This document shows positions 1 through 64,000 of a stretch of 64,000 nt of DNA, piece by piece. A program made the position numbers and the translations under genes. The stretch comes from Actinacidiphila glaucinigra. Its GTDB lineage: Bacteria > Actinomycetota > Actinomycetes > Streptomycetales > Streptomycetaceae. Location: the NCBI RefSeq assembly GCF_900188405.1, contig NZ_FZOF01000001.1, forward strand, positions 434,001 through 498,000, read 5' to 3'. Position 1 is the stretch's first letter, and the number at the start of each line of letters is the position of its first letter. The notes beneath the pieces are model-generated. The model searched no databases. It had not been told where the DNA came from and saw nothing but the letters and a program-made list of their open reading frames with translations.

Positions 1-727
1 CCACCGGGAGGGCCTCGGAGACGGTGACCTCGCGGCCGAGTTCATTGCTCAGCGAGGCCACGCCGGCGTCCCGGATGCCGCAGGGCACGATCCGGTCGAA
101 CCAGGTGTTGTCGGGGTTGCAGTTCAGCGCGAAGCCGTGCATCGTCACGCCCTTCGCGACGCGGATGCCGATCGCGGCGAGCTTGCGGTCCTCACGGCGC
201 TGGCCGGCGTTGGAGGGGGCGTACTCCGGGCCCGACAGGCGGGGGTCGAACTCCTCGTCCTGCAGCCGCGGGTCGAAGTCCAGGGTCAGCCCCGGGATGA
301 CCGGCGGACGGTCCTCGATGGGGTCGCCCAGCACCCACACGCCGCTGCGGCCCTCCACCCGGGTGGTCTCCAGGCCGAGCTCGGCGCACGCGTCGATCAG
401 CGCCTCCTCCAGCCGGCGCACGTGCGCGACGACGTCCACCGGGCGCGGCAGCTTCAGGATCGGGTAGCCGACCAGCTGGCCCGGCCCGTGCCAGGTGATC
501 TTGCCGCCGCGGTCCACGTCCACCACCGGGGTGCCGTCCAGCGGGCGCTCGCTGTCCTCGGTGCGGCGGCCCGCGGTGTAGACGGGCGGGTGCTCGAGCA
601 GCAGGCACGTGTCGGGGATCTCGTCGGCGAAGCGCGCGGCGTGCACCCGGCGCTGCTCCTCCCACGCCTCCCGGTACTCCACCGCGTCCTCGCCGAAGCC
701 CAGGTGGACGAAGCGCAGGTCACTCAC
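1..727 (-). CDS. lipB: Octanoyltransferase LipB (3' end beyond window)
   Basis: Transfers octanoyl from octanoyl-ACP to lipoyl domains of 2-oxoacid dehydrogenases and GcvH, the first step of lipoate assembly in the cytoplasm. The reverse-strand frame opens with GTG at 727 ([12 protein letters not shown]) and stays open to the window edge, about 242 residues. Visible family marks are the substrate motif [10 protein letters not shown], the lysine region [10 protein letters not shown] and the cysteine region [10 protein letters not shown], which hold the Lys/Cys acyl-transfer dyad known for LipB. The missing part should be only the extreme C-terminus. The substrate proteins sucB/lpd lie 7 kb away; lipA would be expected just outside the left edge. 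Confidence 0.95.
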
Positions 728-1071
728 GGCCGCTCCCTTTGTGGTCCTTTGCGGCGCTCCTCCACGCGTCAAGAGCGCCTCAGCAACTGTACGTCCGGCG
801 GGGTGGTGTCCTGCACGGGGCCGAGGGCTTAGCACCCGGCAAAGGGCAAAGGAAGCGTTCTGCCGATATGTGGGTGCAGATTCACCCGATACGGCGAATG
901 GGAGGCGCTCGGGTGGTGAGTGAGTCGATACAGAACGTTACATTCGCGCCGTTCTGCGGATGACCCGGCGGGCCGCGGACGGTGCACACCGCCCCGGACG
1001 CCCGCGACGCCGCACACGCCCGCACACACCCGCACACCCGCACGTCCGGAAGGCAGGGGACCGCACCACTG
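728..1071. promoter_or_regulatory. Divergent lipB / TPR-regulator intergenic region with inverted repeat
   Basis: No gene is seen in these 344 bases. They contain a perfect 7-bp inverted repeat, CAGAACG at 931-937 and CGTTCTG at 950-956. A related direct copy, CGTTCTGCCG, lies at about 857-866 and resembles CGTTCTGCGG at 950-959. A TACATT hexamer at 939-944 could be a -10 box for the rightward gene, which would put the dyad over the promoter. The repeat is read directly; its use as an operator is inference. Confidence 0.35.
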
Positions 1072-2598
1072 ATGTCCGACCGTTCCTCGCAGCGCCACCC
1101 GAACCGTCAACTGGCCGCTCTGATCGCCGAGGCCGGGTTCTCCAACGCCGGGCTCGCCCGCCGGGTGGACCAGCTCGGCATCGAGCACGGTCTGGACCTG
1201 CGGTACGACAAGACCTCCGTCACCCGGTGGCTGCGCGGCCAGCAGCCCCGGGGCACGACGCCCGCGCTCATCGCCGAGGTCTTCACCCGGCGGCTCGGGC
1301 GCCGGCTGTCCGCCCACGACCTCGGCCTCGACGCCGTCGCCCCCGTCTACGCGGGGCTGGAGTACGCCTCCTCCCCGGAGGAGGCCGTCGAGATCATCTC
1401 CGGGCTGTGGCGCAAGGACACCGGCAACCAGGCCGACCTCCGCAAGATCGCGTTCACCCCCGCGGGGCTCGTCGTCCCCAGCCGCGACTGGCTGATCGGC
1501 CGGGCCGACGACCGGGTGGGACGCGCCCCCGAGCCGGGCACCGTCCCGGCCGGCGCGGGCGGTCCTGGGCACGGCGCCGGCCCCGGGGCCGCGCGGCTGC
1601 CGGCGCAACGGGCGGGCGGCGGCCTCCGCGGTGCGCCCGCGCCGGTCGCGGTCGCCGCGCCCGCGGTGTTCGGCGGCACCGGCCAGCGGGTCGGCATGGG
1701 GGACATCGCCGCCCTGCGCTCCGTCGGCGAGCTCTTCCGCACCCTCGACAACGCCTACGGCGGCGGCCACGCGCGGCAGGCCCTCGTCCGCTACCTGGAG
1801 CACGAGGCCGAACCCATGCTGCGCGGCAGCTACGGCGAGACCATGGGGCGCCGCCTCTTCGCCGCGGTCGCCGACCTCACCCGGCTCGCGGGGTGGACCT
1901 CGTACGACATCGGCGCCCACGGGCTCGCCCAGCGGTACTTCGTGCAGGCCCTGCGGCTCGCGCAGGCCGCCGGGGACCGGGTCTACGGGGGGTACGTCCT
2001 CGTCACGATGAGCCGCCAGGCGGTCTACCTCGGGCACGGCCGCGAGGCCGTCCAGCTGGCGCGGGTCGCCCAGCAGGGGGTCGGCAGCGGGGCCCCGCCG
2101 GTCGTGCAGGCGCTCTTCCACGCCGCCGAGGCACGCGGCCACGGGCTGCTCGGCGAGGTCCGCGCCTGCACGGCGGCACTGGTGCGGGCCGAACGCGCCC
2201 TGGAGGCGGTCAGGAACGGCGACGACGTCCCGTCCTGGGCGCGCTTCTTCGACGAGGCCCAGCTCGCGGACGAGTTCGGCCACTGCCACCGCGACCTCGG
2301 GCAGTACCGCGCGGCCTCGCAGCACGCGGAGCGCTCGCTGCAGCTGCGCGGCCACGCGTACGCCCGCAGCCGCGTCTTCTGCCGCACGGTGCTGGCCACC
2401 GCGCGGCTCGGCCTCGGCGAGGTCGACGCCGCCTGCGCCCTCGGCGCGGAGGCCATGCAGGCCGCCGTCGAGATGCGGTCGCTGCGCGCCGTCGAGTACG
2501 TCCGCGACTTCGGCCGCCGCCTCGACACCCACCGCGACGCCGCTCCCGTCCGCGCCTTCCACGACCGCGCGACGGCCCTGGGAGTCCCCGTGGGGTGA
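1072..2598 (+). CDS. TPR-type transcriptional regulator with N-terminal helix-turn-helix (NsdA-like)
   Basis: 508 residues from ATG 1072, with GGAAGG and GGGGA upstream; an in-frame GTG at 982 would add a low-complexity His/Thr/Pro leader and is less likely. Residues about 10-80 (NRQLAALIAEAGFSNAGLAR, then TSVTRWLRGQQPRG) look like the XRE-related DNA-binding head of large Streptomyces regulators. Residues about 215-500 are helical tetratricopeptide-like repeats. Between them lies a Gly/Ala/Pro linker, part of which (bases 1583-1658) recurs near 56.8 kb. The architecture resembles Streptomyces NsdA/Cpb1-type differentiation and antibiotic regulators, but the exact target is unknown. Confidence 0.8.
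   Translation: MSDRSSQRHPNRQLAALIAEAGFSNAGLARRVDQLGIEHGLDLRYDKTSVTRWLRGQQPRGTTPALIAEVFTRRLGRRLSAHDLGLDAVAPVYAGLEYASSPEEAVEIISGLWRKDTGNQADLRKIAFTPAGLVVPSRDWLIGRADDRVGRAPEPGTVPAGAGGPGHGAGPGAARLPAQRAGGGLRGAPAPVAVAAPAVFGGTGQRVGMGDIAALRSVGELFRTLDNAYGGGHARQALVRYLEHEAEPMLRGSYGETMGRRLFAAVADLTRLAGWTSYDIGAHGLAQRYFVQALRLAQAAGDRVYGGYVLVTMSRQAVYLGHGREAVQLARVAQQGVGSGAPPVVQALFHAAEARGHGLLGEVRACTAALVRAERALEAVRNGDDVPSWARFFDEAQLADEFGHCHRDLGQYRAASQHAERSLQLRGHAYARSRVFCRTVLATARLGLGEVDAACALGAEAMQAAVEMRSLRAVEYVRDFGRRLDTHRDAAPVRAFHDRATALGVPVG
1583..1658 (+). repeat. 76-bp repeat, copy A, inside the regulator linker
   Basis: Starts CCGGGGCCGCGCGGCTG and matches 56789-56864 with about four substitutions. It is in frame here and encodes the linker segment GAARLPAQRAGG plus the following residues. 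A second shared block, 2088-2116, is also in this gene. Confidence 0.8.
2088..2116 (+). repeat. 29-bp exact repeat, copy A
   Basis: Identical to 56867-56895 (starts CGGGGCCCCGCCGG). Here it encodes GAPPVVQAL in the TPR-like region. At the distant locus it follows the 76-bp repeat after only two bases, while here 429 bases separate them. Confidence 0.8.
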
Positions 2599-2665
2599 CG
2601 ACCCCTGCGGGCGCCGGGGCGCCCCCGCGGAGTGCCGGCCCCGGAAGGCGCCGTACCGGTGGGCC

Positions 2666-3952
2666 CTACGCCGCGAGCGGCTGCGTGTCGGGGCCCTGGC
2701 GGAGGCCGACGTCGCGCAGGAGGTGCTGGGCGGCGCGGCGGCCGGAGAGGAGGGCGCCCTGGACCGTGCTGGTGTCGCGGTGGTCGCCGCAGACGTAGAG
2801 GCCCTGCAGTATCCGCACCGGGCGGCGCAGGTCGTGCGGGGCCGTCATCGCGGGGAGCGCTTCGGCGTCGTGGTGGACGGCGAGCAGTTCCCAGCCGGCG
2901 GTGGACGTGCCGTAGAGCTCCGCGAGGTGCGCCCGGACGGCGATGTCGTCCGGTGCGGGGGCGGCCGCGGGGCCCAGCAGCACGGAGGTGACGAGGGCCC
3001 GGCCCACGGGGGCGCGGGAGGGGTCGACGAGGCTGGCCGGAAACGTGTGGGAGACGGGTCCGCGCCGGTCCGCGTCGAGCACGAGCGCGGGCTGCTTCAG
3101 CGGGGCCGCCGACGAGGCGTGGTGCAGGACGGTGACGCCGTGGAAGGCGGGGACCCGCAGCCCGGGCAGCAGACCGGCCGCCGCGCGGGCCCCGGTGGCG
3201 ACGACCACGGCCCGGCACGGGATCTCGTCCCCGCCCGCGGTGCGCACGCCGTTCGTGGCCGCGGCGACGGCCCGCACCCCGGTGCGGACGGTACCGGGCG
3301 GCAGCGCGGCCGCCAGCGCCTGCGGCACCGTAGCCGCGCCGCCCGCCGGCAGGCACGTACGGCCGAGGGCGAAGCCGCGCAGGACCAGGTCGGCGACCCG
3401 GCTGGACGTCGTGAGGTCCGGGTCGCAGAGCAGCGCGGACAGCAGCGGCCGCAGGTACCCGTCGACCGTGCGCGGCGCGAAGCCGCGCGAGGCGAGGGCG
3501 GCCGCGGCCGTGGTCTCGGGGCGCTCCAGGAGGCGCTCGGCGGGCGCGTCGGCGAGGCGGTTGAGGGCCGTCCGCAGCCGGGCCTTGTCCAGGGGCGAGC
3601 CGATCGGCGCGCGGGCCGCGGCGAGCGCGGCGCGCGGGTCGCCGACCCGGTAGCCGCGGCCGGCGGAGCGCACCAGGACGCCGGGCGAGAGCGGCCGCAG
3701 CTGCAGCCCCTGCAGTTCCGGGGTGCGGCGCAGTTCCGGGTAGGCGGTGTTGAGCAGTTGTGGACCCCGGTCGAGCAGGAAGCCGTCGACCTTCTCGGTG
3801 GCCATGCGGCCGCCGACCCGGTCCTCGGCCTCCAGCACGGTGACGGTGAGCCCCGCACTGGTGAGATGGCGCGCCGCGGAGAGCCCGGCGAGGCCGGCCC
3901 CGATCACGCACACGTCCGTATGTGAACCCGTAGAGCGTGCTGTAGAGAGCAC
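2666..3952 (-). CDS. FAD-dependent amine oxidase / protoporphyrinogen-oxidase-like oxidoreductase
   Basis: 428 residues from GTG 3952, chosen because GGGGAGGGG lies just upstream; GTG 3976 is an in-frame alternative with a poorer ribosome site. A Rossmann FAD motif GAGLAGLSAA sits near residue 18, followed by VLEAEDRVGGR and RGPQLLNTAYPELR, as in NAD(P)/FAD-dependent amine oxidases. The C-terminal flavin motif is present (LYVCGDHRDTSTVQGALLSG). The cytoplasmic substrate cannot be read from sequence; despite family resemblance it need not act in haem synthesis. It converges on the upstream regulator gene. Confidence 0.85.
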   Translation of the reverse strand: MLSTARSTGSHTDVCVIGAGLAGLSAARHLTSAGLTVTVLEAEDRVGGRMATEKVDGFLLDRGPQLLNTAYPELRRTPELQGLQLRPLSPGVLVRSAGRGYRVGDPRAALAAARAPIGSPLDKARLRTALNRLADAPAERLLERPETTAAAALASRGFAPRTVDGYLRPLLSALLCDPDLTTSSRVADLVLRGFALGRTCLPAGGAATVPQALAAALPPGTVRTGVRAVAAATNGVRTAGGDEIPCRAVVVATGARAAAGLLPGLRVPAFHGVTVLHHASSAAPLKQPALVLDADRRGPVSHTFPASLVDPSRAPVGRALVTSVLLGPAAAPAPDDIAVRAHLAELYGTSTAGWELLAVHHDAEALPAMTAPHDLRRPVRILQGLYVCGDHRDTSTVQGALLSGRRAAQHLLRDVGLRQGPDTQPLAA

Positions 3953-4061
3953 GATGCCCCTCCCCGAGGTCGGCACGTTTCCCCGCTCGCGTCAGCTGGT
4001 GCTGGAACCGTCATGCCCACTCCCGCGCCAACTGATGCCGGAAAACGGCTGTGGGTGGCAT

Positions 4062-4964
4062 TCAGTGCCTTTCTTCGGCCAGCGCGGCGCGGATCGCCTC
4101 GTCGATCCCGGGGTGGGCGTAGGTGAACCCGGAGTCCAGCAGCACCCGCGGCACCGCGCGGGTGCTGCCGAGGATCTCGGTGGCGAACTCCCCGACGACG
4201 GCGCGCAGTACGGGCCCGGGGACGGCGAAGGCCGTGGGCCGGCGCAGCACCCGTCCCATCGCCCGGGTCACCTCGGCGTTGGTCAGCGGCTCGGGCGCGC
4301 ACAGGTTGACCGGCCCGGAGACGGACTCGGTGCCGATGATGTGGCGCAGCGCCGCGACGTGGTCGTGCAGGGAGATGAAGCTCCAGTACTGGCGTCCGTC
4401 GCCGAGGCGGCCGCCCAGGCCCGCCTTGAAGAGCGGGAAGAGCCGGCCCCATGCCCCGCCCCCGCCGGAGACGACCAGCCCGGTGCGGGCGAACGCGGTG
4501 CGGACGCCAGCCTCGCGGGCCGGGTCGGCGGCGGCCTCCCAGTCGCGGCAGACGGAGGGCAGGAAGCCGGTGCCCAGCGGTGCGCTCTCGTCGACCCGGC
4601 GGTCGCCCGTGTCGCCGTACGCCGTGATGCCGGAGCCGCTGACGAGCACCCGCGGCGGGGTGTCGAGGGAGGCGAGGGCCCGCGCGAGGGTCGCGGTGCC
4701 CCGCACACGGCTGTCGCGGATGGTCCGCTTGTAGTCGTCCGTCCAGCGGTGGTCGCCGACCCCGGCGCCGGCGAGGTGGACGACGGCGTCCACGCCCGCG
4801 AGCCGCGCGGTGTCGACGGTGCCCCCCTGCGGGTCCCAGCGCGCCTCGTCCGGCCCGGAGGGCTCGCGCCTGACGAGGCGTACGACATCGTGCCGGTCGG
4901 AGCGCAGGGAGCGGACCAGGGCGGAGCCGATGAGGCCGGACGAGCCGGTGATGGCGATGCGCAT
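4062..4964 (-). CDS. TIGR01777 family epimerase / short-chain dehydrogenase-like protein (YfcH/SulA type)
   Basis: 300 residues from ATG 4964. The N-terminus MRIAITGSSGLIGSALVRSL is an extended-SDR nucleotide-binding loop. VVHLAGAGVGDHRWTDDYK and the C-terminal domain near LRRPTAFAVPG and DSGFTYAHP are typical of TIGR01777 proteins. These bind NAD(P); their substrate is unknown, and older 'cell-division inhibitor SulA' names are misleading. It is divergent from the acetyltransferase gene with a 50-base gap, so both probably share a promoter region. Confidence 0.9.
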   Translation of the reverse strand: MRIAITGSSGLIGSALVRSLRSDRHDVVRLVRREPSGPDEARWDPQGGTVDTARLAGVDAVVHLAGAGVGDHRWTDDYKRTIRDSRVRGTATLARALASLDTPPRVLVSGSGITAYGDTGDRRVDESAPLGTGFLPSVCRDWEAAADPAREAGVRTAFARTGLVVSGGGGAWGRLFPLFKAGLGGRLGDGRQYWSFISLHDHVAALRHIIGTESVSGPVNLCAPEPLTNAEVTRAMGRVLRRPTAFAVPGPVLRAVVGEFATEILGSTRAVPRVLLDSGFTYAHPGIDEAIRAALAEERH

Positions 4965-5014
4965 GGGGACATCGTCGCGCGGAACGCCCCTCCTGGTGTG
5001 GGAGGGTGACACGC

Positions 5015-5500
5015 ATGTCCGACATCCGTGTGCGTCCGGCCCTGCTCTCCGACGACCCCGCACTCGTGCGTCTGGAGCGGGCGACCTGGTCGACCCTGCA
5101 CGCGGTGCGGCCGCCGCGGGAGGAGAACGAGGACTTCTTCGGCGAGCGCTTCGGCCCGGACACCTTCCTGGTGGCGGAGACCGACGGGCGGGTGGCCGGT
5201 TTCGTCGGGTTGGTGCCCCCGACGCCGCTGGCCTCCAACGCCCATGTGCGCCAGATCCAGGGCCTGGCGGTCGACACCTGGGCGCGGGGCCGCGGGGTGG
5301 GGCTGGAACTCGTCCTGGCGGCCGTGGTGGAGGCCCGCCGGCAGGGCGCGGTACGCGTCACGCTGCGGGTGCTGGGCCACAACACCCCGGCCCGGCGGCT
5401 GTACGAGGCGGCCGGGTTCACCGTGGAGGGCGTGCTGCCCGGGGAGTTCCTGCTGGACGGCGTCTACGTGGACGACGTGTGCATGGGGCGCCGGGTCTGA
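5015..5500 (+). CDS. GNAT family N-acetyltransferase
   Basis: 161 residues from ATG 5015, which has GGAGG nine bases upstream; GTG 5006 would sit on that ribosome site and is rejected. The acetyl-CoA pyrophosphate loop is seen as DTWARGRGVGLELV, with the downstream NTPARRLYEAAGFTVEGVL of the GNAT fold. The C-terminus (LDGVYVDDVCMGRRV) is like RimI/PhnO-type amino-group acetyltransferases. The acceptor cannot be inferred. Confidence 0.9.
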   Translation: MSDIRVRPALLSDDPALVRLERATWSTLHAVRPPREENEDFFGERFGPDTFLVAETDGRVAGFVGLVPPTPLASNAHVRQIQGLAVDTWARGRGVGLELVLAAVVEARRQGAVRVTLRVLGHNTPARRLYEAAGFTVEGVLPGEFLLDGVYVDDVCMGRRV

Positions 5501-5548
5501 CGGGTCACCCGGAGCGGGCGGCAGGGCCCCGCGGCGCGGCTCAGCCGC

Positions 5549-6064
5549 TCAGCCGAAGCGCTCCCAGAGCCGGGGGAATCGCTCCGCCACCGCGGCCGCG
5601 TTCTCGAAGTCGATGTAGACGCCCTCCGGCTCGGCGGGCTGCGCCGGCAGGTCCAGGTCCGGCAACCGGACCCCGGTGAGCTGCTCGTACGCCTCGTCCG
5701 CCGCGTAGCCGAGGTCCTCGGCGTCGCCGTCGACCTCCGGGTCGAAGGAGCCGGTCAGCTGAGCGAGGCTGTCGGGGTCGTGGACGGCCCCCTCGAAGAC
5801 GTGCCGGCCCTGGCCGATGAGCCAGCACCGGAAGAAGTCGAACGCGTCGTCACCGGCGCCCCCCAGCATCAGGTCGGCGGCGCCCCACACGTCCCAGCGG
5901 TAGGCCCGGTTGAAACGGCTCTCGAAGTGCCGCGCGAAGTCGACGACGGACTCCGGGTCGAGCTGGGTGAGCCGTTCCACCAGGAGGTCGGCGTGCTCCT
6001 CCGGGTCGCCCCCCGCTGCCTCACGCGTGCTGTCGACGATCTCCCAGAACTCCGTCTCGTCCAT
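5549..6064 (-). CDS. DUF4240 domain protein
   Basis: 171 residues from ATG 6064 with GGAG five bases upstream; the preceding GTG 6067 is possible. MDETEFWEIVDSTREAAGGD and the aromatic segment FNRAYRWDVWGAADLML, followed by DDAFDFFRCWLIGQG, match the DUF4240 pattern. The protein is acidic and soluble, with no signal peptide. DUF4240 genes are common and of unknown function in Streptomyces. It is 61 bases downstream of the WYL regulator on the same strand and may be co-transcribed with it. Confidence 0.85.
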   Translation of the reverse strand: MDETEFWEIVDSTREAAGGDPEEHADLLVERLTQLDPESVVDFARHFESRFNRAYRWDVWGAADLMLGGAGDDAFDFFRCWLIGQGRHVFEGAVHDPDSLAQLTGSFDPEVDGDAEDLGYAADEAYEQLTGVRLPDLDLPAQPAEPEGVYIDFENAAAVAERFPRLWERFG

Positions 6065-6125
6065 CACCGCTCCAGCATCCTGGCTGCGGCCCTCCGACGC
6101 ACGCGGAACACGGCAGACGCGGCCC

Positions 6126-7091
6126 TCAGGAGTAGAGCGCGGCCATGGCGCTTACGGCACCGGCCAGCCGCTCGCGCAGGGCGTCCGGGCCGAGCACCTC
6201 GGCGTCGGGGCCGAGGGACAGGAGCTGTTCGTAGGCGACGTCCTGGCCCTCGACGGGGAGGGTGACGGTCACCCGCCCCCGCGCGTCCGGGGGTGCGGCG
6301 GCCGCGAGGGCCTCGCGCGCGGCGGTGCGGTCGGTGACGTACGGCAGGCGGCGGGCGCCGTCGGGCGTGAGGCGAAGGACGACCTCGTCCCGGAGCATCG
6401 AGCGGGCGAACTCGGCGGCGCGGGCCTCCCAGAACGCGGGCAGATCGAAGTCCGGGTCTCTGCCGAAACGATCCTCCGTGGGCTCCGCCGCGGTGAACCG
6501 GTCCACCCGGTAGACCCGGACGTCCGCGCCGCAGCGCGCCACCGCGTACCAGACGCCCCCCTTGAGCACGAGGCCGTACGGATTCAGCTCGCGCTCCACC
6601 TCCTCCTCGCCCCGCCGGTACCGGGCGCGCAGCCGCCGGTCCCCCCACACCGCCGCGGCGAGCGCCGGCAGCAGCCGCGGTGTCTCCGGCTCCTGCCACC
6701 AGCCGGGCGCGTCCAGGTGGAAGCGCTGCGCCGCCGAGCGCGGTGCGTCCCGCAGTTCGGGCAGCAGGGCGGCGGAGACCTTCAGACGGGCCGAGGAACC
6801 CGCGTCGTGCAGGCCCATGGCCCGCAGCGCGGCGGGCACCCCGGACAGGAAGAGCGCCTCCGCCTCCGCGCGGGCCAGCCCGGTCAGCCGGGTGCGGTAG
6901 CCGTCGACCAGGCGGTACCCGCCGGCGCGCCCCCGCTCGGCGTAGACCGGCACCCCCGCCTCGGACAGGGCCAGGACGTCCCGGCCGACGGTGCGTTCGG
7001 ACACCTCCAGGGCCTTGGCGAGTTCGGTCGCCGTCATCGACTCGCGGGACTGGAGCAGGAGGACGAGATGGATCAGTCGTGCCGCACGCAT
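6126..7091 (-). CDS. HTH-WYL transcriptional regulator (DeoR/YafY type)
   Basis: 321 residues. Residues 1-55 form a winged helix (RLIHLVLLLQSRESMTATEL, LEVSERTVGRDVLALSEAGV). The region near 140-230 is the WYL sensor domain (LRARYRRGEEEVERELNPYG, GVWYAVARC, VYRVDRF), here with WY in the core motif, and a WCX-like tail follows. WYL proteins bind nucleotides or nucleic acid and regulate many processes. Their targets are often neighbours, here the DUF4240 gene, but that is only inference. Confidence 0.9.
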   Translation of the reverse strand: MRAARLIHLVLLLQSRESMTATELAKALEVSERTVGRDVLALSEAGVPVYAERGRAGGYRLVDGYRTRLTGLARAEAEALFLSGVPAALRAMGLHDAGSSARLKVSAALLPELRDAPRSAAQRFHLDAPGWWQEPETPRLLPALAAAVWGDRRLRARYRRGEEEVERELNPYGLVLKGGVWYAVARCGADVRVYRVDRFTAAEPTEDRFGRDPDFDLPAFWEARAAEFARSMLRDEVVLRLTPDGARRLPYVTDRTAAREALAAAAPPDARGRVTVTLPVEGQDVAYEQLLSLGPDAEVLGPDALRERLAGAVSAMAALYS

Positions 7092-7415
7092 ACCCCGAGG
7101 CTATGCGGTCGCCCAGGGCGACGGGACGGGGCCGGTCGGGGAGGTCCGGACCGGCCCCGCCGGAGCCCGCTGCGTGCGCGTCGGCGCGGGGGGAAGGACT
7201 CCGCAGCGCGCAACCCGCCAGGGCGACCGGGCCGGTGGGGGCGGTGGCGCCCCGGCGGGAGTCGGCGACGGCGATCGGCCGTCACTGCGGGGCGGGTTCA
7301 CCGGAGTCCGGCTCCCCGGCCCTGCCCCCTCCAGTACGTCCGCCGGGCCCGGCCCGTTCAATCCGGCGGGGAATCCCCCGCGACGGAGGCACCGGGACAC
7401 GGCCGGAGGGCACAA
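7092..7415. other. Gene-free stretch upstream of the WYL gene
   Basis: About 320 bases, GC-rich, between the regulator start and the sucB terminator. No conserved coding frame, RNA gene or clear promoter could be supported, although the WYL promoter must lie here. Confidence 0.4.
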
Positions 7416-7457
7416 CGGCCGAGGCCCCAGCCCGGGAAGGGGCTGGGGCCTCGGCCG
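7416..7457 (-). terminator. sucB transcription terminator hairpin
   Basis: Perfect 18-bp inverted repeat, 7416-7433 with 7440-7457, around a six-base GGGAAG loop, beginning CGGCCGAGGCC. It lies 30 bases beyond the sucB stop. There is no U-tract, as is usual for Streptomyces terminators. Confidence 0.8.
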
Positions 7458-7486
7458 TCGTACGGTCCCGCGAGGACTCCGGTCGG

Positions 7487-9256
7487 TTACAGACCGAGGT
7501 CGCCCTCGAACTCGCCGGCCTCGAGACGGGCCTTGACGTCGTTCAGGTAGCGGGCGGCGTCCGCGCCGTCGACCAGCTGGTGGTCGTACGACAGGGTCAG
7601 GTACGCCATGTCGCGGATCGCGATGGTCTCACCCAGGTCCGGGTGGTTGACGACCATCGGGCGGCGCACGGTGGCACCGATGCCGAGCTCGGCGACCTGC
7701 GGGTAGTTCACGATGATCGTGTCGAACAGCGCACCGCGCGAACCGGTGTTGCTGATCGTGAACGTGCCGCCGGACAGGTCGTCCGGGCTGATCTTCTTGT
7801 TGCGGACCTTGCCGGCCAGCTCGGCGGTCTTCTTGGCGATGCCGGCCAGGCTCAGGTCGCCGGCGCCCTTGATGACCGGGACCATCAGGCCCTGCTCCGA
7901 GTCCACCGCGATGCCGACGTTCTCGACGTCGTGGTAGGTGACGGTGCCGTCGTCATTGATCTTGGCGTTGATGGTCGGGTGGGCCTTCAGCGCCTCGGCG
8001 GCGGCCTTCACGAAGAACGGCATCGGCGAGAGCTTGACGCCCTCGCGGGCCAGGAAGGACTCCTTGGCCCGGGCCCGCAGCTTCATGATCCTGGTGACGT
8101 CCACCTCGACCACGGTCGACAGCTGCGCCTGGCTGTGCAGGGCCTTCATCATGTTCTCGGCGATGACCTTGCGGATGCGGGTCATCTTGACCGTCTGACC
8201 GCGCAGCGCGGCGGCGGCGGCCGGGACCGTGACGCCCGCGGACGGGGCCGGGGCGGTCGGCGCGGCAGCGGCGGCCTTGGCGGCCTCGGCGGCGGCCAGG
8301 ACGTCCTGCTTGCGGATACGGCCACCGACACCGGTGCCCTTGACCGCGGCCAGGTCCACGCCGTTCTCGGCGGCGAGCTTGCGCACCAGCGGGGTCACGT
8401 ACGCGCCCTCGTCGGTCGGCGCCGTCGCCGAGGGAGCGGCCGCGGCGGCCGGGGCAGGGGTGACGGGAGCCGGAGCCGGAGCGGCGACCGGGGCGGGCGC
8501 CGGAGCGACCGGAGCCGGGGCCGGGGCGGGTGCCGGAGCCGGGGGAGCGACCGGGGCCGGAGCCGGAGCCGCGGCGACCGGGGCCGGCGCGGGGGCGGCC
8601 GGAGCCGGGGCGGCGGCGGGGGCAGCGCCGGCGGCACCGATGACGGCGAGCTTGGCGCCGACCTCGGCGGTCTCGTCCTCACCGACGAGGATCTCCAGCA
8701 AGGTGCCGGCGACCGGCGACGGGATCTCGGTGTCGACCTTGTCGGTGGAGACCTCGAGCAGCGGCTCGTCGGCGTCGACGCTCTCGCCGACCGACTTCAG
8801 CCAGCGGGTGACGGTGCCCTCGGTCACCGACTCGCCCAGTGCCGGCAGCAGCACCGGGGTGCCCTCGGCACCGCCGGCCGGAGCCGCGGCCGGGGCGGGA
8901 ACGGCGGCAGCGGGGGCCTCGGCGACGGGAGCCGGGGCGGGGGCGGGGGCCTCCTGCACCGGAGCCGGCGCGGGCGCCGCCGCGGCGGCGGGGGCGGGGG
9001 CGGCAGCGGGGGCACCCGTGCCGTCGTCGATGACGGCCAGCTCGGCGCCGACCTCCACCGTCTCGTCCTCGGCCACCTTGATGGAGGAGAGGATGCCGGA
9101 GGCGGGCGCCGGGATCTCGGTGTCGACCTTGTCGGTCGACACCTCGAGCAGCGGCTCGTCGGCCTCGACGCGCTCACCCTCGGCCTTGAGCCAGCGGGTG
9201 ACGGTGCCCTCGGACACGCTCTCGCCGAGCGCCGGCAGGGTTACGGAAACCGCCAT
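7487..9256 (-). CDS. sucB: 2-oxoacid dehydrogenase E2, dihydrolipoyl acyltransferase (SucB/DlaT)
   Basis: 589 residues. Two lipoyl domains carry the modified lysine in [10 protein letters not shown] (Lys43 and Lys173). Ala/Pro linkers (about 81-130 and 207-280) flank the second one. An E3-binding domain ([15 protein letters not shown], about 285-322) precedes the catalytic core, which ends in [12 protein letters not shown] with His559 and Asp563. This is the actinobacterial SucB layout. In mycobacteria the matching protein (DlaT) serves pyruvate dehydrogenase, so assignment to 2-oxoglutarate dehydrogenase alone is not safe. AGGAG precedes the ATG. It is 51 bases downstream of lpd, so the two are probably co-transcribed. 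Confidence 0.95.
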
Positions 9257-9307
9257 GGTTTCGGTTGCTCCTAACGATCTGTGCGGATGGTTCTGCGTGT
9301 CCGTGTG

Positions 9308-10696
9308 TCAGTCGTGCGAGTGCAGCGGCTTGCCGGCCAGCGCGAGGTGGGCCTCGCCGAGGGCCTCGCTCTGCGTCGGGTGCGCGTGGATGAGCTGCGC
9401 GACCTCCGCGGGCAGGGCCTCCCAGTTGTAGACCAGCTGGGCCTCGCCGACCTGCTCGCCCATACGGTCACCGACCATGTGGACGCCGACCACCGCACCG
9501 TCGCGGACCTGGACGAGCTTGATCTCGCCCGCGGTCTTGAGGATCTTGCTCTTGCCGTTGCCGGCCAGGTTGTACTTCAGGGTGACGACCTTGTCCGCGC
9601 CGTACAGCTCCTTGGCCTTGGCCTCGGAGATACCCACGGAGGCGACCTCGGGGTGGCAGTACGTGACGCGCGGCACGCCGTCGTAGTCGATCGGCACGGT
9701 CTTCAGGCCGGCCAGCCGCTCCGCGACGAGGATGCCCTCGGCGAAGCCGACGTGGGCCAGCTGCAGGGTCGGGACGAGGTCGCCGACCGCGGAGATGGTG
9801 GGCACGTTGGTGCGCATGTACTCGTCGGCGAGGACGTAGCCGCGGTCCATGGCGACCCCGGCCTCCTCGTAGCCCAGGCCCTGGGAGACCGGGCCGCGGC
9901 CGACGGCCACGAGCAGGACCTCGGCCTCGAACTCCTTGCCGTCGGCCAGGGTGACCTTGACGCCGTCCGCGGTGTACTCGGCCTTGGAGAAGAAGGTGCC
10001 GAGGTTGAACTTGATGCCCCGCTTGCGGAAGGCGCGCTCCAGCAGCTTGGAGCTGTTCTCGTCCTCGGCCGGCACGAGGTGCGGCAGGCCCTCGACGATG
10101 GTGACGTCGGCGCCGAAGGACTTCCACGCCGAGGCGAACTCGACGCCGATGACGCCGCCGCCGAGGATGATCGCCGACTTCGGCACGCGGTCCAGGACCA
10201 GCGCGTGGTCGGAGGAGATGATGCGGTCGCCGTCGATGGCCAGGCCCGGCAGCGACTTCGGCACGGAGCCGGTCGCCAGCAGGACGTGCCGGCCGGTGTA
10301 GCGCTGGCCGTTGACGTCCACGGAGGTGGCGGAGGAGAGCCGGCCCTCGCCGGTCACGTAGGTGACCTTGCGCGAGGCCACCAGGCCCTGCAGGCCCTTG
10401 TACAGGCCCGAGATCACGTCGTCCTTGTACTTGTGGACCCCGGCGATGTCGATGCCCTCGAAAGTGGCCTTGACACCGAACTGCTCGGCCTCGCGGGCCT
10501 GGTCCGCGATCTCACCGGCGTGCAGCAGAGCCTTTGTGGGGATGCAGCCGCGGTGCAGGCAGGTGCCGCCGAGCTTGTCCTTCTCGATCAGGGCGACGTC
10601 CAGACCGAGCTGCGCCGCGCGCAGGGCCGCGGCGTAGCCGCCGCTACCGCCACCGAGGATCACTAGGTCGAAAACGGTGCTGGCGTCGTTCGCCAC
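9308..10696 (-). CDS. lpd: Dihydrolipoamide dehydrogenase (E3)
   Basis: Reoxidises dihydrolipoyl groups on E2 and glycine-cleavage H protein, passing electrons through FAD to NAD+. 462 residues from GTG 10696, chosen because GGAGG lies seven bases upstream; longer readings are low-complexity and would cover that site. The FAD motif GGGSGGYAA begins at residue 15. The redox disulfide is Cys46/Cys51 (GGTCLHRGCIPTK), the NAD motif is GGGVIGVEFA, and the C-terminal catalytic motif is HAHPTQSE. First gene of the lpd-sucB pair. Confidence 0.97.
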   Translation of the reverse strand: MANDASTVFDLVILGGGSGGYAAALRAAQLGLDVALIEKDKLGGTCLHRGCIPTKALLHAGEIADQAREAEQFGVKATFEGIDIAGVHKYKDDVISGLYKGLQGLVASRKVTYVTGEGRLSSATSVDVNGQRYTGRHVLLATGSVPKSLPGLAIDGDRIISSDHALVLDRVPKSAIILGGGVIGVEFASAWKSFGADVTIVEGLPHLVPAEDENSSKLLERAFRKRGIKFNLGTFFSKAEYTADGVKVTLADGKEFEAEVLLVAVGRGPVSQGLGYEEAGVAMDRGYVLADEYMRTNVPTISAVGDLVPTLQLAHVGFAEGILVAERLAGLKTVPIDYDGVPRVTYCHPEVASVGISEAKAKELYGADKVVTLKYNLAGNGKSKILKTAGEIKLVQVRDGAVVGVHMVGDRMGEQVGEAQLVYNWEALPAEVAQLIHAHPTQSEALGEAHLALAGKPLHSHD

Positions 10697-10940
10697 GTCA
10701 CGTCCTCCATGCATGGATACGCCGGAGCCGGTCCGTCGTGACCGGGCGGCGGCTTTTGTTCGGCCGCTTCTGTTAAACGGGGCCCTGTCGTGCCGAGACA
10801 ACATCTTCGCACTTGTTCGGGGCGGACGAGGCACCGGGCCGGTGTCTGAGACGTACGGAACGTCCCCGGCCGGTGCTACTCGCCGGTATCCCCCACGGAA
10901 TACGGAGCGGTTGCACTCTTTGCTCGCTCTTGGCGAACGC
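10697..10940 (-). promoter_or_regulatory. lpd upstream region with candidate promoter
   Basis: No gene is seen. On the reverse strand TTGTCT (10796-10801) and TTTAAC (10772-10777) are 18 bases apart and could be -35 and -10 boxes, giving a leader of about 65 bases before lpd. This rests on pattern only. Confidence 0.3.
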
Positions 10941-10973
10941 GTACGGCCCCGGATGCCATACCCGGGGCCGTAC
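10941..10973 (-). terminator. pepA terminator hairpin
   Basis: 12-bp perfect stem (GTACGGCCCCGG and its complement) with a nine-base loop, 27 bases past the pepA stop on the reverse strand. Confidence 0.75.
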
Positions 10974-10999
10974 GGAATGTGCCGAGTCTTACACCGCGG

Positions 11000-12511
11000 T
11001 CAGAGCAGTTCGCCCTCGCCGGCCTTCTCGGCCACGCGCACCAGGGTGCGGATGGCGGAGCCGGTGCCGCCCTTGGGGGTGTAGCCGAAGGGGCCGGACT
11101 CGTTGAAGGCGGGGCCCGCGATGTCCAGGTGGGCCCAGGTGATGCCCTCGCCGACGAACTCCTTCAGGAACAGGCCGGCCGCCAGGCCGCCGCCCATGCG
11201 CTCGCCCATGTTCGAGATGTCGGCGGTGGGGGAGTCCATCGCCTTGCGCAGGTCGGCCGGGAGCGGCATCGGCCAGGACTGCTCGCCGACCTCGGTCGCG
11301 GTCTCGTGCAGGGCGGTGCGGAAGGCGTCGTCGTTGGCCATGACGCCGAAGGTGCGGTTGCCGAGCGCCAGCACCATGGCGCCGGTCAGGGTCGCCACGT
11401 CGATGATCGCGTCGGGCTTCTCCTCCGAGGCGCGGGTGAGGGCGTCGGCCATCACCAGACGGCCCTCGGCGTCGGTGTTGAGCACCTCGACGGTCTTGCC
11501 GCTGTACATCTTCAGCACGTCGCCGGGGCGGGCGGCGCTGCCCGAGGGCATGTTCTCGGCGAGCGCCAGCCAGCCGGTGACGTTGACGGGCAGGCCCAGG
11601 CGCGCGGCGGCGACCACGGTGGACAGCACGGCGGCGGCGCCGCTCATGTCGCACTTCATGGTCTCGTTGTGACCGGCCGGCTTAAGGGAGATGCCGCCCG
11701 AGTCGTAGGTGATGCCCTTGCCGACCAGTGCCAGGTGCTTGGCGCCCCGGCCCTTGGCGCCCGTGTAGGCGATCTTCACCAGGCGGGGCGGGTTCGCCGA
11801 GCCCTGGCCGACGCCCATGATGCCGCCGTAGCCGCCCTTGACCAGCGCCTTCTCGTCCAGGACCTCGATCTTGAGGCCGTGCTCCTTGGCGGCCTCCTGC
11901 GCGAGGGCGGCGAAGGACTTCGGGTGGAGGTCGTTCGGCGGCATGTTGATCAGGTCGCGCGCGCGGTTGACCTCGGCCGCGATGACGGCGGCCCGCTCGG
12001 CGGCGGCCTTGTACGCCTTGTCCCGCGGCTTCGCGCCGAGCAGGGCGATCTCCGCGAGCGGCGCCTTGCCGTTGGACGACTGGTACGCGGTGTACACGTA
12101 GGCGCCGAGCAGCGCGCCCTCGGCGACGGCCTGCGCGGCGTCCGCGTCCTGCACCGGGAGCGCGTAGGCGGCCTTCTTCGACCCGGACAGCGCGCGGGCG
12201 GCGGCGCCGGCGGCCTTGCGCAGCGCCTCGTTGTCGTACGCGGCGCCGTCGGCGGGGGCCTCGCCGAGCCCGACCGCCAGCACGACCGGGGACTTCAGGC
12301 CGTCCGGAGCGGGGAGCTTGGTCACCTCACCCTCAGCGCCCGAGGCGCCCAGCGTCTCGAGCGTCGCGGCGAGCCGCCCGGCGAAGGCCTGGTCCACCGC
12401 CTCCGCCCCGGCGGCGACCTCGGGGCCCTTGGCGCCCTTGGTCACGCCGACGACGACGGCGTCAGCGCGCAGCGCTGCCGCGGAGGAGGTGCTGAGAGTC
12501 AGTGCAGTCAC
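11000..12511 (-). CDS. pepA: Leucyl aminopeptidase, M17 family
   Basis: Cytoplasmic two-metal aminopeptidase releasing N-terminal Leu and other residues. 503 residues from GTG 12511 (VTALTLSTSS). The M17 signature NTDAEGRLVMADAL is present, as are the metal/catalytic region GKGITYDSGGISLKP and MKCDMSGAAAVL. The N-terminal domain (about 1-170) is the variable half normal for the family. The start follows known actinobacterial PepA N-termini; the Shine-Dalgarno match is weak. It is flanked by lpd and cobS, with no evident functional link. Confidence 0.95.
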   Translation of the reverse strand: MTALTLSTSSAAALRADAVVVGVTKGAKGPEVAAGAEAVDQAFAGRLAATLETLGASGAEGEVTKLPAPDGLKSPVVLAVGLGEAPADGAAYDNEALRKAAGAAARALSGSKKAAYALPVQDADAAQAVAEGALLGAYVYTAYQSSNGKAPLAEIALLGAKPRDKAYKAAAERAAVIAAEVNRARDLINMPPNDLHPKSFAALAQEAAKEHGLKIEVLDEKALVKGGYGGIMGVGQGSANPPRLVKIAYTGAKGRGAKHLALVGKGITYDSGGISLKPAGHNETMKCDMSGAAAVLSTVVAAARLGLPVNVTGWLALAENMPSGSAARPGDVLKMYSGKTVEVLNTDAEGRLVMADALTRASEEKPDAIIDVATLTGAMVLALGNRTFGVMANDDAFRTALHETATEVGEQSWPMPLPADLRKAMDSPTADISNMGERMGGGLAAGLFLKEFVGEGITWAHLDIAGPAFNESGPFGYTPKGGTGSAIRTLVRVAEKAGEGELL

Positions 12512-12801
12512 GGTGATGCGGATCCTGTTCCTTCGGGGGTCCAATACTTGACGCCGGACTCCGTCCGGCTCCCCTCGTGTCCCGATGCCGGGCGTCCTTC
12601 GCGGCATGGAACGGGGGTGCAGGACCGACCTTACGCTCACTCCTGTCACTTGCGACCACGACCTGCGCCCATGACGGCGAAGGCGCGGGTTTTCCCTAGG
12701 GGAACGCGCCCGCACGGCACCCCTGCGAGGGCCCCGACACCCGGCCCTGCGGAGGGAGTTGGGGTATCCCCCGACGCCGCGGCGCGGTCGTCGCGCGGCG
12801 C

Positions 12802-13626
12802 TCAGCCCAGGGTCAGCACCAGCAGCGCGGTCGTCGCCGCGGTCTCGCACAACGCGCCGAAGACGTCACCGGTGACGCCTCCCAGGCGCCGGCGGCACCG
12901 CCGGAGCAGCAGTTCGGCCGCGGCCAGCGCCAGTACCGCGGCCGCCGCGCAGCGCGCCGCGTCCGGCGCGCCGAAGGCGGCCCCGCAGCCGGCGCAGACC
13001 GCCACCGTCAGCGCGGCGAGCGCCCAGGCGGTACGGACGGGGACGGCGCCCGCCACGGCCGCGCCGAGCCCGCCGGGCCGGGCCGGCGGCACACCGTCGC
13101 GGCAGGCCAGCGTCATCGCGGCGCGGGCGGTGAGCCCCGCCAGGGCGGCGGCCACCGCGCCCCGGGTCCAGGACTGGCCGTACAACTCGGCGAGCGCGGC
13201 GACCTGGGCCAGCAGGACGAGGATCAGGGTGAGCACCCCGAAGGGCCCGATGTCGGACTGCTTCATGATCCGCAGCGCGTCCTCGGCGGGCTTTCCGCTG
13301 CCCAGCCCGTCGGCGGTGTCGGCCAGCCCGTCCAGGTGCAGCCCGCGCGTCAGGGCGGCCGGAACGGCGGCGCTCGCGACCGCGGCGGGCAGCGGCCCCG
13401 AGCCGAGGAGCAGCAGCAGTCCGCCGGCCGCCGCCGCGCACAGCCCCACGACCAGCCCGACGGGCGGCGCCCAGAGCATCCCCGCGCGGGCCGCCGGGCG
13501 GTCCCAGCGGCCGACGTGGACCCGCAGCACCGTCAGCGTGCCGAAGGCGAAGCGCAGTCCGTCGGCCGCCGTCGCGGCCGGGGGAGCGGGAAGGGGCGCG
13601 GGGTCGGGGGCGGGGCCGGCGGTCAT
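12802..13626 (-). CDS. cobS: Adenosylcobinamide-GDP ribazoletransferase (cobalamin synthase)
   Basis: Membrane enzyme joining adenosylcobinamide-GDP and alpha-ribazole in the last stage of B12 assembly. 274 residues from ATG 13626. The family motif HLDGLADTADGLGSG, MKQSDIGPFGVL and several hydrophobic helices (for example VGLVVGLCAAAAGGLLLLLG) are seen. A Pro/Ala-rich N-terminal tail of about 25 residues is extra. cobT and cobU lie 3-5 kb away on the same strand, interrupted by unrelated genes. Confidence 0.93.
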   Translation of the reverse strand: MTAGPAPDPAPLPAPPAATAADGLRFAFGTLTVLRVHVGRWDRPAARAGMLWAPPVGLVVGLCAAAAGGLLLLLGSGPLPAAVASAAVPAALTRGLHLDGLADTADGLGSGKPAEDALRIMKQSDIGPFGVLTLILVLLAQVAALAELYGQSWTRGAVAAALAGLTARAAMTLACRDGVPPARPGGLGAAVAGAVPVRTAWALAALTVAVCAGCGAAFGAPDAARCAAAAVLALAAAELLLRRCRRRLGGVTGDVFGALCETAATTALLVLTLG

Positions 13627-13657
13627 GGCGTGCAGGGTAACCGCCGGGGCGGAACCG

Positions 13658-13663
13658 TATAGT
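13658..13663 (+). promoter_or_regulatory. Candidate -10 box for the integral membrane protein gene
   Basis: TATAGT lies 32 bases before the ATG at 13696; GGAG follows near the start. No strong -35 box was found. Confidence 0.3.
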
Positions 13664-13695
13664 GCCGCATACGGGGCGAATCTGGAGCAATCGGC

Positions 13696-14433
13696 ATGGG
13701 CGACTGGTGGTACCGCAACATCATCGAGCCGGGAAAGCTGCCGCTGCTCCTCGCGCTCGGCGCGTTCGTGCTGACCTTCCTGGTCACGCGGATGATCACC
13801 CGCCTCATCCGGGCCGGAAGGGGCCCCTTCCGCAACATCTCCTCCGGCGGCACCCACATCCACCACGTGGTGCCCGGGATCATCCTCATGACGATCGGCG
13901 GCTTCGGGGGCGTCGCCAGTTCCTCACGGGGCTTCGGCGCCGGCCTGTCGGCGGTCCTGTTCGGCGCCGGAGCGGGCCTGGTGCTCGACGAGTTCGCGCT
14001 CGTGCTCTACCTCGACGACGTGTACTGGAGCGATCGCGGACGCAAGAGCGTCGAGGCCGTCGTCGTCACCTTCTCCGTCGTCCTGATGATGCTCTGCGGC
14101 CTGGTCCCCTTCGGCGTCGACTCGGTGACCCCGGACGAGCAGCAGAGCCGCGTCTCGGTGATCCTCACCATCGCCGTCAACTTCCTGTTCGTCCTCGTCG
14201 CCCTCGTCAAGGGCAAGATGCGCTCCGCCGTCCTCGGCGTCTTCGTGCCCTTCGTCGCCCTGTACGCCGCGCTGCGGCTGGCGCGCCCCGACTCGCTGTG
14301 GGCCGAGCGGGTCTACTCCCGCAGGCCCCGGGCGGCCCAGCGGGCCGAGGCCCGTGCCGCCCGCCACGACGCGCGGTGGTCGGGCCCGCTGAGGCGGCTG
14401 CAGGACTGGCTCGGCGGCTTCACGGAGCACTGA
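13696..14433 (+). CDS. Integral membrane protein of unknown function
   Basis: 245 residues from ATG 13696 with GGAG upstream. Five or six hydrophobic helices are visible: LPLLLALGAFVLTFLVT, VVPGIILMTIGGF, GLSAVLFGAGAGLVL, VVVTFSVVLMMLCGLV, ILTIAVNFLFVLVALV. A histidine cluster (GGTHIHHVVPG) lies between helices 1 and 2, and an acidic run (LDEFALVLYLDDVYW) follows. The C-terminal 60 residues are basic and cytoplasmic-looking. The family is unrecognised; the His and Asp/Glu sites could bind metal or haem, but that is a guess. Divergent from cobS. Confidence 0.8.
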   Translation: MGDWWYRNIIEPGKLPLLLALGAFVLTFLVTRMITRLIRAGRGPFRNISSGGTHIHHVVPGIILMTIGGFGGVASSSRGFGAGLSAVLFGAGAGLVLDEFALVLYLDDVYWSDRGRKSVEAVVVTFSVVLMMLCGLVPFGVDSVTPDEQQSRVSVILTIAVNFLFVLVALVKGKMRSAVLGVFVPFVALYAALRLARPDSLWAERVYSRRPRAAQRAEARAARHDARWSGPLRRLQDWLGGFTEH

Positions 14434-14619
14434 GCCCCGGGGCGTCCGCCGGGTGTGCGGCGCCGGCGGCTCACGCCGGTCCCCGCGGACGGCGTCGGTG
14501 AGCGTCCGCGCCCCGACGGGCCGCGGCTTTCACCTCGGCCGTCGGACGCCCGTCGCGTGTGGTGGCCGCGTGCCGGGTGCAGGCCGCCGCGGCGCCCCGG
14601 CCGGGCCCCGGCGCCGGTT
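14434..14619. other. Gene-free stretch beside the esterase remnant
   Basis: Nothing beyond GC-rich sequence; no convincing gene, RNA or strong hairpin. Together with the remnant, about 490 bases separate the membrane protein gene from the lysyltransferase gene. Confidence 0.4.
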
Positions 14620-14830
14620 TCAATGAACCGGCGGCCCGAACCCCCTCACCGACGCGGCCGCCCCCGGCTCGTACGGCCGCCACGGCCCGCGCCCCTCCTC
14701 GCTGCCCCCGTCCCCGCCCTCCCCGCCGTCCGGGCGGCCGGTCGCCACGAACGAGGCGAGCGCCCCGCCGAAGGCCCGGGCGAGGGCGCGGTCGGACTCG
14801 TCCACCGGGCCGAGCATCGGCGCCTCGGCG
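14620..14830 (-). pseudogene. Remnant of a type-B carboxylesterase C-terminus
   Basis: On the reverse strand a short frame reads PMLGPVDESDRALARAF, then GALASFVATGRPDG, then PWRPYEPG, ending at TGA 14620-14622. This order is that of the C-terminal end of type-B carboxylesterases (acidic helix, FA.TG.P, W..Y.P). The catalytic Ser/Glu/His parts are absent and no start codon or full domain precedes it. Best read as a decayed fragment; chance resemblance in GC-rich DNA is possible. Confidence 0.5.
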
Positions 14831-14920
14831 AACGGCCCCGGCGGTGGCGGCCGGCCGCTCCAGGCGCTCGACCGTCTCCGTGCCGCCGTGCCGCCGTGGC
14901 GATCCGGGCCGGCCGGTCCC

Positions 14921-16627
14921 CTACCGCCGCGGCGAGGGCATCCTGGGCGCGGCGAGGAAGCCCTCGGCACGTGCGCTCGCCAGTCCGATGCGCGGGAGTT
15001 CGCCGCCCTTCTCGAAGAGCAGGAAACGCGGCTCCCACACGGGCCGGTACTTGGCGTTGGCGCGGTACAGCGACTCGATCTGCCACCACCGGGAGAAGAA
15101 GGTCAGCAGCGCCCGCCACATCCGCAGCACCGGTCCGGCGCCCAGCTTCGCCCCGCGCTCGAAGACCGACCGGAACACGGCGAAGTTGAGCGAGACCCGC
15201 TCGAGGCCGAACTCCTCCGCGCGCCGGATCAGCTCGATCACCATGAACTCCACCAGCCCGTTGTCGGAGTCCCGGTCGCGGCGCATCAGGTCCAGCGACA
15301 GCCCGTGCCGCCCCCACGGCACGAAGCTGAGCAGCGCCCGCGGTTCGCCCCCCTCGTCCGCGCACTCCACCATGACGCAGCGGCCGTCCGCCGGGTCGCC
15401 GAGCCGTCCCAGCGCCATGGAGAAGCCCCGTTCGGTCCGCCCGTACCGCCAGCGGTCCGCGCGCTCGACCAGGGCCGCCATCTCCCGCTCCGGGATGTCC
15501 TCGTGCCGCCGTACGCGGACGGTGTACCCGGCGCGCCCGATCCGGTGGTGCGCCTGTCGCACGGTGCGCATCGCGCGGCCCTCCAGGGTGAAGTCGGCGA
15601 CCTCGACGACCGCCTCGTCGCCGAGTTCGAGGGCGTCCAGCCCGTGCCGGGCGTACACCGTGCCGCCCTCCTCGCCGGCTCCCACCACCGCCGGGACCCA
15701 GGCGTGCTCCCGGGCCTCGGCGAGCCAGGCCCCGATCGCCCCGGGCCAGGCCTCGGGGTCGCCGATCGGGTCTCCGGAGGCGAGGGACACCCCGCCGACG
15801 ACGCGGTAGGCGATCGCCGACTTGCCAGAGGGCGACCAGACCACGCTCTTGTCGCGGCGCAGCGCGAAGTAGCCGAGCGAGTCCCGCTCGCCGTGCCGGT
15901 CCAGCAGGGCCCGCAGCCGCATCTCGTCCCGCGGGCCCAGCAGTTCACGGCCGCGCGGCGAGCGGAACGCCGCGTACAGCACCAGCAGGAACAGCACCGC
16001 GCTCAGGGCGTTGATGACGACGTCGACCCAGCCCGGGGACGAGATCCCGGGGAAGGACTTCCCGGCGTCCGCCAGCGAGACCACACGGAGCATGGCGTAC
16101 GCGTACCGCTCGCCGAAGGTGGAGCCGTGCCCGGTGTCGGTGACGGTGACCAGCCCGGCGGCGAGCAGCCCGCCGACCGCGACACCGCCGACGGCGACCG
16201 CGGCGGCCAGCCGGGGGTTGGCGGGGTCGCCCTTGGCGCGGAACGCGCGGCGCCCGGCGAGCAGCGCGGCGCAGAAGGCGGCGGTGATCCCCAGCGACAC
16301 CCAGTTCTGCGGGTGGCCCCGGACCTCGGGGACGGCCGTCGCCGCGGCCAGGAACAGCAGGTAGAGCCCGGCGAGGACGAGGTTGAGCAGCCAGGCCGCG
16401 CGTTTCCCGCGGCGCATCGTGACCGCCAGGAAGAGCGCGAGGAAGGCCGGGGTGTAGCCGGCGGTCAGCAGGTACGGCGTGAAGTACTCGTCGACGTCGT
16501 GCCGCCGGATGTCGTTGCCGAAGGACACCCACACCGCGCCCAGCAGGTCGACCAGGCCGACCACGCGCAGATACCCGACGGTGAACACCGCGCAGCGTTC
16601 ACGACGGACCGAACAGGCCGTTCCCAT
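14921..16627 (-). CDS. MprF-like phosphatidylglycerol lysyltransferase domain protein (DUF2156)
   Basis: 568 residues from ATG 16627. The N-terminal half has about six membrane helices (for example YLRVVGLVDLLGAVW, AFLALFLAVTM, VINALSAVLFLLVLYAAF). The C-terminal half (about 240-560) is the cytoplasmic DUF2156 aminoacyl-transfer domain: DSLGYFALRRDKSVVWS, YRVVGGVSLASGDPIGDP, RGFSMALGRLGDP, NFAVFRSVFERG. MprF proteins put lysine from Lys-tRNA on phosphatidylglycerol, lowering envelope charge; some relatives use other amino acids. It sits between cobT and the esterase remnant without an evident pathway link. Confidence 0.88.
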   Translation of the reverse strand: MGTACSVRRERCAVFTVGYLRVVGLVDLLGAVWVSFGNDIRRHDVDEYFTPYLLTAGYTPAFLALFLAVTMRRGKRAAWLLNLVLAGLYLLFLAAATAVPEVRGHPQNWVSLGITAAFCAALLAGRRAFRAKGDPANPRLAAAVAVGGVAVGGLLAAGLVTVTDTGHGSTFGERYAYAMLRVVSLADAGKSFPGISSPGWVDVVINALSAVLFLLVLYAAFRSPRGRELLGPRDEMRLRALLDRHGERDSLGYFALRRDKSVVWSPSGKSAIAYRVVGGVSLASGDPIGDPEAWPGAIGAWLAEAREHAWVPAVVGAGEEGGTVYARHGLDALELGDEAVVEVADFTLEGRAMRTVRQAHHRIGRAGYTVRVRRHEDIPEREMAALVERADRWRYGRTERGFSMALGRLGDPADGRCVMVECADEGGEPRALLSFVPWGRHGLSLDLMRRDRDSDNGLVEFMVIELIRRAEEFGLERVSLNFAVFRSVFERGAKLGAGPVLRMWRALLTFFSRWWQIESLYRANAKYRPVWEPRFLLFEKGGELPRIGLASARAEGFLAAPRMPSPRR

Positions 16628-16666
16628 AAGCCCGGATCCTACGGGAACGGCCTGGTTCGTGATGTG

Positions 16667-17722
16667 TCAGAAACGTTCCGGCAGCTCCGCCGACAGGGCC
16701 GCCGCCGCCCTCAGCAGCGGCAGCGCCAGCAGCGCCCCGGTGCCCTCACCCGCCGTCACCTTCTGGTCCAGCAGGGGCTCGATGGACAGCCGGTCCAGCG
16801 CCTTGACCTGGCCGGGCTCACCGCTGGCCTGCCCGGCCAGCCACCAGTCCGGCGCCCGGAAGGCGATGCGCTGCGCGACCAGCGCGCACGCCGCCGATAC
16901 CACGCCGTCCAGGACCACCGGCAGCTTCCGTACCGAGGCCTGCAGCAGGAAGCCGGTGATCGCCGCCACGTCCGCGCCGCCGACCGCCGCCAGCAGCTCC
17001 AGCTGGTCGCCCAGCACGGGCCGGGCCCGGCGCAACGCGTCGCGGATCGCCGCGCACTTGCGCATCCAGGTGATGTCGTCGATGCCCGAACCCCGGCCGG
17101 TCACCACCGAGGCGTCCGTGCCGCACAGCGCCGCGACCAGCACCCCGGCCACCGTGGTGCCGCCCACGCTCAGGTCGCCGAGGAGCACCAGGTCCGTGCC
17201 GGAGTCCGCCTCCTCGTCCGCGACGGCCATACCGGCCCGGAACGCCGCCTCGGCCTCCTCGGCCGTCAGCGCGTCCTCCACGTCGATCCGGCCGGAGCCG
17301 CGCCGCACCCGGTGCGCCGTCACGTCGGCGGGCAGGTCCTCGGCCGGGGCGTCCACGCCCACGTCCACCACCCGGACCCCCGCGCCGTACTGACGGGCCA
17401 GCACATTGACCGGCGAGGCCCCGTCCAGGACCCGCCGCACCAGCTCCACCGCGGTGCCCTCGGTGCGGGCCGACACCTTCAGCGCCGCCACCCCGTGGTC
17501 CGCGGCGAAGAGCACCGCCTTGGGGTGCTCGATCGGGCGTACGGTCGCCACACCCTGGGCCGCCGAAAGCCAGTCGGCGAGCTCGGCCAGCCCGCCCAGC
17601 GCGCTCGCCGGACGCACCAGCCGCTGCCAGCGGTCGCGGGCGTCACGGCGCACACCGGCGTCCGGACGCTCCACCAGGGTCGCGAAGTCATCAAGGTTCA
17701 GGCCGCTCACGGGGTCGAACAC
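16667..17722 (-). CDS. cobT: Nicotinate-nucleotide--dimethylbenzimidazole phosphoribosyltransferase
   Basis: Makes alpha-ribazole phosphate for the lower ligand of B12. 351 residues if GTG 17722 is used; GTG 17710 (VSGLNLDDF) is an equally good start because neither has a strong ribosome site. Family marks are AVLFAADHGVAA, LLGDLSVGGTTVAGVLVAAL and the catalytic region GEGTGALLALPLL. Only 28 bases separate it from the cobU fusion, so cobU-cobT is probably an operon, with cobS further downstream. Confidence 0.93.
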   Translation of the reverse strand: MFDPVSGLNLDDFATLVERPDAGVRRDARDRWQRLVRPASALGGLAELADWLSAAQGVATVRPIEHPKAVLFAADHGVAALKVSARTEGTAVELVRRVLDGASPVNVLARQYGAGVRVVDVGVDAPAEDLPADVTAHRVRRGSGRIDVEDALTAEEAEAAFRAGMAVADEEADSGTDLVLLGDLSVGGTTVAGVLVAALCGTDASVVTGRGSGIDDITWMRKCAAIRDALRRARPVLGDQLELLAAVGGADVAAITGFLLQASVRKLPVVLDGVVSAACALVAQRIAFRAPDWWLAGQASGEPGQVKALDRLSIEPLLDQKVTAGEGTGALLALPLLRAAAALSAELPERF

Positions 17723-17750
17723 TACCGGTCCGGGGGGCCGCGCGCCGAGG

Positions 17751-18953
17751 TCAGCCCCGCAGCGGCAGTGCCTGTCCCGCGACCACCAGCACCACGTGCT
17801 CGGACTCGTCGGCCAGCGCGACGTTCAACCGCCCCAGCTCGTCCCGGAATCTGCGCCCGCTGGCCGTGGCCGGGACGACCCCGGAGCCCACCTCGTTGCT
17901 GACCGCCACGACCGTGCGGCGGGTCGCGCGCCACGCCGCGGTCAGTTCCCCGACGCGGCGGCGCAGTTCGCGCTCGGCGCCCTCCGCCCACTTCGCGTCG
18001 TCCCACGCGCCGAGCTCGTCCATGGTGTGCGTCAGCCACAGCGACAGGCAGTCGATCAGCAGCGCCGGCCCGTCCCCCTCGGCCAGCAGCGGCAGCAGGT
18101 CGCAGGTCTCCACCGTCTGCCAGGACTGCGGGCGCCGCTCCCGGTGCAGCGCCACCCGCTCCCCCCACTCCGGGTCGCCGTCCCGGATCCCGCCGGTGGC
18201 CACGTACACGACGTCGGGGAAGGCCGACAGCCTGCGCTCCGCCTCCACCGACTTGCCCGACCGGGCGCCGCCCAGCACGAGCGTGCGCCGCGGCACGTCC
18301 GGTACGTCGTGGAGATCGCCGGCCGTCAGCGTCGTGCCGTCAGGCACCGCCCGCACGCCGAGCGCGGCCAGCCGGCGCCGCAGCTCCGGCCCCGGGTGGA
18401 CGCGGTGGTCCAGGTGGACGGCGATCACATCGGTGGTGCTCCCGACCGCGCCGGCCGCGCGCAGCCGCGCCAGCGCGTCGGGCCGCCCCACCGCGTCCAG
18501 CAGCACCGCCCGGTACGGCTCCACGGCCTCCGGCAGCCCCGCGGGGGCGCACTCGGGCGGCAGGTACAGCAGCCGCTCGCCCTCGGGTCCCGTCACCTCG
18601 TACCCGGAACCGGGCGCGTCGACCGGGACCGCCCGCACCCGGTGCCCGGTCGGCAGTGCGATCTCCTGCCCGGGCGCCACCCGGCCCGGCGCGGGCAGCC
18701 CCGCCGGGATCTCCACGGCAGGCCCGTCGTGCGGATGCGACAGCAGCACCTGGCGCACCCCGGCGAGCGAGTGACCGGACCGCGCCGCCGCGAAGGCGAG
18801 ACCGGGCGTCAGGTCGAGCAGCAGCACCCCGTCCACGAGCAGCGAGGTCGCCGCCCGAGCGTCGTCGCCCACCGCCGTCTCGCACGCGGCGCACGGGCAG
18901 CCGGGCAGGGGCAGGCCGTCGGGGCCCCCGGTGCCGAGGAGAGTCAGTTCCAC
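17751..18953 (-). CDS. cobU: Adenosylcobinamide kinase/guanylyltransferase CobU fused to an N-terminal metallo-beta-lactamase-like domain
   Basis: 400 residues from GTG 18953. Residues about 1-210 resemble a PhnP-type metallo-beta-lactamase fold (MELTLLGTGGPDGLPLPGCP, then VLLSHPHDGPAVE). Residues about 223-400 are CobU: P-loop GGARSGKS at 228-235, VYVATGGIRDGDPEW, HRERRPQSWQTVE, LLIDCLSLWLTHTM and AVSNEVGSGVVP. CobU phosphorylates adenosylcobinamide and attaches GMP. The usual HxHxDH zinc motif of the N-terminal domain is replaced by HPHDGP (His73, His75), so that half may have lost activity. Upstream of cobT. Confidence 0.93.
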   Translation of the reverse strand: MELTLLGTGGPDGLPLPGCPCAACETAVGDDARAATSLLVDGVLLLDLTPGLAFAAARSGHSLAGVRQVLLSHPHDGPAVEIPAGLPAPGRVAPGQEIALPTGHRVRAVPVDAPGSGYEVTGPEGERLLYLPPECAPAGLPEAVEPYRAVLLDAVGRPDALARLRAAGAVGSTTDVIAVHLDHRVHPGPELRRRLAALGVRAVPDGTTLTAGDLHDVPDVPRRTLVLGGARSGKSVEAERRLSAFPDVVYVATGGIRDGDPEWGERVALHRERRPQSWQTVETCDLLPLLAEGDGPALLIDCLSLWLTHTMDELGAWDDAKWAEGAERELRRRVGELTAAWRATRRTVVAVSNEVGSGVVPATASGRRFRDELGRLNVALADESEHVVLVVAGQALPLRG

Positions 18954-18981
18954 GTGCCGATCCTCTCGCGTCCGCGCACGC

Positions 18982-18987
18982 TACGCT
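18982..18987 (+). promoter_or_regulatory. Candidate -10 box for the 68-residue protein gene
   Basis: TACGCT lies 36 bases before the ATG at 19023, and GAGGAG at 19011-19016 is a good ribosome site. Divergent from cobU within 69 bases. Confidence 0.3.
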
Positions 18988-19022
18988 GCCGGGCAGGCAC
19001 CCCCAGGGACGAGGAGACGGAC

Positions 19023-19229
19023 ATGGCGTGGACGTGGCGTTTCGAGAAGACCGACGGCACGGAGGTCACCCCCGCGGTCGAGCCCGAGGAGTTCACCACG
19101 CAAGGTGACGCCGAGTCGTGGATCGGCGAGGTCTGGAAGGACCTCCGCCAGGGCGGCGCCGACCAGGTCCACCTCTTCGAGGACAGCACGAAGATCTACG
19201 GCCCGATGAGCCTGCACGCCGACGAGTAG
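19023..19229 (+). CDS. Conserved small protein, 68 residues
   Basis: Starts at ATG 19023, seven bases after GAGGAG. The sequence begins MAWTWRFEKTDGTEV and continues with QGDAESWIGEVWKDL and QVHLFEDSTKIYGPMSL. It is soluble, acidic and rich in Trp and Glu, with no signal or membrane segment. Short proteins of this type are widespread in Streptomyces, with no known function. The clean ribosome site, hairpin after the stop and compositional bias support a real gene. Divergent from cobU. Confidence 0.8.
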   Translation: MAWTWRFEKTDGTEVTPAVEPEEFTTQGDAESWIGEVWKDLRQGGADQVHLFEDSTKIYGPMSLHADE

Positions 19230-19275
19230 ACCCCGTGCCGCGGCGGACGGGAGGACCGGCCGCCGCGACGCCCCC

Positions 19276-19315
19276 GGGGGCGGGGCCGTGGGTGACGTCC
19301 CATGACCCCGCCCCC
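19276..19315. terminator. Bidirectional terminator between the 68-residue gene and the htrA-like gene
   Basis: 10-bp GGGGGCGGGG/CCCCGCCCCC stem with an inner CGTGGG/CCCATG arm. It lies between two convergent genes. A smaller CGCGGCGG/CCGCCGCG hairpin is at 19239-19267. Confidence 0.6.
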
Positions 19316-19331
19316 TGCCGTGCGCCCCGTC

Positions 19332-20429
19332 CTACTGGAGCTGCCCCAGCGTGACCTTGACGGTCTTCTCGGCGCCGCCGCGCTGGAAGGTGACGTCCAC
19401 GGTGTCGCCGGGCGCGTGCTGGACCAGGGCCTCGGACAGCGACTGCAGGGTGGTGATGTCGTCGCCCCCGACCCGGATCACGACGTCCCCGGGCCTGATG
19501 CCGGCCTTCTCCGCCGCCCCGCCCCTGGTGACCTCGACGACGCCCACCCCGGCGGGCTGGAAGTCCTCGTCGAGGACGGTGCGCCCGGCGATGCCCAGCG
19601 CCGCGCGGCCGGAGTCGACGACCTTGCCGTGCTCGATGATCTGGTCCGCGATGCGGGTGACGGTCGCCGCGGGGATGGCGAAGCCGATGCCCGGCGCGGA
19701 GGAGTCGCCCATGGAGGTGTTGACCGCGGCGAGCGTCGGGATGCCGATGACCTGGCCGGAGAGGTTGACCAGCGCGCCCCCGCTGTTGCCCGGGTTGATG
19801 GGCGCCGAGGTCTGCACCATGTCGGCCAGGGTGGCGCCGGTGCCGCCCTCGGCCCCGGTCTCGCTGACCGTACGGCCGACGGCCGAGACGATGCCCTGGG
19901 TGACGCTGCTGTTCAGGCCCAGCGGGCTGCCCATGGCGAGCACGATCTGCCCGACCTGGACGTCGCGGGACCGCCCGAAGGTCGCCGCGCGCAGCCCGCT
20001 CGGCGGGTCCTCGAGTTCGATGACGGCCAGGTCCTGCTCGGGATAGGCGGCCACGAGCCGGCCCTTGTGGGGGGTGTCGCTGTTGGCGAGGGTGACCTCG
20101 AAGGTGTCGGCGCTGCCGACGACATGGGCGTTGGTGACGATGTGGCCCTTGGTGTCGTAGACGATGCCGGAGCCCAGTCCCTCGGATGTGTTGATCTGGA
20201 CGACGGACGGCAGCACCGCCTTGACCACCTGCTGGTACGAGCGCTCCAGATCACGGGCGCCGGCCAGCTCGGAGGCGGCGACGGGCGGCGCGGAGGACGC
20301 CGCGCTGGGGGAGGGGGAGCCCCCCGTGCATCCGGCGGCAAGGCTCCCGCAGCAGGCGACGGCCAGCAGCAGGGCCGCCACCCGCAGTGCCGCCGGCGGC
20401 CGCCATCGGTTCGGCTTGGAATCGCGCAT
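19332..20429 (-). CDS. HtrA/DegP-like serine protease with PDZ domain, lipoprotein
   Basis: 365 residues from ATG 20429. The signal peptide ends in LAAGC, with lipid-modified Cys34, placing the enzyme on the outer face of the membrane. The trypsin-like domain has His102 (NAHVVG), Asp133 (DLAVIE) and Ser216 (NPGNSGGAL). A PDZ domain follows from about residue 275 (GVVEVTRGGAAEKAGIRPGD). It probably cleaves misfolded exported proteins under envelope stress. pspA and a two-component system, also envelope-related, are within 4 kb. Confidence 0.92.
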   Translation of the reverse strand: MRDSKPNRWRPPAALRVAALLLAVACCGSLAAGCTGGSPSPSAASSAPPVAASELAGARDLERSYQQVVKAVLPSVVQINTSEGLGSGIVYDTKGHIVTNAHVVGSADTFEVTLANSDTPHKGRLVAAYPEQDLAVIELEDPPSGLRAATFGRSRDVQVGQIVLAMGSPLGLNSSVTQGIVSAVGRTVSETGAEGGTGATLADMVQTSAPINPGNSGGALVNLSGQVIGIPTLAAVNTSMGDSSAPGIGFAIPAATVTRIADQIIEHGKVVDSGRAALGIAGRTVLDEDFQPAGVGVVEVTRGGAAEKAGIRPGDVVIRVGGDDITTLQSLSEALVQHAPGDTVDVTFQRGGAEKTVKVTLGQLQ

Positions 20430-20478
20430 GACCGAAGTGTCGCGTTCGCGGCGCTCCGTCCCGGGTATCCCGCCCCGG

Positions 20479-21261
20479 TCAGCTCCGTACTCCGCACAGA
20501 TGCAGCAGTGCCGCGACTCCGCGGTAGGGATCGGTGCGCCCGGCCAGCTCCTCGGCGGCCAGCAGCTCCTCCGGCACCTCCACGGCGTCGTCCGGCGCGG
20601 TGTCGGTGAAGACCCGCACCCCGTACCAGGCGTGCAGCGGCGCGCCGATGGCACTGAGCGTCGTCGTCAGGTCCGCGCGCCGGTCGGCGCGGGCGGGCAG
20701 CCCCAGCCGGTTGGTGTACGTGTCGCCCCCGAAGGCGGCCAGCGCGCCGGCCCAGTCGCCCTGCAGCGCGGGCCGCATGGCCAGGGCGTCGGCGTTGCGC
20801 ACCAGCAGCGACAGCAGCCCGCCGGGGGCCAGCACACGGGCGAGTCCGGCGACCATGGCGTCCGGCTCGGGCACGTACATCAGCACGCCGTGGCAGAGCA
20901 CCACGTCGAAGCTGCCGGGCCCGAAGTGCCGGCCGGTCTCCCGGCCGTCGCCCTCGACGAGGGTGATCCGCTCGCGTATGCCCTCCGGCTCGGCGGCCAC
21001 CGCCTCGCGCAGGACGGCCGCCATCTCGGCGTCCGCCTCCAGGCCGGTGACCAGATGGCCCGCGCGGGCCAGCCGCAGCGCCTGGGTGCCCTGGCCGGGG
21101 CCCACGTCGAGGATCCTCAGCCGGCGCCCCACGGGGAAGCGCGCGGTGATCTGCTCGTCGAGCTGGCGCGCGACGAGCTCCTGGCGCACGGTGTTCCGGA
21201 GTCCGCCCAGCCGCTCCAGCCACGGACCCGCGGCGGCGGCGAACCCGCCGTTCCCGCTCAG
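20479..21261 (-). CDS. SAM-dependent methyltransferase, class I
   Basis: The SAM site is ILDVGPGQGTQALRLARAG, followed by LEADAEMAAVL, LVEGDGRE and FDVVLCHGVLMYVPEPDAM; a SmtA-like fold with unknown substrate. The start is uncertain. The frame has no ATG or GTG upstream of GTG 21189, yet well-formed sequence (GNGGFAAAAGPWLERLGGLR) precedes it. CTG 21261 overlaps the TGA of the DUF3043 gene (CTGA) and would give 260 residues by coupling; GTG 21189 gives 236. The smaller form is what standard gene callers would choose. Confidence 0.85.
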   Translation of the reverse strand: MSGNGGFAAAAGPWLERLGGLRNTVRQELVARQLDEQITARFPVGRRLRILDVGPGQGTQALRLARAGHLVTGLEADAEMAAVLREAVAAEPEGIRERITLVEGDGRETGRHFGPGSFDVVLCHGVLMYVPEPDAMVAGLARVLAPGGLLSLLVRNADALAMRPALQGDWAGALAAFGGDTYTNRLGLPARADRRADLTTTLSAIGAPLHAWYGVRVFTDTAPDDAVEVPEELLAAEELAGRTDPYRGVAALLHLCGVRS

Positions 21262-21848
21262 AGCTTGGTGCCGCGCTTGACCTGCGGCTTCGGCAGGCGC
21301 AGTCGGCGCATCTGGAGGGTCCGCATGAGAGCGTAGGCCACGGCGCCCTTGGTGGGCTTGTCCGGGAAGCGCTTCGCCAGCTCGCGGCGGAGCAGCAGAC
21401 CGCTGACGGCCGAGTCGACGACGATCAGCACGATCACCACGAGCCACAGCAGCAGCGAGATGTTCTGCAGCGCCGGGTTCTTGAGCATGCTGAGCACGAG
21501 GATGACCACGGCCAGCGGCAGGAAGAACTCCGCCACACGGAAGCGCGAGTCCACGTAGTCGCGGGCGAACTTGCGCACCGGGCCCTTGTCACGGGCGGGC
21601 AGGTAGCGCTCGTCGCCGTTCATCAGCGATTCGCGCTGCTTGGCGAGGTCGGCGCGCCTGGCCTCACGGGCCTGCTTGGTGGCGGCCTTGCGGTCGGTGG
21701 GTGTGGTCACCGCCTTGCGGCGCTGCGTCTGGGCATCGCTGCGTTTGGGGGTGGGGCGGCCCTTGGGAGCCTGCGGGTCGCGGGGCTGCCGGTCCTCCAC
21801 CACAGTGGTGGACACGGTCTGCTCGGTTTGGGAACGACGTCGGAACAC
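21258..21848 (-). CDS. DUF3043 membrane protein
   Basis: 196 residues from GTG 21848 (VFRRRSQTEQ); GGAG is only two bases away, an unusually short spacing. A long basic, hydrophilic N-terminus (KGRPTPKRSDAQTQRRKA) precedes two membrane helices, FFLPLAVVILVLSMLK and ISLLLWLVVIVLIVVDSAV, then a basic C-terminal tail. The pattern is that of the actinobacterial DUF3043 family, of unknown role. Its stop overlaps the probable start of the methyltransferase gene. Confidence 0.88.
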   Translation of the reverse strand: MFRRRSQTEQTVSTTVVEDRQPRDPQAPKGRPTPKRSDAQTQRRKAVTTPTDRKAATKQAREARRADLAKQRESLMNGDERYLPARDKGPVRKFARDYVDSRFRVAEFFLPLAVVILVLSMLKNPALQNISLLLWLVVIVLIVVDSAVSGLLLRRELAKRFPDKPTKGAVAYALMRTLQMRRLRLPKPQVKRGTKL

Positions 21849-21971
21849 GACTCCAAGGTTACGTGCTCGCCGACCGGACCCCCAGCCCCTCACCTACTCC
21901 CTGGGCCTGAGGTCATCGAACTGTGATCGTTCCTAAGGATGAGCGCATCCGCAACAGAACAGTGGGGTAAT

Positions 21972-21998
21972 GGAACCAGGGCCCGTACTGTGGGGTCT
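21972..21998 (+). promoter_or_regulatory. Candidate ECF sigma (SigE-type) promoter for pspA
   Basis: GGAAC at 21972-21976 and GTCT at 21995-21998 are 18 bases apart, close to the GGAAC/GTC pattern of Streptomyces SigE-type promoters. Transcription would start near 22005, about 40 bases before pspA. TACTGT at 21986-21991 could be an overlapping vegetative -10 box. Confidence 0.45.
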
Positions 21999-22044
21999 GT
22001 AGATGGTGTGCTGGCGAGCTGAATGAAGGGGGCGCGCGAGGCCC

Positions 22045-22833
22045 ATGAGCGGTGTCATGAAGCGGATGGGGATGATCTTCCGCGCGAAGGCCAACAAGGC
22101 CCTTGACCGGGCCGAGGATCCGCGCGAGACCCTCGACTACTCGTACCAGAAACAGCTGGAGCTGCTGCAGAAGGTGCGGCGCGGTGTCGCGGACGTCGCC
22201 ACCTCGCGCAAGCGCCTGGAGCTGCAGCTGAACCAGCTGCAGCAGCAGTCCGCGAAGTACGAGGACCAGGGCCGCAAGGCGCTCGCCCTGGGCCGGGAGG
22301 ACCTGGCCCGCGAGGCGCTGTCGCGCCGCGCCGCCCTCCAGCAGCAGGTCACCGATCTGGAGACGCAGCACCAGACGCTGCAGGGCGAGGAGGAGAAGCT
22401 CACCCTCGCCGCCCAGCGGCTGCAGGCCAAGGTGGACGCCTTCCGCACCAAGAAGGAGACCATCAAGGCCACCTACAGCGCGGCCAAGGCCCAGACCCAG
22501 ATCGGCGAGGCCTTCTCCGGCATCTCCGAGGAGATGGGCGACGTCGGCCTGGCGATCCAGCGGGCCGAGGACAAGACCGAGCAGCTGCGCGCCCGTGCCG
22601 GCGCCCTGGACGAGCTGCTGGCCTCCGGCGCCCTCGACGACCCGACGGGGATCGCCAAGGACGACATCCAGGCCGAGCTCGACCGCCTCTCCGGCGGCAG
22701 CGACGTCGAGCTGGAGCTGCAGCGCATGAAGGCCGAGCTGGCCGGGGGCTCCCCCCAGCAGGCCATCGAGGGCGGGCAGCAGCAGGGCCAGCCGCAGCAG
22801 ACCCAGGACCAGCCCCGGTTCGACAAGCAGTAG
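22045..22833 (+). CDS. pspA: Phage shock protein A (PspA/IM30 family)
   Basis: 262 residues. Peripheral membrane-stabilising protein that forms large oligomers under envelope stress. MKRMGMIFRAKANKALDRAE is the amphipathic N-terminal helix and linker, followed by DPRETLDYSYQKQLELLQKV and long coiled coil to about residue 215. A Gln-rich tail (GGQQQGQPQQTQDQ) is a local addition. Twenty bases separate it from pspAA. The ECF-like promoter upstream fits induction by wall or membrane damage. Confidence 0.96.
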   Translation: MSGVMKRMGMIFRAKANKALDRAEDPRETLDYSYQKQLELLQKVRRGVADVATSRKRLELQLNQLQQQSAKYEDQGRKALALGREDLAREALSRRAALQQQVTDLETQHQTLQGEEEKLTLAAQRLQAKVDAFRTKKETIKATYSAAKAQTQIGEAFSGISEEMGDVGLAIQRAEDKTEQLRARAGALDELLASGALDDPTGIAKDDIQAELDRLSGGSDVELELQRMKAELAGGSPQQAIEGGQQQGQPQQTQDQPRFDKQ

Positions 22834-22853
22834 ACACCCCGGAGGAGGGCGTC

Positions 22854-23132
22854 GTGATCGTACGGATCATGGGCGAGGGCCAGGTGACGGTGGACAAGAG
22901 CCACCTCGCCGAACTCGACAAGCTCGACGACGAGCTCCTGGCGGAGATGGAGAGCGGTGACGAGGCCGGGTTCCGGCGCACGCTCACCGCGCTCCTCGAC
23001 GCCGTCCGGCGGCTCGGCACACCTCTGCCGGACGACTCGCTGGAGCCGTCCGAGCTGATCCTGCCGGCCTCGGACGCCACCTTGGAGGAGGTCCGGGAAC
23101 TGCTCGGGGACGAAGGGCTCATCCCCGGCTGA
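22854..23132 (+). CDS. pspAA: PspA-associated protein PspAA
   Basis: 92 residues from GTG 22854, with GGAGGAGG six bases upstream. MIVRIMGEGQVTV, LAELDKLDDELLAEM and DEAGFRRTLTALLDAV are typical of the small acidic partner found next to actinobacterial PspA. Soluble, with no membrane segment. Probably co-transcribed with pspA and thought to modulate it. Confidence 0.9.
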   Translation: MIVRIMGEGQVTVDKSHLAELDKLDDELLAEMESGDEAGFRRTLTALLDAVRRLGTPLPDDSLEPSELILPASDATLEEVRELLGDEGLIPG

Positions 23133-23158
23133 CCCTCGCCGACCAGCGCACTCGCCGA

Positions 23159-23195
23159 CGTGCCCCGGCCCGGTACCGCACCGGGCCGGGGCACG
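23159..23195 (+). terminator. pspA-pspAA terminator hairpin
   Basis: 16-bp perfect stem starting CGTGCCCCGG, with a five-base loop, 26 bases past the pspAA stop. Confidence 0.8.
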
Positions 23196-23221
23196 GCCGT
23201 CCGTGGGGACCCGTACCGTTG

Positions 23222-24460
23222 ATGAGCGTGCACCATCGATCCATGAGGGACCGGGCCCGGTTGTGGCCGCAGGCCCACCCCATCGCGCTCGACGCCGGGC
23301 TGGCGCTCGCCGTCCTCGCGGTGATCCTCGGCAACATGTTCATCGGGCCGCACACCGAGCGGTACGACGCCTCGGCCCCGGACATCCTGCTGGCCGTCAT
23401 CGGCTCCGCGGCGCTGCTGCTGCGCCGCCGCAGCCCGCTGGGCGTCCTCGCCTTCACCGGCGCGGTCACCGTGGTCTACCTGCTCACCGCGACCGGGGAG
23501 GGCCGCGCCCCGGTGGCGGCCACCGTGGTCGTCGCGCTCTTCTCCGCCTCCACGCACACCGACCGCACCACCACCTTCCGGCTGGGCCTGGCCACCTGCC
23601 TCCTGCTGCCCGCGATCGCCATGCTCTTCGGATCCCGGCCCTGGTACTCCGCCGAGAACATCGCCCTGTTCGCGTGGAGCGGCATGGCCGCGGCCGCCGG
23701 TGAGGCCACCCGCAACCGCCGGGCGTACGTCGCCGCCGTCGAGGAGCGCGCCGAGCGGGCCGAGCGGACCCGGGAGGAGGAGGCCAAGCGCCGCGTCACC
23801 GAGGAGCGGATGCGGATCGCCCGGGAGCTGCACGATGTGGTCGCCCACCACATCGCCCTGGTCAACGTGCAGGCGGGTGTCGCCGCCCACATCATGGACA
23901 GCCGCCCCGACCAGGCGAAGCAGGCCCTCGCGCACGTCCGCGAGGCGAGCCGTTCCGCGCTGGACGAGCTCCGCGCGACCGTCGGCCTGCTGCGGCAGTC
24001 CGGGGATCCCGCCGCCCCCATGGAACCGGCGCCCGGCCTCGGCGTGCTGGACCAGCTCGTCGACGGCTTCCGCCGGGCCGGGCTGCCGGTGGAGGTCGTC
24101 GAGGAGGACCCCGGCACGCTTCCCGCCGGCGTGGACCTCACCGCGTACCGGGTCATCCAGGAGTCGCTCACCAACGTCCACAAGCACGCCGGCCCGGGCG
24201 CCCGGGCCGAGATCCGCATCGCGCGCGGCGACGCGGAACTGGAGGTCACCGTGGTCGACCGCGGCGGCAGCCCGCAGGCCCCGGGTACCGCGGGCGGCGG
24301 CCACGGGCTGATCGGCATGCGCGAGCGCGCCGCGGCCCTCGGCGGCACCTGCGAGGCCGGCCCCCGCACCCAGGGCGGCTTCCGCGTCCACGCCCGCCTG
24401 CCGCTCGCATCCCCCGCCCGGCCGGCCGGCCCGGCGGGGGATGGGAGAATCCCCGCATGA
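23222..24460 (+). CDS. Sensor histidine kinase (HisKA_3/NarX-LiaS type)
   Basis: 412 residues from ATG 23222; TTG 23219 and GTG 23228 are neighbours in frame. Four or more N-terminal helices (about 20-160: LDAGLALAVLAVILGNMF, VLAFTGAVTVVYLLT, LATCLLLPAIAMLF) form a membrane sensor without a large outer domain. The phosphorylated histidine is in ARELHDVVAHHIA (about His204). ATPase boxes are QESLTNVHKHAG and GGGHGLIGMRERA. Its stop overlaps the response regulator start (ATGA), so the two are coupled. Confidence 0.94.
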   Translation: MSVHHRSMRDRARLWPQAHPIALDAGLALAVLAVILGNMFIGPHTERYDASAPDILLAVIGSAALLLRRRSPLGVLAFTGAVTVVYLLTATGEGRAPVAATVVVALFSASTHTDRTTTFRLGLATCLLLPAIAMLFGSRPWYSAENIALFAWSGMAAAAGEATRNRRAYVAAVEERAERAERTREEEAKRRVTEERMRIARELHDVVAHHIALVNVQAGVAAHIMDSRPDQAKQALAHVREASRSALDELRATVGLLRQSGDPAAPMEPAPGLGVLDQLVDGFRRAGLPVEVVEEDPGTLPAGVDLTAYRVIQESLTNVHKHAGPGARAEIRIARGDAELEVTVVDRGGSPQAPGTAGGGHGLIGMRERAAALGGTCEAGPRTQGGFRVHARLPLASPARPAGPAGDGRIPA

Positions 24461-25143
24461 TCAGGGTGCTGCTCGCGGACGACCAGGCGCTGCTGCGGGG
24501 CGCGTTCCGCGTCCTCGTGGAGTCCGAGCCGGACATGGAGGTCGTCGGGGAGGCCTCCGACGGCGCCGAGGCCGTCGCCCTGGCCCGCAGCACCCGCGCG
24601 GACGTCGTCCTGATGGACATCCGCATGCCGGGCACGGACGGCCTGGCCGCCACCCGCGAGATCACCGCCGCCGAGGACCTGACCCGCGTGGCCGTCCTCG
24701 TCCTGACGACCTTCGAGGCCGACGAGTACGTCGCCCAGGCGATCCGGGCCGGCGCCGCCGGATTCCTCGGCAAGGGCGCCGAGCCGGACGAGCTGCTGGC
24801 CGCGATCCGCACCGTCGCCGCGGGCGACGCGCTGCTGTCCCCGTCGGCGACCAAGAGCCTGATCGCCCAGTTCCTGGCACAGAGCGGCGGGCAGCGCCCG
24901 CTGACCGCGGAGGGCGGACCGGCGGCCCCCGACCTGGACGCGCTCACCGCGCGCGAGCGCGAGGTGCTGGTCGAGGTGGCGATGGGCCTGCCGAACGACG
25001 AGATCGCCGAACGGCTCGGGGTGAGCCCTCTCACCGTCAAGACGCACGTCAACCGCACCATGGCCAAACTCGGCGCCCGCGACCGCGCGCAGCTGGTCGT
25101 CGCCGCGTACGAGTCGGGTCTGGTGCGGGCCGCCCCGCGCTGA
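24457..25143 (+). CDS. LuxR/NarL-family response regulator
   Basis: 228 residues. The receiver has acidic residues near Asp8/Asp9, phosphoacceptor Asp54 (VVLMDIRMPG) and Lys104-region GFLGKGAEP. The output HTH is LTAREREVLVEVAMGLPNDE plus VSPLTVKTHVNRTMAKLG. Partner of the preceding kinase by ATGA overlap. The RND pump gene begins 164 bases downstream and is a natural candidate target, though no operator was identified. Confidence 0.95.
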   Translation: MIRVLLADDQALLRGAFRVLVESEPDMEVVGEASDGAEAVALARSTRADVVLMDIRMPGTDGLAATREITAAEDLTRVAVLVLTTFEADEYVAQAIRAGAAGFLGKGAEPDELLAAIRTVAAGDALLSPSATKSLIAQFLAQSGGQRPLTAEGGPAAPDLDALTAREREVLVEVAMGLPNDEIAERLGVSPLTVKTHVNRTMAKLGARDRAQLVVAAYESGLVRAAPR

Positions 25144-25307
25144 GTACGACCGGCGCGTACCGCATCCGCAGTACGCACCCGCGGGCAATCACGACCTCGG
25201 GCTGAGGAAACCACCCTTCCCGGCAGGAGAAAGTGGCGTGGGCTGACAAAAGTCCGCAACCCGAGACCATCCGAGCACTCTGAGCACAGAGAAGAGACCG
25301 CACCACG

Positions 25308-28300
25308 ATGTCCTGGCTGTCCCGATTCAGCCTCGCCCAGCGCAGCCTGGTCGCGCTGATGGCGGTGGTCGCCATCGGCTTCGGCGCCATCGCGATACCG
25401 TCCCTCAAGCAGCAGCTGCTGCCCTCCATCGACCTGCCCATGGTGTCGGTGATCACGGCCTACCCGGGCGCGTCCCCCGACGTCGTCGAGAAGCAGGTCG
25501 TCGAGCCGATCGAAAACGGCGTCAAGGGCGTCGACGGCATCACCGGCATCACGTCCACGGCCAGCGAGGGCGCTGCCGTGATCATGGCCCAGTTCGACTA
25601 CGGCATCGACAGCGACAAGCTGGTGGCCAACGTCCAGCAGGCCGTGAACCGGGTCTCCTCGCGGCTGCCGGAGGACGCCGACCCGCAGGTCGTGGCCGGC
25701 TCGACGGACGACATCCCGACCGTCGTCCTCGCCGCCACCTCCACCGGCATGGACCAGCAGGCACTCGCCGACGCGCTCGACCGCTCGGTCGTCCCGGTGC
25801 TGCAGGACATCGACGGCGCCGGCCAGGTGACCGTCACCGGCGTCCAGGACCGGATCGTCACCGTCACCCCCGACGACAAGAAGCTCGCCGCCCGCAAGCT
25901 CGGCGGCGCCGCCCTCGTGCAGGCGCTGCAGGCCGGCGGCTACGCCGTCCCGGCCGGCTCCTTCGACGACAGCGGCAAGAGCCGCACCGTCCAGGTCGGC
26001 GGCGAGTACGCCTCGGTGCGGGAGATCGAGGACCTGCGGATCCCCGCAGCGCCCAAGCCCGTGCGCCTCGGGGACGTCGCCACCGTCGCGGAGCGCCCCG
26101 ACGCCGCCGACTCCATCACCCGGACCGACGGCGAGCCCAGCCTGGGTGTCGCCGTCACCATGGACCAGGACGGCAGCGCCGTCGCGATCTCCTCGGCGGT
26201 CAAGGACAAGCTCGCCGACCTCGAGCGCGACCTCGGCAAGGGCGCCGAACTCACCGTCGTCAGCGACCAGGGCCCGGCGGTCTCCAAGTCCATCGACGGA
26301 CTGACCACCGAGGGCCTGCTCGGTCTGCTCTTCGCGGTCGTGATCATCCTGGTCTTCCTGGCGTCGCTGCGCTCGACCCTGGTGACCGCGGTCTCCATCC
26401 CGCTCTCCGTCGTGCTGACGCTGATCGTGCTGTGGACCCGCGGCCTGTCGCTCAACATGCTCACCCTGGGCGCGCTGACCATCGCCATCGGCCGTGTCGT
26501 CGACGACTCGATCGTGGTGCTGGAGAACATCAAGCGGCACCTCGCCTACGGCGAGGAGAAGCAGTCCGCGATCGTCGCCGCGGTGCGCGAGGTGGCCGGC
26601 GCGGTCACCGCCTCCACCCTCACCACGGTCGCCGTCTTCGTGCCGATCGGCCTGGTCGGCGGCATGGTGGGCGCTCTGTTCGGCTCGTTCTCGCTGACCG
26701 TCGCCGCGGCGCTGCTCGCCTCGCTGCTGGTGTCGCTGACGGTCGTCCCGGTGCTCTCGTTCTGGTTCCTCAAGCCCCCGGCCGACGCGGGCACCGTGGA
26801 TCCGGACGAGATCCGCCGCAGGGCCGAGGAGGAGGAGGCCCGCAGCCTGCTGCAGCGGCTGTACGTGCCGGTGCTGCGCTTCGCCACCCGGCGCCGCGTC
26901 ACCAGCATCGTGATCGCCGTCGCGGTCCTGCTGGGCACCTTCGGCCTCGCCCCGATGCTCAAGACCAACTTCTTCGACCAGGGCGACCAGGACACCCTGA
27001 CCGTCAAGCAGGAACTCCCGCCGGGCACCAGCCTCGCGGCCTCCGACGCGGCGGCCCGCAAGGTCGAGAAGCTCCTCGAGGGCATCGACCAGGTCCAGGA
27101 CTACCAGGTCACCGTCGGCTCCTCCGGCTTCCTGGCGGCCTTCGGCGGCGGCACCGGCGCCAACCAGGCCAGCTTCCAGGTGAAGCTGAAGGACGCCGAC
27201 GACAGCGCCGGCGCCCTCGACGAGATCCGCACCGGCCTGAAGACGCTCGACGGCGCCGGCACGACCTCGGTCTCCGCCGGCGGCGGCTTCGGCAGCCAGA
27301 ACCTGTCGGTCGTGGTCAAGGCCGCCGACGCCGACACCCTGGCCAAGGCCAGCGCCCAGGTCCGCGACGCCGTCGCCGGACTGGACGACGTCACCGACGT
27401 CACCAGTGACCTCGCGCAGAGCGTGCCCCGCATCGAGGTCCACGCCAAGCAGGCCGAGGCCGCCCGGTACGGGCTCAACGACGCCACCATCGGTGCCGCC
27501 GTCACCCAGGCCGTGCGCGGTACGACCGTCGGCACCGCGGTGCTGGGCGACACCGAGCGCGACGTGCGGGTGCTCTCCGAGCAGAAGGCCGGTACGGTCG
27601 CCGAGCTCAAGGCCCTCACCATCGCCACCCCCGCGGGACCGGTGAAGCTCGCCAAGGTCGCGGAGGTCGTCGAGGCCCCCGGCCCGGTGCAGAAGACCCG
27701 GATCGACGGGGCCCGCGCCGCGACGATCACGGCCAAGCCGACCGGTGACAACACCGGCGCGGTGAGCACGGCGCTGCAGTCGAAGATCAAGTCGCTGAAG
27801 CTGCCCAAGGGCGCCACCGCCGAGATCGGCGGTGTCTCCTCCGACCAGGACGACGCCTTCCTGGCGCTCGGGCTCGCGATGCTCGCCGCGATCGCCATCG
27901 TCTTCATGCTGCTGGTCGGCACCTTCCGCAGCCTGATCCAGCCGATGGTCCTGCTGGTGTCCATCCCGTTCGCGGCGACCGGCGCGATCGGCCTGCTGCT
28001 GGTCACCGGCACCCCGATGGGCGTCCCGGCGCTGATCGGCATGCTGATGCTCATCGGCATCGTCGTGACCAACGCGATCGTGCTGATGGACCTCATCAAC
28101 CAGTACCGCGCCCAGGGGTACGGCGTGGTGGAGGCGGTCATCGAGGGTGGCCGGCACCGTCTGCGGCCGATCCTGATGACCGCGCTGGCGACCATCTTCG
28201 CCCTGCTCCCGATGGCTCTCGGGGTGACCGGCCAGGGCGGCTTCATCGCCCAGCCGCTCGCCGTGGTCGTCATCGGCGGTCTGCTCACCTCGACGCTGCT

Positions 28301-28448
28301 GACCCTGCTGCTCGTCCCGACCCTCTACACGATGGTCGAGATCCGCAAGGAGCGCCGTGCCAAGCGCAAGGCGCTGAAGCGGGCGTCCGGCGCCGGCGGT
28401 CCGGGCGACGGGGAGACGCGCAAGGAGCCGGAGCTGGCCGGGGTCTGA
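25308..28448 (+). CDS. RND superfamily efflux transporter (AcrB/HAE1 type)
   Basis: 1046 residues, the usual length of an AcrB-type pump. Twelve helices are expected; the N-terminal LVALMAVVAIGFGAIAIP, the central cluster from about 335, and the C-terminal cluster from about 845 are visible. The proton-relay acids lie in TIAIGRVVDDSIVVLENIK. Two large outer loops (about 40-330 and 560-840) correspond to porter domains. In an actinobacterium without an RND outer membrane channel it would act alone or with unknown partners. The substrate is unknown. Downstream of the two-component genes. Confidence 0.94.
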   Translation: MSWLSRFSLAQRSLVALMAVVAIGFGAIAIPSLKQQLLPSIDLPMVSVITAYPGASPDVVEKQVVEPIENGVKGVDGITGITSTASEGAAVIMAQFDYGIDSDKLVANVQQAVNRVSSRLPEDADPQVVAGSTDDIPTVVLAATSTGMDQQALADALDRSVVPVLQDIDGAGQVTVTGVQDRIVTVTPDDKKLAARKLGGAALVQALQAGGYAVPAGSFDDSGKSRTVQVGGEYASVREIEDLRIPAAPKPVRLGDVATVAERPDAADSITRTDGEPSLGVAVTMDQDGSAVAISSAVKDKLADLERDLGKGAELTVVSDQGPAVSKSIDGLTTEGLLGLLFAVVIILVFLASLRSTLVTAVSIPLSVVLTLIVLWTRGLSLNMLTLGALTIAIGRVVDDSIVVLENIKRHLAYGEEKQSAIVAAVREVAGAVTASTLTTVAVFVPIGLVGGMVGALFGSFSLTVAAALLASLLVSLTVVPVLSFWFLKPPADAGTVDPDEIRRRAEEEEARSLLQRLYVPVLRFATRRRVTSIVIAVAVLLGTFGLAPMLKTNFFDQGDQDTLTVKQELPPGTSLAASDAAARKVEKLLEGIDQVQDYQVTVGSSGFLAAFGGGTGANQASFQVKLKDADDSAGALDEIRTGLKTLDGAGTTSVSAGGGFGSQNLSVVVKAADADTLAKASAQVRDAVAGLDDVTDVTSDLAQSVPRIEVHAKQAEAARYGLNDATIGAAVTQAVRGTTVGTAVLGDTERDVRVLSEQKAGTVAELKALTIATPAGPVKLAKVAEVVEAPGPVQKTRIDGARAATITAKPTGDNTGAVSTALQSKIKSLKLPKGATAEIGGVSSDQDDAFLALGLAMLAAIAIVFMLLVGTFRSLIQPMVLLVSIPFAATGAIGLLLVTGTPMGVPALIGMLMLIGIVVTNAIVLMDLINQYRAQGYGVVEAVIEGGRHRLRPILMTALATIFALLPMALGVTGQGGFIAQPLAVVVIGGLLTSTLLTLLLVPTLYTMVEIRKERRAKRKALKRASGAGGPGDGETRKEPELAGV

Positions 28449-28470
28449 GACCCGGCGCAGACCGACCGGC

Positions 28471-28510
28471 GGCAGGGCCCGGGGCGTTCGTGAACGCCCC
28501 GGGCCCTGCC
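28471..28510. terminator. Bidirectional terminator between the RND pump and GNAT genes
   Basis: 19-bp perfect inverted repeat, 28471-28489 with 28492-28510, beginning GGCAGGGCCC, with only two unpaired bases at the tip. It lies between convergent genes. Confidence 0.85.
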
Positions 28511-28514
28511 CCGT

Positions 28515-29399
28515 CTACAGGAAGAACCCCGAGGGAATGTACGGCTCGGGCGGCCGCATCCCCCGCAGGCAGACCCAGCCGGACGTGCTCGGCTCCAGCC
28601 CCGCAGTCAACCCCACGTCCACCGCCCACTGCTGTTCCGCCGTCAGATGGGGGACCCGGGCCGTGGTGCCCTCGGGCAGGCTCAGCAGCGCGGCGGTGAG
28701 CAGCCGGGACGCCAGCCGCCGCGAGGTCGCGGCCAGCAGCCGTATGTGGCCGTCCGGGCCGACGTAGCAGTAGCCGCTGCCGGCGAGGTCGTCCACGACC
28801 AGCAGGGGGCACTCGGCGAGCAGTTGGTCGTGGTCGGGGCCGTGCGCGCCGCCCCGGGTGCGGCGGTCCACGGAGTCCATCAGGTCGCGGTGCTTGGCCG
28901 AGCCCTCGTGCACGGCGCCGTCCGGGGCCGGCAGGTCGCCCTTGCGGACCGCGCCCTCCAGGCGCATCGCGGGGTGCAGAGCGAAGCCCGCCCGGCGGTA
29001 GGTCGCCGCCGCCCGCGGGTCGGCGGAGCTGCAGATGATGCCGCGCAGACAGCCGCGCCCGTACGCCAGGGCGGCGGCGAGCAGTTCGCGGCCGACCCCC
29101 TGCCGCTGCACCGAGGGCAGGACGGCGAACAGGGAGAGCCCCCACGTACCCTCGCGGCGCGTCGACATCGAGACGCCCAGCGGCATGCCGGAACTCTCGT
29201 CGACGGCCAGCCAGCAGCCACCGGGGTCGGTGCGTGCCAGGTACCGGTTGCGTCGACGCAGCAGTGCGGCCCGCTCCGGGGGCGTCTCCTCGGGCGGGCC
29301 GCCGCCGCGCAGCGCGCGCGAGGCGCCGAACGCGGCGGCGGCCACCAGCGCGACCGCCGCGGCGTCCTCGTCGGTGTCGTGCAACGGGCGCAGGATCAT
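28515..29399 (-). CDS. GNAT family acetyltransferase, two-lobed
   Basis: 294 residues from ATG 29399. The N-terminal lobe has the acetyl-CoA loop LPSVQRQGVGRELLAAAL and AAATYRRAGFALHPAMRLEG. The C-terminal lobe (about 160-294) includes SGYCYVGPDGHIRLLAATS and SGWVCLRGMRPPEPYIPSG, like the second domain of two-lobe GNAT proteins. The substrate is not inferable. Convergent with the RND gene and 15 bases from the nadA stop. Confidence 0.87.
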   Translation of the reverse strand: MILRPLHDTDEDAAAVALVAAAAFGASRALRGGGPPEETPPERAALLRRRNRYLARTDPGGCWLAVDESSGMPLGVSMSTRREGTWGLSLFAVLPSVQRQGVGRELLAAALAYGRGCLRGIICSSADPRAAATYRRAGFALHPAMRLEGAVRKGDLPAPDGAVHEGSAKHRDLMDSVDRRTRGGAHGPDHDQLLAECPLLVVDDLAGSGYCYVGPDGHIRLLAATSRRLASRLLTAALLSLPEGTTARVPHLTAEQQWAVDVGLTAGLEPSTSGWVCLRGMRPPEPYIPSGFFL

Positions 29400-29414
29400 G
29401 CGCCCATCCTGCCC

Positions 29415-30590
29415 CTACGGCAGGGCGAGCATCCGCTCCAGCGCCAGCTTGGCGAAGTGCTCGGTCTCCCGGTCGACTTGGATGCGGTTGACGACCTTGC
29501 CGTCGGCCAGCGACTCCAGCGCCCACACCAGGTGCGGCAGGTCGATCCGGTTCATGGTCGAGCAGAAGCAGACGGTCTTGTCGAGGAAGACGATCTGCTT
29601 GTCCGGGTGCGCCTTGGCCAGCCGGCGCACCAGGTTGAGCTCGGTGCCGATCGCCCAGGACGAGCCGGCCGGGGCCGCCTCCAGGGCCTTGATGATGTAC
29701 TCGGTCGAACCGACGTGGTCGGCCGCGCTGACGACCTCGTGCTTGCACTCCGGGTGCACCAGGACGTTGACGCCGGGAATGCGGGCCCGCACGTCCTCCA
29801 CCGACTCCAGCGAGAAGCGGCCGTGCACCGAGCAGTGGCCGCGCCACAGGATCATCTTCGCGTCGCGCAGCTGCTCGGCGGTGACCCCGCCGTTCGGCTT
29901 GTGCGGGTTGTAGACGATGCAGTCCTCCGGCGAGAAGCCCATCTCCCGGACCGCGGTGTTGCGGCCGAGGTGCTGGTCGGGGAGGAAGAGCACCTTCTCG
30001 CCCTGCTGGAACGCCCACTCCAGGGCGCGCTCGGCGTTGCTGGAGGTGCAGATGGTGCCGCCGTGCCGGCCCGTGAATGCCTTGATGTCGGCGGAGGAGT
30101 TCATGTACGAGACGGGCACGGTGACGTCGGCGACGCCGGCCTCGGTGAGCACGTCCCAGCACTCGGCGACCTGCTCGGCGGTGGCCATGTCGGCCATGGA
30201 GCAGCCGGCCGCCAGGTCGGGGAGGACGACCTGCTGGGCGTCGGAGGTCAGGATGTCCGCGGACTCGGCCATGAAGTGCACACCGCAGAAGACGATGTAC
30301 TCGGCCTCGGGGCGGGCGGCCGCGTCACGGGCCAGCTTGAAGGAGTCGCCGGTGACGTCGGCGAACTGGATGACCTCGTCGCGCTGGTAGTGGTGGCCCA
30401 GGACGAAGACCTTCTCGCCGAGCTTGGCCTTGGCGGCGCGGGCGCGCTCCACCAGATCCGGGTCCGAGGGGGCGGGCAGGTCGCCGGGACAGTCGACGCC
30501 GCGTTCGCTGCGCGGGTCGGACTCGCGGCCCAGGAGGAGCAGGGCGAGCGGGGTCGGCTGGACGTCCAGCGGTTCGGATGTGGTGGTCAC
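29415..30590 (-). CDS. nadA: Quinolinate synthase
   Basis: Condenses iminoaspartate with dihydroxyacetone phosphate to quinolinate in NAD synthesis, using a [4Fe-4S] cluster. 391 residues from GTG 30590 (AGAAAGGG upstream). Conserved parts are VLGHHYQRDEVIQFADVTGD, CGVHFMAES (Cys102), YNPHKPNGGVT, HCSVHGRF (Cys253), HPECKHEVV and TVCFCSTMNRID (Cys341/343); Cys102, Cys253 and one of the last pair are likely cluster ligands. The upstream region has repeated GCGTCA/TGACGC boxes. The Fe-S carrier gene is divergent next door. Confidence 0.96.
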   Translation of the reverse strand: MTTTSEPLDVQPTPLALLLLGRESDPRSERGVDCPGDLPAPSDPDLVERARAAKAKLGEKVFVLGHHYQRDEVIQFADVTGDSFKLARDAAARPEAEYIVFCGVHFMAESADILTSDAQQVVLPDLAAGCSMADMATAEQVAECWDVLTEAGVADVTVPVSYMNSSADIKAFTGRHGGTICTSSNAERALEWAFQQGEKVLFLPDQHLGRNTAVREMGFSPEDCIVYNPHKPNGGVTAEQLRDAKMILWRGHCSVHGRFSLESVEDVRARIPGVNVLVHPECKHEVVSAADHVGSTEYIIKALEAAPAGSSWAIGTELNLVRRLAKAHPDKQIVFLDKTVCFCSTMNRIDLPHLVWALESLADGKVVNRIQVDRETEHFAKLALERMLALP

Positions 30591-30642
30591 GGGCCCGGAG
30601 CCCTTTCTCTGCGGAACTGCGACGCAAACCTTTTCGTCTGTT

Positions 30643-30705
30643 TGACGCTATCTATCATAACCCGTTCGCGTCACCATGACGATGCCCCTCGCGTCAATGT
30701 GACGC
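30643..30705 (-). promoter_or_regulatory. nadA promoter with repeated GCGTCA/TGACGC operator boxes
   Basis: On the reverse strand TATGAT (30654-30659) is a good -10 box for nadA. Two dyads of the form GCGTCA-N3-TGACGC lie upstream: 30691-30705 (perfect, centre ATG) and 30668-30682 (one mismatch). Their centres are 23 bases apart, about two helix turns. A half site TGACGC is at 30643-30648. The arrangement suggests repression of NAD synthesis. The regulator is unknown; an NrtR-like factor is one option. Confidence 0.6.
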
Positions 30706-30832
30706 ATTACCCGCGAGGGGCCCGGTGTGCGAGCATGGAGGGCGCGAAGACCCATCGGACCCGGAGGAATGAATCCGGGCGGCCACCGGTTCACCGTTGT
30801 GGCAGCATCCGTACAACCCGGGAGTGGATCAG

Positions 30833-31186
30833 ATGACGGTTCAGGACGAGACCAGCCAGAGCGAGGGCATCCTCCTGTCCGACGCGGCGGCCTCCAAGGT
30901 CAAGAACCTGCTCGAGCAGGAGGGCCGCGACGACCTCGCACTGCGCGTCGCCGTCCAGCCGGGCGGTTGCTCCGGCCTGCGCTACCAGCTGTTCTTCGAC
31001 GAGCGTTCGCTCGACGGCGACGTCGTGAAGGACTTCGGCGGCGTCAAGGTGGTCACCGACCGCATGAGCGCCCCGTACCTGGGCGGTGCCTCCATCGACT
31101 TCGTCGACACGATCGAGAAGCAGGGCTTCACGATCGACAACCCGAACGCCACCGGTTCCTGCGCCTGCGGCGACTCGTTCCACTGA
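30833..31186 (+). CDS. erpA: A-type iron-sulfur carrier (ErpA/IscA/HesB family)
   Basis: 117 residues from ATG 30833, with GGGAG upstream; ATG/GTG codons further up (from 30797) add an unlike leader. The three cluster cysteines are Cys46 (QPGGCSGLRY), Cys110 and Cys112 (GSCACGDSFH). It takes Fe-S clusters from the SUF scaffold to target enzymes. Divergence from nadA, which needs a [4Fe-4S] cluster, makes NadA a plausible client. Confidence 0.93.
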   Translation: MTVQDETSQSEGILLSDAAASKVKNLLEQEGRDDLALRVAVQPGGCSGLRYQLFFDERSLDGDVVKDFGGVKVVTDRMSAPYLGGASIDFVDTIEKQGFTIDNPNATGSCACGDSFH

Positions 31187-31195
31187 GCCCCGCGC

Positions 31196-31230
31196 GAAGG
31201 CGGCGGGCACCCGGGGTGCCCGCCGCCTTC
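31196..31230 (+). terminator. erpA terminator hairpin
   Basis: 16-bp perfect stem (GAAGGCGGCGGGCACC with its complement) around a three-base loop, nine bases past the stop; shared with the convergent gene. Confidence 0.85.
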
Positions 31231-31279
31231 GGCATGTCCTGACGCAGTCCTGAGGCCCTCGCCGGGCCGCGTCCGCCGG

Positions 31280-32641
31280 CTACTTCCGCGGCACCGTGCT
31301 GCCGTCGGACAGGTCGACGACCCTGCGGTCGCCCAGCGGCGTGTCGAGCCGGACCGTGCGGGTGAACCGTTCGGCGATCATGATGCAGGCCTTGCCCGGG
31401 TCCTTCTGCACCACCGTGACCTTGACCTTCACCGCCGTGCCCGACTCGTCGGCCGAGGCCGTGTAGTCACTGCACACCCCGCCCCAGAAGCGCAGCGTCA
31501 ACTGCGTGCCCTCGGCGCGGTACGACTCGACCTTCGCCGCCCCGGCGGCCGGCGCCGCCGTTCCGGAGGGCGCGGGGGAGGCCCTCCCGTCCCGTACGTA
31601 CGCCGGGTCCACGGCGGGCTGGGCCAGCACCGAGGGGCGCGTCACGCCCTCCTGCACCACCTCGAAGAGCCAGGACGGCACCAGCGTCTGCCGCCCGGCC
31701 ACGAACTGCGCCGACAGGCCGAACTCGGCCTTCCGCACCTCCATCTGCCGGTGCGCGCTCGGCACACAGGGCAGCACCTGCGGCAGCGTCGGGTCGTCGC
31801 CGGGCGCGCGGGACGGCTTCGGCACCACGGTGGGGCAGTCGCCGATCCCCAGGTCGCCGCCCGTCCCGGGGCGCTCCAGCAGCTTCAGCGCCTCCTTCGC
31901 CGACCTCACCGGATAGGTGTCGCCCCTGGTCAGCGGCGCCATCATGCCGTACCCGGTGACCAGCAGCCCGTCCGAGGCGACCTGCACGGCCGAGCGCCAG
32001 CCGTGTGTGGGCAGCCCCGCCACCCGCGGGTCCGCGGTGACCGTGCGCAGCACCCCCGAGACCTCGCTCGCGTCCGTCCGCGCGCCCTTCAGCCCCAGCG
32101 CCGCGAAGACCGGCGCCGCCCTGCGCAGCGCCTCCGCCGCCGGCACCGCGAGGCCGTCCTGGCCCGGGGCGCGGCTCTTGCGGGGCTTGCCGCCGTAGTA
32201 CGAGTACGACCAGGTGCCCGGAGCCTCCTTGTTCACCCGGAGCACCGGCCCGCCCCCGTCCGGCGTACCGCCGGCCTTCCAGACGCCGTGGTCGGACTTC
32301 ACCGTGCCGGGCACACCGAGGGCCCGCGCCAGCCGCTCCACCGCGGCACGCGACACGCTGCCCGGGCGCTGCACGGCCGCGGACGAAGGGCCGTCGGGCA
32401 GATCGCCGCGGACCGTGAGTTCGGCGCCGGTGCCACCGGTGCCACCGGCGCCGCCGTCGATGTCCAGCGGCTCCGGTGAACCGTCCCCGCTGCCGCCCGA
32501 GGCGCGCGGGGCACCGCCCTCGGCGTCCGACGAGGCCCAGTAGGCGCCGCCGCCCCCGGCGGCCAGCACGGCGACGGCGACCGCCGACGTCACCCACGGT
32601 GACCTGTGCCGGCGGTGCGGTCGCGTCGGCTCGCTCTCCAC
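31280..32641 (-). CDS. Membrane-anchored extracytoplasmic protein of unknown function
   Basis: 453 residues from GTG 32641. A basic N-terminus (HRRHRSPWVT) and one hydrophobic segment (SAVAVAVLAAGGGGAYW, about 18-35) make a signal anchor. A Gly/Ser-rich linker to about residue 75 and a mostly beta-strand outer region follow. Four cysteines are seen (DCPTVV, LPCVP, GVCSDY, KACIMI), enough for two disulfides outside the cell. No catalytic motif is recognised. Similar proteins are conserved among Streptomyces without known role. Confidence 0.82.
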   Translation of the reverse strand: MESEPTRPHRRHRSPWVTSAVAVAVLAAGGGGAYWASSDAEGGAPRASGGSGDGSPEPLDIDGGAGGTGGTGAELTVRGDLPDGPSSAAVQRPGSVSRAAVERLARALGVPGTVKSDHGVWKAGGTPDGGGPVLRVNKEAPGTWSYSYYGGKPRKSRAPGQDGLAVPAAEALRRAAPVFAALGLKGARTDASEVSGVLRTVTADPRVAGLPTHGWRSAVQVASDGLLVTGYGMMAPLTRGDTYPVRSAKEALKLLERPGTGGDLGIGDCPTVVPKPSRAPGDDPTLPQVLPCVPSAHRQMEVRKAEFGLSAQFVAGRQTLVPSWLFEVVQEGVTRPSVLAQPAVDPAYVRDGRASPAPSGTAAPAAGAAKVESYRAEGTQLTLRFWGGVCSDYTASADESGTAVKVKVTVVQKDPGKACIMIAERFTRTVRLDTPLGDRRVVDLSDGSTVPRK

Positions 32642-32743
32642 GATGGCTCCCTCGGCTCCGCTCAGCTGCGCACAGCTGATGACGTCCCGGTCATCCGACC
32701 GGGGGACGCCACTTGGACGGGCCGGAGCGCCTCGCGGTTCCGA

Positions 32744-32947
32744 TCAGTCGGCGTAGTCGGCCATGCCCTCGACGACGTGCGACGACGCGGCCGGCACCGT
32801 GATCCCGTGCAGACTCGCCGGGCTGACCCGCGCGGACTCCTTCTCCGCGGGGACCTCCCAGTGCGCGGCCATCTTGCGGCAGTCGCCGATCAGCTCGGCG
32901 AGCGACTCGGGGTCGTCGAGCGGTGCGGTGGGAAGAGGAGTGGTCAT
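32744..32947 (-). CDS. Small conserved protein, 67 residues
   Basis: Starts at ATG 32947 (MTTPLPTAPLDDPESLAELI) and includes CRKMAAHWEVPAEKESA and HVVEGMADYAD. Soluble and acidic, with one cysteine; no known domain. Codon bias is typical of a gene. It lies between the anchored protein gene and adoK, divergent from adoK. A GATAGT hexamer on the reverse strand near 32988-32993 is a possible -10 box. Confidence 0.65.
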   Translation of the reverse strand: MTTPLPTAPLDDPESLAELIGDCRKMAAHWEVPAEKESARVSPASLHGITVPAASSHVVEGMADYAD

Positions 32948-33084
32948 AGACACGACCATAGGCACGTGGGGTCACGGGAGAAAGACCTACTATCAGGTAG
33001 TTTCGCCATGTCGGCGCCCACCGGTCCAGCCGGTAGCGTGGACAGGTACCGTCCGCCGCCCGCCTCCGCAGGAGCATCCCAGCC

Positions 33085-34059
33085 GTGCGTATCGCAGTCA
33101 CCGGCTCCATCGCCACCGACCACCTGATGACCTTCCCCGGCCGATTCGCCGACCAGCTCGTCGCCGATCAGCTGCACACGGTCTCCCTCTCCTTCCTGGT
33201 CGACACGCTCGACGTACGCCGCGGTGGCGTCGGTGCGAACATCTGTTTCGGGATGGGCCAGCTGGGTGTCCGGCCCGTGCTCGTCGGGGCCGCCGGCTCC
33301 GACTTCGACGAGTACCGCGCCTGGCTCGACCGGCACGGCGTCGACACCGCCTCGGTCCGCATCTCCGAGGTGCTGCACACCGCGCGCTTCGTCTGCACCA
33401 CGGACGCCGACCACAACCAGATCGGCTCCTTCTACACCGGTGCCATGAGCGAGGCCCGCCTCATCGAGCTGCACTCGGTCGCCGCCCGCGTCGGCGGCCT
33501 CGACCTGGTGCTCATCGGCGCCGACGACCCCGAGGCGATGCTCCGCCACACCGAGGAGTGCCGTTCCCGCGGCATCCCGTGGGCGGCCGACTTCTCGCAG
33601 CAGATCGCCCGCATGAACGGCGACGAGATCCGGATACTGCTGGACGGCGCGGCCTACCTCTTCTCCAACGAGTACGAGAAGGGCCTGATCGAGTCCAAGA
33701 CCGGCTGGACGGAGGAGGAGATCCTCGGCCGGGTCGGCACCCGCGTCACCACGCTGGGCTCGCGCGGCGTCCGCATCGAGCGGGCCGGCGAGGAGCCGAT
33801 CGTCGTGGGCTGCCCGGAGGAGGACGCCAAGGTCGACCCCACCGGTGTGGGCGACGCCTTCCGCGCCGGCTTCCTCTCCGGCCTCGCCTGGGGCGTCGGC
33901 CCGGAGCGCGCGGCGCAGGTCGGCTGCATGCTGGCGACGCTGGTCATCGAGACCCTCGGCACGCAGGAGTACCAGCTGCGCCGGGCCCACTTCATGGACC
34001 GCTTCACCAAGGCCTACGGCGACGACGCCGCCGAGGAGGTCCGCACCCACCTGCACTGA
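33085..34059 (+). CDS. adoK: Adenosine kinase, PfkB family
   Basis: Phosphorylates adenosine to AMP. 324 residues from GTG 33085. It closely follows the mycobacterial AdoK type rather than ribokinases: VTGSIATDHLMTFPGRF, VSLSFLVDTL, RGGVGANICF, HTARFVCTTDADHNQIGSFY and the catalytic loop DPTGVGDAFRAGF, with base Asp257. The last third (GTQEYQLRRAHFMDRF) also matches AdoK. TAGCGT about 50 bases upstream is a possible -10 box. Some annotations call it a carbohydrate kinase. Confidence 0.9.
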   Translation: MRIAVTGSIATDHLMTFPGRFADQLVADQLHTVSLSFLVDTLDVRRGGVGANICFGMGQLGVRPVLVGAAGSDFDEYRAWLDRHGVDTASVRISEVLHTARFVCTTDADHNQIGSFYTGAMSEARLIELHSVAARVGGLDLVLIGADDPEAMLRHTEECRSRGIPWAADFSQQIARMNGDEIRILLDGAAYLFSNEYEKGLIESKTGWTEEEILGRVGTRVTTLGSRGVRIERAGEEPIVVGCPEEDAKVDPTGVGDAFRAGFLSGLAWGVGPERAAQVGCMLATLVIETLGTQEYQLRRAHFMDRFTKAYGDDAAEEVRTHLH

Positions 34060-34077
34060 CGGTGCGGGTGGGCGACG

Positions 34078-35487
34078 TCAGGAGACGCGTCGCACCCAGT
34101 AGGCGGTACCCCGGGGCGCGGCGTGCGCACCGAGGTACTCCTGCTCGCGCATGTCGCACCACGCCGGGATGTCGAGCCGGGCGGCCTCGTCGTCGGAGAG
34201 CACCGACACGACGCCGCCCACCGGCACGTCCCCGATGACCTTCGCCAGCTCGATGACCGGGATCGGACACCGCTTGCCGAGCGAGTCCACGACGAGGTCC
34301 GGCTCGCCCTCGCCCTCGTCCTGCGCCCCGGCCGTCCGCCCCGCCCCCGCCGCGGGCCCGGACGCCGGCGCGCCGAGCCGCGCCCGCACCGTACGCACCA
34401 CCCCCGGCAGCACCTCCAGGAAGCGGTCCACGTCGCCCGCCTCCGTGCCCGCGGGCAGCGAGACCCGCACGTTCCCCTCGGACAGCACGCCCATCGCCTT
34501 CAGCACATGGCTGGGCGTCAGCGTGCTGGACGTGCACGACGACCCGGAGGAGACGGAGAAACCCTCCCGGTCCAGTTCGTGCAGCAGCGCCTCGCCGTCC
34601 ACGTAGAGGCAGGAGAAGGTCACCACGTTCGGCAGCCGCAGCTCGGGGTGGCCCACCACCTCGACGTCCGGGACGAGTTCGGGCACCGCGGTACGGATGC
34701 GGTCGACCAGGGCGGACAGCCGCGCCGCCTCCGCGGTGGCCTCGGCGCGCACGGCCCGCAGGGAGGCCGCGGCGGCGACGATCGCGGGGAGGTCCTCGAA
34801 GCCGGGCGCGCGCCCCGACTCCCTTTCGTCCGTGGGTCCCTGGGCGGCGAAGCGGGTGCCCTTGCGGACCGCCAGCAGGCCCACCCCGGACGGCCCGCCC
34901 CATTTGTGGGCGCTCGCCGTCAGCAGCGACCAGCCGCCCGCCACGGCCCCCCAGCCCAGTGACTGGGCGGCGTCGACGAGCAGCGGCACCCCCGCCGCCC
35001 GGCACAGCTCGGCGGCCTCGTCGACCGGCTGCACCGTGCCGACCTCGTGGTTGGCGGACTGCAGGCAGGCCAGCGCGGTGTCCTCGCGGAGCGCGGCGCC
35101 GAAGGCGCCGGCGTCGACCAGGCCGGTGCGGTCGGTCCCCACCTCCGTGACGTCGGCGTCCTCCACCGCGTGCAGCACGGAGGAGTGTTCGACGGCCGAG
35201 ACGACCACGTGCCGGCCGACCCGGCGTCGGCCGGCGAGTGCCCCGGCCACCCCCGCGTGTACGGCACGCGTACCCGAAGGAGTGAAAACGAGTTCGTCCG
35301 GACGGCAGCCGACGGCGTCGGCCGCGGCCTCCCGGGCGGCGTCGAGCAGCAGCCGGGCGCGGCGCCCCTCGCGGTAGAGCCGGGAGGGGTCGGCCCATCC
35401 CTCGTCGAGCGCGGCGAGAAGGGCCTGCCGGGCGACGGGATGCAGTGGTGCGGCGGACGCGGCGTCGAAGTAGGGCACGTGCTGCAC
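34078..35487 (-). CDS. Cysteine desulfurase fused to a TusA-like sulfur carrier domain
   Basis: 469 residues from GTG 35487; GTG 35478 is nearly equivalent. Residues about 1-375 are a class-V PLP enzyme: YFDAASAAPLHPVARQALL, PSGTRAVHAG, VDAAQSLGWG, the PLP lysine in TASAHKWGGPSG and the persulfide cysteine in SVSSGSSCTSSTLTPSH. After a Gly/Ala linker, residues about 399-469 are TusA-like with the CPxP motif at Cys407 (GKRCPIPVIELAKVIGDV). Such a fusion would pass persulfide sulfur within one chain, perhaps for tRNA thiolation, molybdopterin or another sulfur product. Divergent from ctaC. Confidence 0.92.
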   Translation of the reverse strand: MQHVPYFDAASAAPLHPVARQALLAALDEGWADPSRLYREGRRARLLLDAAREAAADAVGCRPDELVFTPSGTRAVHAGVAGALAGRRRVGRHVVVSAVEHSSVLHAVEDADVTEVGTDRTGLVDAGAFGAALREDTALACLQSANHEVGTVQPVDEAAELCRAAGVPLLVDAAQSLGWGAVAGGWSLLTASAHKWGGPSGVGLLAVRKGTRFAAQGPTDERESGRAPGFEDLPAIVAAAASLRAVRAEATAEAARLSALVDRIRTAVPELVPDVEVVGHPELRLPNVVTFSCLYVDGEALLHELDREGFSVSSGSSCTSSTLTPSHVLKAMGVLSEGNVRVSLPAGTEAGDVDRFLEVLPGVVRTVRARLGAPASGPAAGAGRTAGAQDEGEGEPDLVVDSLGKRCPIPVIELAKVIGDVPVGGVVSVLSDDEAARLDIPAWCDMREQEYLGAHAAPRGTAYWVRRVS

Positions 35488-35746
35488 GCTACGCCCCGGC
35501 GTCCCGCCGGGCGTCTGGGGACCAGTCAAAAGCCCCCGAAACGGGGCCCTCCGCAGGTGCGGAGCGGTGCCCGACACCCCTTCGGGGGCCGCCCCGGCGC
35601 GTTGGCCCCCCTCCCCGCGCGCCCCAAAATCGAGTCCAGTAGGGTTTGGTCCGCATAAACATCCACACCACTGCCCGCGCCAGGGCGACCGACCAGCACA
35701 GGCCGGGCATCCGGACGCGTGGGCGAGACTCTCGGGAAGGCGCTAC

Positions 35747-36712
35747 GTGAGTCCCTACGGCTCCGACCGCTCGTCGCGGCGCCCGATGCGGCGGATTCTG
35801 CCGCAGGCGCTGGCCGCGGGCCTGGTCCTTGCGACCGCCACAGGTTGCACATACGAGGACTTCCCCCGCCTCGGCATGCCCAGCCCCGTCACGGAGCAGG
35901 CACCCCGGATCCTGTCGCTCTGGCAGGGTTCCTGGGCCGCCGCGCTGGCGGTCGGCGTGCTCGTCTGGGGACTGATCCTCTGGAGCATCATCTTCCACCG
36001 GCGCAGCCGCACCAAGGTGGAGATCCCGCCGCAGGTCCGCTACAACATGCCGATCGAGGCGCTCTTCACCACGGTCCCGCTGGTCATCATCTCGGTGCTC
36101 TTCTACTTCACCGCCCGGGACGAGTCCAAGCTCCTGGAGACCTCGGCGCGCCCCGACCACGTGGTCAACGTGGTCGGCTTCCAGTGGAGCTGGGCCTTCA
36201 ACTACGTCGAGGACGTGGACGGCAACCCGTCGACGCCCAAGGCCGGCACGGTGCCCGCGGAGCTCTCCTCGATCTCCGCGAAGAAGCTGAACGCGCCCGC
36301 GGGCGCCGACGGCGTCTACGACTTCGGGACGCCCGCCTCCAGGAACCAGGACACCGGCAACCCGGGCCCGACCCTGTGGCTCCCCAAGGGCGAGTCGGTC
36401 CGGTTCGTCCTCACCTCGCGTGACGTCATCCACTCCTTCTGGGTGGTCCCCTTCCTGATGAAGATGGACGTCATCCCCGGCCACACCAACGTCTTCCAGG
36501 TGACCCCCACCAAGGAGGGCACCTTCGTGGGCAAGTGCGCCGAGCTGTGCGGCGTGGACCACTCCCGGATGCTCTTCAACGTCAAGGTCGTCTCCCCGGA
36601 GGCCTACAAGCAGCACCTCCAGGACCTGGCGAAGAAGGGCCAGACCGGTTACGTCCCGGCAGGCATTGCCACCACCGGCAACGCCAAGAACGCGGAGACC
36701 AAGACCCAGTGA
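35747..36712 (+). CDS. ctaC: Cytochrome c oxidase subunit II (aa3 type)
   Basis: Carries the CuA centre that receives electrons from the diheme cytochrome QcrC. 321 residues from GTG 35747, with GGGAAGG upstream; a longer frame to 35567 is low-complexity. A lipoprotein-type signal ends at TATGC (Cys34). Two membrane hairpin helices follow ([33 protein letters not shown]). CuA ligands are Cys264, Cys268, His272 and Met275 ([12 protein letters not shown]). An insertion around 175-210 is typical of actinobacteria. GTGA overlap with ctaD. Confidence 0.97.
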
Positions 36713-38448
36713 GCATTCTCAACGAACCCCACGGTGCGGCCGCCGCGCACGACGCGTACGCGGACGAGATGCCGGTCCGCACGAAGCAGCCCGGCAACGC
36801 CATCGTCAAGTGGCTGACCACCACGGACCACAAGACGATCGGCACGCTCTACCTGGCGACGTCGTTCTTCTTCTTCCTCATCGGTGGCGTGATGGCGCTC
36901 GTCATGCGCGCCGAACTCGCCCGCCCGGGCACCCAGGTGGTGTCCAACGAGCAGTTCAACCAGCTCTTCACGATGCACGGCACCGTGATGCTGCTGATGT
37001 TCGCGACCCCGCTCTTCGCCGGGTTCGCGAACTGGATCATGCCGCTGCAGATCGGCGCCCCCGACGTCGCGTTCCCGCGGCTGAACATGTTCGCCTACTG
37101 GCTCTACCTGTTCGGCTCGCTGATCGCCGTCGCCGGCTTCCTCACGCCGAACGGCGCGGCCGACTTCGGCTGGTTCGCCTACTCCCCGCTGACGGACGCC
37201 GTCCGCTCGCCGGGCATCGGCAGCGACCTGTGGATCATGGGTCTGGCGTTCTCCGGCTTCGGTACGATCCTCGGTTCGGTCAACTTCATCACCACGATCA
37301 TCTGCATGCGCGCCCCCGGCATGACGATGTTCCGCATGCCGATCTTCACCTGGAACGTGCTGCTCACCGGTGTGCTGGTGCTCTTCGCCTTCCCGGTGCT
37401 GGCCGCCGCGCTGCTGGCCCTGGAGGCCGACCGCAAGTTCGGGGCGCATGTGTTCGACGCCGCCAACGGCGGCGCATTGCTCTGGCAACACCTCTTCTGG
37501 TTCTTCGGGCACCCAGAGGTGTACATCATCGCCTTGCCGTTCTTCGGCATCATCTCCGAGGTCATCCCGGTCTTCTCCCGGAAGCCGATGTTCGGCTACG
37601 TCAGCCTCATCGCGGCGACGATCTCCATCGCCGGCCTCTCGGCGACGGTGTGGGCCCACCACATGTACGTCACCGGTGGTGTGCTGCTGCCGTTCTTCTC
37701 CTTCATGACCTTCCTGATCGCGGTACCGACCGGTGTGAAGTTCTTCAACTGGATCGGCACCATGTGGAAGGGCTCACTGAGTTTCGAGACACCGATGCTC
37801 TGGGCGATCGGCTTCCTGATCACCTTCACCTTCGGTGGTCTGACCGGCGTCATCCTGGCCTCGCCGCCGCTGGACTTCCACGTCTCCGACTCGTACTTCG
37901 TGGTGGCGCACTTCCACTACGTCGTCTTCGGAACGGTCGTCTTCGCGATGTTCTCCGGCTTCCACTTCTGGTGGCCGAAGTTCACCGGCAAGATGCTCGA
38001 CGAGCGTCTGGGCAAGATCACCTTCTGGACGCTGTTCATCGGCTTCCACGGCACCTTCCTCGTCCAGCACTGGCTGGGTGCCGAGGGCATGCCCCGCCGG
38101 TACGCGGACTACCTGAACGCCGACGGCTTCACCACGCTGAACACCATCTCGACCATCAGCTCCTTCCTGCTGGGCCTGTCGATGCTGCCGTTCGTCTACA
38201 ACGTGTGGAAGACGGCGAAGTACGGCAAGCCGGTCGAGGTCGACGACCCGTGGGGTTACGGCCGCTCGCTGGAATGGGCGACCTCCTGCCCGCCGCCGCG
38301 GCACAACTTCCTCACGCTGCCGCGCATCCGGTCCGAATCCCCGGCCTTCGACCTCCACCACCCGGAGATGGCCGCTCTGGACCAGCTGGAGAACGTCGGC
38401 GCGGCTCCGGCCGTCTCCGGCGGCGACGAGAAGGAGAGCGGCAAGTGA
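36709..38448 (+). CDS. ctaD: Cytochrome c oxidase subunit I (aa3 type)
   Basis: Catalytic haem-copper subunit reducing oxygen to water and pumping protons. 579 residues from GTG 36709, whose last two bases are shared with the ctaC stop. The [13 protein letters not shown] region holds CuB His and the crosslinked Tyr; [10 protein letters not shown] gives the other CuB histidines; FHYVVFGTV carries haem ligands. Twelve helices are expected. An acidic C-terminal tail follows. Coupled by GTGA to ctaF. Confidence 0.98.
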
Positions 38449-38843
38449 AGTTCCAGGGCAAGCTGTTCCTGTGGCTGTCCGTCTTCTTCCTGGGCATGGC
38501 CGTCGTCTACGGCCTGTGGTCCAAGGAGCCGGTCGGCACCACGGCGCTCTTCCTGTCCTTCGGCCTCGCCGTGATGGTCGGTTTCTACCTGGCCTTCACC
38601 GCCCGGCGCGCCGACACCGGTGCGCAGGACCGCGAGGACGCGGACGTCGCGGACGACTCCGGCGAACTGGGCTTCTTCAGCCCGCACAGCTGGCAGCCGC
38701 TGCTGCTGGCCTTCGGTGGTGCCATGGCCTTCCTGGGCATCATCTTCGGCTGGTGGCTGATCTACTTCGCGTCGCCGTTCATCCTCGTCGGCCTGTGGGG
38801 CTGGGTCTTCGAGTACTACCGGGGTGAGAACCGCACCCAGTGA
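38445..38843 (+). CDS. ctaF: Cytochrome c oxidase subunit IV, actinobacterial
   Basis: 132 residues from GTG 38445 (GTGA overlap). Small membrane subunit of the bcc-aa3 supercomplex: [38 protein letters not shown], an acidic loop ([15 protein letters not shown]), then [20 protein letters not shown] and a helix ending [11 protein letters not shown]. It is found only in actinobacterial oxidases and probably supports assembly. End of the ctaC-D-F operon. Confidence 0.96.
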
Positions 38844-38867
38844 GCGCCCGGCGCCCACGTACCGCAC

Positions 38868-38909
38868 GGCGATGGCCCGGATCCCCGGCAGGGGGTCCGG
38901 GCCATCGCC
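38868..38909 (+). terminator. ctaCDF operon terminator
   Basis: 19-bp stem, 38868-38886 with 38891-38909, one G-U pair and a GGCA loop; begins GGCGATGGCC. It lies 25 bases past the ctaF stop. Confidence 0.85.
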
Positions 38910-38950
38910 CGTTCGTACGCGCTCGACGGGCGGCGGAGATCATCTCTGCT

Positions 38951-38956
38951 TAGCGT
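38951..38956 (+). promoter_or_regulatory. Candidate -10 box for a leaderless L,D-transpeptidase mRNA
   Basis: TAGCGT ends seven bases before ATG 38964, the distance expected if transcription starts at the ATG itself. No strong Shine-Dalgarno is seen. Confidence 0.4.
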
Positions 38957-38963
38957 GGTGACC

Positions 38964-40229
38964 ATGGGTCACCTTTCTCCGCGCCGCATGGCGACCGCGA
39001 TCGCTGCAGTGACACTCTCCGCGCCGCTGGCCTCCTGTTCGGGCGGCGGCGATCCTCTTGCCAACGCCCCCTACGACGCCGCCGGCCAGGTCGTGTGGAC
39101 CGGGGGAGTCGCCGGGTCGAAGAAGGCCGACCCCAAGAAGCCGCTGGAAATCACCGTCAAGGGTGAAGGCAACCGCATCACCGACGTGACGGCCTCCGAC
39201 GGTTCGGGACGCTACGTGAGCGGCAAGCTGTCCGCCGACGGCAAGCGCTGGCGCAGCACCTCGAAGCTGTCCGCCGCCGCGCACTACGTCGTCAAGGTGA
39301 CCACCGAGGACGGGAAGGGCCGCCAGGGCCGCAAGACGCTCTCCGTCGACACCACGGGCACCAAGCGCCACCTGAAGGTCACCTTCGGCCCGGAGAGCGG
39401 CACCTACGGCGTCGGCCAGCCCATCACCGCCGAGCTCAGCGCCGCCGTGAAGGACACCCTCGGCCGGAGCGTGGTCGAGCGCAACCTCCACGTCAACGCC
39501 TCACCCGCGGCCGACGAGGGCGCCTGGTACTGGGTCGACGACAAGACCCTGCACTACCGTCCCAAGACCTACTGGCCCGCACACGCCCGTATCGACGTCC
39601 GCAGCACCCTGGACAAGGTGCACATCAAGGGCTCGCTCTACGGAGGCGACGTCAAGCCGCTGACGGTGCGCACCGGCGACCGCGTCGAGGCCGTCACCGA
39701 CGCGGCCACGCACACCATGACCTTCAAGCGCAACGGCAAGCTCGTCCGCACCATCCCGGTGACCACCGGCAAGCCCGGCTTCTCGACCCGCAACGGCATC
39801 AAGGTGGTGCTGGGGCAGGAGGCCAACGTACGGATGCGCAGCGAGACCGTCGGCATCGCCTCGGGCAGTTCCGACTCCTACGACCTGCCCGTCCAGTGGG
39901 CCACCCGTGTGACGTGGAGCGGGGAGTACGTGCACGCGGCGCCCTGGTCGGTGGGCTCGCAGGGGATCGCCAACGTCAGCCACGGCTGCGTCGGTATGAG
40001 CACCGCCAACGCCCACTGGTTCTACGACAACGTGCGGGTCGGCGACGTCGTCTCGGTCGTCCACAGCCTCGGCGAGGACATGCCCGCCTTCGGCAACGGC
40101 TTCGGCGACTGGAACCTGTCCTGGAGCGAGTGGCGCAAGGGCAGTGCGACGGGATCGCGCAAGGGCGCCGACCCGGCCGTTGCCGACCGTACCGACGCCC
40201 CTGGGGCCCGTCTGCAGCCCGAGATGTGA
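38964..40229 (+). CDS. L,D-transpeptidase (YkuD) lipoprotein with Ig-like domains
   Basis: 421 residues from ATG 38964; GTG 38955 and 38958 are in-frame alternatives. The signal ends in LASC (Cys25). Two Ig-like beta domains (about 45-245) precede the YkuD domain, with catalytic SHGCVGMS (His340, Cys342), as in mycobacterial Ldt enzymes. These make 3-3 crosslinks in peptidoglycan and resist most penicillins. A basic tail follows (EWRKGSATGSRKGAD). Inserted between the two halves of the cytochrome cluster. Confidence 0.93.
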   Translation: MGHLSPRRMATAIAAVTLSAPLASCSGGGDPLANAPYDAAGQVVWTGGVAGSKKADPKKPLEITVKGEGNRITDVTASDGSGRYVSGKLSADGKRWRSTSKLSAAAHYVVKVTTEDGKGRQGRKTLSVDTTGTKRHLKVTFGPESGTYGVGQPITAELSAAVKDTLGRSVVERNLHVNASPAADEGAWYWVDDKTLHYRPKTYWPAHARIDVRSTLDKVHIKGSLYGGDVKPLTVRTGDRVEAVTDAATHTMTFKRNGKLVRTIPVTTGKPGFSTRNGIKVVLGQEANVRMRSETVGIASGSSDSYDLPVQWATRVTWSGEYVHAAPWSVGSQGIANVSHGCVGMSTANAHWFYDNVRVGDVVSVVHSLGEDMPAFGNGFGDWNLSWSEWRKGSATGSRKGADPAVADRTDAPGARLQPEM

Positions 40230-40231
40230 CG

Positions 40232-40633
40232 CTAGGCGCCGACGGCCAGCCGTTGCCTCAGCAGCCCCGCCAGGGCCTCGTTGAGCGCGACCGGGTCGAC
40301 GGGGTGGCTCACCGCCGCGTCGGCCCGGCTCCAACTGGCCAGCCAGGCGTCCTGGGGGCGCCCGATGAGCACCAGCACCGGCGGGCAGCGGAAGATCTCG
40401 TCCTTCACCTGGCGGCACACTCCCATGCCGCCGGCCGGGACGGCCTCGCCGTCGAACACGCACGCGTCGATGCCGCCGCTCTCCAGCGCGCTGAGGACCG
40501 CCGGGAGGGTCGCGCACTCCAGGTACTCGACCGGCGGCAGATCGCTCGCAGGGCGGCGGCCGACGGCCAGACGGACCTGTTCCCGGGTGTTCCTGTTGTC
40601 GCTGTAGACCAGCACCGTCGCGGTCGTCTGCAT
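40232..40633 (-). CDS. Orphan receiver-like protein with atypical phosphorylation site
   Basis: 133 residues, a response-regulator receiver fold without output domain. VLVYSDNRNTREQVRLAV gives the acidic pocket (Asp12), VFDGEAVPAGG supplies Asp61 at the phosphoacceptor position, and VLVLIGRPQDAW supplies the Thr/Ser-side region. The conserved Lys-Pro is replaced by SHPVDP, so classical phosphorylation switching is doubtful. Convergent with the transpeptidase and divergent from ctaE; its steady place inside the respiratory cluster hints at a role there, but there is no direct evidence. Confidence 0.8.
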   Translation of the reverse strand: MQTTATVLVYSDNRNTREQVRLAVGRRPASDLPPVEYLECATLPAVLSALESGGIDACVFDGEAVPAGGMGVCRQVKDEIFRCPPVLVLIGRPQDAWLASWSRADAAVSHPVDPVALNEALAGLLRQRLAVGA

Positions 40634-40748
40634 CCGTGCCTCCTCGCCTTCGTGGAGTCGCCTGCCTGTGGCCGAACCTTACTCCCGAGCACGGTGCTTC
40701 GAGGAGGGTTAGCTCCTTCGGGCGACGCCTTTCCCTACCTCAAGGGCC

Positions 40749-40777
40749 TTGACACACCGAATGGCACCCCCCGGAGT
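40749..40777 (+). promoter_or_regulatory. Candidate promoter of ctaE-qcrCAB
   Basis: Perfect TTGACA -35 box at 40749-40754, then 17 bases, then CGGAGT at 40772-40777. Transcription would start about 20 bases before ATG 40803; AAGGGA near 40789 is the ribosome site. Confidence 0.5.
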
Positions 40778-40802
40778 GAGCGCGAGATAAGGGACCGACA
40801 TA

Positions 40803-41423
40803 ATGTCGGTCGTGGCGACAGCAACAGCAGTAGAAACCGGGCACGCGCACCCGTCGGTCAACCGGCCGAACCTCACCAGCGTCGGAACCATCATCTGGCT
40901 GAGTTCCGAGCTGATGTTCTTCGCGGCCCTCTTCGCGATGTACTTCACCCTTCGCTCGGTCACGGGTGCCGAGTACTGGAAGGCGCACGCCGACGTCCTG
41001 GACATCCCGTTCTCGGCGACGAACACCACGATCCTCGTGCTCTCCTCCTTCACCTGCCAGATGGGTGTGTTCGCCGCCGAGCGCGGCGATGTGAAGAAGC
41101 TGCGCTCGTGGTTCATCGTGACCTTCGTCATGGGCGCGATCTTCATCGGCGGTCAGATCTTCGAGTACACCAACCTGGTCAAGGAGGACGGCCTCTCGCT
41201 CTCCTCCGACCCGTACGGTTCGGTGTTCTACCTGACCACCGGCTTCCACGGTCTGCACGTGACAGGTGGTCTCATCGCCTTCCTGCTGGTCCTGGGACGG
41301 ACCTACGCGGCACGGCGGTTCACCCACGAGCAGGCCACCGCGGCCATCGTCGTGTCCTACTACTGGCACTTCGTCGATGTCGTCTGGATCGGCCTCTTCG
41401 CCACGATCTACCTGATCAAGTAG
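40803..41423 (+). CDS. ctaE: Cytochrome c oxidase subunit III
   Basis: 206 residues, five-helix form of the oxidase subunit. [58 protein letters not shown] and [20 protein letters not shown] are typical. It stabilises subunit I and its proton uptake. In actinobacteria it is coded with the bc complex genes rather than with ctaC-D, as here; qcrC follows after 80 bases. Confidence 0.97.
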
Positions 41424-41503
41424 TCGGACCCGCGCGCGAGTCGCGCTGACGGTCACGACATCCAGACCCATCGACGCAAGAGATCCTGACACCGGGGTAA
41501 TCC

Positions 41504-42313
41504 GTGAAAAAGCTCTCCGCACGACGGCGCCACCCGCTGGCGGCGCTTGTCGTCCTACTTGTCGCGCTCACGGCCATCGGGGGGCTGTACGCCGCGCTCG
41601 CGCCGGCGCCCAAGGCTCAGGCGGACGACAGCTCCCAGTCCCTCGCCATCGAAGAGGGCAAGAAGCTGTACACCGTCGGCTGCTCCAGCTGCCACGGTAC
41701 GTCGGGGCAGGGCGGCAGTGACGGCCCCAGCCTCGTCGGCGTCGGCTCCGCGGCCGTGGACTTCCAGGTCGGCACCGGCCGCATGCCCGCGCAGCAGCCC
41801 GGCGCGCAGGTGCCGCGCAAGAAGGTCATCTACACGCAGAAGCAGATCGACCAGCTCGCGGCGTACATCGCCTCGCTGGGCCCCGGCCCGGTCACGCCCA
41901 CCGAGGAGCAGTACGACCCGGCCGGCGCCAACGCCGCGCGCGGCGGGGAGCTGTTCCGCACCAACTGCGCCCAGTGCCACAACTACCAGGGCAAGGGCGG
42001 CGCGCTGACGAACGGCAAGTACGCGCCCACGCTCGAGGGCGTGAGCAACAAGCACCTGTACGAGGCCATGCTGACCGGCCCGCAGAACATGCCGTCCTTC
42101 CCCGACGCGACGATGCCGGAGGAGAACAAGCGGGAGATCATCGCGTACCTCGACGCCGTCAACGGCGAGGGCGCGCCGAGCCCCGGCGGCATGTCGCTGG
42201 GCAGCCTCGGCCCGGTCACCGAGGGTCTCTTCGGCTGGATCTTCGGCCTCGGGGCCCTGATCGCCTGCGCCATTTGGCTCGCGGCCCACACCACCAAGGC
42301 GAAGAAGTCATGA
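41504..42313 (+). CDS. qcrC: Diheme cytochrome c subunit of the bcc complex
   Basis: 269 residues from GTG 41504. N-terminal anchor (LAALVVLLVALTAIGGLYAAL), two haem sites CSSCH (Cys60/63, His64) and CAQCH (Cys155/158, His159), and a C-terminal helix (GWIFGLGALIACAIWLA). Actinobacteria lack soluble cytochrome c; this protein bridges bc and aa3 directly. ATGA overlap with qcrA. Confidence 0.97.
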   Translation: MKKLSARRRHPLAALVVLLVALTAIGGLYAALAPAPKAQADDSSQSLAIEEGKKLYTVGCSSCHGTSGQGGSDGPSLVGVGSAAVDFQVGTGRMPAQQPGAQVPRKKVIYTQKQIDQLAAYIASLGPGPVTPTEEQYDPAGANAARGGELFRTNCAQCHNYQGKGGALTNGKYAPTLEGVSNKHLYEAMLTGPQNMPSFPDATMPEENKREIIAYLDAVNGEGAPSPGGMSLGSLGPVTEGLFGWIFGLGALIACAIWLAAHTTKAKKS

Positions 42314-43362
42314 GTCAGGACATGTCAGAAGAGAACCTGCCGGACAGGCCGGCACACGAGGGCGGCAGCCAGGTCGCGACGGCGGAGAACCCGTTCGCGG
42401 ACCCGGGCTTCCCGGCTCACCAGCCGCGCCGCCAGGACATCGACGAGAAGGCCGCGAGGTCTTCCGAGCGCACGGTGGCGTTCCTGTTCACCGTGTCGAT
42501 GCTGGCCACGCTGGGCTTCATCGCCAGCTTCGTGGTCATCCCGATCGACAAGATCGTCTACATCTGGCCGCTGGGCCACATCAGCGCGCTGAACTTCGCG
42601 CTGGGCATGACCCTCGGCGTCTCGCTCTTCGCCATCGGCGCCGGCGCGGTCCACTGGGCCCGCACGCTGATGTCCGACGTCGAGGTCGCCGACGACCGCC
42701 ACGCGATCGCGGCGAGCCCCGAGGTCCGGGCCAAGGTCATGGCCGAGTTCGCCACGGGCACCGGCGAGAGCCAGATCGGCCGCCGCAAGCTGATCCGCAA
42801 CACGATGCTCGGCGCGCTGACCCTGGTGCCGCTCTCCGGGGTGTTCCTGCTGCGCGACCTCGGCCCGCTGCCGGAGGACAAGCTCCGCCACACGCTGTGG
42901 TCCAAGGGCAGGCTGCTGATCAACCAGAACACCAACAAGCCGCTGCGTCCCGAGGACGTCGCCGTCGGCTCGCTGACCTTCGCCGTGCCCGAGGGCCTGG
43001 AGGAGGAGCAGCACGACTACCAGGAGCAGCTCGCCAAGGCGGCCCTGATGATCGTGCGCATCCAGCCGAACGACATCAAGGACAAGAAGTCCCGCGACTG
43101 GGCGCACCAGGGCATCCTGGCGTTCTCCAAGATCTGCACCCACGTCGGCTGCCCGATCAGCCTCTACGAGCAGCAGACGCACCACGTGCTCTGCCCCTGC
43201 CACCAGTCGACGTTCGACCTGTCCGACGGTGCCCGGGTGATCTTCGGCCCCGCCGGTCACGCCCTGCCGCAGCTGCACATCAGCGTGAACGGCGAGGGTT
43301 ACCTCGAGGCTCTGGGCGACTTCGAAGAGCCCGTGGGCCCTGCGTTTTGGGAGCGTGGATGA
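42310..43362 (+). CDS. qcrA: Rieske iron-sulfur subunit of the bcc complex
   Basis: 350 residues from ATG 42310. Three N-terminal helices (TVAFLFTVSMLATLGFIAS, ISALNFALGMTLGVSLFAIG, NTMLGALTLVPLSGVF), more than the single anchor of other bacteria. The [2Fe-2S] site is CTHVGC (Cys276, His278, Cys281) and CPCHQS (Cys295, Cys297, His298). Passes electrons from menaquinol to QcrC. ATGA overlaps on both sides. Confidence 0.97.
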   Translation: MSQDMSEENLPDRPAHEGGSQVATAENPFADPGFPAHQPRRQDIDEKAARSSERTVAFLFTVSMLATLGFIASFVVIPIDKIVYIWPLGHISALNFALGMTLGVSLFAIGAGAVHWARTLMSDVEVADDRHAIAASPEVRAKVMAEFATGTGESQIGRRKLIRNTMLGALTLVPLSGVFLLRDLGPLPEDKLRHTLWSKGRLLINQNTNKPLRPEDVAVGSLTFAVPEGLEEEQHDYQEQLAKAALMIVRIQPNDIKDKKSRDWAHQGILAFSKICTHVGCPISLYEQQTHHVLCPCHQSTFDLSDGARVIFGPAGHALPQLHISVNGEGYLEALGDFEEPVGPAFWERG

Positions 43363-44996
43363 GCACCAACACGAGCGCGAGCGCGAAGCCGCGCGGAAAG
43401 GCCCCGGCCGGCGAACGCGTCGCCGACTGGGCCGACGGCCGGCTGGGCATCTACAGCCTGGGCAAGGCCAACCTCCGGAAGATCTTCCCGGACCACTGGT
43501 CCTTCATGCTCGGCGAGATCGCCCTCTACAGCTTCATCATCATCATCCTGACGGGTGTCTACCTGACGCTGTTCTTCCACCCGGCGATGAACGAGGTCGT
43601 CTACGACGGCTCCTACGCGCCGCTGCAGGGCATCAAGATGTCCGAGGCGTACGCCTCGACCCTGCACATCAGCTTCGACGTGCGCGGCGGTCTGCTGGTC
43701 CGGCAGATCCACCACTGGGCGGCCATCGTCTTCGTGGCCGCGATGCTCGTGCACATGATGCGCGTCTTCTTCACCGGTGCGTTCCGCAAGCCGCGCGAGA
43801 TCAACTGGGTCTTCGGCTTCCTGCTGCTGTTCCTCGGCATGTTCGACGGCTTCATGGGCTACTCGCTGCCGGACGACCTGCTGTCGGGCACCGGTATCCG
43901 CTTCATGGAGGGCGCGGTCCTGTCCGTGCCGATCGTCGGCACGTACCTCTCGTTCTTCCTCTTCGGCGGTGAGTTCCCCGGCGCCGAGGTCGTGCCGCGG
44001 TTCTTCACGATCCACGTGCTGCTGATCCCCGGCATCATGGCGGGCCTGCTGGTGGCCCACCTGATCCTGATCGTCTACCACAAGCACACGCAGTGGGCCG
44101 GCCCCGGCAAGTCCGAGAAGAACGTCGTGGGCATGCCGTTCTTCCCGGTCTACACGGCCAAGGCGGGCGGCTTCTTCTTCGTGGTCTTCGGTGTCATCGC
44201 GGCCATGTCCGCGCTGGTCTCCGTCAACCCGGTGTGGGCGTACGGCCCCTACCGGCCGGACCAGGTGTCGACCGACGCCCAGCCCGACTGGTACATGGGC
44301 TTCTCCGAAGGCCTGATCCGGATCATGCCGGGCTGGGAGATCAACTTCGCGGGCCACACGCTCGTCCTGGGCGTGTTCATCCCGCTGGTGATCTTCCCGC
44401 TGGTCCTGGGCTTCATGGGCGTCTACCCGTTCCTGGAGTCCTGGGTCACCGGTGACAAGCGCGAGCACCACCTGCTCGACCGGCCGCGCAACCGTCCCGT
44501 CCGCACGGGCATCGGCGCCGCCTGGATCAGCCTCTACCTGATCCTGCTCGTCGGTGGTGGCAACGACCTCTTCGCCACCCGCTTCCATCTGTCGATCAAC
44601 GCGATCACCTGGGTGGTCCGGATCTCGTTCTTCGTGCTGCCGGTGCTGGTCTTCTTCATCACCAAGCGGATCTGCCTGGGTCTGCAGCGGCGCGACCGGG
44701 ACAAGGTGCTGCACGGTCGCGAGACCGGCATCATCAAGCGGCTCCCGCACGGTGAGTTCATCGAGATCCACGAGCCGCTGGAGCAGGGCGCGCTGTTCAA
44801 GCTCACCCAGCACGAGCAGCCCAAGCCGCTCGAGGTCGGCCCCGAGGTCGACGAGAACGGCGTGGAGAAGAAGGTCGGCCCCACGGCGAAGCTGCGCGCG
44901 AAGCTGTCCCGCGGCTACTACGGCGAGGGAACGCAGATCGACAAGCCCACCGTCGAGGAGTACGAGGAGATCACGAGCGGCCACGGTCACCACTGA
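43359..44996 (+). CDS. qcrB: Cytochrome b subunit of the bcc complex
   Basis: 545 residues from ATG 43359. Haem-b helices (HISFDVRGGLLVRQIHHWAA, VHMMRVFFTGAFRKPREINW) and the quinol site (PGAEVVPRFFTIHVLLIPG) are clear. The PEWY-type motif reads PDWYMGF. A cytoplasmic C-terminal tail of about 100 residues after the last helix (ISFFVLPVLVFFITKRICLG) is the actinobacterial form. Last gene of the operon. Confidence 0.97.
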   Translation: MSTNTSASAKPRGKAPAGERVADWADGRLGIYSLGKANLRKIFPDHWSFMLGEIALYSFIIIILTGVYLTLFFHPAMNEVVYDGSYAPLQGIKMSEAYASTLHISFDVRGGLLVRQIHHWAAIVFVAAMLVHMMRVFFTGAFRKPREINWVFGFLLLFLGMFDGFMGYSLPDDLLSGTGIRFMEGAVLSVPIVGTYLSFFLFGGEFPGAEVVPRFFTIHVLLIPGIMAGLLVAHLILIVYHKHTQWAGPGKSEKNVVGMPFFPVYTAKAGGFFFVVFGVIAAMSALVSVNPVWAYGPYRPDQVSTDAQPDWYMGFSEGLIRIMPGWEINFAGHTLVLGVFIPLVIFPLVLGFMGVYPFLESWVTGDKREHHLLDRPRNRPVRTGIGAAWISLYLILLVGGGNDLFATRFHLSINAITWVVRISFFVLPVLVFFITKRICLGLQRRDRDKVLHGRETGIIKRLPHGEFIEIHEPLEQGALFKLTQHEQPKPLEVGPEVDENGVEKKVGPTAKLRAKLSRGYYGEGTQIDKPTVEEYEEITSGHGHH

Positions 44997-45020
44997 TCAC
45001 TGAAGCTGTGCCACCGGGCA

Positions 45021-45049
45021 GGGTCCCGTCCATCCGATGGACGGGGCCC
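45021..45049 (+). terminator. qcrCAB operon terminator
   Basis: 13-bp stem GGGTCCCGTCCAT with ATGGACGGGGCCC (one G-U pair), followed by TTTCCC, 24 bases past the qcrB stop. Confidence 0.75.
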
Positions 45050-45122
45050 TTTCCCGTTCCCCCGCGCCGATAGGCTGGAGCCGAAGGTTTCCCGCCGCAC
45101 GTCAGACCCCATGGAGTGGACC

Positions 45123-46187
45123 ATGAGCGTTGTGAACCCCGCCGGAGGCGCATCCGTGGCGGGCGGCTCCTGGCCCGACGTCCTGGGCGCGCTGCTGAAC
45201 GGCAAGGACCTGACGGCGGCCGAAGCGACGTGGGCGATGGACCGGATCATGAGCGGCGAGGCCTCGGACGCCCAGGTCGCCGGCTTCATGGTGGCCCTGC
45301 GGGCCAAGGGGGAGACGGTCGAGGAGGTCACCGGCCTCGTCGAGTCGATGTACGCGCACGCGGAGCCGCTGCACATCCCCGGCCCCGCCGTGGACATCGT
45401 CGGCACCGGCGGCGACCGGGCCAGGACCGTGAACATCTCCACGATGTCCGCCATCGTCATCGCCGGCACGGGCGCGAAGGTCGTCAAGCACGGCAACCGG
45501 GCGGCCAGCAGCGCCAGCGGTGCCTCCGACGTCCTGGAGAAGCTCGGCATCAACCTCGACCTGCCCGCGGGGCGGGTGGCGGAGGTCGCCGAGGAAACCG
45601 GGATCACCTTCTGCTTCGCCGCGAAGTTCCACCCCGCGATGCGGTTCGCCGCCCCGGCCCGCCGCGACCTGGGCATCCCGACCTCCTTCAACATCCTCGG
45701 CCCGCTGACCAACCCGGCCCGGGTGGGCGCCTCCGCCGTAGGGTGCTTCGACACCCGGATGGCCGGTCTGATCGCGGGCGTGCTGGCCCGCCGCGGCTCC
45801 TCCGCGCTGGTGTTCCGGGGCGACGACGGGCTGGACGAGCTCACGGTCACGGCCACCTCCCAGGTGTGGGTGGTGCGGGACGGGAAGGTCGAGCAGGAGT
45901 CCTTCGACCCGCGCGACGTCGGCATCGAACTGGTGCCGATCGAGGCGCTGCGGGGCGCGGACGCCGCGTACAACGCCGACGTCGCCCGCCGGCTGCTGGC
46001 CGGCGAGACCGGTCCGGTCCGTGACGCGGTGCTGCTCAACTCGGCGGCCGCGCTGGTGGCGCTGGAGGGCGCGGGCGGTCCGCTGACCGACCGGATCGCG
46101 GCCGGGATCGCCCGGGCGGCCGAGTCGGTCGACTCCGGGGCGGCCGCACGGACGCTCGAGCGATGGGCTGCGGCCACGCAGGCCTGA
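45123..46187 (+). CDS. trpD: Anthranilate phosphoribosyltransferase
   Basis: Second step of tryptophan synthesis: anthranilate plus PRPP. 354 residues from ATG 45123, with GGAG six bases upstream; ATG 45111 would overlap that site. Family marks are [45 protein letters not shown] and [11 protein letters not shown]. It stands alone, away from other trp genes, as usual in Streptomyces. TAGGCT at 45071-45076 may be the -10 box. Confidence 0.96.
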
Positions 46188-46206
46188 CCACGAGAACCAC
46201 CACGCA

Positions 46207-46230
46207 GGGCCGGGGCCGTCGCCCCGGCCC
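46207..46230 (+). terminator. trpD terminator hairpin
   Basis: 10-bp perfect stem GGGCCGGGGC/GCCCCGGCCC with CGTC loop, 20 bases past the stop. Confidence 0.75.
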
Positions 46231-46308
46231 TCCGTGCTGTCCGCCGCTGTGCTGTCCGACCCCGTGCTGCCCGCTCCCCGGTGGGCCGTCCGGGATGCGG
46301 ACCGCGGC

Positions 46309-46336
46309 TTGCGGCGACGTGCCCGTGTGGCATGAT
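46309..46336 (+). promoter_or_regulatory. Candidate promoter of the SAM-IV-controlled transcript
   Basis: TTGCGG (46309-46314), 16 bases, CATGAT (46331-46336). Transcription would begin at about 46343, just ahead of the riboswitch. Confidence 0.45.
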
Positions 46337-46344
46337 GCTGCGCA

Positions 46345-46450
46345 GGTCACGAGTGACAGCGAAACGGCCCCGGCCCGCTGTCCGGCAACCCTCCTTCCGT
46401 GGCGGGGTGCCCCGGGTGATGACCAGGCCGCAGGCAGCGAGGTCTGCGGC
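46345..46450 (+). ncRNA. SAM-IV riboswitch
   Basis: Begins GGTCACGAGTGACAGCGAAA and contains CCGGCAACCCTCC and GGGGTGCCCCGGGTGATGACC, the conserved core pattern of SAM-IV. The outer stem GGTCAC/GTGATGACC closes at 46424, and a further GCCGCAG/CTGCGGC hairpin (46427-46450) fits the extra domain of this class. It binds S-adenosylmethionine and should lower expression of the downstream gene when methionine is plentiful. Confidence 0.9.
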
Positions 46451-46474
46451 AAGCGCGGTCAGAGGAGTTCCTCC

Positions 46475-46495
46475 ATGAGCAAGCGAATGCGCTAG
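46475..46495 (+). CDS. Six-codon leader ORF (MSKRMR)
   Basis: ATG AGC AAG CGA ATG CGC TAG, with AGGAG seven bases upstream, placed right after the riboswitch and 120 bases before the aminotransferase. The ribosome site can pair in GAGG-AGTT-CCTC, which could be the switched element. Too short for homology; its translation is inferred. Confidence 0.45.
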   Translation: MSKRMR

Positions 46496-46615
46496 GGCCT
46501 TTCCCGGCCCCCAGCCGCCTTTCCACCCCTCCCCGGGCGTCCGCCCGTCGTGACGAGGGCTGTTCCGTCATCACTGACGTTCCTTCACCCACGCCTGCTC
46601 CCAGGAGACTTCGCC

Positions 46616-48010
46616 ATGTCGCCGCGCCCTGCCCTGCCCTCGTCCGTCCACGCTCCGCTGCCCGTCCTGGGACGCGAGGTCCTCGTACCGCTCGTGACCG
46701 GGGGCGAGGTGGGCTACGCCGCCCTCGACTACGCGGCCAGCGCGCCCGCGCTGCAGCGGGTCTGGGACGACGTGGCGGCGTACGCGCCGTACTACGGCAG
46801 CGTCCACCGGGGGGCCGGCTACCTCTCGCAGCTGTCGACCGACCTGTTCGAGCAGAGCCGGGCCACGGTCGCGGAGTTCCTCGGCTGTCGCCCCGGCGAC
46901 CAGGTGGTCTTCACCCGTTCGACCACCGACTCGCTGAACCTGCTGGCCGCCGCCGTACCGGCCGGCACGAGCGTCTTCGTCTTCGAGACCGAGCACCACG
47001 CGTCCCTGCTGCCGTGGCGGGAGGCCGATGTGACCTACCTCGGCGCCCCCCGCACCCCGGCGGAGGCCGTGGCGACGCTGGATCGGGCCCTGGCCGCCCG
47101 GGCCGCGGACGGACCGGCGCTGGTCTGCGTGACCGGGGCGTCCAATGTGACCGGTGAGCTCTGGCCGGTGCGGGAACTGGCCGCGGCGGCCCACGCCCAC
47201 GGCGCCCGGATCGTGCTGGACGCGGCGCAGCTCGCCCCGCACCACCCGGTGGACATCGCGGAACTCGACGTGGACTGGGTGGCCTTCTCCGGGCACAAGC
47301 TGTACGCGCCCTTCGGCTCCGGCGTGCTCGCCGGCCGCGCCGACTGGCTGCGCGCGGCCGAGCCCTACCTGGCCGGCGGTGGCGCCTCCCGGCGGGTGGC
47401 CCGGAGCGCGGACGGCGGGGTGGACGTCGACTGGCACACCACGGCCGCCCGGCACGAGGCCGGCTCGCCCAACGTCATCGGCGCCTACGCGATCGCCTCG
47501 GCCTGCCGCGCGCTGACGGAGGCCGGGTTCGACCTGCTGGTCGAGCGGGAGCAGGCGCTGGTGGCCCGCGTGCGGGCCGGACTGGCCGAGGTGCCCGAGG
47601 TCAGGGTGCTCTCGCTGTTCGGCGACGACGCCCCCCGGGTCGGCGTCGTCTCCTTCGTCGTCGAGGGCTGGAACAGCTCCCACTTCGCGGCGGCGCTCTC
47701 CGCGGAGTACGGGATCGGCGTCCGCGACGGCCTCTTCTGCGCACACCCCCTGCTGCGCACCCTGCTCGGCGCGGCCGACCAGGAGCCGGGCGAGTGCGGT
47801 GCCCCCGAGGCCGCCCCGGGCGAGCTCCCGGATCCTTCCGCCGGGGGTGCCCCCACGCTCAACGCCATCCGGGTCTCCTTCGGCGCGGGCACCCCGGACG
47901 AGCACGTGGAGCGCTTCGTCGACGCGGTGCGGGAGCTGGTGTCGGACGGGGCCAAGTGGCGTTACCGCACCGAGGACGGCCGCTGCGTCCCGGACCGGGA
48001 CCAGGCCTGA
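46616..48010 (+). CDS. Class-V aminotransferase / cysteine desulfurase-like PLP enzyme under SAM-IV control
   Basis: 464 residues from ATG 46616, with AGGAG eight bases upstream. YAALDYAASAPALQRVWDDV, TRSTTDSLNLLAAAVP, ETEHHASLLPW, VLDAAQLAPHHPVDI and the PLP lysine Lys228 (FSGHKLYAPFGSG) define the fold; it is nearer SufS/CsdA and isopenicillin-N-epimerase relatives than IscS. A Gly/Pro-rich insertion lies near 405-425. No obvious persulfide cysteine motif was found. The riboswitch ties it to sulfur or methionine metabolism; the exact reaction is unknown. Confidence 0.88.
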   Translation: MSPRPALPSSVHAPLPVLGREVLVPLVTGGEVGYAALDYAASAPALQRVWDDVAAYAPYYGSVHRGAGYLSQLSTDLFEQSRATVAEFLGCRPGDQVVFTRSTTDSLNLLAAAVPAGTSVFVFETEHHASLLPWREADVTYLGAPRTPAEAVATLDRALAARAADGPALVCVTGASNVTGELWPVRELAAAAHAHGARIVLDAAQLAPHHPVDIAELDVDWVAFSGHKLYAPFGSGVLAGRADWLRAAEPYLAGGGASRRVARSADGGVDVDWHTTAARHEAGSPNVIGAYAIASACRALTEAGFDLLVEREQALVARVRAGLAEVPEVRVLSLFGDDAPRVGVVSFVVEGWNSSHFAAALSAEYGIGVRDGLFCAHPLLRTLLGAADQEPGECGAPEAAPGELPDPSAGGAPTLNAIRVSFGAGTPDEHVERFVDAVRELVSDGAKWRYRTEDGRCVPDRDQA

Positions 48011-48033
48011 GCGGCCCGGCCCCGGCGGGCCGC
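48011..48033. terminator. Hairpin between the aminotransferase and RAM-domain genes
   Basis: 8-bp stem GCGGCCCG/CGGGCCGC with a seven-base loop right after the stop; convergent genes share it. Confidence 0.5.
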
Positions 48034-48047
48034 GCCGGGCGAACCGG

Positions 48048-48329
48048 TCAGGCGTCCAGGCCGATGGCGAAGGCCGTCTCGAGGTCGTGCTGGGAGTAGG
48101 TGCGGAACGCCACGTGGGTGTCGGTGGCCTCGACGCCGGGGATCTTGCTGATCCGGCCCGGGATGACGTCCGCGAGCTCGTCGTGCCGGGCCACCCGCAC
48201 CATGGCGACCAGGTCGTACGTCCCCGTGACGGAATAGACCTCGCTGACGCTGTCGAGCGCGGCGATGGACTCCGCGATCTCGGGGATTCGGTCCACGCTG
48301 GTCTTGATGAGCACGATCGCGGTGATCAC
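48048..48329 (-). CDS. Standalone Lrp/AsnC ligand-binding (RAM) domain protein
   Basis: 93 residues from GTG 48329. MITAIVLIKTSVDRIPEIAE, VSEVYSVTGTYDLVAMVRV and GVEATDTHVAF are the RAM fold of Lrp-family regulators, but no HTH precedes it. Such proteins oligomerise and bind amino acids; some modulate full-length Lrp proteins. Its start overlaps the rhomboid stop (GTGA), so they are coupled. Confidence 0.9.
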   Translation of the reverse strand: MITAIVLIKTSVDRIPEIAESIAALDSVSEVYSVTGTYDLVAMVRVARHDELADVIPGRISKIPGVEATDTHVAFRTYSQHDLETAFAIGLDA

Positions 48330-49105
48330 GGCTGTAGGTCTCCTTGGCTCGCCCTGGCTGCGGGCTCAAGCTTAGGCGTTGCGCGATAGCACACCCACGC
48401 GCACAGGAAGCCGCAGACGAAGCCGGTGATGTGGGCGAGGTAGGCCACCCCGGGACCCGTCTGCTGGACCTCGCCGGCGAGCCACTGCAGGACGAACCAG
48501 AAGATCAGCACCATCCAGGCCGGGAAGCGCAGCGGCAGGAAGAAGAGGAAGGGGAAGACGCTGGTCACCCTGGCCTTGGGGTAGAGGTAGAGGTACGCGC
48601 CGAGTACCCCTGAGATCGCCCCGGACGCGCCGACCAGGGTCTGGGTGGAGGAGGTGTGCCCGAGCGCGTAGCCGTACGTCGCCACGTAGCCGGAGGCGAT
48701 GTAGAAGAGCAGGAAGCGGAAGCGGCCCATGCGGTTCTCGACGTTGTCGCCGAAGACCCAGAGGAAGAGCATGTTGCCGAGCAGGTGGAACCAACCGCCG
48801 TGCACGAACAGCGCGGTGAGCACGGAAACGAACGGCGAGGTCGCGAAGGACCCGAGCGGCGGGCAGCCGGTCGGCATCGGCACCTGCGCCAGGGGGATGT
48901 GGCCGTGCCAGAGCTGGGTGGGAACGACACCCCAGCGGGCGAAGTACGTCGCCTGGGCGCACACCTGATCGTGGCCCATGCCGTACATGTAGTTGAGCCC
49001 GGAGGACGGGCTGATGAGGAAGAGCAACCCGCACAGCCCGATCAGCGCGTACGTCACCACGGGTGTGCGGTGGACGGGGTTCTTGTCGTACACCGGGATG
49101 ACCAT
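48326..49105 (-). CDS. Rhomboid-family intramembrane serine protease
   Basis: 259 residues from ATG 49105. Six or seven helices; the catalytic serine is Ser161 (VGASGAISGVLGAYL) and the histidine is His225 (AYLAHITGFVCGF). The oxyanion helix HGGWFHLLGNMLFLWVFGDN matches the family. Rhomboids cut within membrane-spanning segments; no substrate can be assigned. First gene of a pair with the RAM protein. Confidence 0.94.
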   Translation of the reverse strand: MVIPVYDKNPVHRTPVVTYALIGLCGLLFLISPSSGLNYMYGMGHDQVCAQATYFARWGVVPTQLWHGHIPLAQVPMPTGCPPLGSFATSPFVSVLTALFVHGGWFHLLGNMLFLWVFGDNVENRMGRFRFLLFYIASGYVATYGYALGHTSSTQTLVGASGAISGVLGAYLYLYPKARVTSVFPFLFFLPLRFPAWMVLIFWFVLQWLAGEVQQTGPGVAYLAHITGFVCGFLCAWVCYRATPKLEPAARASQGDLQP

Positions 49106-49219
49106 GGACCGATCATGACGGAACGGGTGTAACGGGCGTGGGGCGCCTCGCCGCAGCGCGCGGGACCACCGAGGCCGTAGGGTGACCGGAACGCATCCGC
49201 GCGACCGAGGAGACGACCG

Positions 49220-49471
49220 ATGCCGGTGCCCCTGCCGACCGTCACGACCCGCTGGCGTTGCACCCTGTGCGGCAATCTGACCCGGTTCGACGTCACCCGT
49301 TCCAGCAAGGTCGTGGAGTACGTCCACCTGGACCTGGCGGGCGAGCCCTCGGTCGAGGAGCGCGAGGTGCTCAGCGAGACCGTGGAGTCGGTGCGCTGCC
49401 GCTGGTGCAACGCCGTGGACCAGGTCGAACTGGTCGACCGCCCCGACACGGCGGCGGCGACGCAGGCCTGA
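49220..49471 (+). CDS. Small zinc-ribbon protein, 83 residues
   Basis: From ATG 49220. Two CxxC pairs (RWRCTLCGNL and VRCRWCNAV) would bind one zinc. Between them is an acidic region (GEPSVEEREVLSETV). Conserved among actinobacteria, function unknown. Divergent from the rhomboid gene; a TAGGGT at about 49177 may be its -10 box. Confidence 0.85.
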   Translation: MPVPLPTVTTRWRCTLCGNLTRFDVTRSSKVVEYVHLDLAGEPSVEEREVLSETVESVRCRWCNAVDQVELVDRPDTAAATQA

Positions 49472-49560
49472 GCGCGGCCGGGGACAATAGAAGAATGCGG
49501 CGCGGCCAGAGAGCTTGAAGGAGGCCGGGGAGGCGCCCACGGACTGGACGGGAGTGACGG

Positions 49561-50964
49561 GTGGACGGGACCGGCGGTAACCCGGGCCGCGGCGAGGAAG
49601 CCGCCGCGCCCGAGACCGGGGCTGCGCCGGAGGAGTCCGTCCACGGCGAGTCGCTGGACCGTCCGCTGCCCGAGGGCGTTCGGCACCGCGTGGTCGCGCT
49701 GGCGGCGGAGGCGTTCGGCGGGCTGACCCCGGCCGAGCTGCCCGCGGTGCTGCGCCCCTACGCCCGGTTCACCCCGAGCCGCCGCGCCAAGTTCGCCGCC
49801 ACCGCGCTGGCCACGGCGCTGGAGGGCGACCCGTCCTTCCGGCAGCGCGTGGGCGCCCGGCTGCGCGAGTCCGAGCCGGAGCTGTGCGAGGCGCTGGACG
49901 CCGGCACCCCGCCCCCCGCGGTCGACCCGCTGGACGTGGCGGCCGCCGCGTACCTGCTGCGCCCCGCGGGCTGGGCCAAACTGGTGGCCGCGGCGGGCGA
50001 GGAGGCCCAGCGGGTCAGCGCCGAACGGGCGGGCGAGGAGACGCAGCGCGAGCTGCGGCAGCTGAAGGCGGAACTGGACGAGGTCCGGACCCAGTCCCGT
50101 ACCGAGGCCGTGCGGGTCCGCACCGAGTTGGAGGCTGCCCGCAAGGAGGCCGAGTCGCTGCAGCGCAAGCTGCGCAGCGCGGCGAGCGACGTGAAGCGGG
50201 CTGAGGCCGCGCTGCGCAAGGTCGAGGCCGAACTGGACGAGACGCGCGCGGCCGCGGCGGCGGAGAAGGCGTCGGCGGACGGTGAGGCACGCCGGCTGCG
50301 GGCCCGGCTCGCCGAGGCCGAGCAGGCCGTGGAGGCCTCCCGCCGGGCGGCCCGGGAGGGCCGCAGCACCGAGGACATGCGACTGCGGCTGCTGCTGGAC
50401 ACCGTCCTCGACGCCGCCTCGGGACTGCGCCGGGAGCTGGCGCTGCCGCCGCGCGACACCCTGGGCGCCCGGCCCGCGGACACCGTCGACGCGGTGACGC
50501 CGGGGACGATCAGCCCCAAGGACATCGCGCGGCGCGCCCTGTCCGAGGACGATCCGGCACTGCTGGACCAGTTGCTGGCGCTGCCGCAGTCCCATCTGGT
50601 GGTCGACGGCTACAACGTGACCAAGACCGGTTATCCGGCGCTGCCGTTGGAGAAGCAGCGGCTGCGGCTGCTGGGCGGCCTGGCGGTGCTGGCGGCGCAG
50701 AGCGGCGCCGAGGTCACCTGCGTCTTCGACGGGGCCGATCTGGACGCCCCGGTGCTGCTGGCACCGCCGCGCGGGGTGCGGGTGCTGTTCAGCAAGGCCG
50801 GTGAGACGGCCGACGAGTTGATCCGCCGTCTGGTTCGGGCGGAACCTCCCGGTCGTCCGATTGTGGTGGTTTCTTCCGATCGCGAAGTTGCTGACGGTGT
50901 GGCCCGTGCCGGGGCCCGCCCGGTCGCATCCACCTTGCTGCTGAAGCGACTTGCCCGGGTGTGA
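49561..50964 (+). CDS. NYN (YacP-like) domain protein with long coiled coil
   Basis: 467 residues from GTG 49561, GGGAG upstream. An N-terminal helical region is followed by a coiled coil (about 150-280: ELRQLKAELDEVRTQSRTEA, RAEAALRKVEAELDETRAAA) and a C-terminal NYN domain from about 340 (HLVVDGYNVTKTGYP, VTCVFDGADLDAP, VLFSKAGETADELI, VVVSSDREVADGVA). The acidic residues are those of PIN/NYN RNases such as Rae1, so RNA cleavage or tRNA/rRNA handling is likely. Confidence 0.9.
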   Translation: MDGTGGNPGRGEEAAAPETGAAPEESVHGESLDRPLPEGVRHRVVALAAEAFGGLTPAELPAVLRPYARFTPSRRAKFAATALATALEGDPSFRQRVGARLRESEPELCEALDAGTPPPAVDPLDVAAAAYLLRPAGWAKLVAAAGEEAQRVSAERAGEETQRELRQLKAELDEVRTQSRTEAVRVRTELEAARKEAESLQRKLRSAASDVKRAEAALRKVEAELDETRAAAAAEKASADGEARRLRARLAEAEQAVEASRRAAREGRSTEDMRLRLLLDTVLDAASGLRRELALPPRDTLGARPADTVDAVTPGTISPKDIARRALSEDDPALLDQLLALPQSHLVVDGYNVTKTGYPALPLEKQRLRLLGGLAVLAAQSGAEVTCVFDGADLDAPVLLAPPRGVRVLFSKAGETADELIRRLVRAEPPGRPIVVVSSDREVADGVARAGARPVASTLLLKRLARV

Positions 50965-51279
50965 CCTGGAGCACACCGTGGGGCGTGTGGGGCGCTTTTT
51001 GTGGACTCAGCGTCAACTCGTCATCACTGCACGTGCGATATGTGTAAAGAAACCGCGGCCGAGCGACTTTTTTTCTTCAGGGATTTGATCCGATCACAAG
51101 ATGGTCACTATGGTCGTGCCTCGAACCTCTGCCCAGTCGATCATCCACTCAGGATGGCGGCGGAGGTCCCGCCGATCTGAAGTGCCGTGCGTACGACGGG
51201 GGACGCCGACGCTCAGGGCCGGGGAACGCAGTTCCCGATGCATGCGGCAGGCGGCTGGAGGAAGAAGGAGCTCGCCCGA
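50965..51279 (+). promoter_or_regulatory. Long, lower-GC leader region of the first NlpC/P60 gene
   Basis: No gene. A T run (GCTTTTT, 50994-51000) after a weak CACACC/GTGTG hairpin may end the NYN transcript. A second T run is at about 51069-51075. The later part contains GACGGGGGACG and GGCCGGGGAACGCAGTTCCC (perfect GGGAAC/GTTCCC hairpin), vaguely like c-di-AMP (ydaO-yuaA) riboswitch blocks known before Streptomyces wall hydrolases, but I cannot fold the whole element. Confidence 0.35.
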
Positions 51280-52305
51280 GTGGCGTCCCACCGTCGTCCC
51301 AAGCAGGCCAGTCGCACACGTGTCACCGTGCTCACCGCGACCGCCGCCGCAGCCGTCGCCCTGTCCGCGCAGGCGGCCCAGGCCGCTCCGGCCAAGCCGT
51401 CCGTCAAGAGCGTGAAGGCCAAGGTCGACGGCCTCTACGAGCAGGCCGAGCAGGCGACCGAGAAGTTCAACGGCGCCAAGGAGAAGCAGCAGAAGCTGCA
51501 GAAGCAGGTCGAGGACATCCAGGACGAGGTGGCCCGCCAGCAGTCCGAGCTCAACGACCTGCAGGACGACCTCGGCACCCTGGCCAGCGCGCAGTACCGC
51601 AGTGGCGGCATCGACCCGTCGCTTCAGCTCTTCCTCTCCGCCGACCCGGACAGCTACCTCGACAAGGCGTCCACGCTCGACCAGCTGAGCACCAAGCAGG
51701 CCGAGGGCCTCCAGCAGATCGCGGAGAAGAAGCGCACCCTTAACCAGCAGAAGGCGGAGGCCGCGAGCAAGCTCGACGAGCTCGACGAGACCCGCACCGA
51801 GCTGGGCAAGAAGAAGAAGGAAGTCCAGGCGAAGCTCGGCGAGGCGCAGAAGCTGCTCAACTCGCTGACCGCCGCCCAGCGGGCGTCCCTGGCCGCCGCG
51901 GAGGACCGCGCCAACCGCTCCAACGAGCGGGTCGACCTCGGCAACGTCCCGCCCGCCTCCTCGCTGGCCGCCGCGGCCCTCTCCGCCGCCAAGACCAAGC
52001 TGGGTTCGCCGTACGTCTACGGCGCCACCGGCCCGAGCTCCTTCGACTGCTCCGGCCTCACCTCCTGGGCCTACGCCCAGGCCGGCGCCGGCATACCGCG
52101 CACCTCCCAGTCCCAGGCCAACGCCGGCACGCGCCTGTCGATGAGCCAACTGGCGCCCGGCGACCTCGTCATCTTCTACGGCGACCAGCACCACGTGGGG
52201 CTCTACGCGGGCAACAACATGGTCCTGCACGCGCCGCGCACCGGCACCGTCGTGCGCTACGAGTCCATCAACAACATGCCGTTCCAGTTCGGCGTCCGCA
52301 TCTGA
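51280..52305 (+). CDS. NlpC/P60 (C40) peptidoglycan endopeptidase
   Basis: 341 residues from GTG 51280 (GAAGGAG upstream); ATG 51238 and GTG 51187 are less likely. A signal peptide ends near AAQAAPAKPS. A coiled coil (about 50-205) is followed by the C40 domain: Cys257 (SSFDCSGLTSWAY) and His305 (QHHVGLYAG). It cleaves D-gamma-Glu-mDAP type links outside the cell, as RipA-like enzymes do; the coiled coil probably restrains the active site. Confidence 0.94.
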   Translation: MASHRRPKQASRTRVTVLTATAAAAVALSAQAAQAAPAKPSVKSVKAKVDGLYEQAEQATEKFNGAKEKQQKLQKQVEDIQDEVARQQSELNDLQDDLGTLASAQYRSGGIDPSLQLFLSADPDSYLDKASTLDQLSTKQAEGLQQIAEKKRTLNQQKAEAASKLDELDETRTELGKKKKEVQAKLGEAQKLLNSLTAAQRASLAAAEDRANRSNERVDLGNVPPASSLAAAALSAAKTKLGSPYVYGATGPSSFDCSGLTSWAYAQAGAGIPRTSQSQANAGTRLSMSQLAPGDLVIFYGDQHHVGLYAGNNMVLHAPRTGTVVRYESINNMPFQFGVRI

Positions 52306-52421
52306 GATCCGGGCCGAAGCGGCGGAGCCCGTTGAACCTATCGGGTGATCTCGTACGGTGACGGCCCGGCGGTGACCTGCGCAAGCAGGGCGCCGTCAGG
52401 CCGCCCGGCGGTACACGGTCT

Positions 52422-52451
52422 TTGAACTCCCCGTGTCCGGCTGACTACTGT
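52422..52451 (+). promoter_or_regulatory. Promoter of the second NlpC/P60 gene, probably leaderless
   Basis: TTGAAC (52422-52427), 18 bases, TACTGT (52446-52451), then eight bases to GTG 52460. No Shine-Dalgarno lies between them. Confidence 0.6.
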
Positions 52452-52459
52452 CAGCCGAC

Positions 52460-53515
52460 GTGCCATCCCATCGACGCATTCCGCAGCCCGGCCGGGCCCC
52501 GCGTACCTCCAGGGCCACGGTCCTGACGGCGGCGGCCACCGCCGCCGCCGCGATGGCGGGCGCGGCCACCACCGCGCAGACGGCCGCCGCCGACCCGGCG
52601 GACACCGCGGGCGACGTCGCGGCCCGCATCGACCACCTCTACACCCAGGCGGAGCGGGCCACCGAGCAGTTCAACGCCGCCCGTGAGAACACCCAGCGGC
52701 TCCGGCGCGAGGTGGAGGTGCTCCAGGACCGCGCCGCGCGCGGCCAGGAGCGGGTCAACCGGCTCCGCGACGACCTCGGCACGCTCGCCGGGGCCCAGTA
52801 CCGCGGCGGGGGAGTGGACCCCACCCTCGCCCTGCTGCTCTCGCCCGACCCGGCGACCTATCTCGACCGGGCCGCCACCCTCGACCGGATCAGCAGCCGC
52901 GGCAACGCGCGACTCGGCGAACTCCGCTCCGCCCAGCGCTTCCTGGACCAGGAACGCTCCCGGGCCACCGATCGGCTCGGCGAACTGGAGCGGGCCCGCA
53001 CCAGCCTCACCGTCCGGAAGAAGGCCGTGCAGCGCAAGCTGATGGCGGCCGCGCGCCTGGTCAACTCCCTCTCCCCGCAGGAGCGTGCCCGGCTCGCCAG
53101 CCGCCTGGAGGCGCGCGCCTCCCGGTCCGGCCGCACGGTCGACATCCCGGACCTCGGTCCGCTGTCGCTGCGCGCCGCGACGGCCGTCGCCGCCGCGCGC
53201 TCCGCCGTCGGCTCCCCCTACGTCTGGGGTGCCACCGGCCCCGGCTCCTTCGACTGCTCCGGCCTGATGGTCTGGGCGTACCGCCAGGCCGGCGTGGGCC
53301 TGCCCCGCACCTCGCAGGCCCAGCTGAACGCCGGGCGGCACGTACCGCTCAGCCAGGCGCGCCCCGGCGATCTGGTGCTCTACCGCGGCGACGCCAGCCA
53401 CGTCGCCATGTACGTCGGCGACGGCCAGGTCATCCACGCCCCCTACCCCGGCGCCCGGGTCCGCTACGACCCCGTCGCCATGCTGCCGATCTCCGCGGTG
53501 ACCCGGCCCACGTGA
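52460..53515 (+). CDS. NlpC/P60 (C40) peptidoglycan endopeptidase, second copy
   Basis: 351 residues from GTG 52460. Paralogue of the preceding gene with the same order: basic signal peptide (cleavage near TAQTAAADPA), coiled coil from about 50 to 215 (DDLGTLAGAQYRGGGVDP matches DDLGTLASAQYRSGGIDP upstream), and C40 domain with Cys266 (GSFDCSGLMVWAY) and His314 (SHVAMYVG). The coiled coil is Arg-rich where the first copy is Lys-rich. Tandem duplication is likely. Confidence 0.94.
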   Translation: MPSHRRIPQPGRAPRTSRATVLTAAATAAAAMAGAATTAQTAAADPADTAGDVAARIDHLYTQAERATEQFNAARENTQRLRREVEVLQDRAARGQERVNRLRDDLGTLAGAQYRGGGVDPTLALLLSPDPATYLDRAATLDRISSRGNARLGELRSAQRFLDQERSRATDRLGELERARTSLTVRKKAVQRKLMAAARLVNSLSPQERARLASRLEARASRSGRTVDIPDLGPLSLRAATAVAAARSAVGSPYVWGATGPGSFDCSGLMVWAYRQAGVGLPRTSQAQLNAGRHVPLSQARPGDLVLYRGDASHVAMYVGDGQVIHAPYPGARVRYDPVAMLPISAVTRPT

Positions 53516-53532
53516 CCGTCGCCGCCGGGACC

Positions 53533-53538
53533 GTACGA
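53533..53538 (+). promoter_or_regulatory. Candidate -10 box, leaderless
   Basis: TACGAT ends eight bases before GTG 53547; GTGACC sixteen bases further up could be the -35 box, overlapping the previous gene's end. Confidence 0.4.
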
Positions 53539-53546
53539 TCGGCGGC

Positions 53547-54722
53547 GTGGCCCTCTTCCGCTCGCCGACCCGCGCCGCGGCCGCCGCGCTGTGCGGCGCG
53601 GCGGTGCTCCTCGCGGGCTGCGGACCCTCGGGCGGAGGGGCGGCGGAGCACGCGCGCCCCGGGGACCCGGTCGTACGGCAGCTGCTGGAACGGCGGGCCG
53701 ACGCGGTCCTGGACCGCGACGAGAAGGCGTACCTCGCCGATGTGACGCCCGCCCGGCGCGACGCCGAGCGCCGGGTCTTCCGCAACCTCCGGGAGCTCCC
53801 GCTCGCCTCCTGGTCGTACCGGCTGGTCTCCACGGAGGGCGCCGACCCGGTGAGGGCCCGCGTCGAGCTGCGCTACCGCCTCAAGGGCTACGACAGCGCC
53901 CCGGTCACCACGGACGAGTCCCTGCTGCTGCGCACCGACGGCGGCGGACGCTGGCGGGTGGCCGGCGACGGCGACCCGGGCGGCCTGCTGTGGGAGCAGG
54001 GGGCGCTGCACGTCGTCCGCGGCAGCCACAGCCTCGTCCTCGGCACCGGCGACCGGGAGGAGCTGGCCGGGTACGCCACCGACGCGGACCGGGCCGTCCC
54101 GCAGGTGCGTCGGGCCTGGGGCGCTAAGGGCTGGACCGGGCGGGTGGTGCTGGAGGTGCCCTCCTCCCTGCGGCGCATGGGCGAACTGCTGGACGCCCCC
54201 GCGGAGACGTACGCGGGCGTCGCGGCCGTCACCACCGGGGAGGTCGGCGGCGACGGCACCGCCCCCGCCGGACGCGTCATCGTCAACCCCGAGGCCTTCG
54301 CCGGACTGTCGGCCTTCGGCCGCCAGGTCGTGCTCACCCACGAGACCACCCACGTCGCCACGCGCGCCGCGACGACCTCCCACACCCCCATGTGGCTCTC
54401 CGAGGGCTTCGCCGACTGGGTCGCCTACCGCGACTCCGGCCGTACGGCGGCGAGCCTGGCACCCGAGCTGCGCCGCGAGGTCACGGCCTCCGGCCCGCCC
54501 GGGCACCTTCCCGCGGACGCCGACTTCGCGCCCGGCGCGACCGCGCAGGCCCAGGCGTACGAAGGCGCCTGGCTGGCCTGCCGGCTCATCGCCGACACCT
54601 GGGGCGCCGACCGGCTGGTCGCGCTGTACCGTTCCGGTGCGGATCTGCGCGGCACGCTCGGCATCGACGAGGACGCCCTCACCGAGCGCTGGCGGGCCTA
54701 CGTCGAGGGGGAGTTGCGATGA
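53547..54722 (+). CDS. Zinc metalloprotease-like lipoprotein (HExxH, gluzincin type)
   Basis: 391 residues from GTG 53547. The signal ends in VLLAGC, so it is lipid-anchored outside the membrane. Residues about 35-165 form an NTF2-like region (DAVLDRDEKAYLADV). The C-terminal part has HETTH (His265, Glu266, His269) and Glu286 in MWLSEGFADWV, the M1/M61-like zinc site. No substrate is known. It overlaps the M48 gene by ATGA, suggesting two envelope proteases working together. Confidence 0.88.
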   Translation: MALFRSPTRAAAAALCGAAVLLAGCGPSGGGAAEHARPGDPVVRQLLERRADAVLDRDEKAYLADVTPARRDAERRVFRNLRELPLASWSYRLVSTEGADPVRARVELRYRLKGYDSAPVTTDESLLLRTDGGGRWRVAGDGDPGGLLWEQGALHVVRGSHSLVLGTGDREELAGYATDADRAVPQVRRAWGAKGWTGRVVLEVPSSLRRMGELLDAPAETYAGVAAVTTGEVGGDGTAPAGRVIVNPEAFAGLSAFGRQVVLTHETTHVATRAATTSHTPMWLSEGFADWVAYRDSGRTAASLAPELRREVTASGPPGHLPADADFAPGATAQAQAYEGAWLACRLIADTWGADRLVALYRSGADLRGTLGIDEDALTERWRAYVEGELR

Positions 54723-55804
54723 GCGGCACGGACGGGGACTTCACGCCGGAGGAGACCGCCCGCGGCAGGGCGCTGCGCCGCGCGCAACTGCCCTTCCTGC
54801 TCGGCGGCCGCCTCGCCGGGCTCGCACTGCTGCTGGTGCTCGGGCTGACCCCCGCGGGCGCCGCCCTCACCGGGCTGTTCGGCGACGCCCGGGCCCTGCG
54901 CGTCCTGGCCGGCGGTCTGCTGCTGGTGCTGCTCCAGCAGGCGGTCACGCTGCCGTTCTCCGCCCGGGTCCGCGTCATCCGGCGCCGCTACGGGCTCGTC
55001 ACGCAGGGCTGGGGCGGCTGGGCCGTCGACGTCCTGCGCGGGCTGCTCGTCTCCGTTCCGCTGGTGCTGGCCGCGCTGTACGGCTACTACGGCCTCGGCT
55101 GGGCCTGGGCGGCCCTGGGTGCCGTCTGCGCGGCCGTCGTGCTGTCCTGGCTCGCCCCGGTCGTGCTGGAGCCGCTCTTCAACCGCTTCCGGCCGATGGA
55201 GGACGGGCCGCTGCGCGACGCGCTGCTGGCGCTGGCCGGGCGGGACCGGATCCCCGTAGGGGCGGTGCTGGTCGCCGACGCGTCCCGGCGGACGACGGCG
55301 CTCAACGCGTACGTCTCCGGCTTTGGACGCACCCGGCGGATCGTCGCCTACGACACGCTGCTCGGCACGGCCCCGGCGGCCGAGGTCGAACTCGTCGTCG
55401 CTCACGAACTGGGACACGTCAAGCACCGCGACGTGCTGCGCGGCACCCTGCTCGGCGCCGTCGGCGCGGGAGCGGGGGTGTGCGTGCTCTCCGCGGTCAT
55501 GGCCGCCTCCTCCCACGGCACGGGCGACCCGCGCGGGCTGTTCCTGCTGGCGGCGGTGGCCGCGGCGCTGTCGGCGTGCGCCGGGCCGTTCGGCTGCGCG
55601 CTGAGCCGGCGCGTCGAACGGCGGGCGGACACGCACGCGCTGGAACTCACCGGGGACGCCGAGCGGTTCATCGCCATGCAGCGCCGGCTCACCGTCACCA
55701 ACGTCTCCGACCCCGACCCCCCGCGCCTTCTGCACGTCCTCTTCGGCACGCACCCCACCCCCGTCCAGCGCATCGCCGCCGCCCGCGCCTTCGCCGCGGG
55801 TTAG
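54719..55804 (+). CDS. M48 family (HtpX/Ste24-like) membrane metalloprotease
   Basis: 361 residues from ATG 54719. N-terminal helices (LAGLALLLVLGLTPAG, VLAGGLLLVLLQQAVTL, LLVSVPLVLAALYGYYGL) and the CAAX-protease-like segment LEPLFNRFRPMEDGPLRD are seen. Zinc site: His229, Glu230 and His233 (VVAHELGHVKHRDVL) and Glu300 (RRVERRADTHALEL). Domain order follows Ste24/CAAX prenyl proteases more than short HtpX. Coupled to the lipoprotein gene. Confidence 0.92.
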   Translation: MSGTDGDFTPEETARGRALRRAQLPFLLGGRLAGLALLLVLGLTPAGAALTGLFGDARALRVLAGGLLLVLLQQAVTLPFSARVRVIRRRYGLVTQGWGGWAVDVLRGLLVSVPLVLAALYGYYGLGWAWAALGAVCAAVVLSWLAPVVLEPLFNRFRPMEDGPLRDALLALAGRDRIPVGAVLVADASRRTTALNAYVSGFGRTRRIVAYDTLLGTAPAAEVELVVAHELGHVKHRDVLRGTLLGAVGAGAGVCVLSAVMAASSHGTGDPRGLFLLAAVAAALSACAGPFGCALSRRVERRADTHALELTGDAERFIAMQRRLTVTNVSDPDPPRLLHVLFGTHPTPVQRIAAARAFAAG

Positions 55805-56060
55805 TCCGCGGCGCGCGGTCACCTGGGCCGTACGGGGTGCGCCTGGCTCTCGCGGGCGCCCCGCGGCCTGCCGGCCATCCAGCTCGGGGCGGCCCGGTCC
55901 CGCGGGCCGTACGTAGTCGGGGGTGTCCCCGGGAACGTCGGTTGCGTCCGCCGGGCGCGGCGGGTCGCAGCGCCATGCGCCTCCGGGCGCCCCGGGCCCG
56001 GGCCGTGACGCCCGCGGGCCGTCCGCGCAGCCTGCGCGCGGGCCTCACCCGGATCCGGCC
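55805..56060. other. Gene-free stretch between M48 and PadR genes
   Basis: 256 bases between convergent genes. GGGCCGTACG occurs twice (about 55827 and 55905) in the same direction. No clean long hairpin or coding signal. Confidence 0.4.
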
Positions 56061-56585
56061 TCAGGCCGTGAGGGCGGCCAGGGCCTCCGTGAGCCATTCG
56101 CGCTCCGCGCGACCCGTGGCGCGGGCGATGCGGAGCATGCCCTGGCGGAAGGGGTCGCCCGTGTCCTCGGCGCGCACGGGCTTGCCGCGGTCGTAGAAGA
56201 AGCCGGCCGGGGTCTCCAGGAACTCCAGGCGGCGCCGGAGCACCCCGGCCTGGGCCGCGGTGTCGGGGAGGTGTCTCAGGAAGGCCAGCACGGCGAAGAA
56301 GCGGGTGGCGTCGGTGATCTCGATCGGCTTGGGGTCGCGCAGCCGGGCGAGCAGCCGCGTGCGCCCGGCGTCGGTGAGCGAGAGCACGCGGCGCGGGGCG
56401 GCGCCGACGCCGGGCTCGGTGTGCTGGCTGACCAGCCCGGCCGTGGTGAGGCGGTTGATGGCCGGGTAGAGCGCGCCGTCGCTGACCGGGCGGACGTGGC
56501 CGTTGAGTGCGGCGATGCGCTCCTTGAGCTCGTAGCCGTGCAGGGATTCCTCGTAGAGGAAGCCCAGGATGGTGAGCTCCAGCAC
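56061..56585 (-). CDS. PadR family transcriptional regulator
   Basis: 174 residues from GTG 56585 (GGAAAGG upstream); the frame extends to 56735 but would cover the operator. LELTILGFLYEESLHGYELK, ALNGHVRPVSDGALYPAINR and LTTAGLVSQHTEPG give the PadR winged helix; a helical dimerisation tail follows (LAFLRHLPDTAAQAGVLRRR). PadR proteins often repress themselves and an adjacent efflux or catabolic gene. The palindrome 65 bases upstream is the probable target. Confidence 0.92.
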   Translation of the reverse strand: MLELTILGFLYEESLHGYELKERIAALNGHVRPVSDGALYPAINRLTTAGLVSQHTEPGVGAAPRRVLSLTDAGRTRLLARLRDPKPIEITDATRFFAVLAFLRHLPDTAAQAGVLRRRLEFLETPAGFFYDRGKPVRAEDTGDPFRQGMLRIARATGRAEREWLTEALAALTA

Positions 56586-56649
56586 TGTTCGCCACCTTTC
56601 CCGATCATGCGTTCGGACTTGTCCGTGCAGTGCCATGATGTTACCTCTA

Positions 56650-56680
56650 AACGTGGTATCTCGAAACGAGGTACCACGTT
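56650..56680. promoter_or_regulatory. PadR operator palindrome
   Basis: 31-base dyad: arms AACGTGGTA (56650-56658) and TACCACGTT (56672-56680), inner CTCG/CGAG, 13 of 15 pairs matching. On the reverse strand TAACAT close by may be the -10 box of the padR gene. Confidence 0.75.
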
Positions 56681-56788
56681 CGGGTGAACCACGACGCACC
56701 GCGCCCGAGCGGCCGCGCCGGCGGGCCCGGTCCACCTGGAAGCGCTCGCCGGCGTCGTCGCCAGGGTCATCTACGTGCCGCGGGTGGC

Positions 56789-56864
56789 CCGGGGCCGCGC
56801 GGCTGCGGGCGCAACGGGCGGGCGGTGGCTTACGCGGTGCGCCCGCGCCGGTCGCGGTCGCCGC
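56789..56864 (+). repeat. 76-bp repeat, copy B, in a gene-free region
   Basis: Matches 1583-1658 inside the TPR regulator gene with about four substitutions. Confidence 0.8.
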
Positions 56865-56866
56865 AC

Positions 56867-56895
56867 CGGGGCCCCGCCGGTCGTGCAGGCGCTCT
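56867..56895 (+). repeat. 29-bp exact repeat, copy B
   Basis: Identical to 2088-2116; only two bases separate it from the 76-bp repeat here. Confidence 0.8.
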
Positions 56896-57124
56896 CGTCC
56901 CCGGGGCGGCGGCCGTCGCGGCGGGGCACGGGACCCGGCGGCGGTGGGGGCGGCGCTGTGCGCGCTGCGGACCCCGGCGGTCGCCGTCGGTGGATTCCTG
57001 TGCCGGGAGCCGGGGGCCCTGCTGCTCGGCAGGCACGGGACCCGGCGGCCCTCCGCCTCGCGGCCGGGTGAACGGGCCCTGCCGTTCGCCTACGCGCTCG
57101 CCGTCCCGGCCGCGCCGGCGGCCT
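56896..57124. other. Gene-free region with an 18-bp direct repeat
   Basis: GGCACGGGACCCGGCGGC occurs at 56925-56942 and 57032-57049. Frames are open by composition, but none shows a recognisable domain. With 56681-56895 it makes about 440 bases without a supported gene. Confidence 0.5.
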
Positions 57125-58375
57125 TCACCAGGTCAGCAGCTTCTCGGTGTCCTGGTCGCGCTCCGGCAGGCGCGTCTCGGGCGCCGTGCGCGGCCTCGAC
57201 GGCAGACGGGCCGAGGCCACCCACAGCCGGCGGCAGGCGATGACCGAGGCGGCCACCAGCAGGCCGTTGCGGAGCAGCAGCAGCGTGATGCCGAGGTCGG
57301 TGCTGCCGACGACGTCGGCGAAGCGCACCGGGAACTCGTACAGGGTGAGCACCGTCGCCGCCAGCACCAGCACCGCGGGCAGCGCCATCACGCTGGCCCG
57401 CAGCGTGAGGCAGACCGCCGCCAGGCCGATCAGCCAGATCATGTACTGGGGGCTGATCACCCGGCTGGTCGTGGTGAACAGCAGCACCGCGGTGAACGCG
57501 GCGTCGAAGGGCGTCTGAGGGCCGTACGTCCGCGCCCGCAGCCGCCACAGCAGCAGCCAGGAGAAGGCGGCGATGGTCAGGCCGAGCGCGATGTTGCTCA
57601 CCAGGCCCACATGGGGTCCGAGGAACTCCATGGAGCCGTAGTTGAGCTGCACCTGTCCCTGCCAGCCGTGGTGCCGGGCGATGTGGAAGACCAGGGAGCC
57701 CAGGGACTCCACCTCGGTGCCCCGCTCGCCCTGGAAGCGCAGGAAGGCGAAGGCCCCCGGCATCCACAGCCAGAAGCCCAGGGCGAGGACGCCCGCGCCG
57801 GCCACGGCCGCCGCCCAGATCCGGCGGTCGCGGACCCCGGTGAGCAGCAGCACCGGCCAGACCTTGAGCATCGCGCCGAACGCGATCAGCGCGCCCGCGA
57901 CCCTGGGACGGCGCACCGTCGCCAGCAGCGCGGCCACGGCGACGGCGGTGACCATGACGTCGTAGCGCGCGTATGCGGTCGGCCCCAGGAGCGGCACGCC
58001 CAGCACCCACACGTACGCACCGGCCTGCCGCCGCCCCTCGCCGCGCGAACCGCGCAGCAGCAGCGCGAAGGCGACGAGGTCGGCGGCGCAGGCGAGCCAG
58101 AAGAAGGCGGTCGCGTAGTCGAGGAACGGCAGCATCGCGGGGGAGAGCACCGCGAGCGCGGCGGCGGGCGGGTACTGCCAGGTGACGTCGTGGTGGGGGA
58201 AGGCGCCGGTCTTCAGGACCTCGTACCAGCCGTGGTAGATCACCGAGACGTCGGTGGTCACGTCCAGCGGGGACAGGCTGAGCACCTTGAAGACGTAGAG
58301 CAGCAGCAGGACCCTGGTGGCCACCCAGGCGAGGACCGGCCCGACCGGGAGCCGCTTGCCGCTGTCGCCTGCCAT
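57125..58375 (-). CDS. Polytopic mannosyltransferase-like protein (GT87 family)
   Basis: 416 residues from ATG 58375, chosen for GAGG about five bases upstream; GTG 58381 is alternative. Ten or so helices; ATRVLLLLYVFKVLSLSPLD, VIYHGWYEVLKTGAFPHHDV (acidic and aromatic lumenal loop), WQYPPAAAL, TAYARYDVMVTAVAVAALLA. GT87 enzymes such as mycobacterial PimE use polyprenyl-phosphate mannose outside the membrane. The divergent PimB' gene supports a role in phosphatidylinositol mannosides or related glycolipids. Confidence 0.85.
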   Translation of the reverse strand: MAGDSGKRLPVGPVLAWVATRVLLLLYVFKVLSLSPLDVTTDVSVIYHGWYEVLKTGAFPHHDVTWQYPPAAALAVLSPAMLPFLDYATAFFWLACAADLVAFALLLRGSRGEGRRQAGAYVWVLGVPLLGPTAYARYDVMVTAVAVAALLATVRRPRVAGALIAFGAMLKVWPVLLLTGVRDRRIWAAAVAGAGVLALGFWLWMPGAFAFLRFQGERGTEVESLGSLVFHIARHHGWQGQVQLNYGSMEFLGPHVGLVSNIALGLTIAAFSWLLLWRLRARTYGPQTPFDAAFTAVLLFTTTSRVISPQYMIWLIGLAAVCLTLRASVMALPAVLVLAATVLTLYEFPVRFADVVGSTDLGITLLLLRNGLLVAASVIACRRLWVASARLPSRPRTAPETRLPERDQDTEKLLTW

Positions 58376-58494
58376 GTCCACCTCGTCGAATCGGTTCTGC
58401 AGTGATGATGCACGATGCCGGTCTCACCTGTGGACAGGCGTGTGGAGCTTAGACGCGCCGCGGACCGCGGTCGGTTGCCGCGGACCGCACCGGA

Positions 58495-58500
58495 TACCCT
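58495..58500 (+). promoter_or_regulatory. Candidate -10 box for pimB', possibly leaderless
   Basis: TACCCT ends nine bases before ATG 58510; no Shine-Dalgarno is visible. Confidence 0.3.
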
Positions 58501-58509
58501 CGGCGACGT

Positions 58510-61315
<2,806 letters not shown>

Positions 61316-61325
61316 GAACGCCGGC

Positions 61326-61356
61326 GGCCGCCGTCCGCGCGAGGCGTACGGCGGCC
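61326..61356. terminator. Terminator between convergent choD and fadD
   Basis: 9-bp perfect stem GGCCGCCGT/ACGGCGGCC with a 13-base loop that can pair further (CGCGC/GCG). Confidence 0.55.
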
Positions 61357-61391
61357 ACCGTCAACGCGGGTGGGGGCCCGTCAGCGCGGGC

Positions 61392-63188
61392 TCATCCGCC
61401 GTAGATCGCGGCGATCTCGTCCGCGAAGTCCCGCAGCACCACATTGCGCTTCAGCTTCAGCGAGGGCGTCACGTGACCGGACTCCTCCGTGAACTGGGTC
61501 GCCAGGACGCGGAACTTCTTCACCGCCTCGGCCTTGGACACCGCGGCGTTGCCGTCGTCGACCGCCGACTGCACCTCGGCCAGCAACTCGGGGTCCTCGC
61601 GCAGTTCCGCCACGCCGCGGCCGGACTTGCCGTGCTGCTCGGCCCAGCGGGGCAGGAACTCCTCGTCCAGGGTGACCAGCGCGCCGATGAAGGGCTTGCC
61701 GTCGCCGACCACCATGCACTCGGCGACCAGCGCGTGGGCGCGGATCCGGTCCTCGATCACCGCCGGGGCGACGTTCTTGCCGCCCGCGGTGACGATGATC
61801 TCCTTCTTGCGGCCGGTGATGGTGATGTAGCCGTCCTCGTCCAGCGTCCCGATGTCGCCGGTGTGGAACCAGCCGTCGGTGACGGCCTCGGCGGTGGCCG
61901 CCTCGTTGTTCCAGTACCCCGAGAACAGGTGCTCGCCGTGGAGCAGCACCTCGCCGTCGTCGGCGATGCGGACCGTGGAGCCGGGCAGCGGCTGGCCGAC
62001 GGTGCCGATCTTGGTGCGGTCCCAGGGGTTGAAGGCGGTGGCCGCACAGGACTCGGTCAGGCCGTAGCCCTCCAGGACCGTGAAGCCGATGCCGCGGTAG
62101 AAGTGGCCCAGCCGTTCGCCCAGCGGAGCCCCGCCGGAGATCGAGTACTCGGCGCGGCCGCCGAGCACGGCGCGCAGCTTGCTGTAGACCAGCCGGTCGA
62201 AGACCTTGTGCTTGAACTTCAGGCCGAGCGCGGGACCGCTCGCCGAGTCCAGCGCGCGGCTGTACTCGATCGCCACGTCGGTGGCCTTGTCGAAGATCTT
62301 CCCCTTGCCGCCGGCCTGGGCCTTGGCGCGCGCGGAGTTGTAGACCTTCTCGAAGACCCGCGGCACGCCCAGCAGCAGCGTCGGCCGGAAGGCGGCCAGT
62401 TCGTCGGTGAGGTTCTTGGTGTCGCTGACGTGCCCGAGCTTGATCGGCGCCATGACGGCGGCGACCTCGACCAGCCGGCCGAAGACGTGCGCGAGCGGCA
62501 GGAAGAGCAGGATCGAGGAGTCACCGGTGCGGAAGAGCGGCTTGAGGCGCTCCACGACGTTGCCGCACTCGGCGAAGAACGCGCGGTGCGTGAGCGTGCA
62601 GCCCTTGGGGCGGCCGGTGGTGCCCGAGGTGTAGACGATGGTTGCCGGGGAGTCCGCCTTGGCCCAGGCGCTGCGCTCGTCCACCGTCGCCTCGGCGACG
62701 TCCGTGCCGGCCGCGCCGAGAGTCTCGACCGCGCCCGCCTCGATCCGCCACACGTGCTTGAGCTGCGGCAGGCGGTCGCGCACCGACTCGACGGACTTCT
62801 CGTGGGCCTCGGTCTCCACGATGGCGGCGACGGCGCCGGAGTCACCGAGGATCCACTCGATCTGCTCGGCCGAGGAGGTCTCGTAGACCGGCACGGTGAC
62901 CGCGCCCGCGGTCCAGACGGCGAAGTCGAAGAGGGTCCACTCGTAGCGGGTGCGGGAGATCAGGGCCACCCGGTCGCCGGGCTGCACGCCCGAGGCGATC
63001 AGGCCCCTGGCGGCGGCACGGACCTCGGCGAGGAAGGCGGTGGCGGTGACGTCCGCCCAGTCTCCGGCCGCGGTCTTCCGGGCGATGACGGGAACGTCGG
63101 GATGCTGCGCGGCGTTGCGGCGGATGAGATCCGTCAGGTTCCCGTCCGCGGGGACCTCATAGAGAGCCGGAAGGCTGAACTCGCGCAA
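61392..63188 (-). CDS. fadD: Long-chain fatty acid--CoA ligase (FadD)
   Basis: 598 residues from TTG 63188 (MREFSLPALYEVPADG when initiated), a rare start supported by GAGGAG about ten bases upstream and by family N-termini. AMP-binding loop TIVYTSGTTGRPKGCTLTH, then FLPLAHVFGRLVEVAA, VLEGYGLTESCAATAFNPWD, GWFHTGDIGTLDEDGYITIT and the late lysine region ITGRKKEIIVTAGGKNVAP. Forms acyl-AMP then acyl-CoA, for degradation or lipid synthesis. Related to Streptomyces FadD15-type enzymes. Confidence 0.95.
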   Translation of the reverse strand: MREFSLPALYEVPADGNLTDLIRRNAAQHPDVPVIARKTAAGDWADVTATAFLAEVRAAARGLIASGVQPGDRVALISRTRYEWTLFDFAVWTAGAVTVPVYETSSAEQIEWILGDSGAVAAIVETEAHEKSVESVRDRLPQLKHVWRIEAGAVETLGAAGTDVAEATVDERSAWAKADSPATIVYTSGTTGRPKGCTLTHRAFFAECGNVVERLKPLFRTGDSSILLFLPLAHVFGRLVEVAAVMAPIKLGHVSDTKNLTDELAAFRPTLLLGVPRVFEKVYNSARAKAQAGGKGKIFDKATDVAIEYSRALDSASGPALGLKFKHKVFDRLVYSKLRAVLGGRAEYSISGGAPLGERLGHFYRGIGFTVLEGYGLTESCAATAFNPWDRTKIGTVGQPLPGSTVRIADDGEVLLHGEHLFSGYWNNEAATAEAVTDGWFHTGDIGTLDEDGYITITGRKKEIIVTAGGKNVAPAVIEDRIRAHALVAECMVVGDGKPFIGALVTLDEEFLPRWAEQHGKSGRGVAELREDPELLAEVQSAVDDGNAAVSKAEAVKKFRVLATQFTEESGHVTPSLKLKRNVVLRDFADEIAAIYGG

Positions 63189-63459
63189 AACTGCTGCTCC
63201 TCATCGGCGCCGGCGGCGGTGCTGGCTGCGTCCACTGCATGGTTGAGCGTGGAACGGACGGCCTGGACGTTACCCACCGGTAAAGCTTCTGCGGTAGGGG
63301 GTGCCGTGTAGATGTTTTGTGTGTCACATCGTCGTCACACGCCGGATGCCCGCTGCGGCACAGTGCGGATCCACTGGTCGGAAGCCTAGTCGAGCCCCCC
63401 TGTGACCCGCAGGTAACCGCAGCCCCGGTGTGGCCTCCCCGACCCCGTCGGCCGCGTCC

Positions 63460-63465
63460 TAGAGT
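63460..63465 (+). promoter_or_regulatory. Candidate -10 box for a leaderless phosphoesterase mRNA
   Basis: TAGAGT ends seven bases before ATG 63473. Confidence 0.4.
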
Positions 63466-63472
63466 GATCGTC

Positions 63473-64000
63473 ATGCGGGTCCATGTCGTCAGCGACGTCC
63501 ACGGCGCCTCCGAAGCCCTCGCCAGGGCCGGCGACGGCGCCGACGCGCTGATCTGCCTCGGCGACCTGATCCTCTTCCTCGACTACGCCGACCACTCGCG
63601 GGGCATCTTCCCCGACCTCTTCGGCACCGAGAACGCCTCCCGCATGGTCGGGCTGCGCACCGCGCTGCGCTGGGACGAGGCCCGCGCCCTCGACCGCGAA
63701 CTGTGGTCGGGACTCGGCACCGACCGGCGCACCGCCATCGAGTCCGCCGTGCGCCGGCAGTACGCCGAGCTGTTCGCCGCCTTCCCCACCCCCACCTACG
63801 CCACCTACGGCAACGTCGACATCCCCGCGCTCTGGCCGGAGTACGCCCGGCCCGGCACCACGGTGCTCGACGGCACCACCACCGAGATCGGCGGCCTGGT
63901 CTTCGGCTTCGTCGGCGGCGGGCTGCGCACCCCCTACCGCACCCCGTACGAGATCGACGACGAGACGTACGCCGCCAAGGTGGAGGCCCTCGGCGAGGTC
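63473..64000 (+). CDS. Metallophosphoesterase (3' end beyond window)
   Basis: From ATG 63473, open to the window edge (about 176 residues seen). MRVHVVSDVHGASEAL provides Asp8 and His10, ALICLGDLILFLDY the bridging Asp, and YATYGNVDIPAL the Asn of the GNxD motif; the later His motifs lie outside. This is the calcineurin-like fold acting on phosphoesters with two metals; the substrate is not predictable. Preceded by about 280 bases shared with fadD as a divergent promoter region. Confidence 0.9.
   Translation, partial: MRVHVVSDVHGASEALARAGDGADALICLGDLILFLDYADHSRGIFPDLFGTENASRMVGLRTALRWDEARALDRELWSGLGTDRRTAIESAVRRQYAELFAAFPTPTYATYGNVDIPALWPEYARPGTTVLDGTTTEIGGLVFGFVGGGLRTPYRTPYEIDDETYAAKVEALGEV

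Follow-up and report, generated by a model that had tools for sequence, protein, structure and literature searches.

The SAM-IV riboswitch of the analysed window (the whole 64 kb stretch of DNA, from Actinacidiphila glaucinigra) is followed by a six-codon upstream open reading frame (uORF) that is real and conserved beyond chance. Comparison with related loci indicates that the riboswitch very probably gates translation initiation on this mini-ORF. The SAM sensor of Streptomyces and its relatives appears, on the same comparative grounds, to switch on the translation of the mini-gene, and the enzyme gene only through it. A first-pass annotation had proposed that the riboswitch acts on the tiny ORF and only indirectly on the gene, and this proposal gains comparative support from putative losses of the ORF, in which the gene start replaces it.

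The hexapeptide ORF and its distribution

SAM-IV (RF00634) is the sole Rfam match above the gathering score in the window, reaching 109.9 bits where 38 are required, and it is full-length (model positions 1–116). The first-pass reading of a SAM-IV core followed by MSKRMR with a strong AGGAG, and of an aminotransferase about 120 bases further on, was borne out (Table 1), the ATG of the enzyme lying 120 nt 3′ of the hexapeptide stop. The pseudoknot strands co-vary in sister loci (GTCCG with CGGAC, in a by-eye reading of the sister sequences). A scan for the sigma-70 consensus gave no promoter match; a loose promoter motif 5′ of the aptamer was counted, without a control, in 31 of 44 survey uORF loci. 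A promoter-like TTGCG/TGGCAnanT pair directly 5′ of the aptamer is also recurrent in relatives, again without a control. The ORF on the 5′ side of the riboswitch, which presumably resembles trpD, ends at 46187.

Table 1. Features of the SAM-IV locus in window coordinates
Feature	Position	Strand	Details
Likely promoter	46309–46336	+	TTGCGG 46309–46314, 16 nt, CATGAT 46331–46336; sequence reading
SAM-IV aptamer	46345–46461	+	P1 GGTC 46345–46348 with GACC 46421–46424
SAM-IV pseudoknot strands	46397–46401 and 46454–46458	+	CCGTG with CGCGG; by eye
Shine-Dalgarno (SD) GAGGAG	46462–46467	+	within hairpin GAGG-AGTT-CCTC 46462–46473
Hexapeptide ORF MSKRMR	46475–46495	+	ATGAGCAAGCGAATGCGCTAG; ATG AGC AAG CGA ATG CGC TAG
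GC hairpin GGGCC-TTTCCC-GGCCC	46495–46510	+	starts at the last base of the stop codon; −10.1 kcal/mol
Untranslated leader	46496–46603	+	C-rich and G-poor (52 C, 24 G), Rho-site-like
Class V aminotransferase / SufS-like cysteine desulfurase homologue	46616–48010	+	own SD AGGAG 46603–46607

The enzyme matches PF00266 (E 8.7e-74) and the SufS model TIGR01979 with an E value of 4.5e-74, yet its 249.7 bits are below the cut-off of that model (475.1). By sequence, its closest solved structures in the PDB are SufS-type cysteine desulfurases.

The exact 20-mer TGAGCAAGCGAATGCGnTAG occurs as a single copy in this genome and is shared by 189 of the 394 family genomes, once per genome among the matches listed, from which the reversed 20-mer is absent. 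The relaxed pattern TGnnnMAGCGAATGnGnTAG gave one match each in 132 of 150 Streptomyces genomes (genus g9), leaving 18 without it, and its reversed control matched none of the 150. An MSKRMR-like ORF, for which the first-pass annotation had advised a search, is therefore strongly conserved. When SAM-IV loci were read regardless of the ORF, the variants MRKRMR, VNQRMR, VSQRMR, MIKRMR, VTKRMR, VKQRMR, MKRMR, MSKRML and LSKRM were found besides SKRMR, so that the consensus is approximately [M/V/L]-x-[K/Q]-R-M-R. The start is ATG, GTG or TTG, codon 2 is variable, codon 3 is AAG or CAG, and the last codon varies freely in its third position; the stops of 175 distinct loci are TAG (168), TGA (5) and TAA (2). 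Relatives differ widely in the distance between aptamer and ORF, implying that the conserved unit is the ORF with its SD and not a fixed spacing. An aptamer core was missed by regular expression at 18 of 164 loci of the 20-mer, which by eye are contig-end cuts or aptamer variants, except for L049. This Paenibacillus locus is an evident chance match.

Most of the 175 distinct loci were found with a pattern that already fixes CGA, and codon statements are therefore based on the 44 survey loci and on the relaxed and synonymous counts in Streptomyces. The survey defined a uORF by an SD-preceded ATG, GTG or TTG start and the residues RM within at most 9 codons, which places the longer ORF of L232 outside the 44. 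A gapped pattern run across the class matched in 17 of 394 genomes, by eye mostly by chance; the real matches are L262 (G643, the place of survey locus L292) and L265 (G134, the place of L233).

SAM-IV is present in 109 of 150 relatives and in 262 of 394 class members. An xRM uORF was found at 44 of the 156 SAM-IV loci read, which comprise best-scoring and hand-picked loci and are no random draw, and a homologue of the window aminotransferase lies downstream at 106 of the 156. Where SAM-IV precedes this gene, the uORF is present at 37 of 61 loci within the family of the window and at none of 45 outside it. The first-pass view that this is not a usual arrangement is correct for SAM-IV generally, judged by the loci read with this gene outside the family, whereas in Streptomyces it is the rule. 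At 161 of the 175 distinct loci with a uORF, this gene stands downstream; of the remaining 14, eight have less than 190 nt of sequence left, and the six others, which are distant, precede a different gene.

A tree of 69 aminotransferases requires four changes of the uORF label (quick method; the starred branches force three). In this labelling, "direct" also covers three g5 genomes whose gene start is distant and preceded by a two-codon ORF, and outside the family it signifies only that no xRM uORF was found. Most simply, this distribution would correspond to one gain and three losses; the arrangement has apparently been kept for long in evolution and lost again several times. In the three g5 genomes (L205, L211, L215), GGGGAGCATGTGATGGCGTGA replaces the hexapeptide about 60 nt past the aptamer. 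It is a two-codon ORF (AUG GCG UGA) with good SD spacing, identical in all three, and the aminotransferase starts 233–259 nt past the aptamer.

The putative losses suggest a change of address at the start codon. Counted from the aptamer end, the aminotransferase starts at +13 in one group (G017, G021, G024), at +44 to +46 in a second (G004, G016, G023, G027, G033) and at +47 to +53 in the third (genus g14), while the uORF of relatives starts at +11 to +17 in the short type of expression platform and at +35 to +58 in the long type. The gene start in the putative losses thus approximates the position of the uORF start in the sisters, and the riboswitch seems to address whichever start codon follows. 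This swap of start-codon position is the strongest reason for assigning the hexapeptide ORF of the window to SAM-IV.

The same swap bears on two other explanations. If translation of the uORF blocked the gene, as is known for the metE uORF of Mycobacterium tuberculosis with a B12 riboswitch (in the available part of PMC11260477), the effect of the riboswitch would have to invert at each gain or loss of the uORF, because in the putative losses that start position is used by the gene itself; a repressing uORF is accordingly considered unlikely. If SAM represses the gene with and without the uORF, the uORF should act positively. It is very improbable that the conserved 20-mer functions without being translated, as a protein, RNase or sRNA site in the RNA that merely resembles an ORF. 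The fixation of CGAATG at the nucleotide level, beyond the needs of the peptide, would suit such a site. Against it, the 20-mer occupies the place of a true start codon in the putative losses. At the survey loci, moreover, the last codon is unconstrained in its third position and TAG, TGA and TAA all serve as the stop; the start varies among ATG, GTG and TTG behind an SD, two features that belong to the recognition criteria.

Pairing of the ribosome site

Two types of expression platform were distinguished among the relatives, 129 long and 20 short, and the window has the short form. Its SD sits three bases past the pseudoknot strand, inside a small hairpin of its own. That a GAGG-AGTT-CCTC hairpin can form over the ribosome site, as the first-pass annotation held, agrees with the prediction for the window (−4.7 kcal/mol; SD pairing probability of 0.88 in the stretch after the aptamer), but the hairpin is not conserved: the mean SD pairing of the short-type sisters is 0.67 against 0.66 in shuffles (n = 20), a weak test as few bases are left to shuffle, and in several of them no hairpin folds at the SD. 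The whole leader of the window is not unusually stable (z of −0.66 and −1.11 in two runs).

In the long-type leaders, the mean SD pairing is 0.88 against 0.73 in shuffles (n = 129), which permute only the bases 5′ of the SD. Seven consecutive nucleotides perfectly complementary to the P1 3′ strand occur in 109 of 123 long-type leaders versus 4% of shuffles, and in 105 of 123 minimum-energy folds of the sequence after the pseudoknot the SD region is paired with the upstream platform, a count without a control. We read these leaders as having two predicted, mutually exclusive states, a SAM-free one in which the P1 strand is captured downstream and the SD would be open, and a SAM-bound one in which the SD would lie in a hairpin.

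RNAalifold on 75 long-type leaders favours a competing hairpin, GGACCCC/GGGGTCC, with a covariation term of only −0.36 and changes on both sides in 3 of 14 pairs. Because of this preference, the switch model rests on the pairing tests of the individual sequences. Two-state folding, in which free folding was compared with folding under forced P1 and a blocked pseudoknot strand (pseudoknots themselves being outside the folding model), gave differences of both signs among the leaders and no difference for the window (0.28 versus 0.29). The states were not consistently separated, and this calculation was therefore dropped as support. Ligand-dependent sequestration of the SD may take place: the long-type relatives have competing pairings, and two-state folding is ambiguous and silent for the window; given this ambiguity and the RNAalifold result, the direction of switching is a presumed one.

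The fixed CGA codon, the stop-codon hairpin and a proposed mechanism

The arginine codon preceding the inner methionine is CGA in all 44 distinct survey loci, although its share of the CGN codons is 3.7% in the window (56 ORFs called mechanically) and 1.2% in the aminotransferase genes. Synonymous, non-CGA forms of the pattern gave 15 matches in 150 Streptomyces genomes, representing three sequences and fewer than their own reversed control; 13 of these 15 genomes carry the CGA form elsewhere, and the other two share their sequence with such genomes. The fixation of CGA is unexplained by the peptide alone. It lends itself to a tentative reading as a dual sensor, where the riboswitch would decide on uORF translation and CGA-AUG would stall or slow the ribosome in a shortage of Met-tRNA or of the Arg-tRNA that reads CGA, in the manner of a classical attenuator. 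The fixation itself, the rarity of synonymous forms and the recurrence of CGA-ATG in short ORFs after SAM-IV in other families (six counted loci in five families, and L232 in a sixth) speak for such a sensor. Against it, there is a single inner methionine codon in the six, and no run of regulatory codons as in amino-acid leader-peptide attenuators; the last arginine codon is also rich in CGA (22 of 44, next to 14 CGC, 4 CGT and four others), which is compatible with plain slowing.

The loci of the other actinobacterial families are L003, L004, L232, L233, L285, L292 and L324. Their peptides are MCIRRMCCR, VSCQRMPRR, VNHHRMRR, MTCRMPF, VTCRMRR and MCCCRMN, with the longer ORF of L232 beginning MCRCRMTG, and the protein encoded behind each is one that we take to be of the O-acetylhomoserine sulfhydrylase type. 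At L281, L284, L293 and L303, SAM-IV is followed by short ORFs that are rich in Cys codons or end in Cys (for example MARSPMRCCCQ, MRASLHPLTRCCCR) and have no CGA-ATG; these look like cysteine attenuation under a SAM riboswitch. Among CRRMC-type leader peptides (seven matches and seven earlier loci inspected) no convincing leader was found. A link to metL was dropped, as the peptide form CMCRRMC, published for S. lividans metL, is absent from 81 Streptomyces genomes. A second SAM-IV riboswitch of the A. glaucinigra genome (L002, C47:195030-195133) precedes a 28-codon ORF, MPRARALLLTRRLHIDFLRVCSSSGAAG, which resembles the leader-peptide models NF042936 and NF042934 (NCBIfam) with scores below their cut-offs, and by eye similar ORFs lie downstream of SAM-IV in L183, L186, L194 and L209. 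Back-to-back SAM-IV pairs on opposite strands within about 450 bases, apparently in divergent leaders, were observed at L220, G072:C169, G021:C1:6395522-6395926, G062:C1:1096541-1096906 and G149:C16.

A stem of at least 4 bp that begins at most 3 nt from the uORF stop is found in 163 of 171 distinct sequences (49% of shuffles), and one of at least 5 bp in 113 (20% of shuffles); in 163 of the 171, such a stem opens with the final base of the stop codon. Pair 5 of this stem exchanges (CG 57, GC 41, TA 7, TG 8), and the 30-nt fold at the stop codon has a mean z of −0.98. A ribosome ending at the UAG would cover this hairpin with its footprint. Further on, C exceeds G in the leaders of 156 of 156 loci and is at least 1.5 times G in 127, versus 84 and 10 of 206 control stretches, which are 100 nt long, lie 5′ of other ORFs and come from the window and L033–L112 only, while the uORF leaders vary in length. 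The C/G ratio of the window leader is 2.17. This bias fits Rho-dependent termination. The gap between uORF and gene measures 44–286 nt (median 116, 157 loci), which, together with the gene's own SD, argues against termination-reinitiation.

A platform that is an ordinary intrinsic terminator, with the ORF incidental, could account for the GC hairpin 3′ of the stop. It would also accommodate the premature transcription unit of S. clavuligerus at the SAM-IV leader of a class V aminotransferase, reported in the accessible text of PMC8269248 to be among the most extreme drops into a gene; the likeness of that leader to the window's lies in gene kind and riboswitch class only. The stem, however, is mostly of 4–6 bp, the U tract is not conserved (T runs of at least 5 within 90 nt of the stop in just 19 of 171), a scan for U-tract terminators in the window found none, and the conservation of the peptide would be left unexplained. 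An intrinsic terminator is thus rather improbable.

The explanation that we favour, with confidence only a little above even, is that SAM-IV is an OFF switch which gates initiation at the six-codon uORF, and that a ribosome on the uORF licenses transcription downstream. With SAM bound, P1 and the downstream pseudoknot would form and the ribosome site of the uORF would become inaccessible. In the window, the neighbouring pseudoknot and the small GAGG/CCTC hairpin would mask it; in most relatives, a larger hairpin would do so. This would leave the uORF untranslated, with the stop-codon GC hairpin and the C-rich leader naked, and the naked leader would lead to an early end of transcription, most likely through Rho or pausing. 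Without SAM, the site would open, a ribosome would occupy the uORF and its footprint would cover the stop-codon hairpin, so that RNA polymerase could continue and the aminotransferase be translated from its own SD. Ribosomes on the uORF would presumably prevent premature transcription termination in this way, a reading in keeping with the premature transcription reported for S. clavuligerus.

Comparison of the loci supports several likely parts of this mechanism, namely the conservation of the ORF and its place under the riboswitch, the competing pairings of the long type, the hairpin and the C bias; the response to SAM, the direction of switching, translation itself and the role of Rho are parts that we infer. 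A possible though doubtful extension is an AND gate, in which SAM-IV would load the ribosome and CGA-AUG, perhaps in response to Met-tRNA, would park it over the stop-codon hairpin for polymerase to pass.

A riboswitch class known mainly by its aptamer may therefore act via a mini-ORF in a bacterial genus that is among the best studied, an action that reporter fusions joining the aptamer directly to the gene would miss. The natural gains and losses of the uORF constitute ready-made controls, and the fixed rare codon pair allows a clear and cheap test of a six-codon ORF as a timing or tRNA-sensing device.

Comparison with known systems

In the literature on SAM-IV with a uORF or on Streptomyces leader peptides, as far as it was covered (in part, and excluding the original SAM-IV paper), the mini-ORF is not described. 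We found no description of a SAM-IV riboswitch in this role, of the six-codon ORF, of a hairpin that starts in its stop codon or of the fixed CGA-AUG pair. The available part of the S. lividans reannotation (PMC8079986) places SAM-IV before a cysteine desulfurase gene and lists eight leader peptides, none of which is the hexapeptide. The actinobacterial leader-peptide attenuators, including Cys-rich ones (PMC4633059, PMC8079986, as partly available; NF042934, NF042936), likewise have a short ORF 5′ of sulfur or amino-acid genes; the hexapeptide differs in having no run of the regulatory residue and in its initiation under a riboswitch.

The SAM-II riboswitch of Sinorhizobium meliloti metA, in the portion of PMC9373788 at hand, shares with the present locus a SAM riboswitch and an SD that acts at a distance, its first AUG and its true start being separated by a terminator. 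It differs in that its AUGs are in frame, translation proceeds from 74 nt downstream, and there is no separate conserved mini-ORF. The B12 riboswitches of M. tuberculosis metE and ppe2 similarly combine a riboswitch, a uORF (there translated) and an effect on the downstream gene. PPE2 translation is reported, in the sections seen of PMC11260477, to occur mainly by termination-reinitiation, whereas the SAM-IV loci have a gap of 44–286 nt and another class of ligand.

The closest known system is the pe20 Mbox of M. tuberculosis, with its uORF rv1805A and Rho-dependent termination (PMC12810186, from the part available, as for the details below). In both, a translational platform is combined with a conserved small uORF in first place, anti-SD pairing and premature termination, the last two presumed here. 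As in that type, the first ORF under the aptamer is a conserved uORF, judged here by conservation and position, and its translation is predicted. The Mbox belongs to another aptamer class, its uORF has a homologue elsewhere in the genome and lacks the six-codon length and the fixed codon pair, and its main termination site was mapped 5′ of the uORF. The riboswitch-gated uORF is thus a known class of mechanism, reported from M. tuberculosis.
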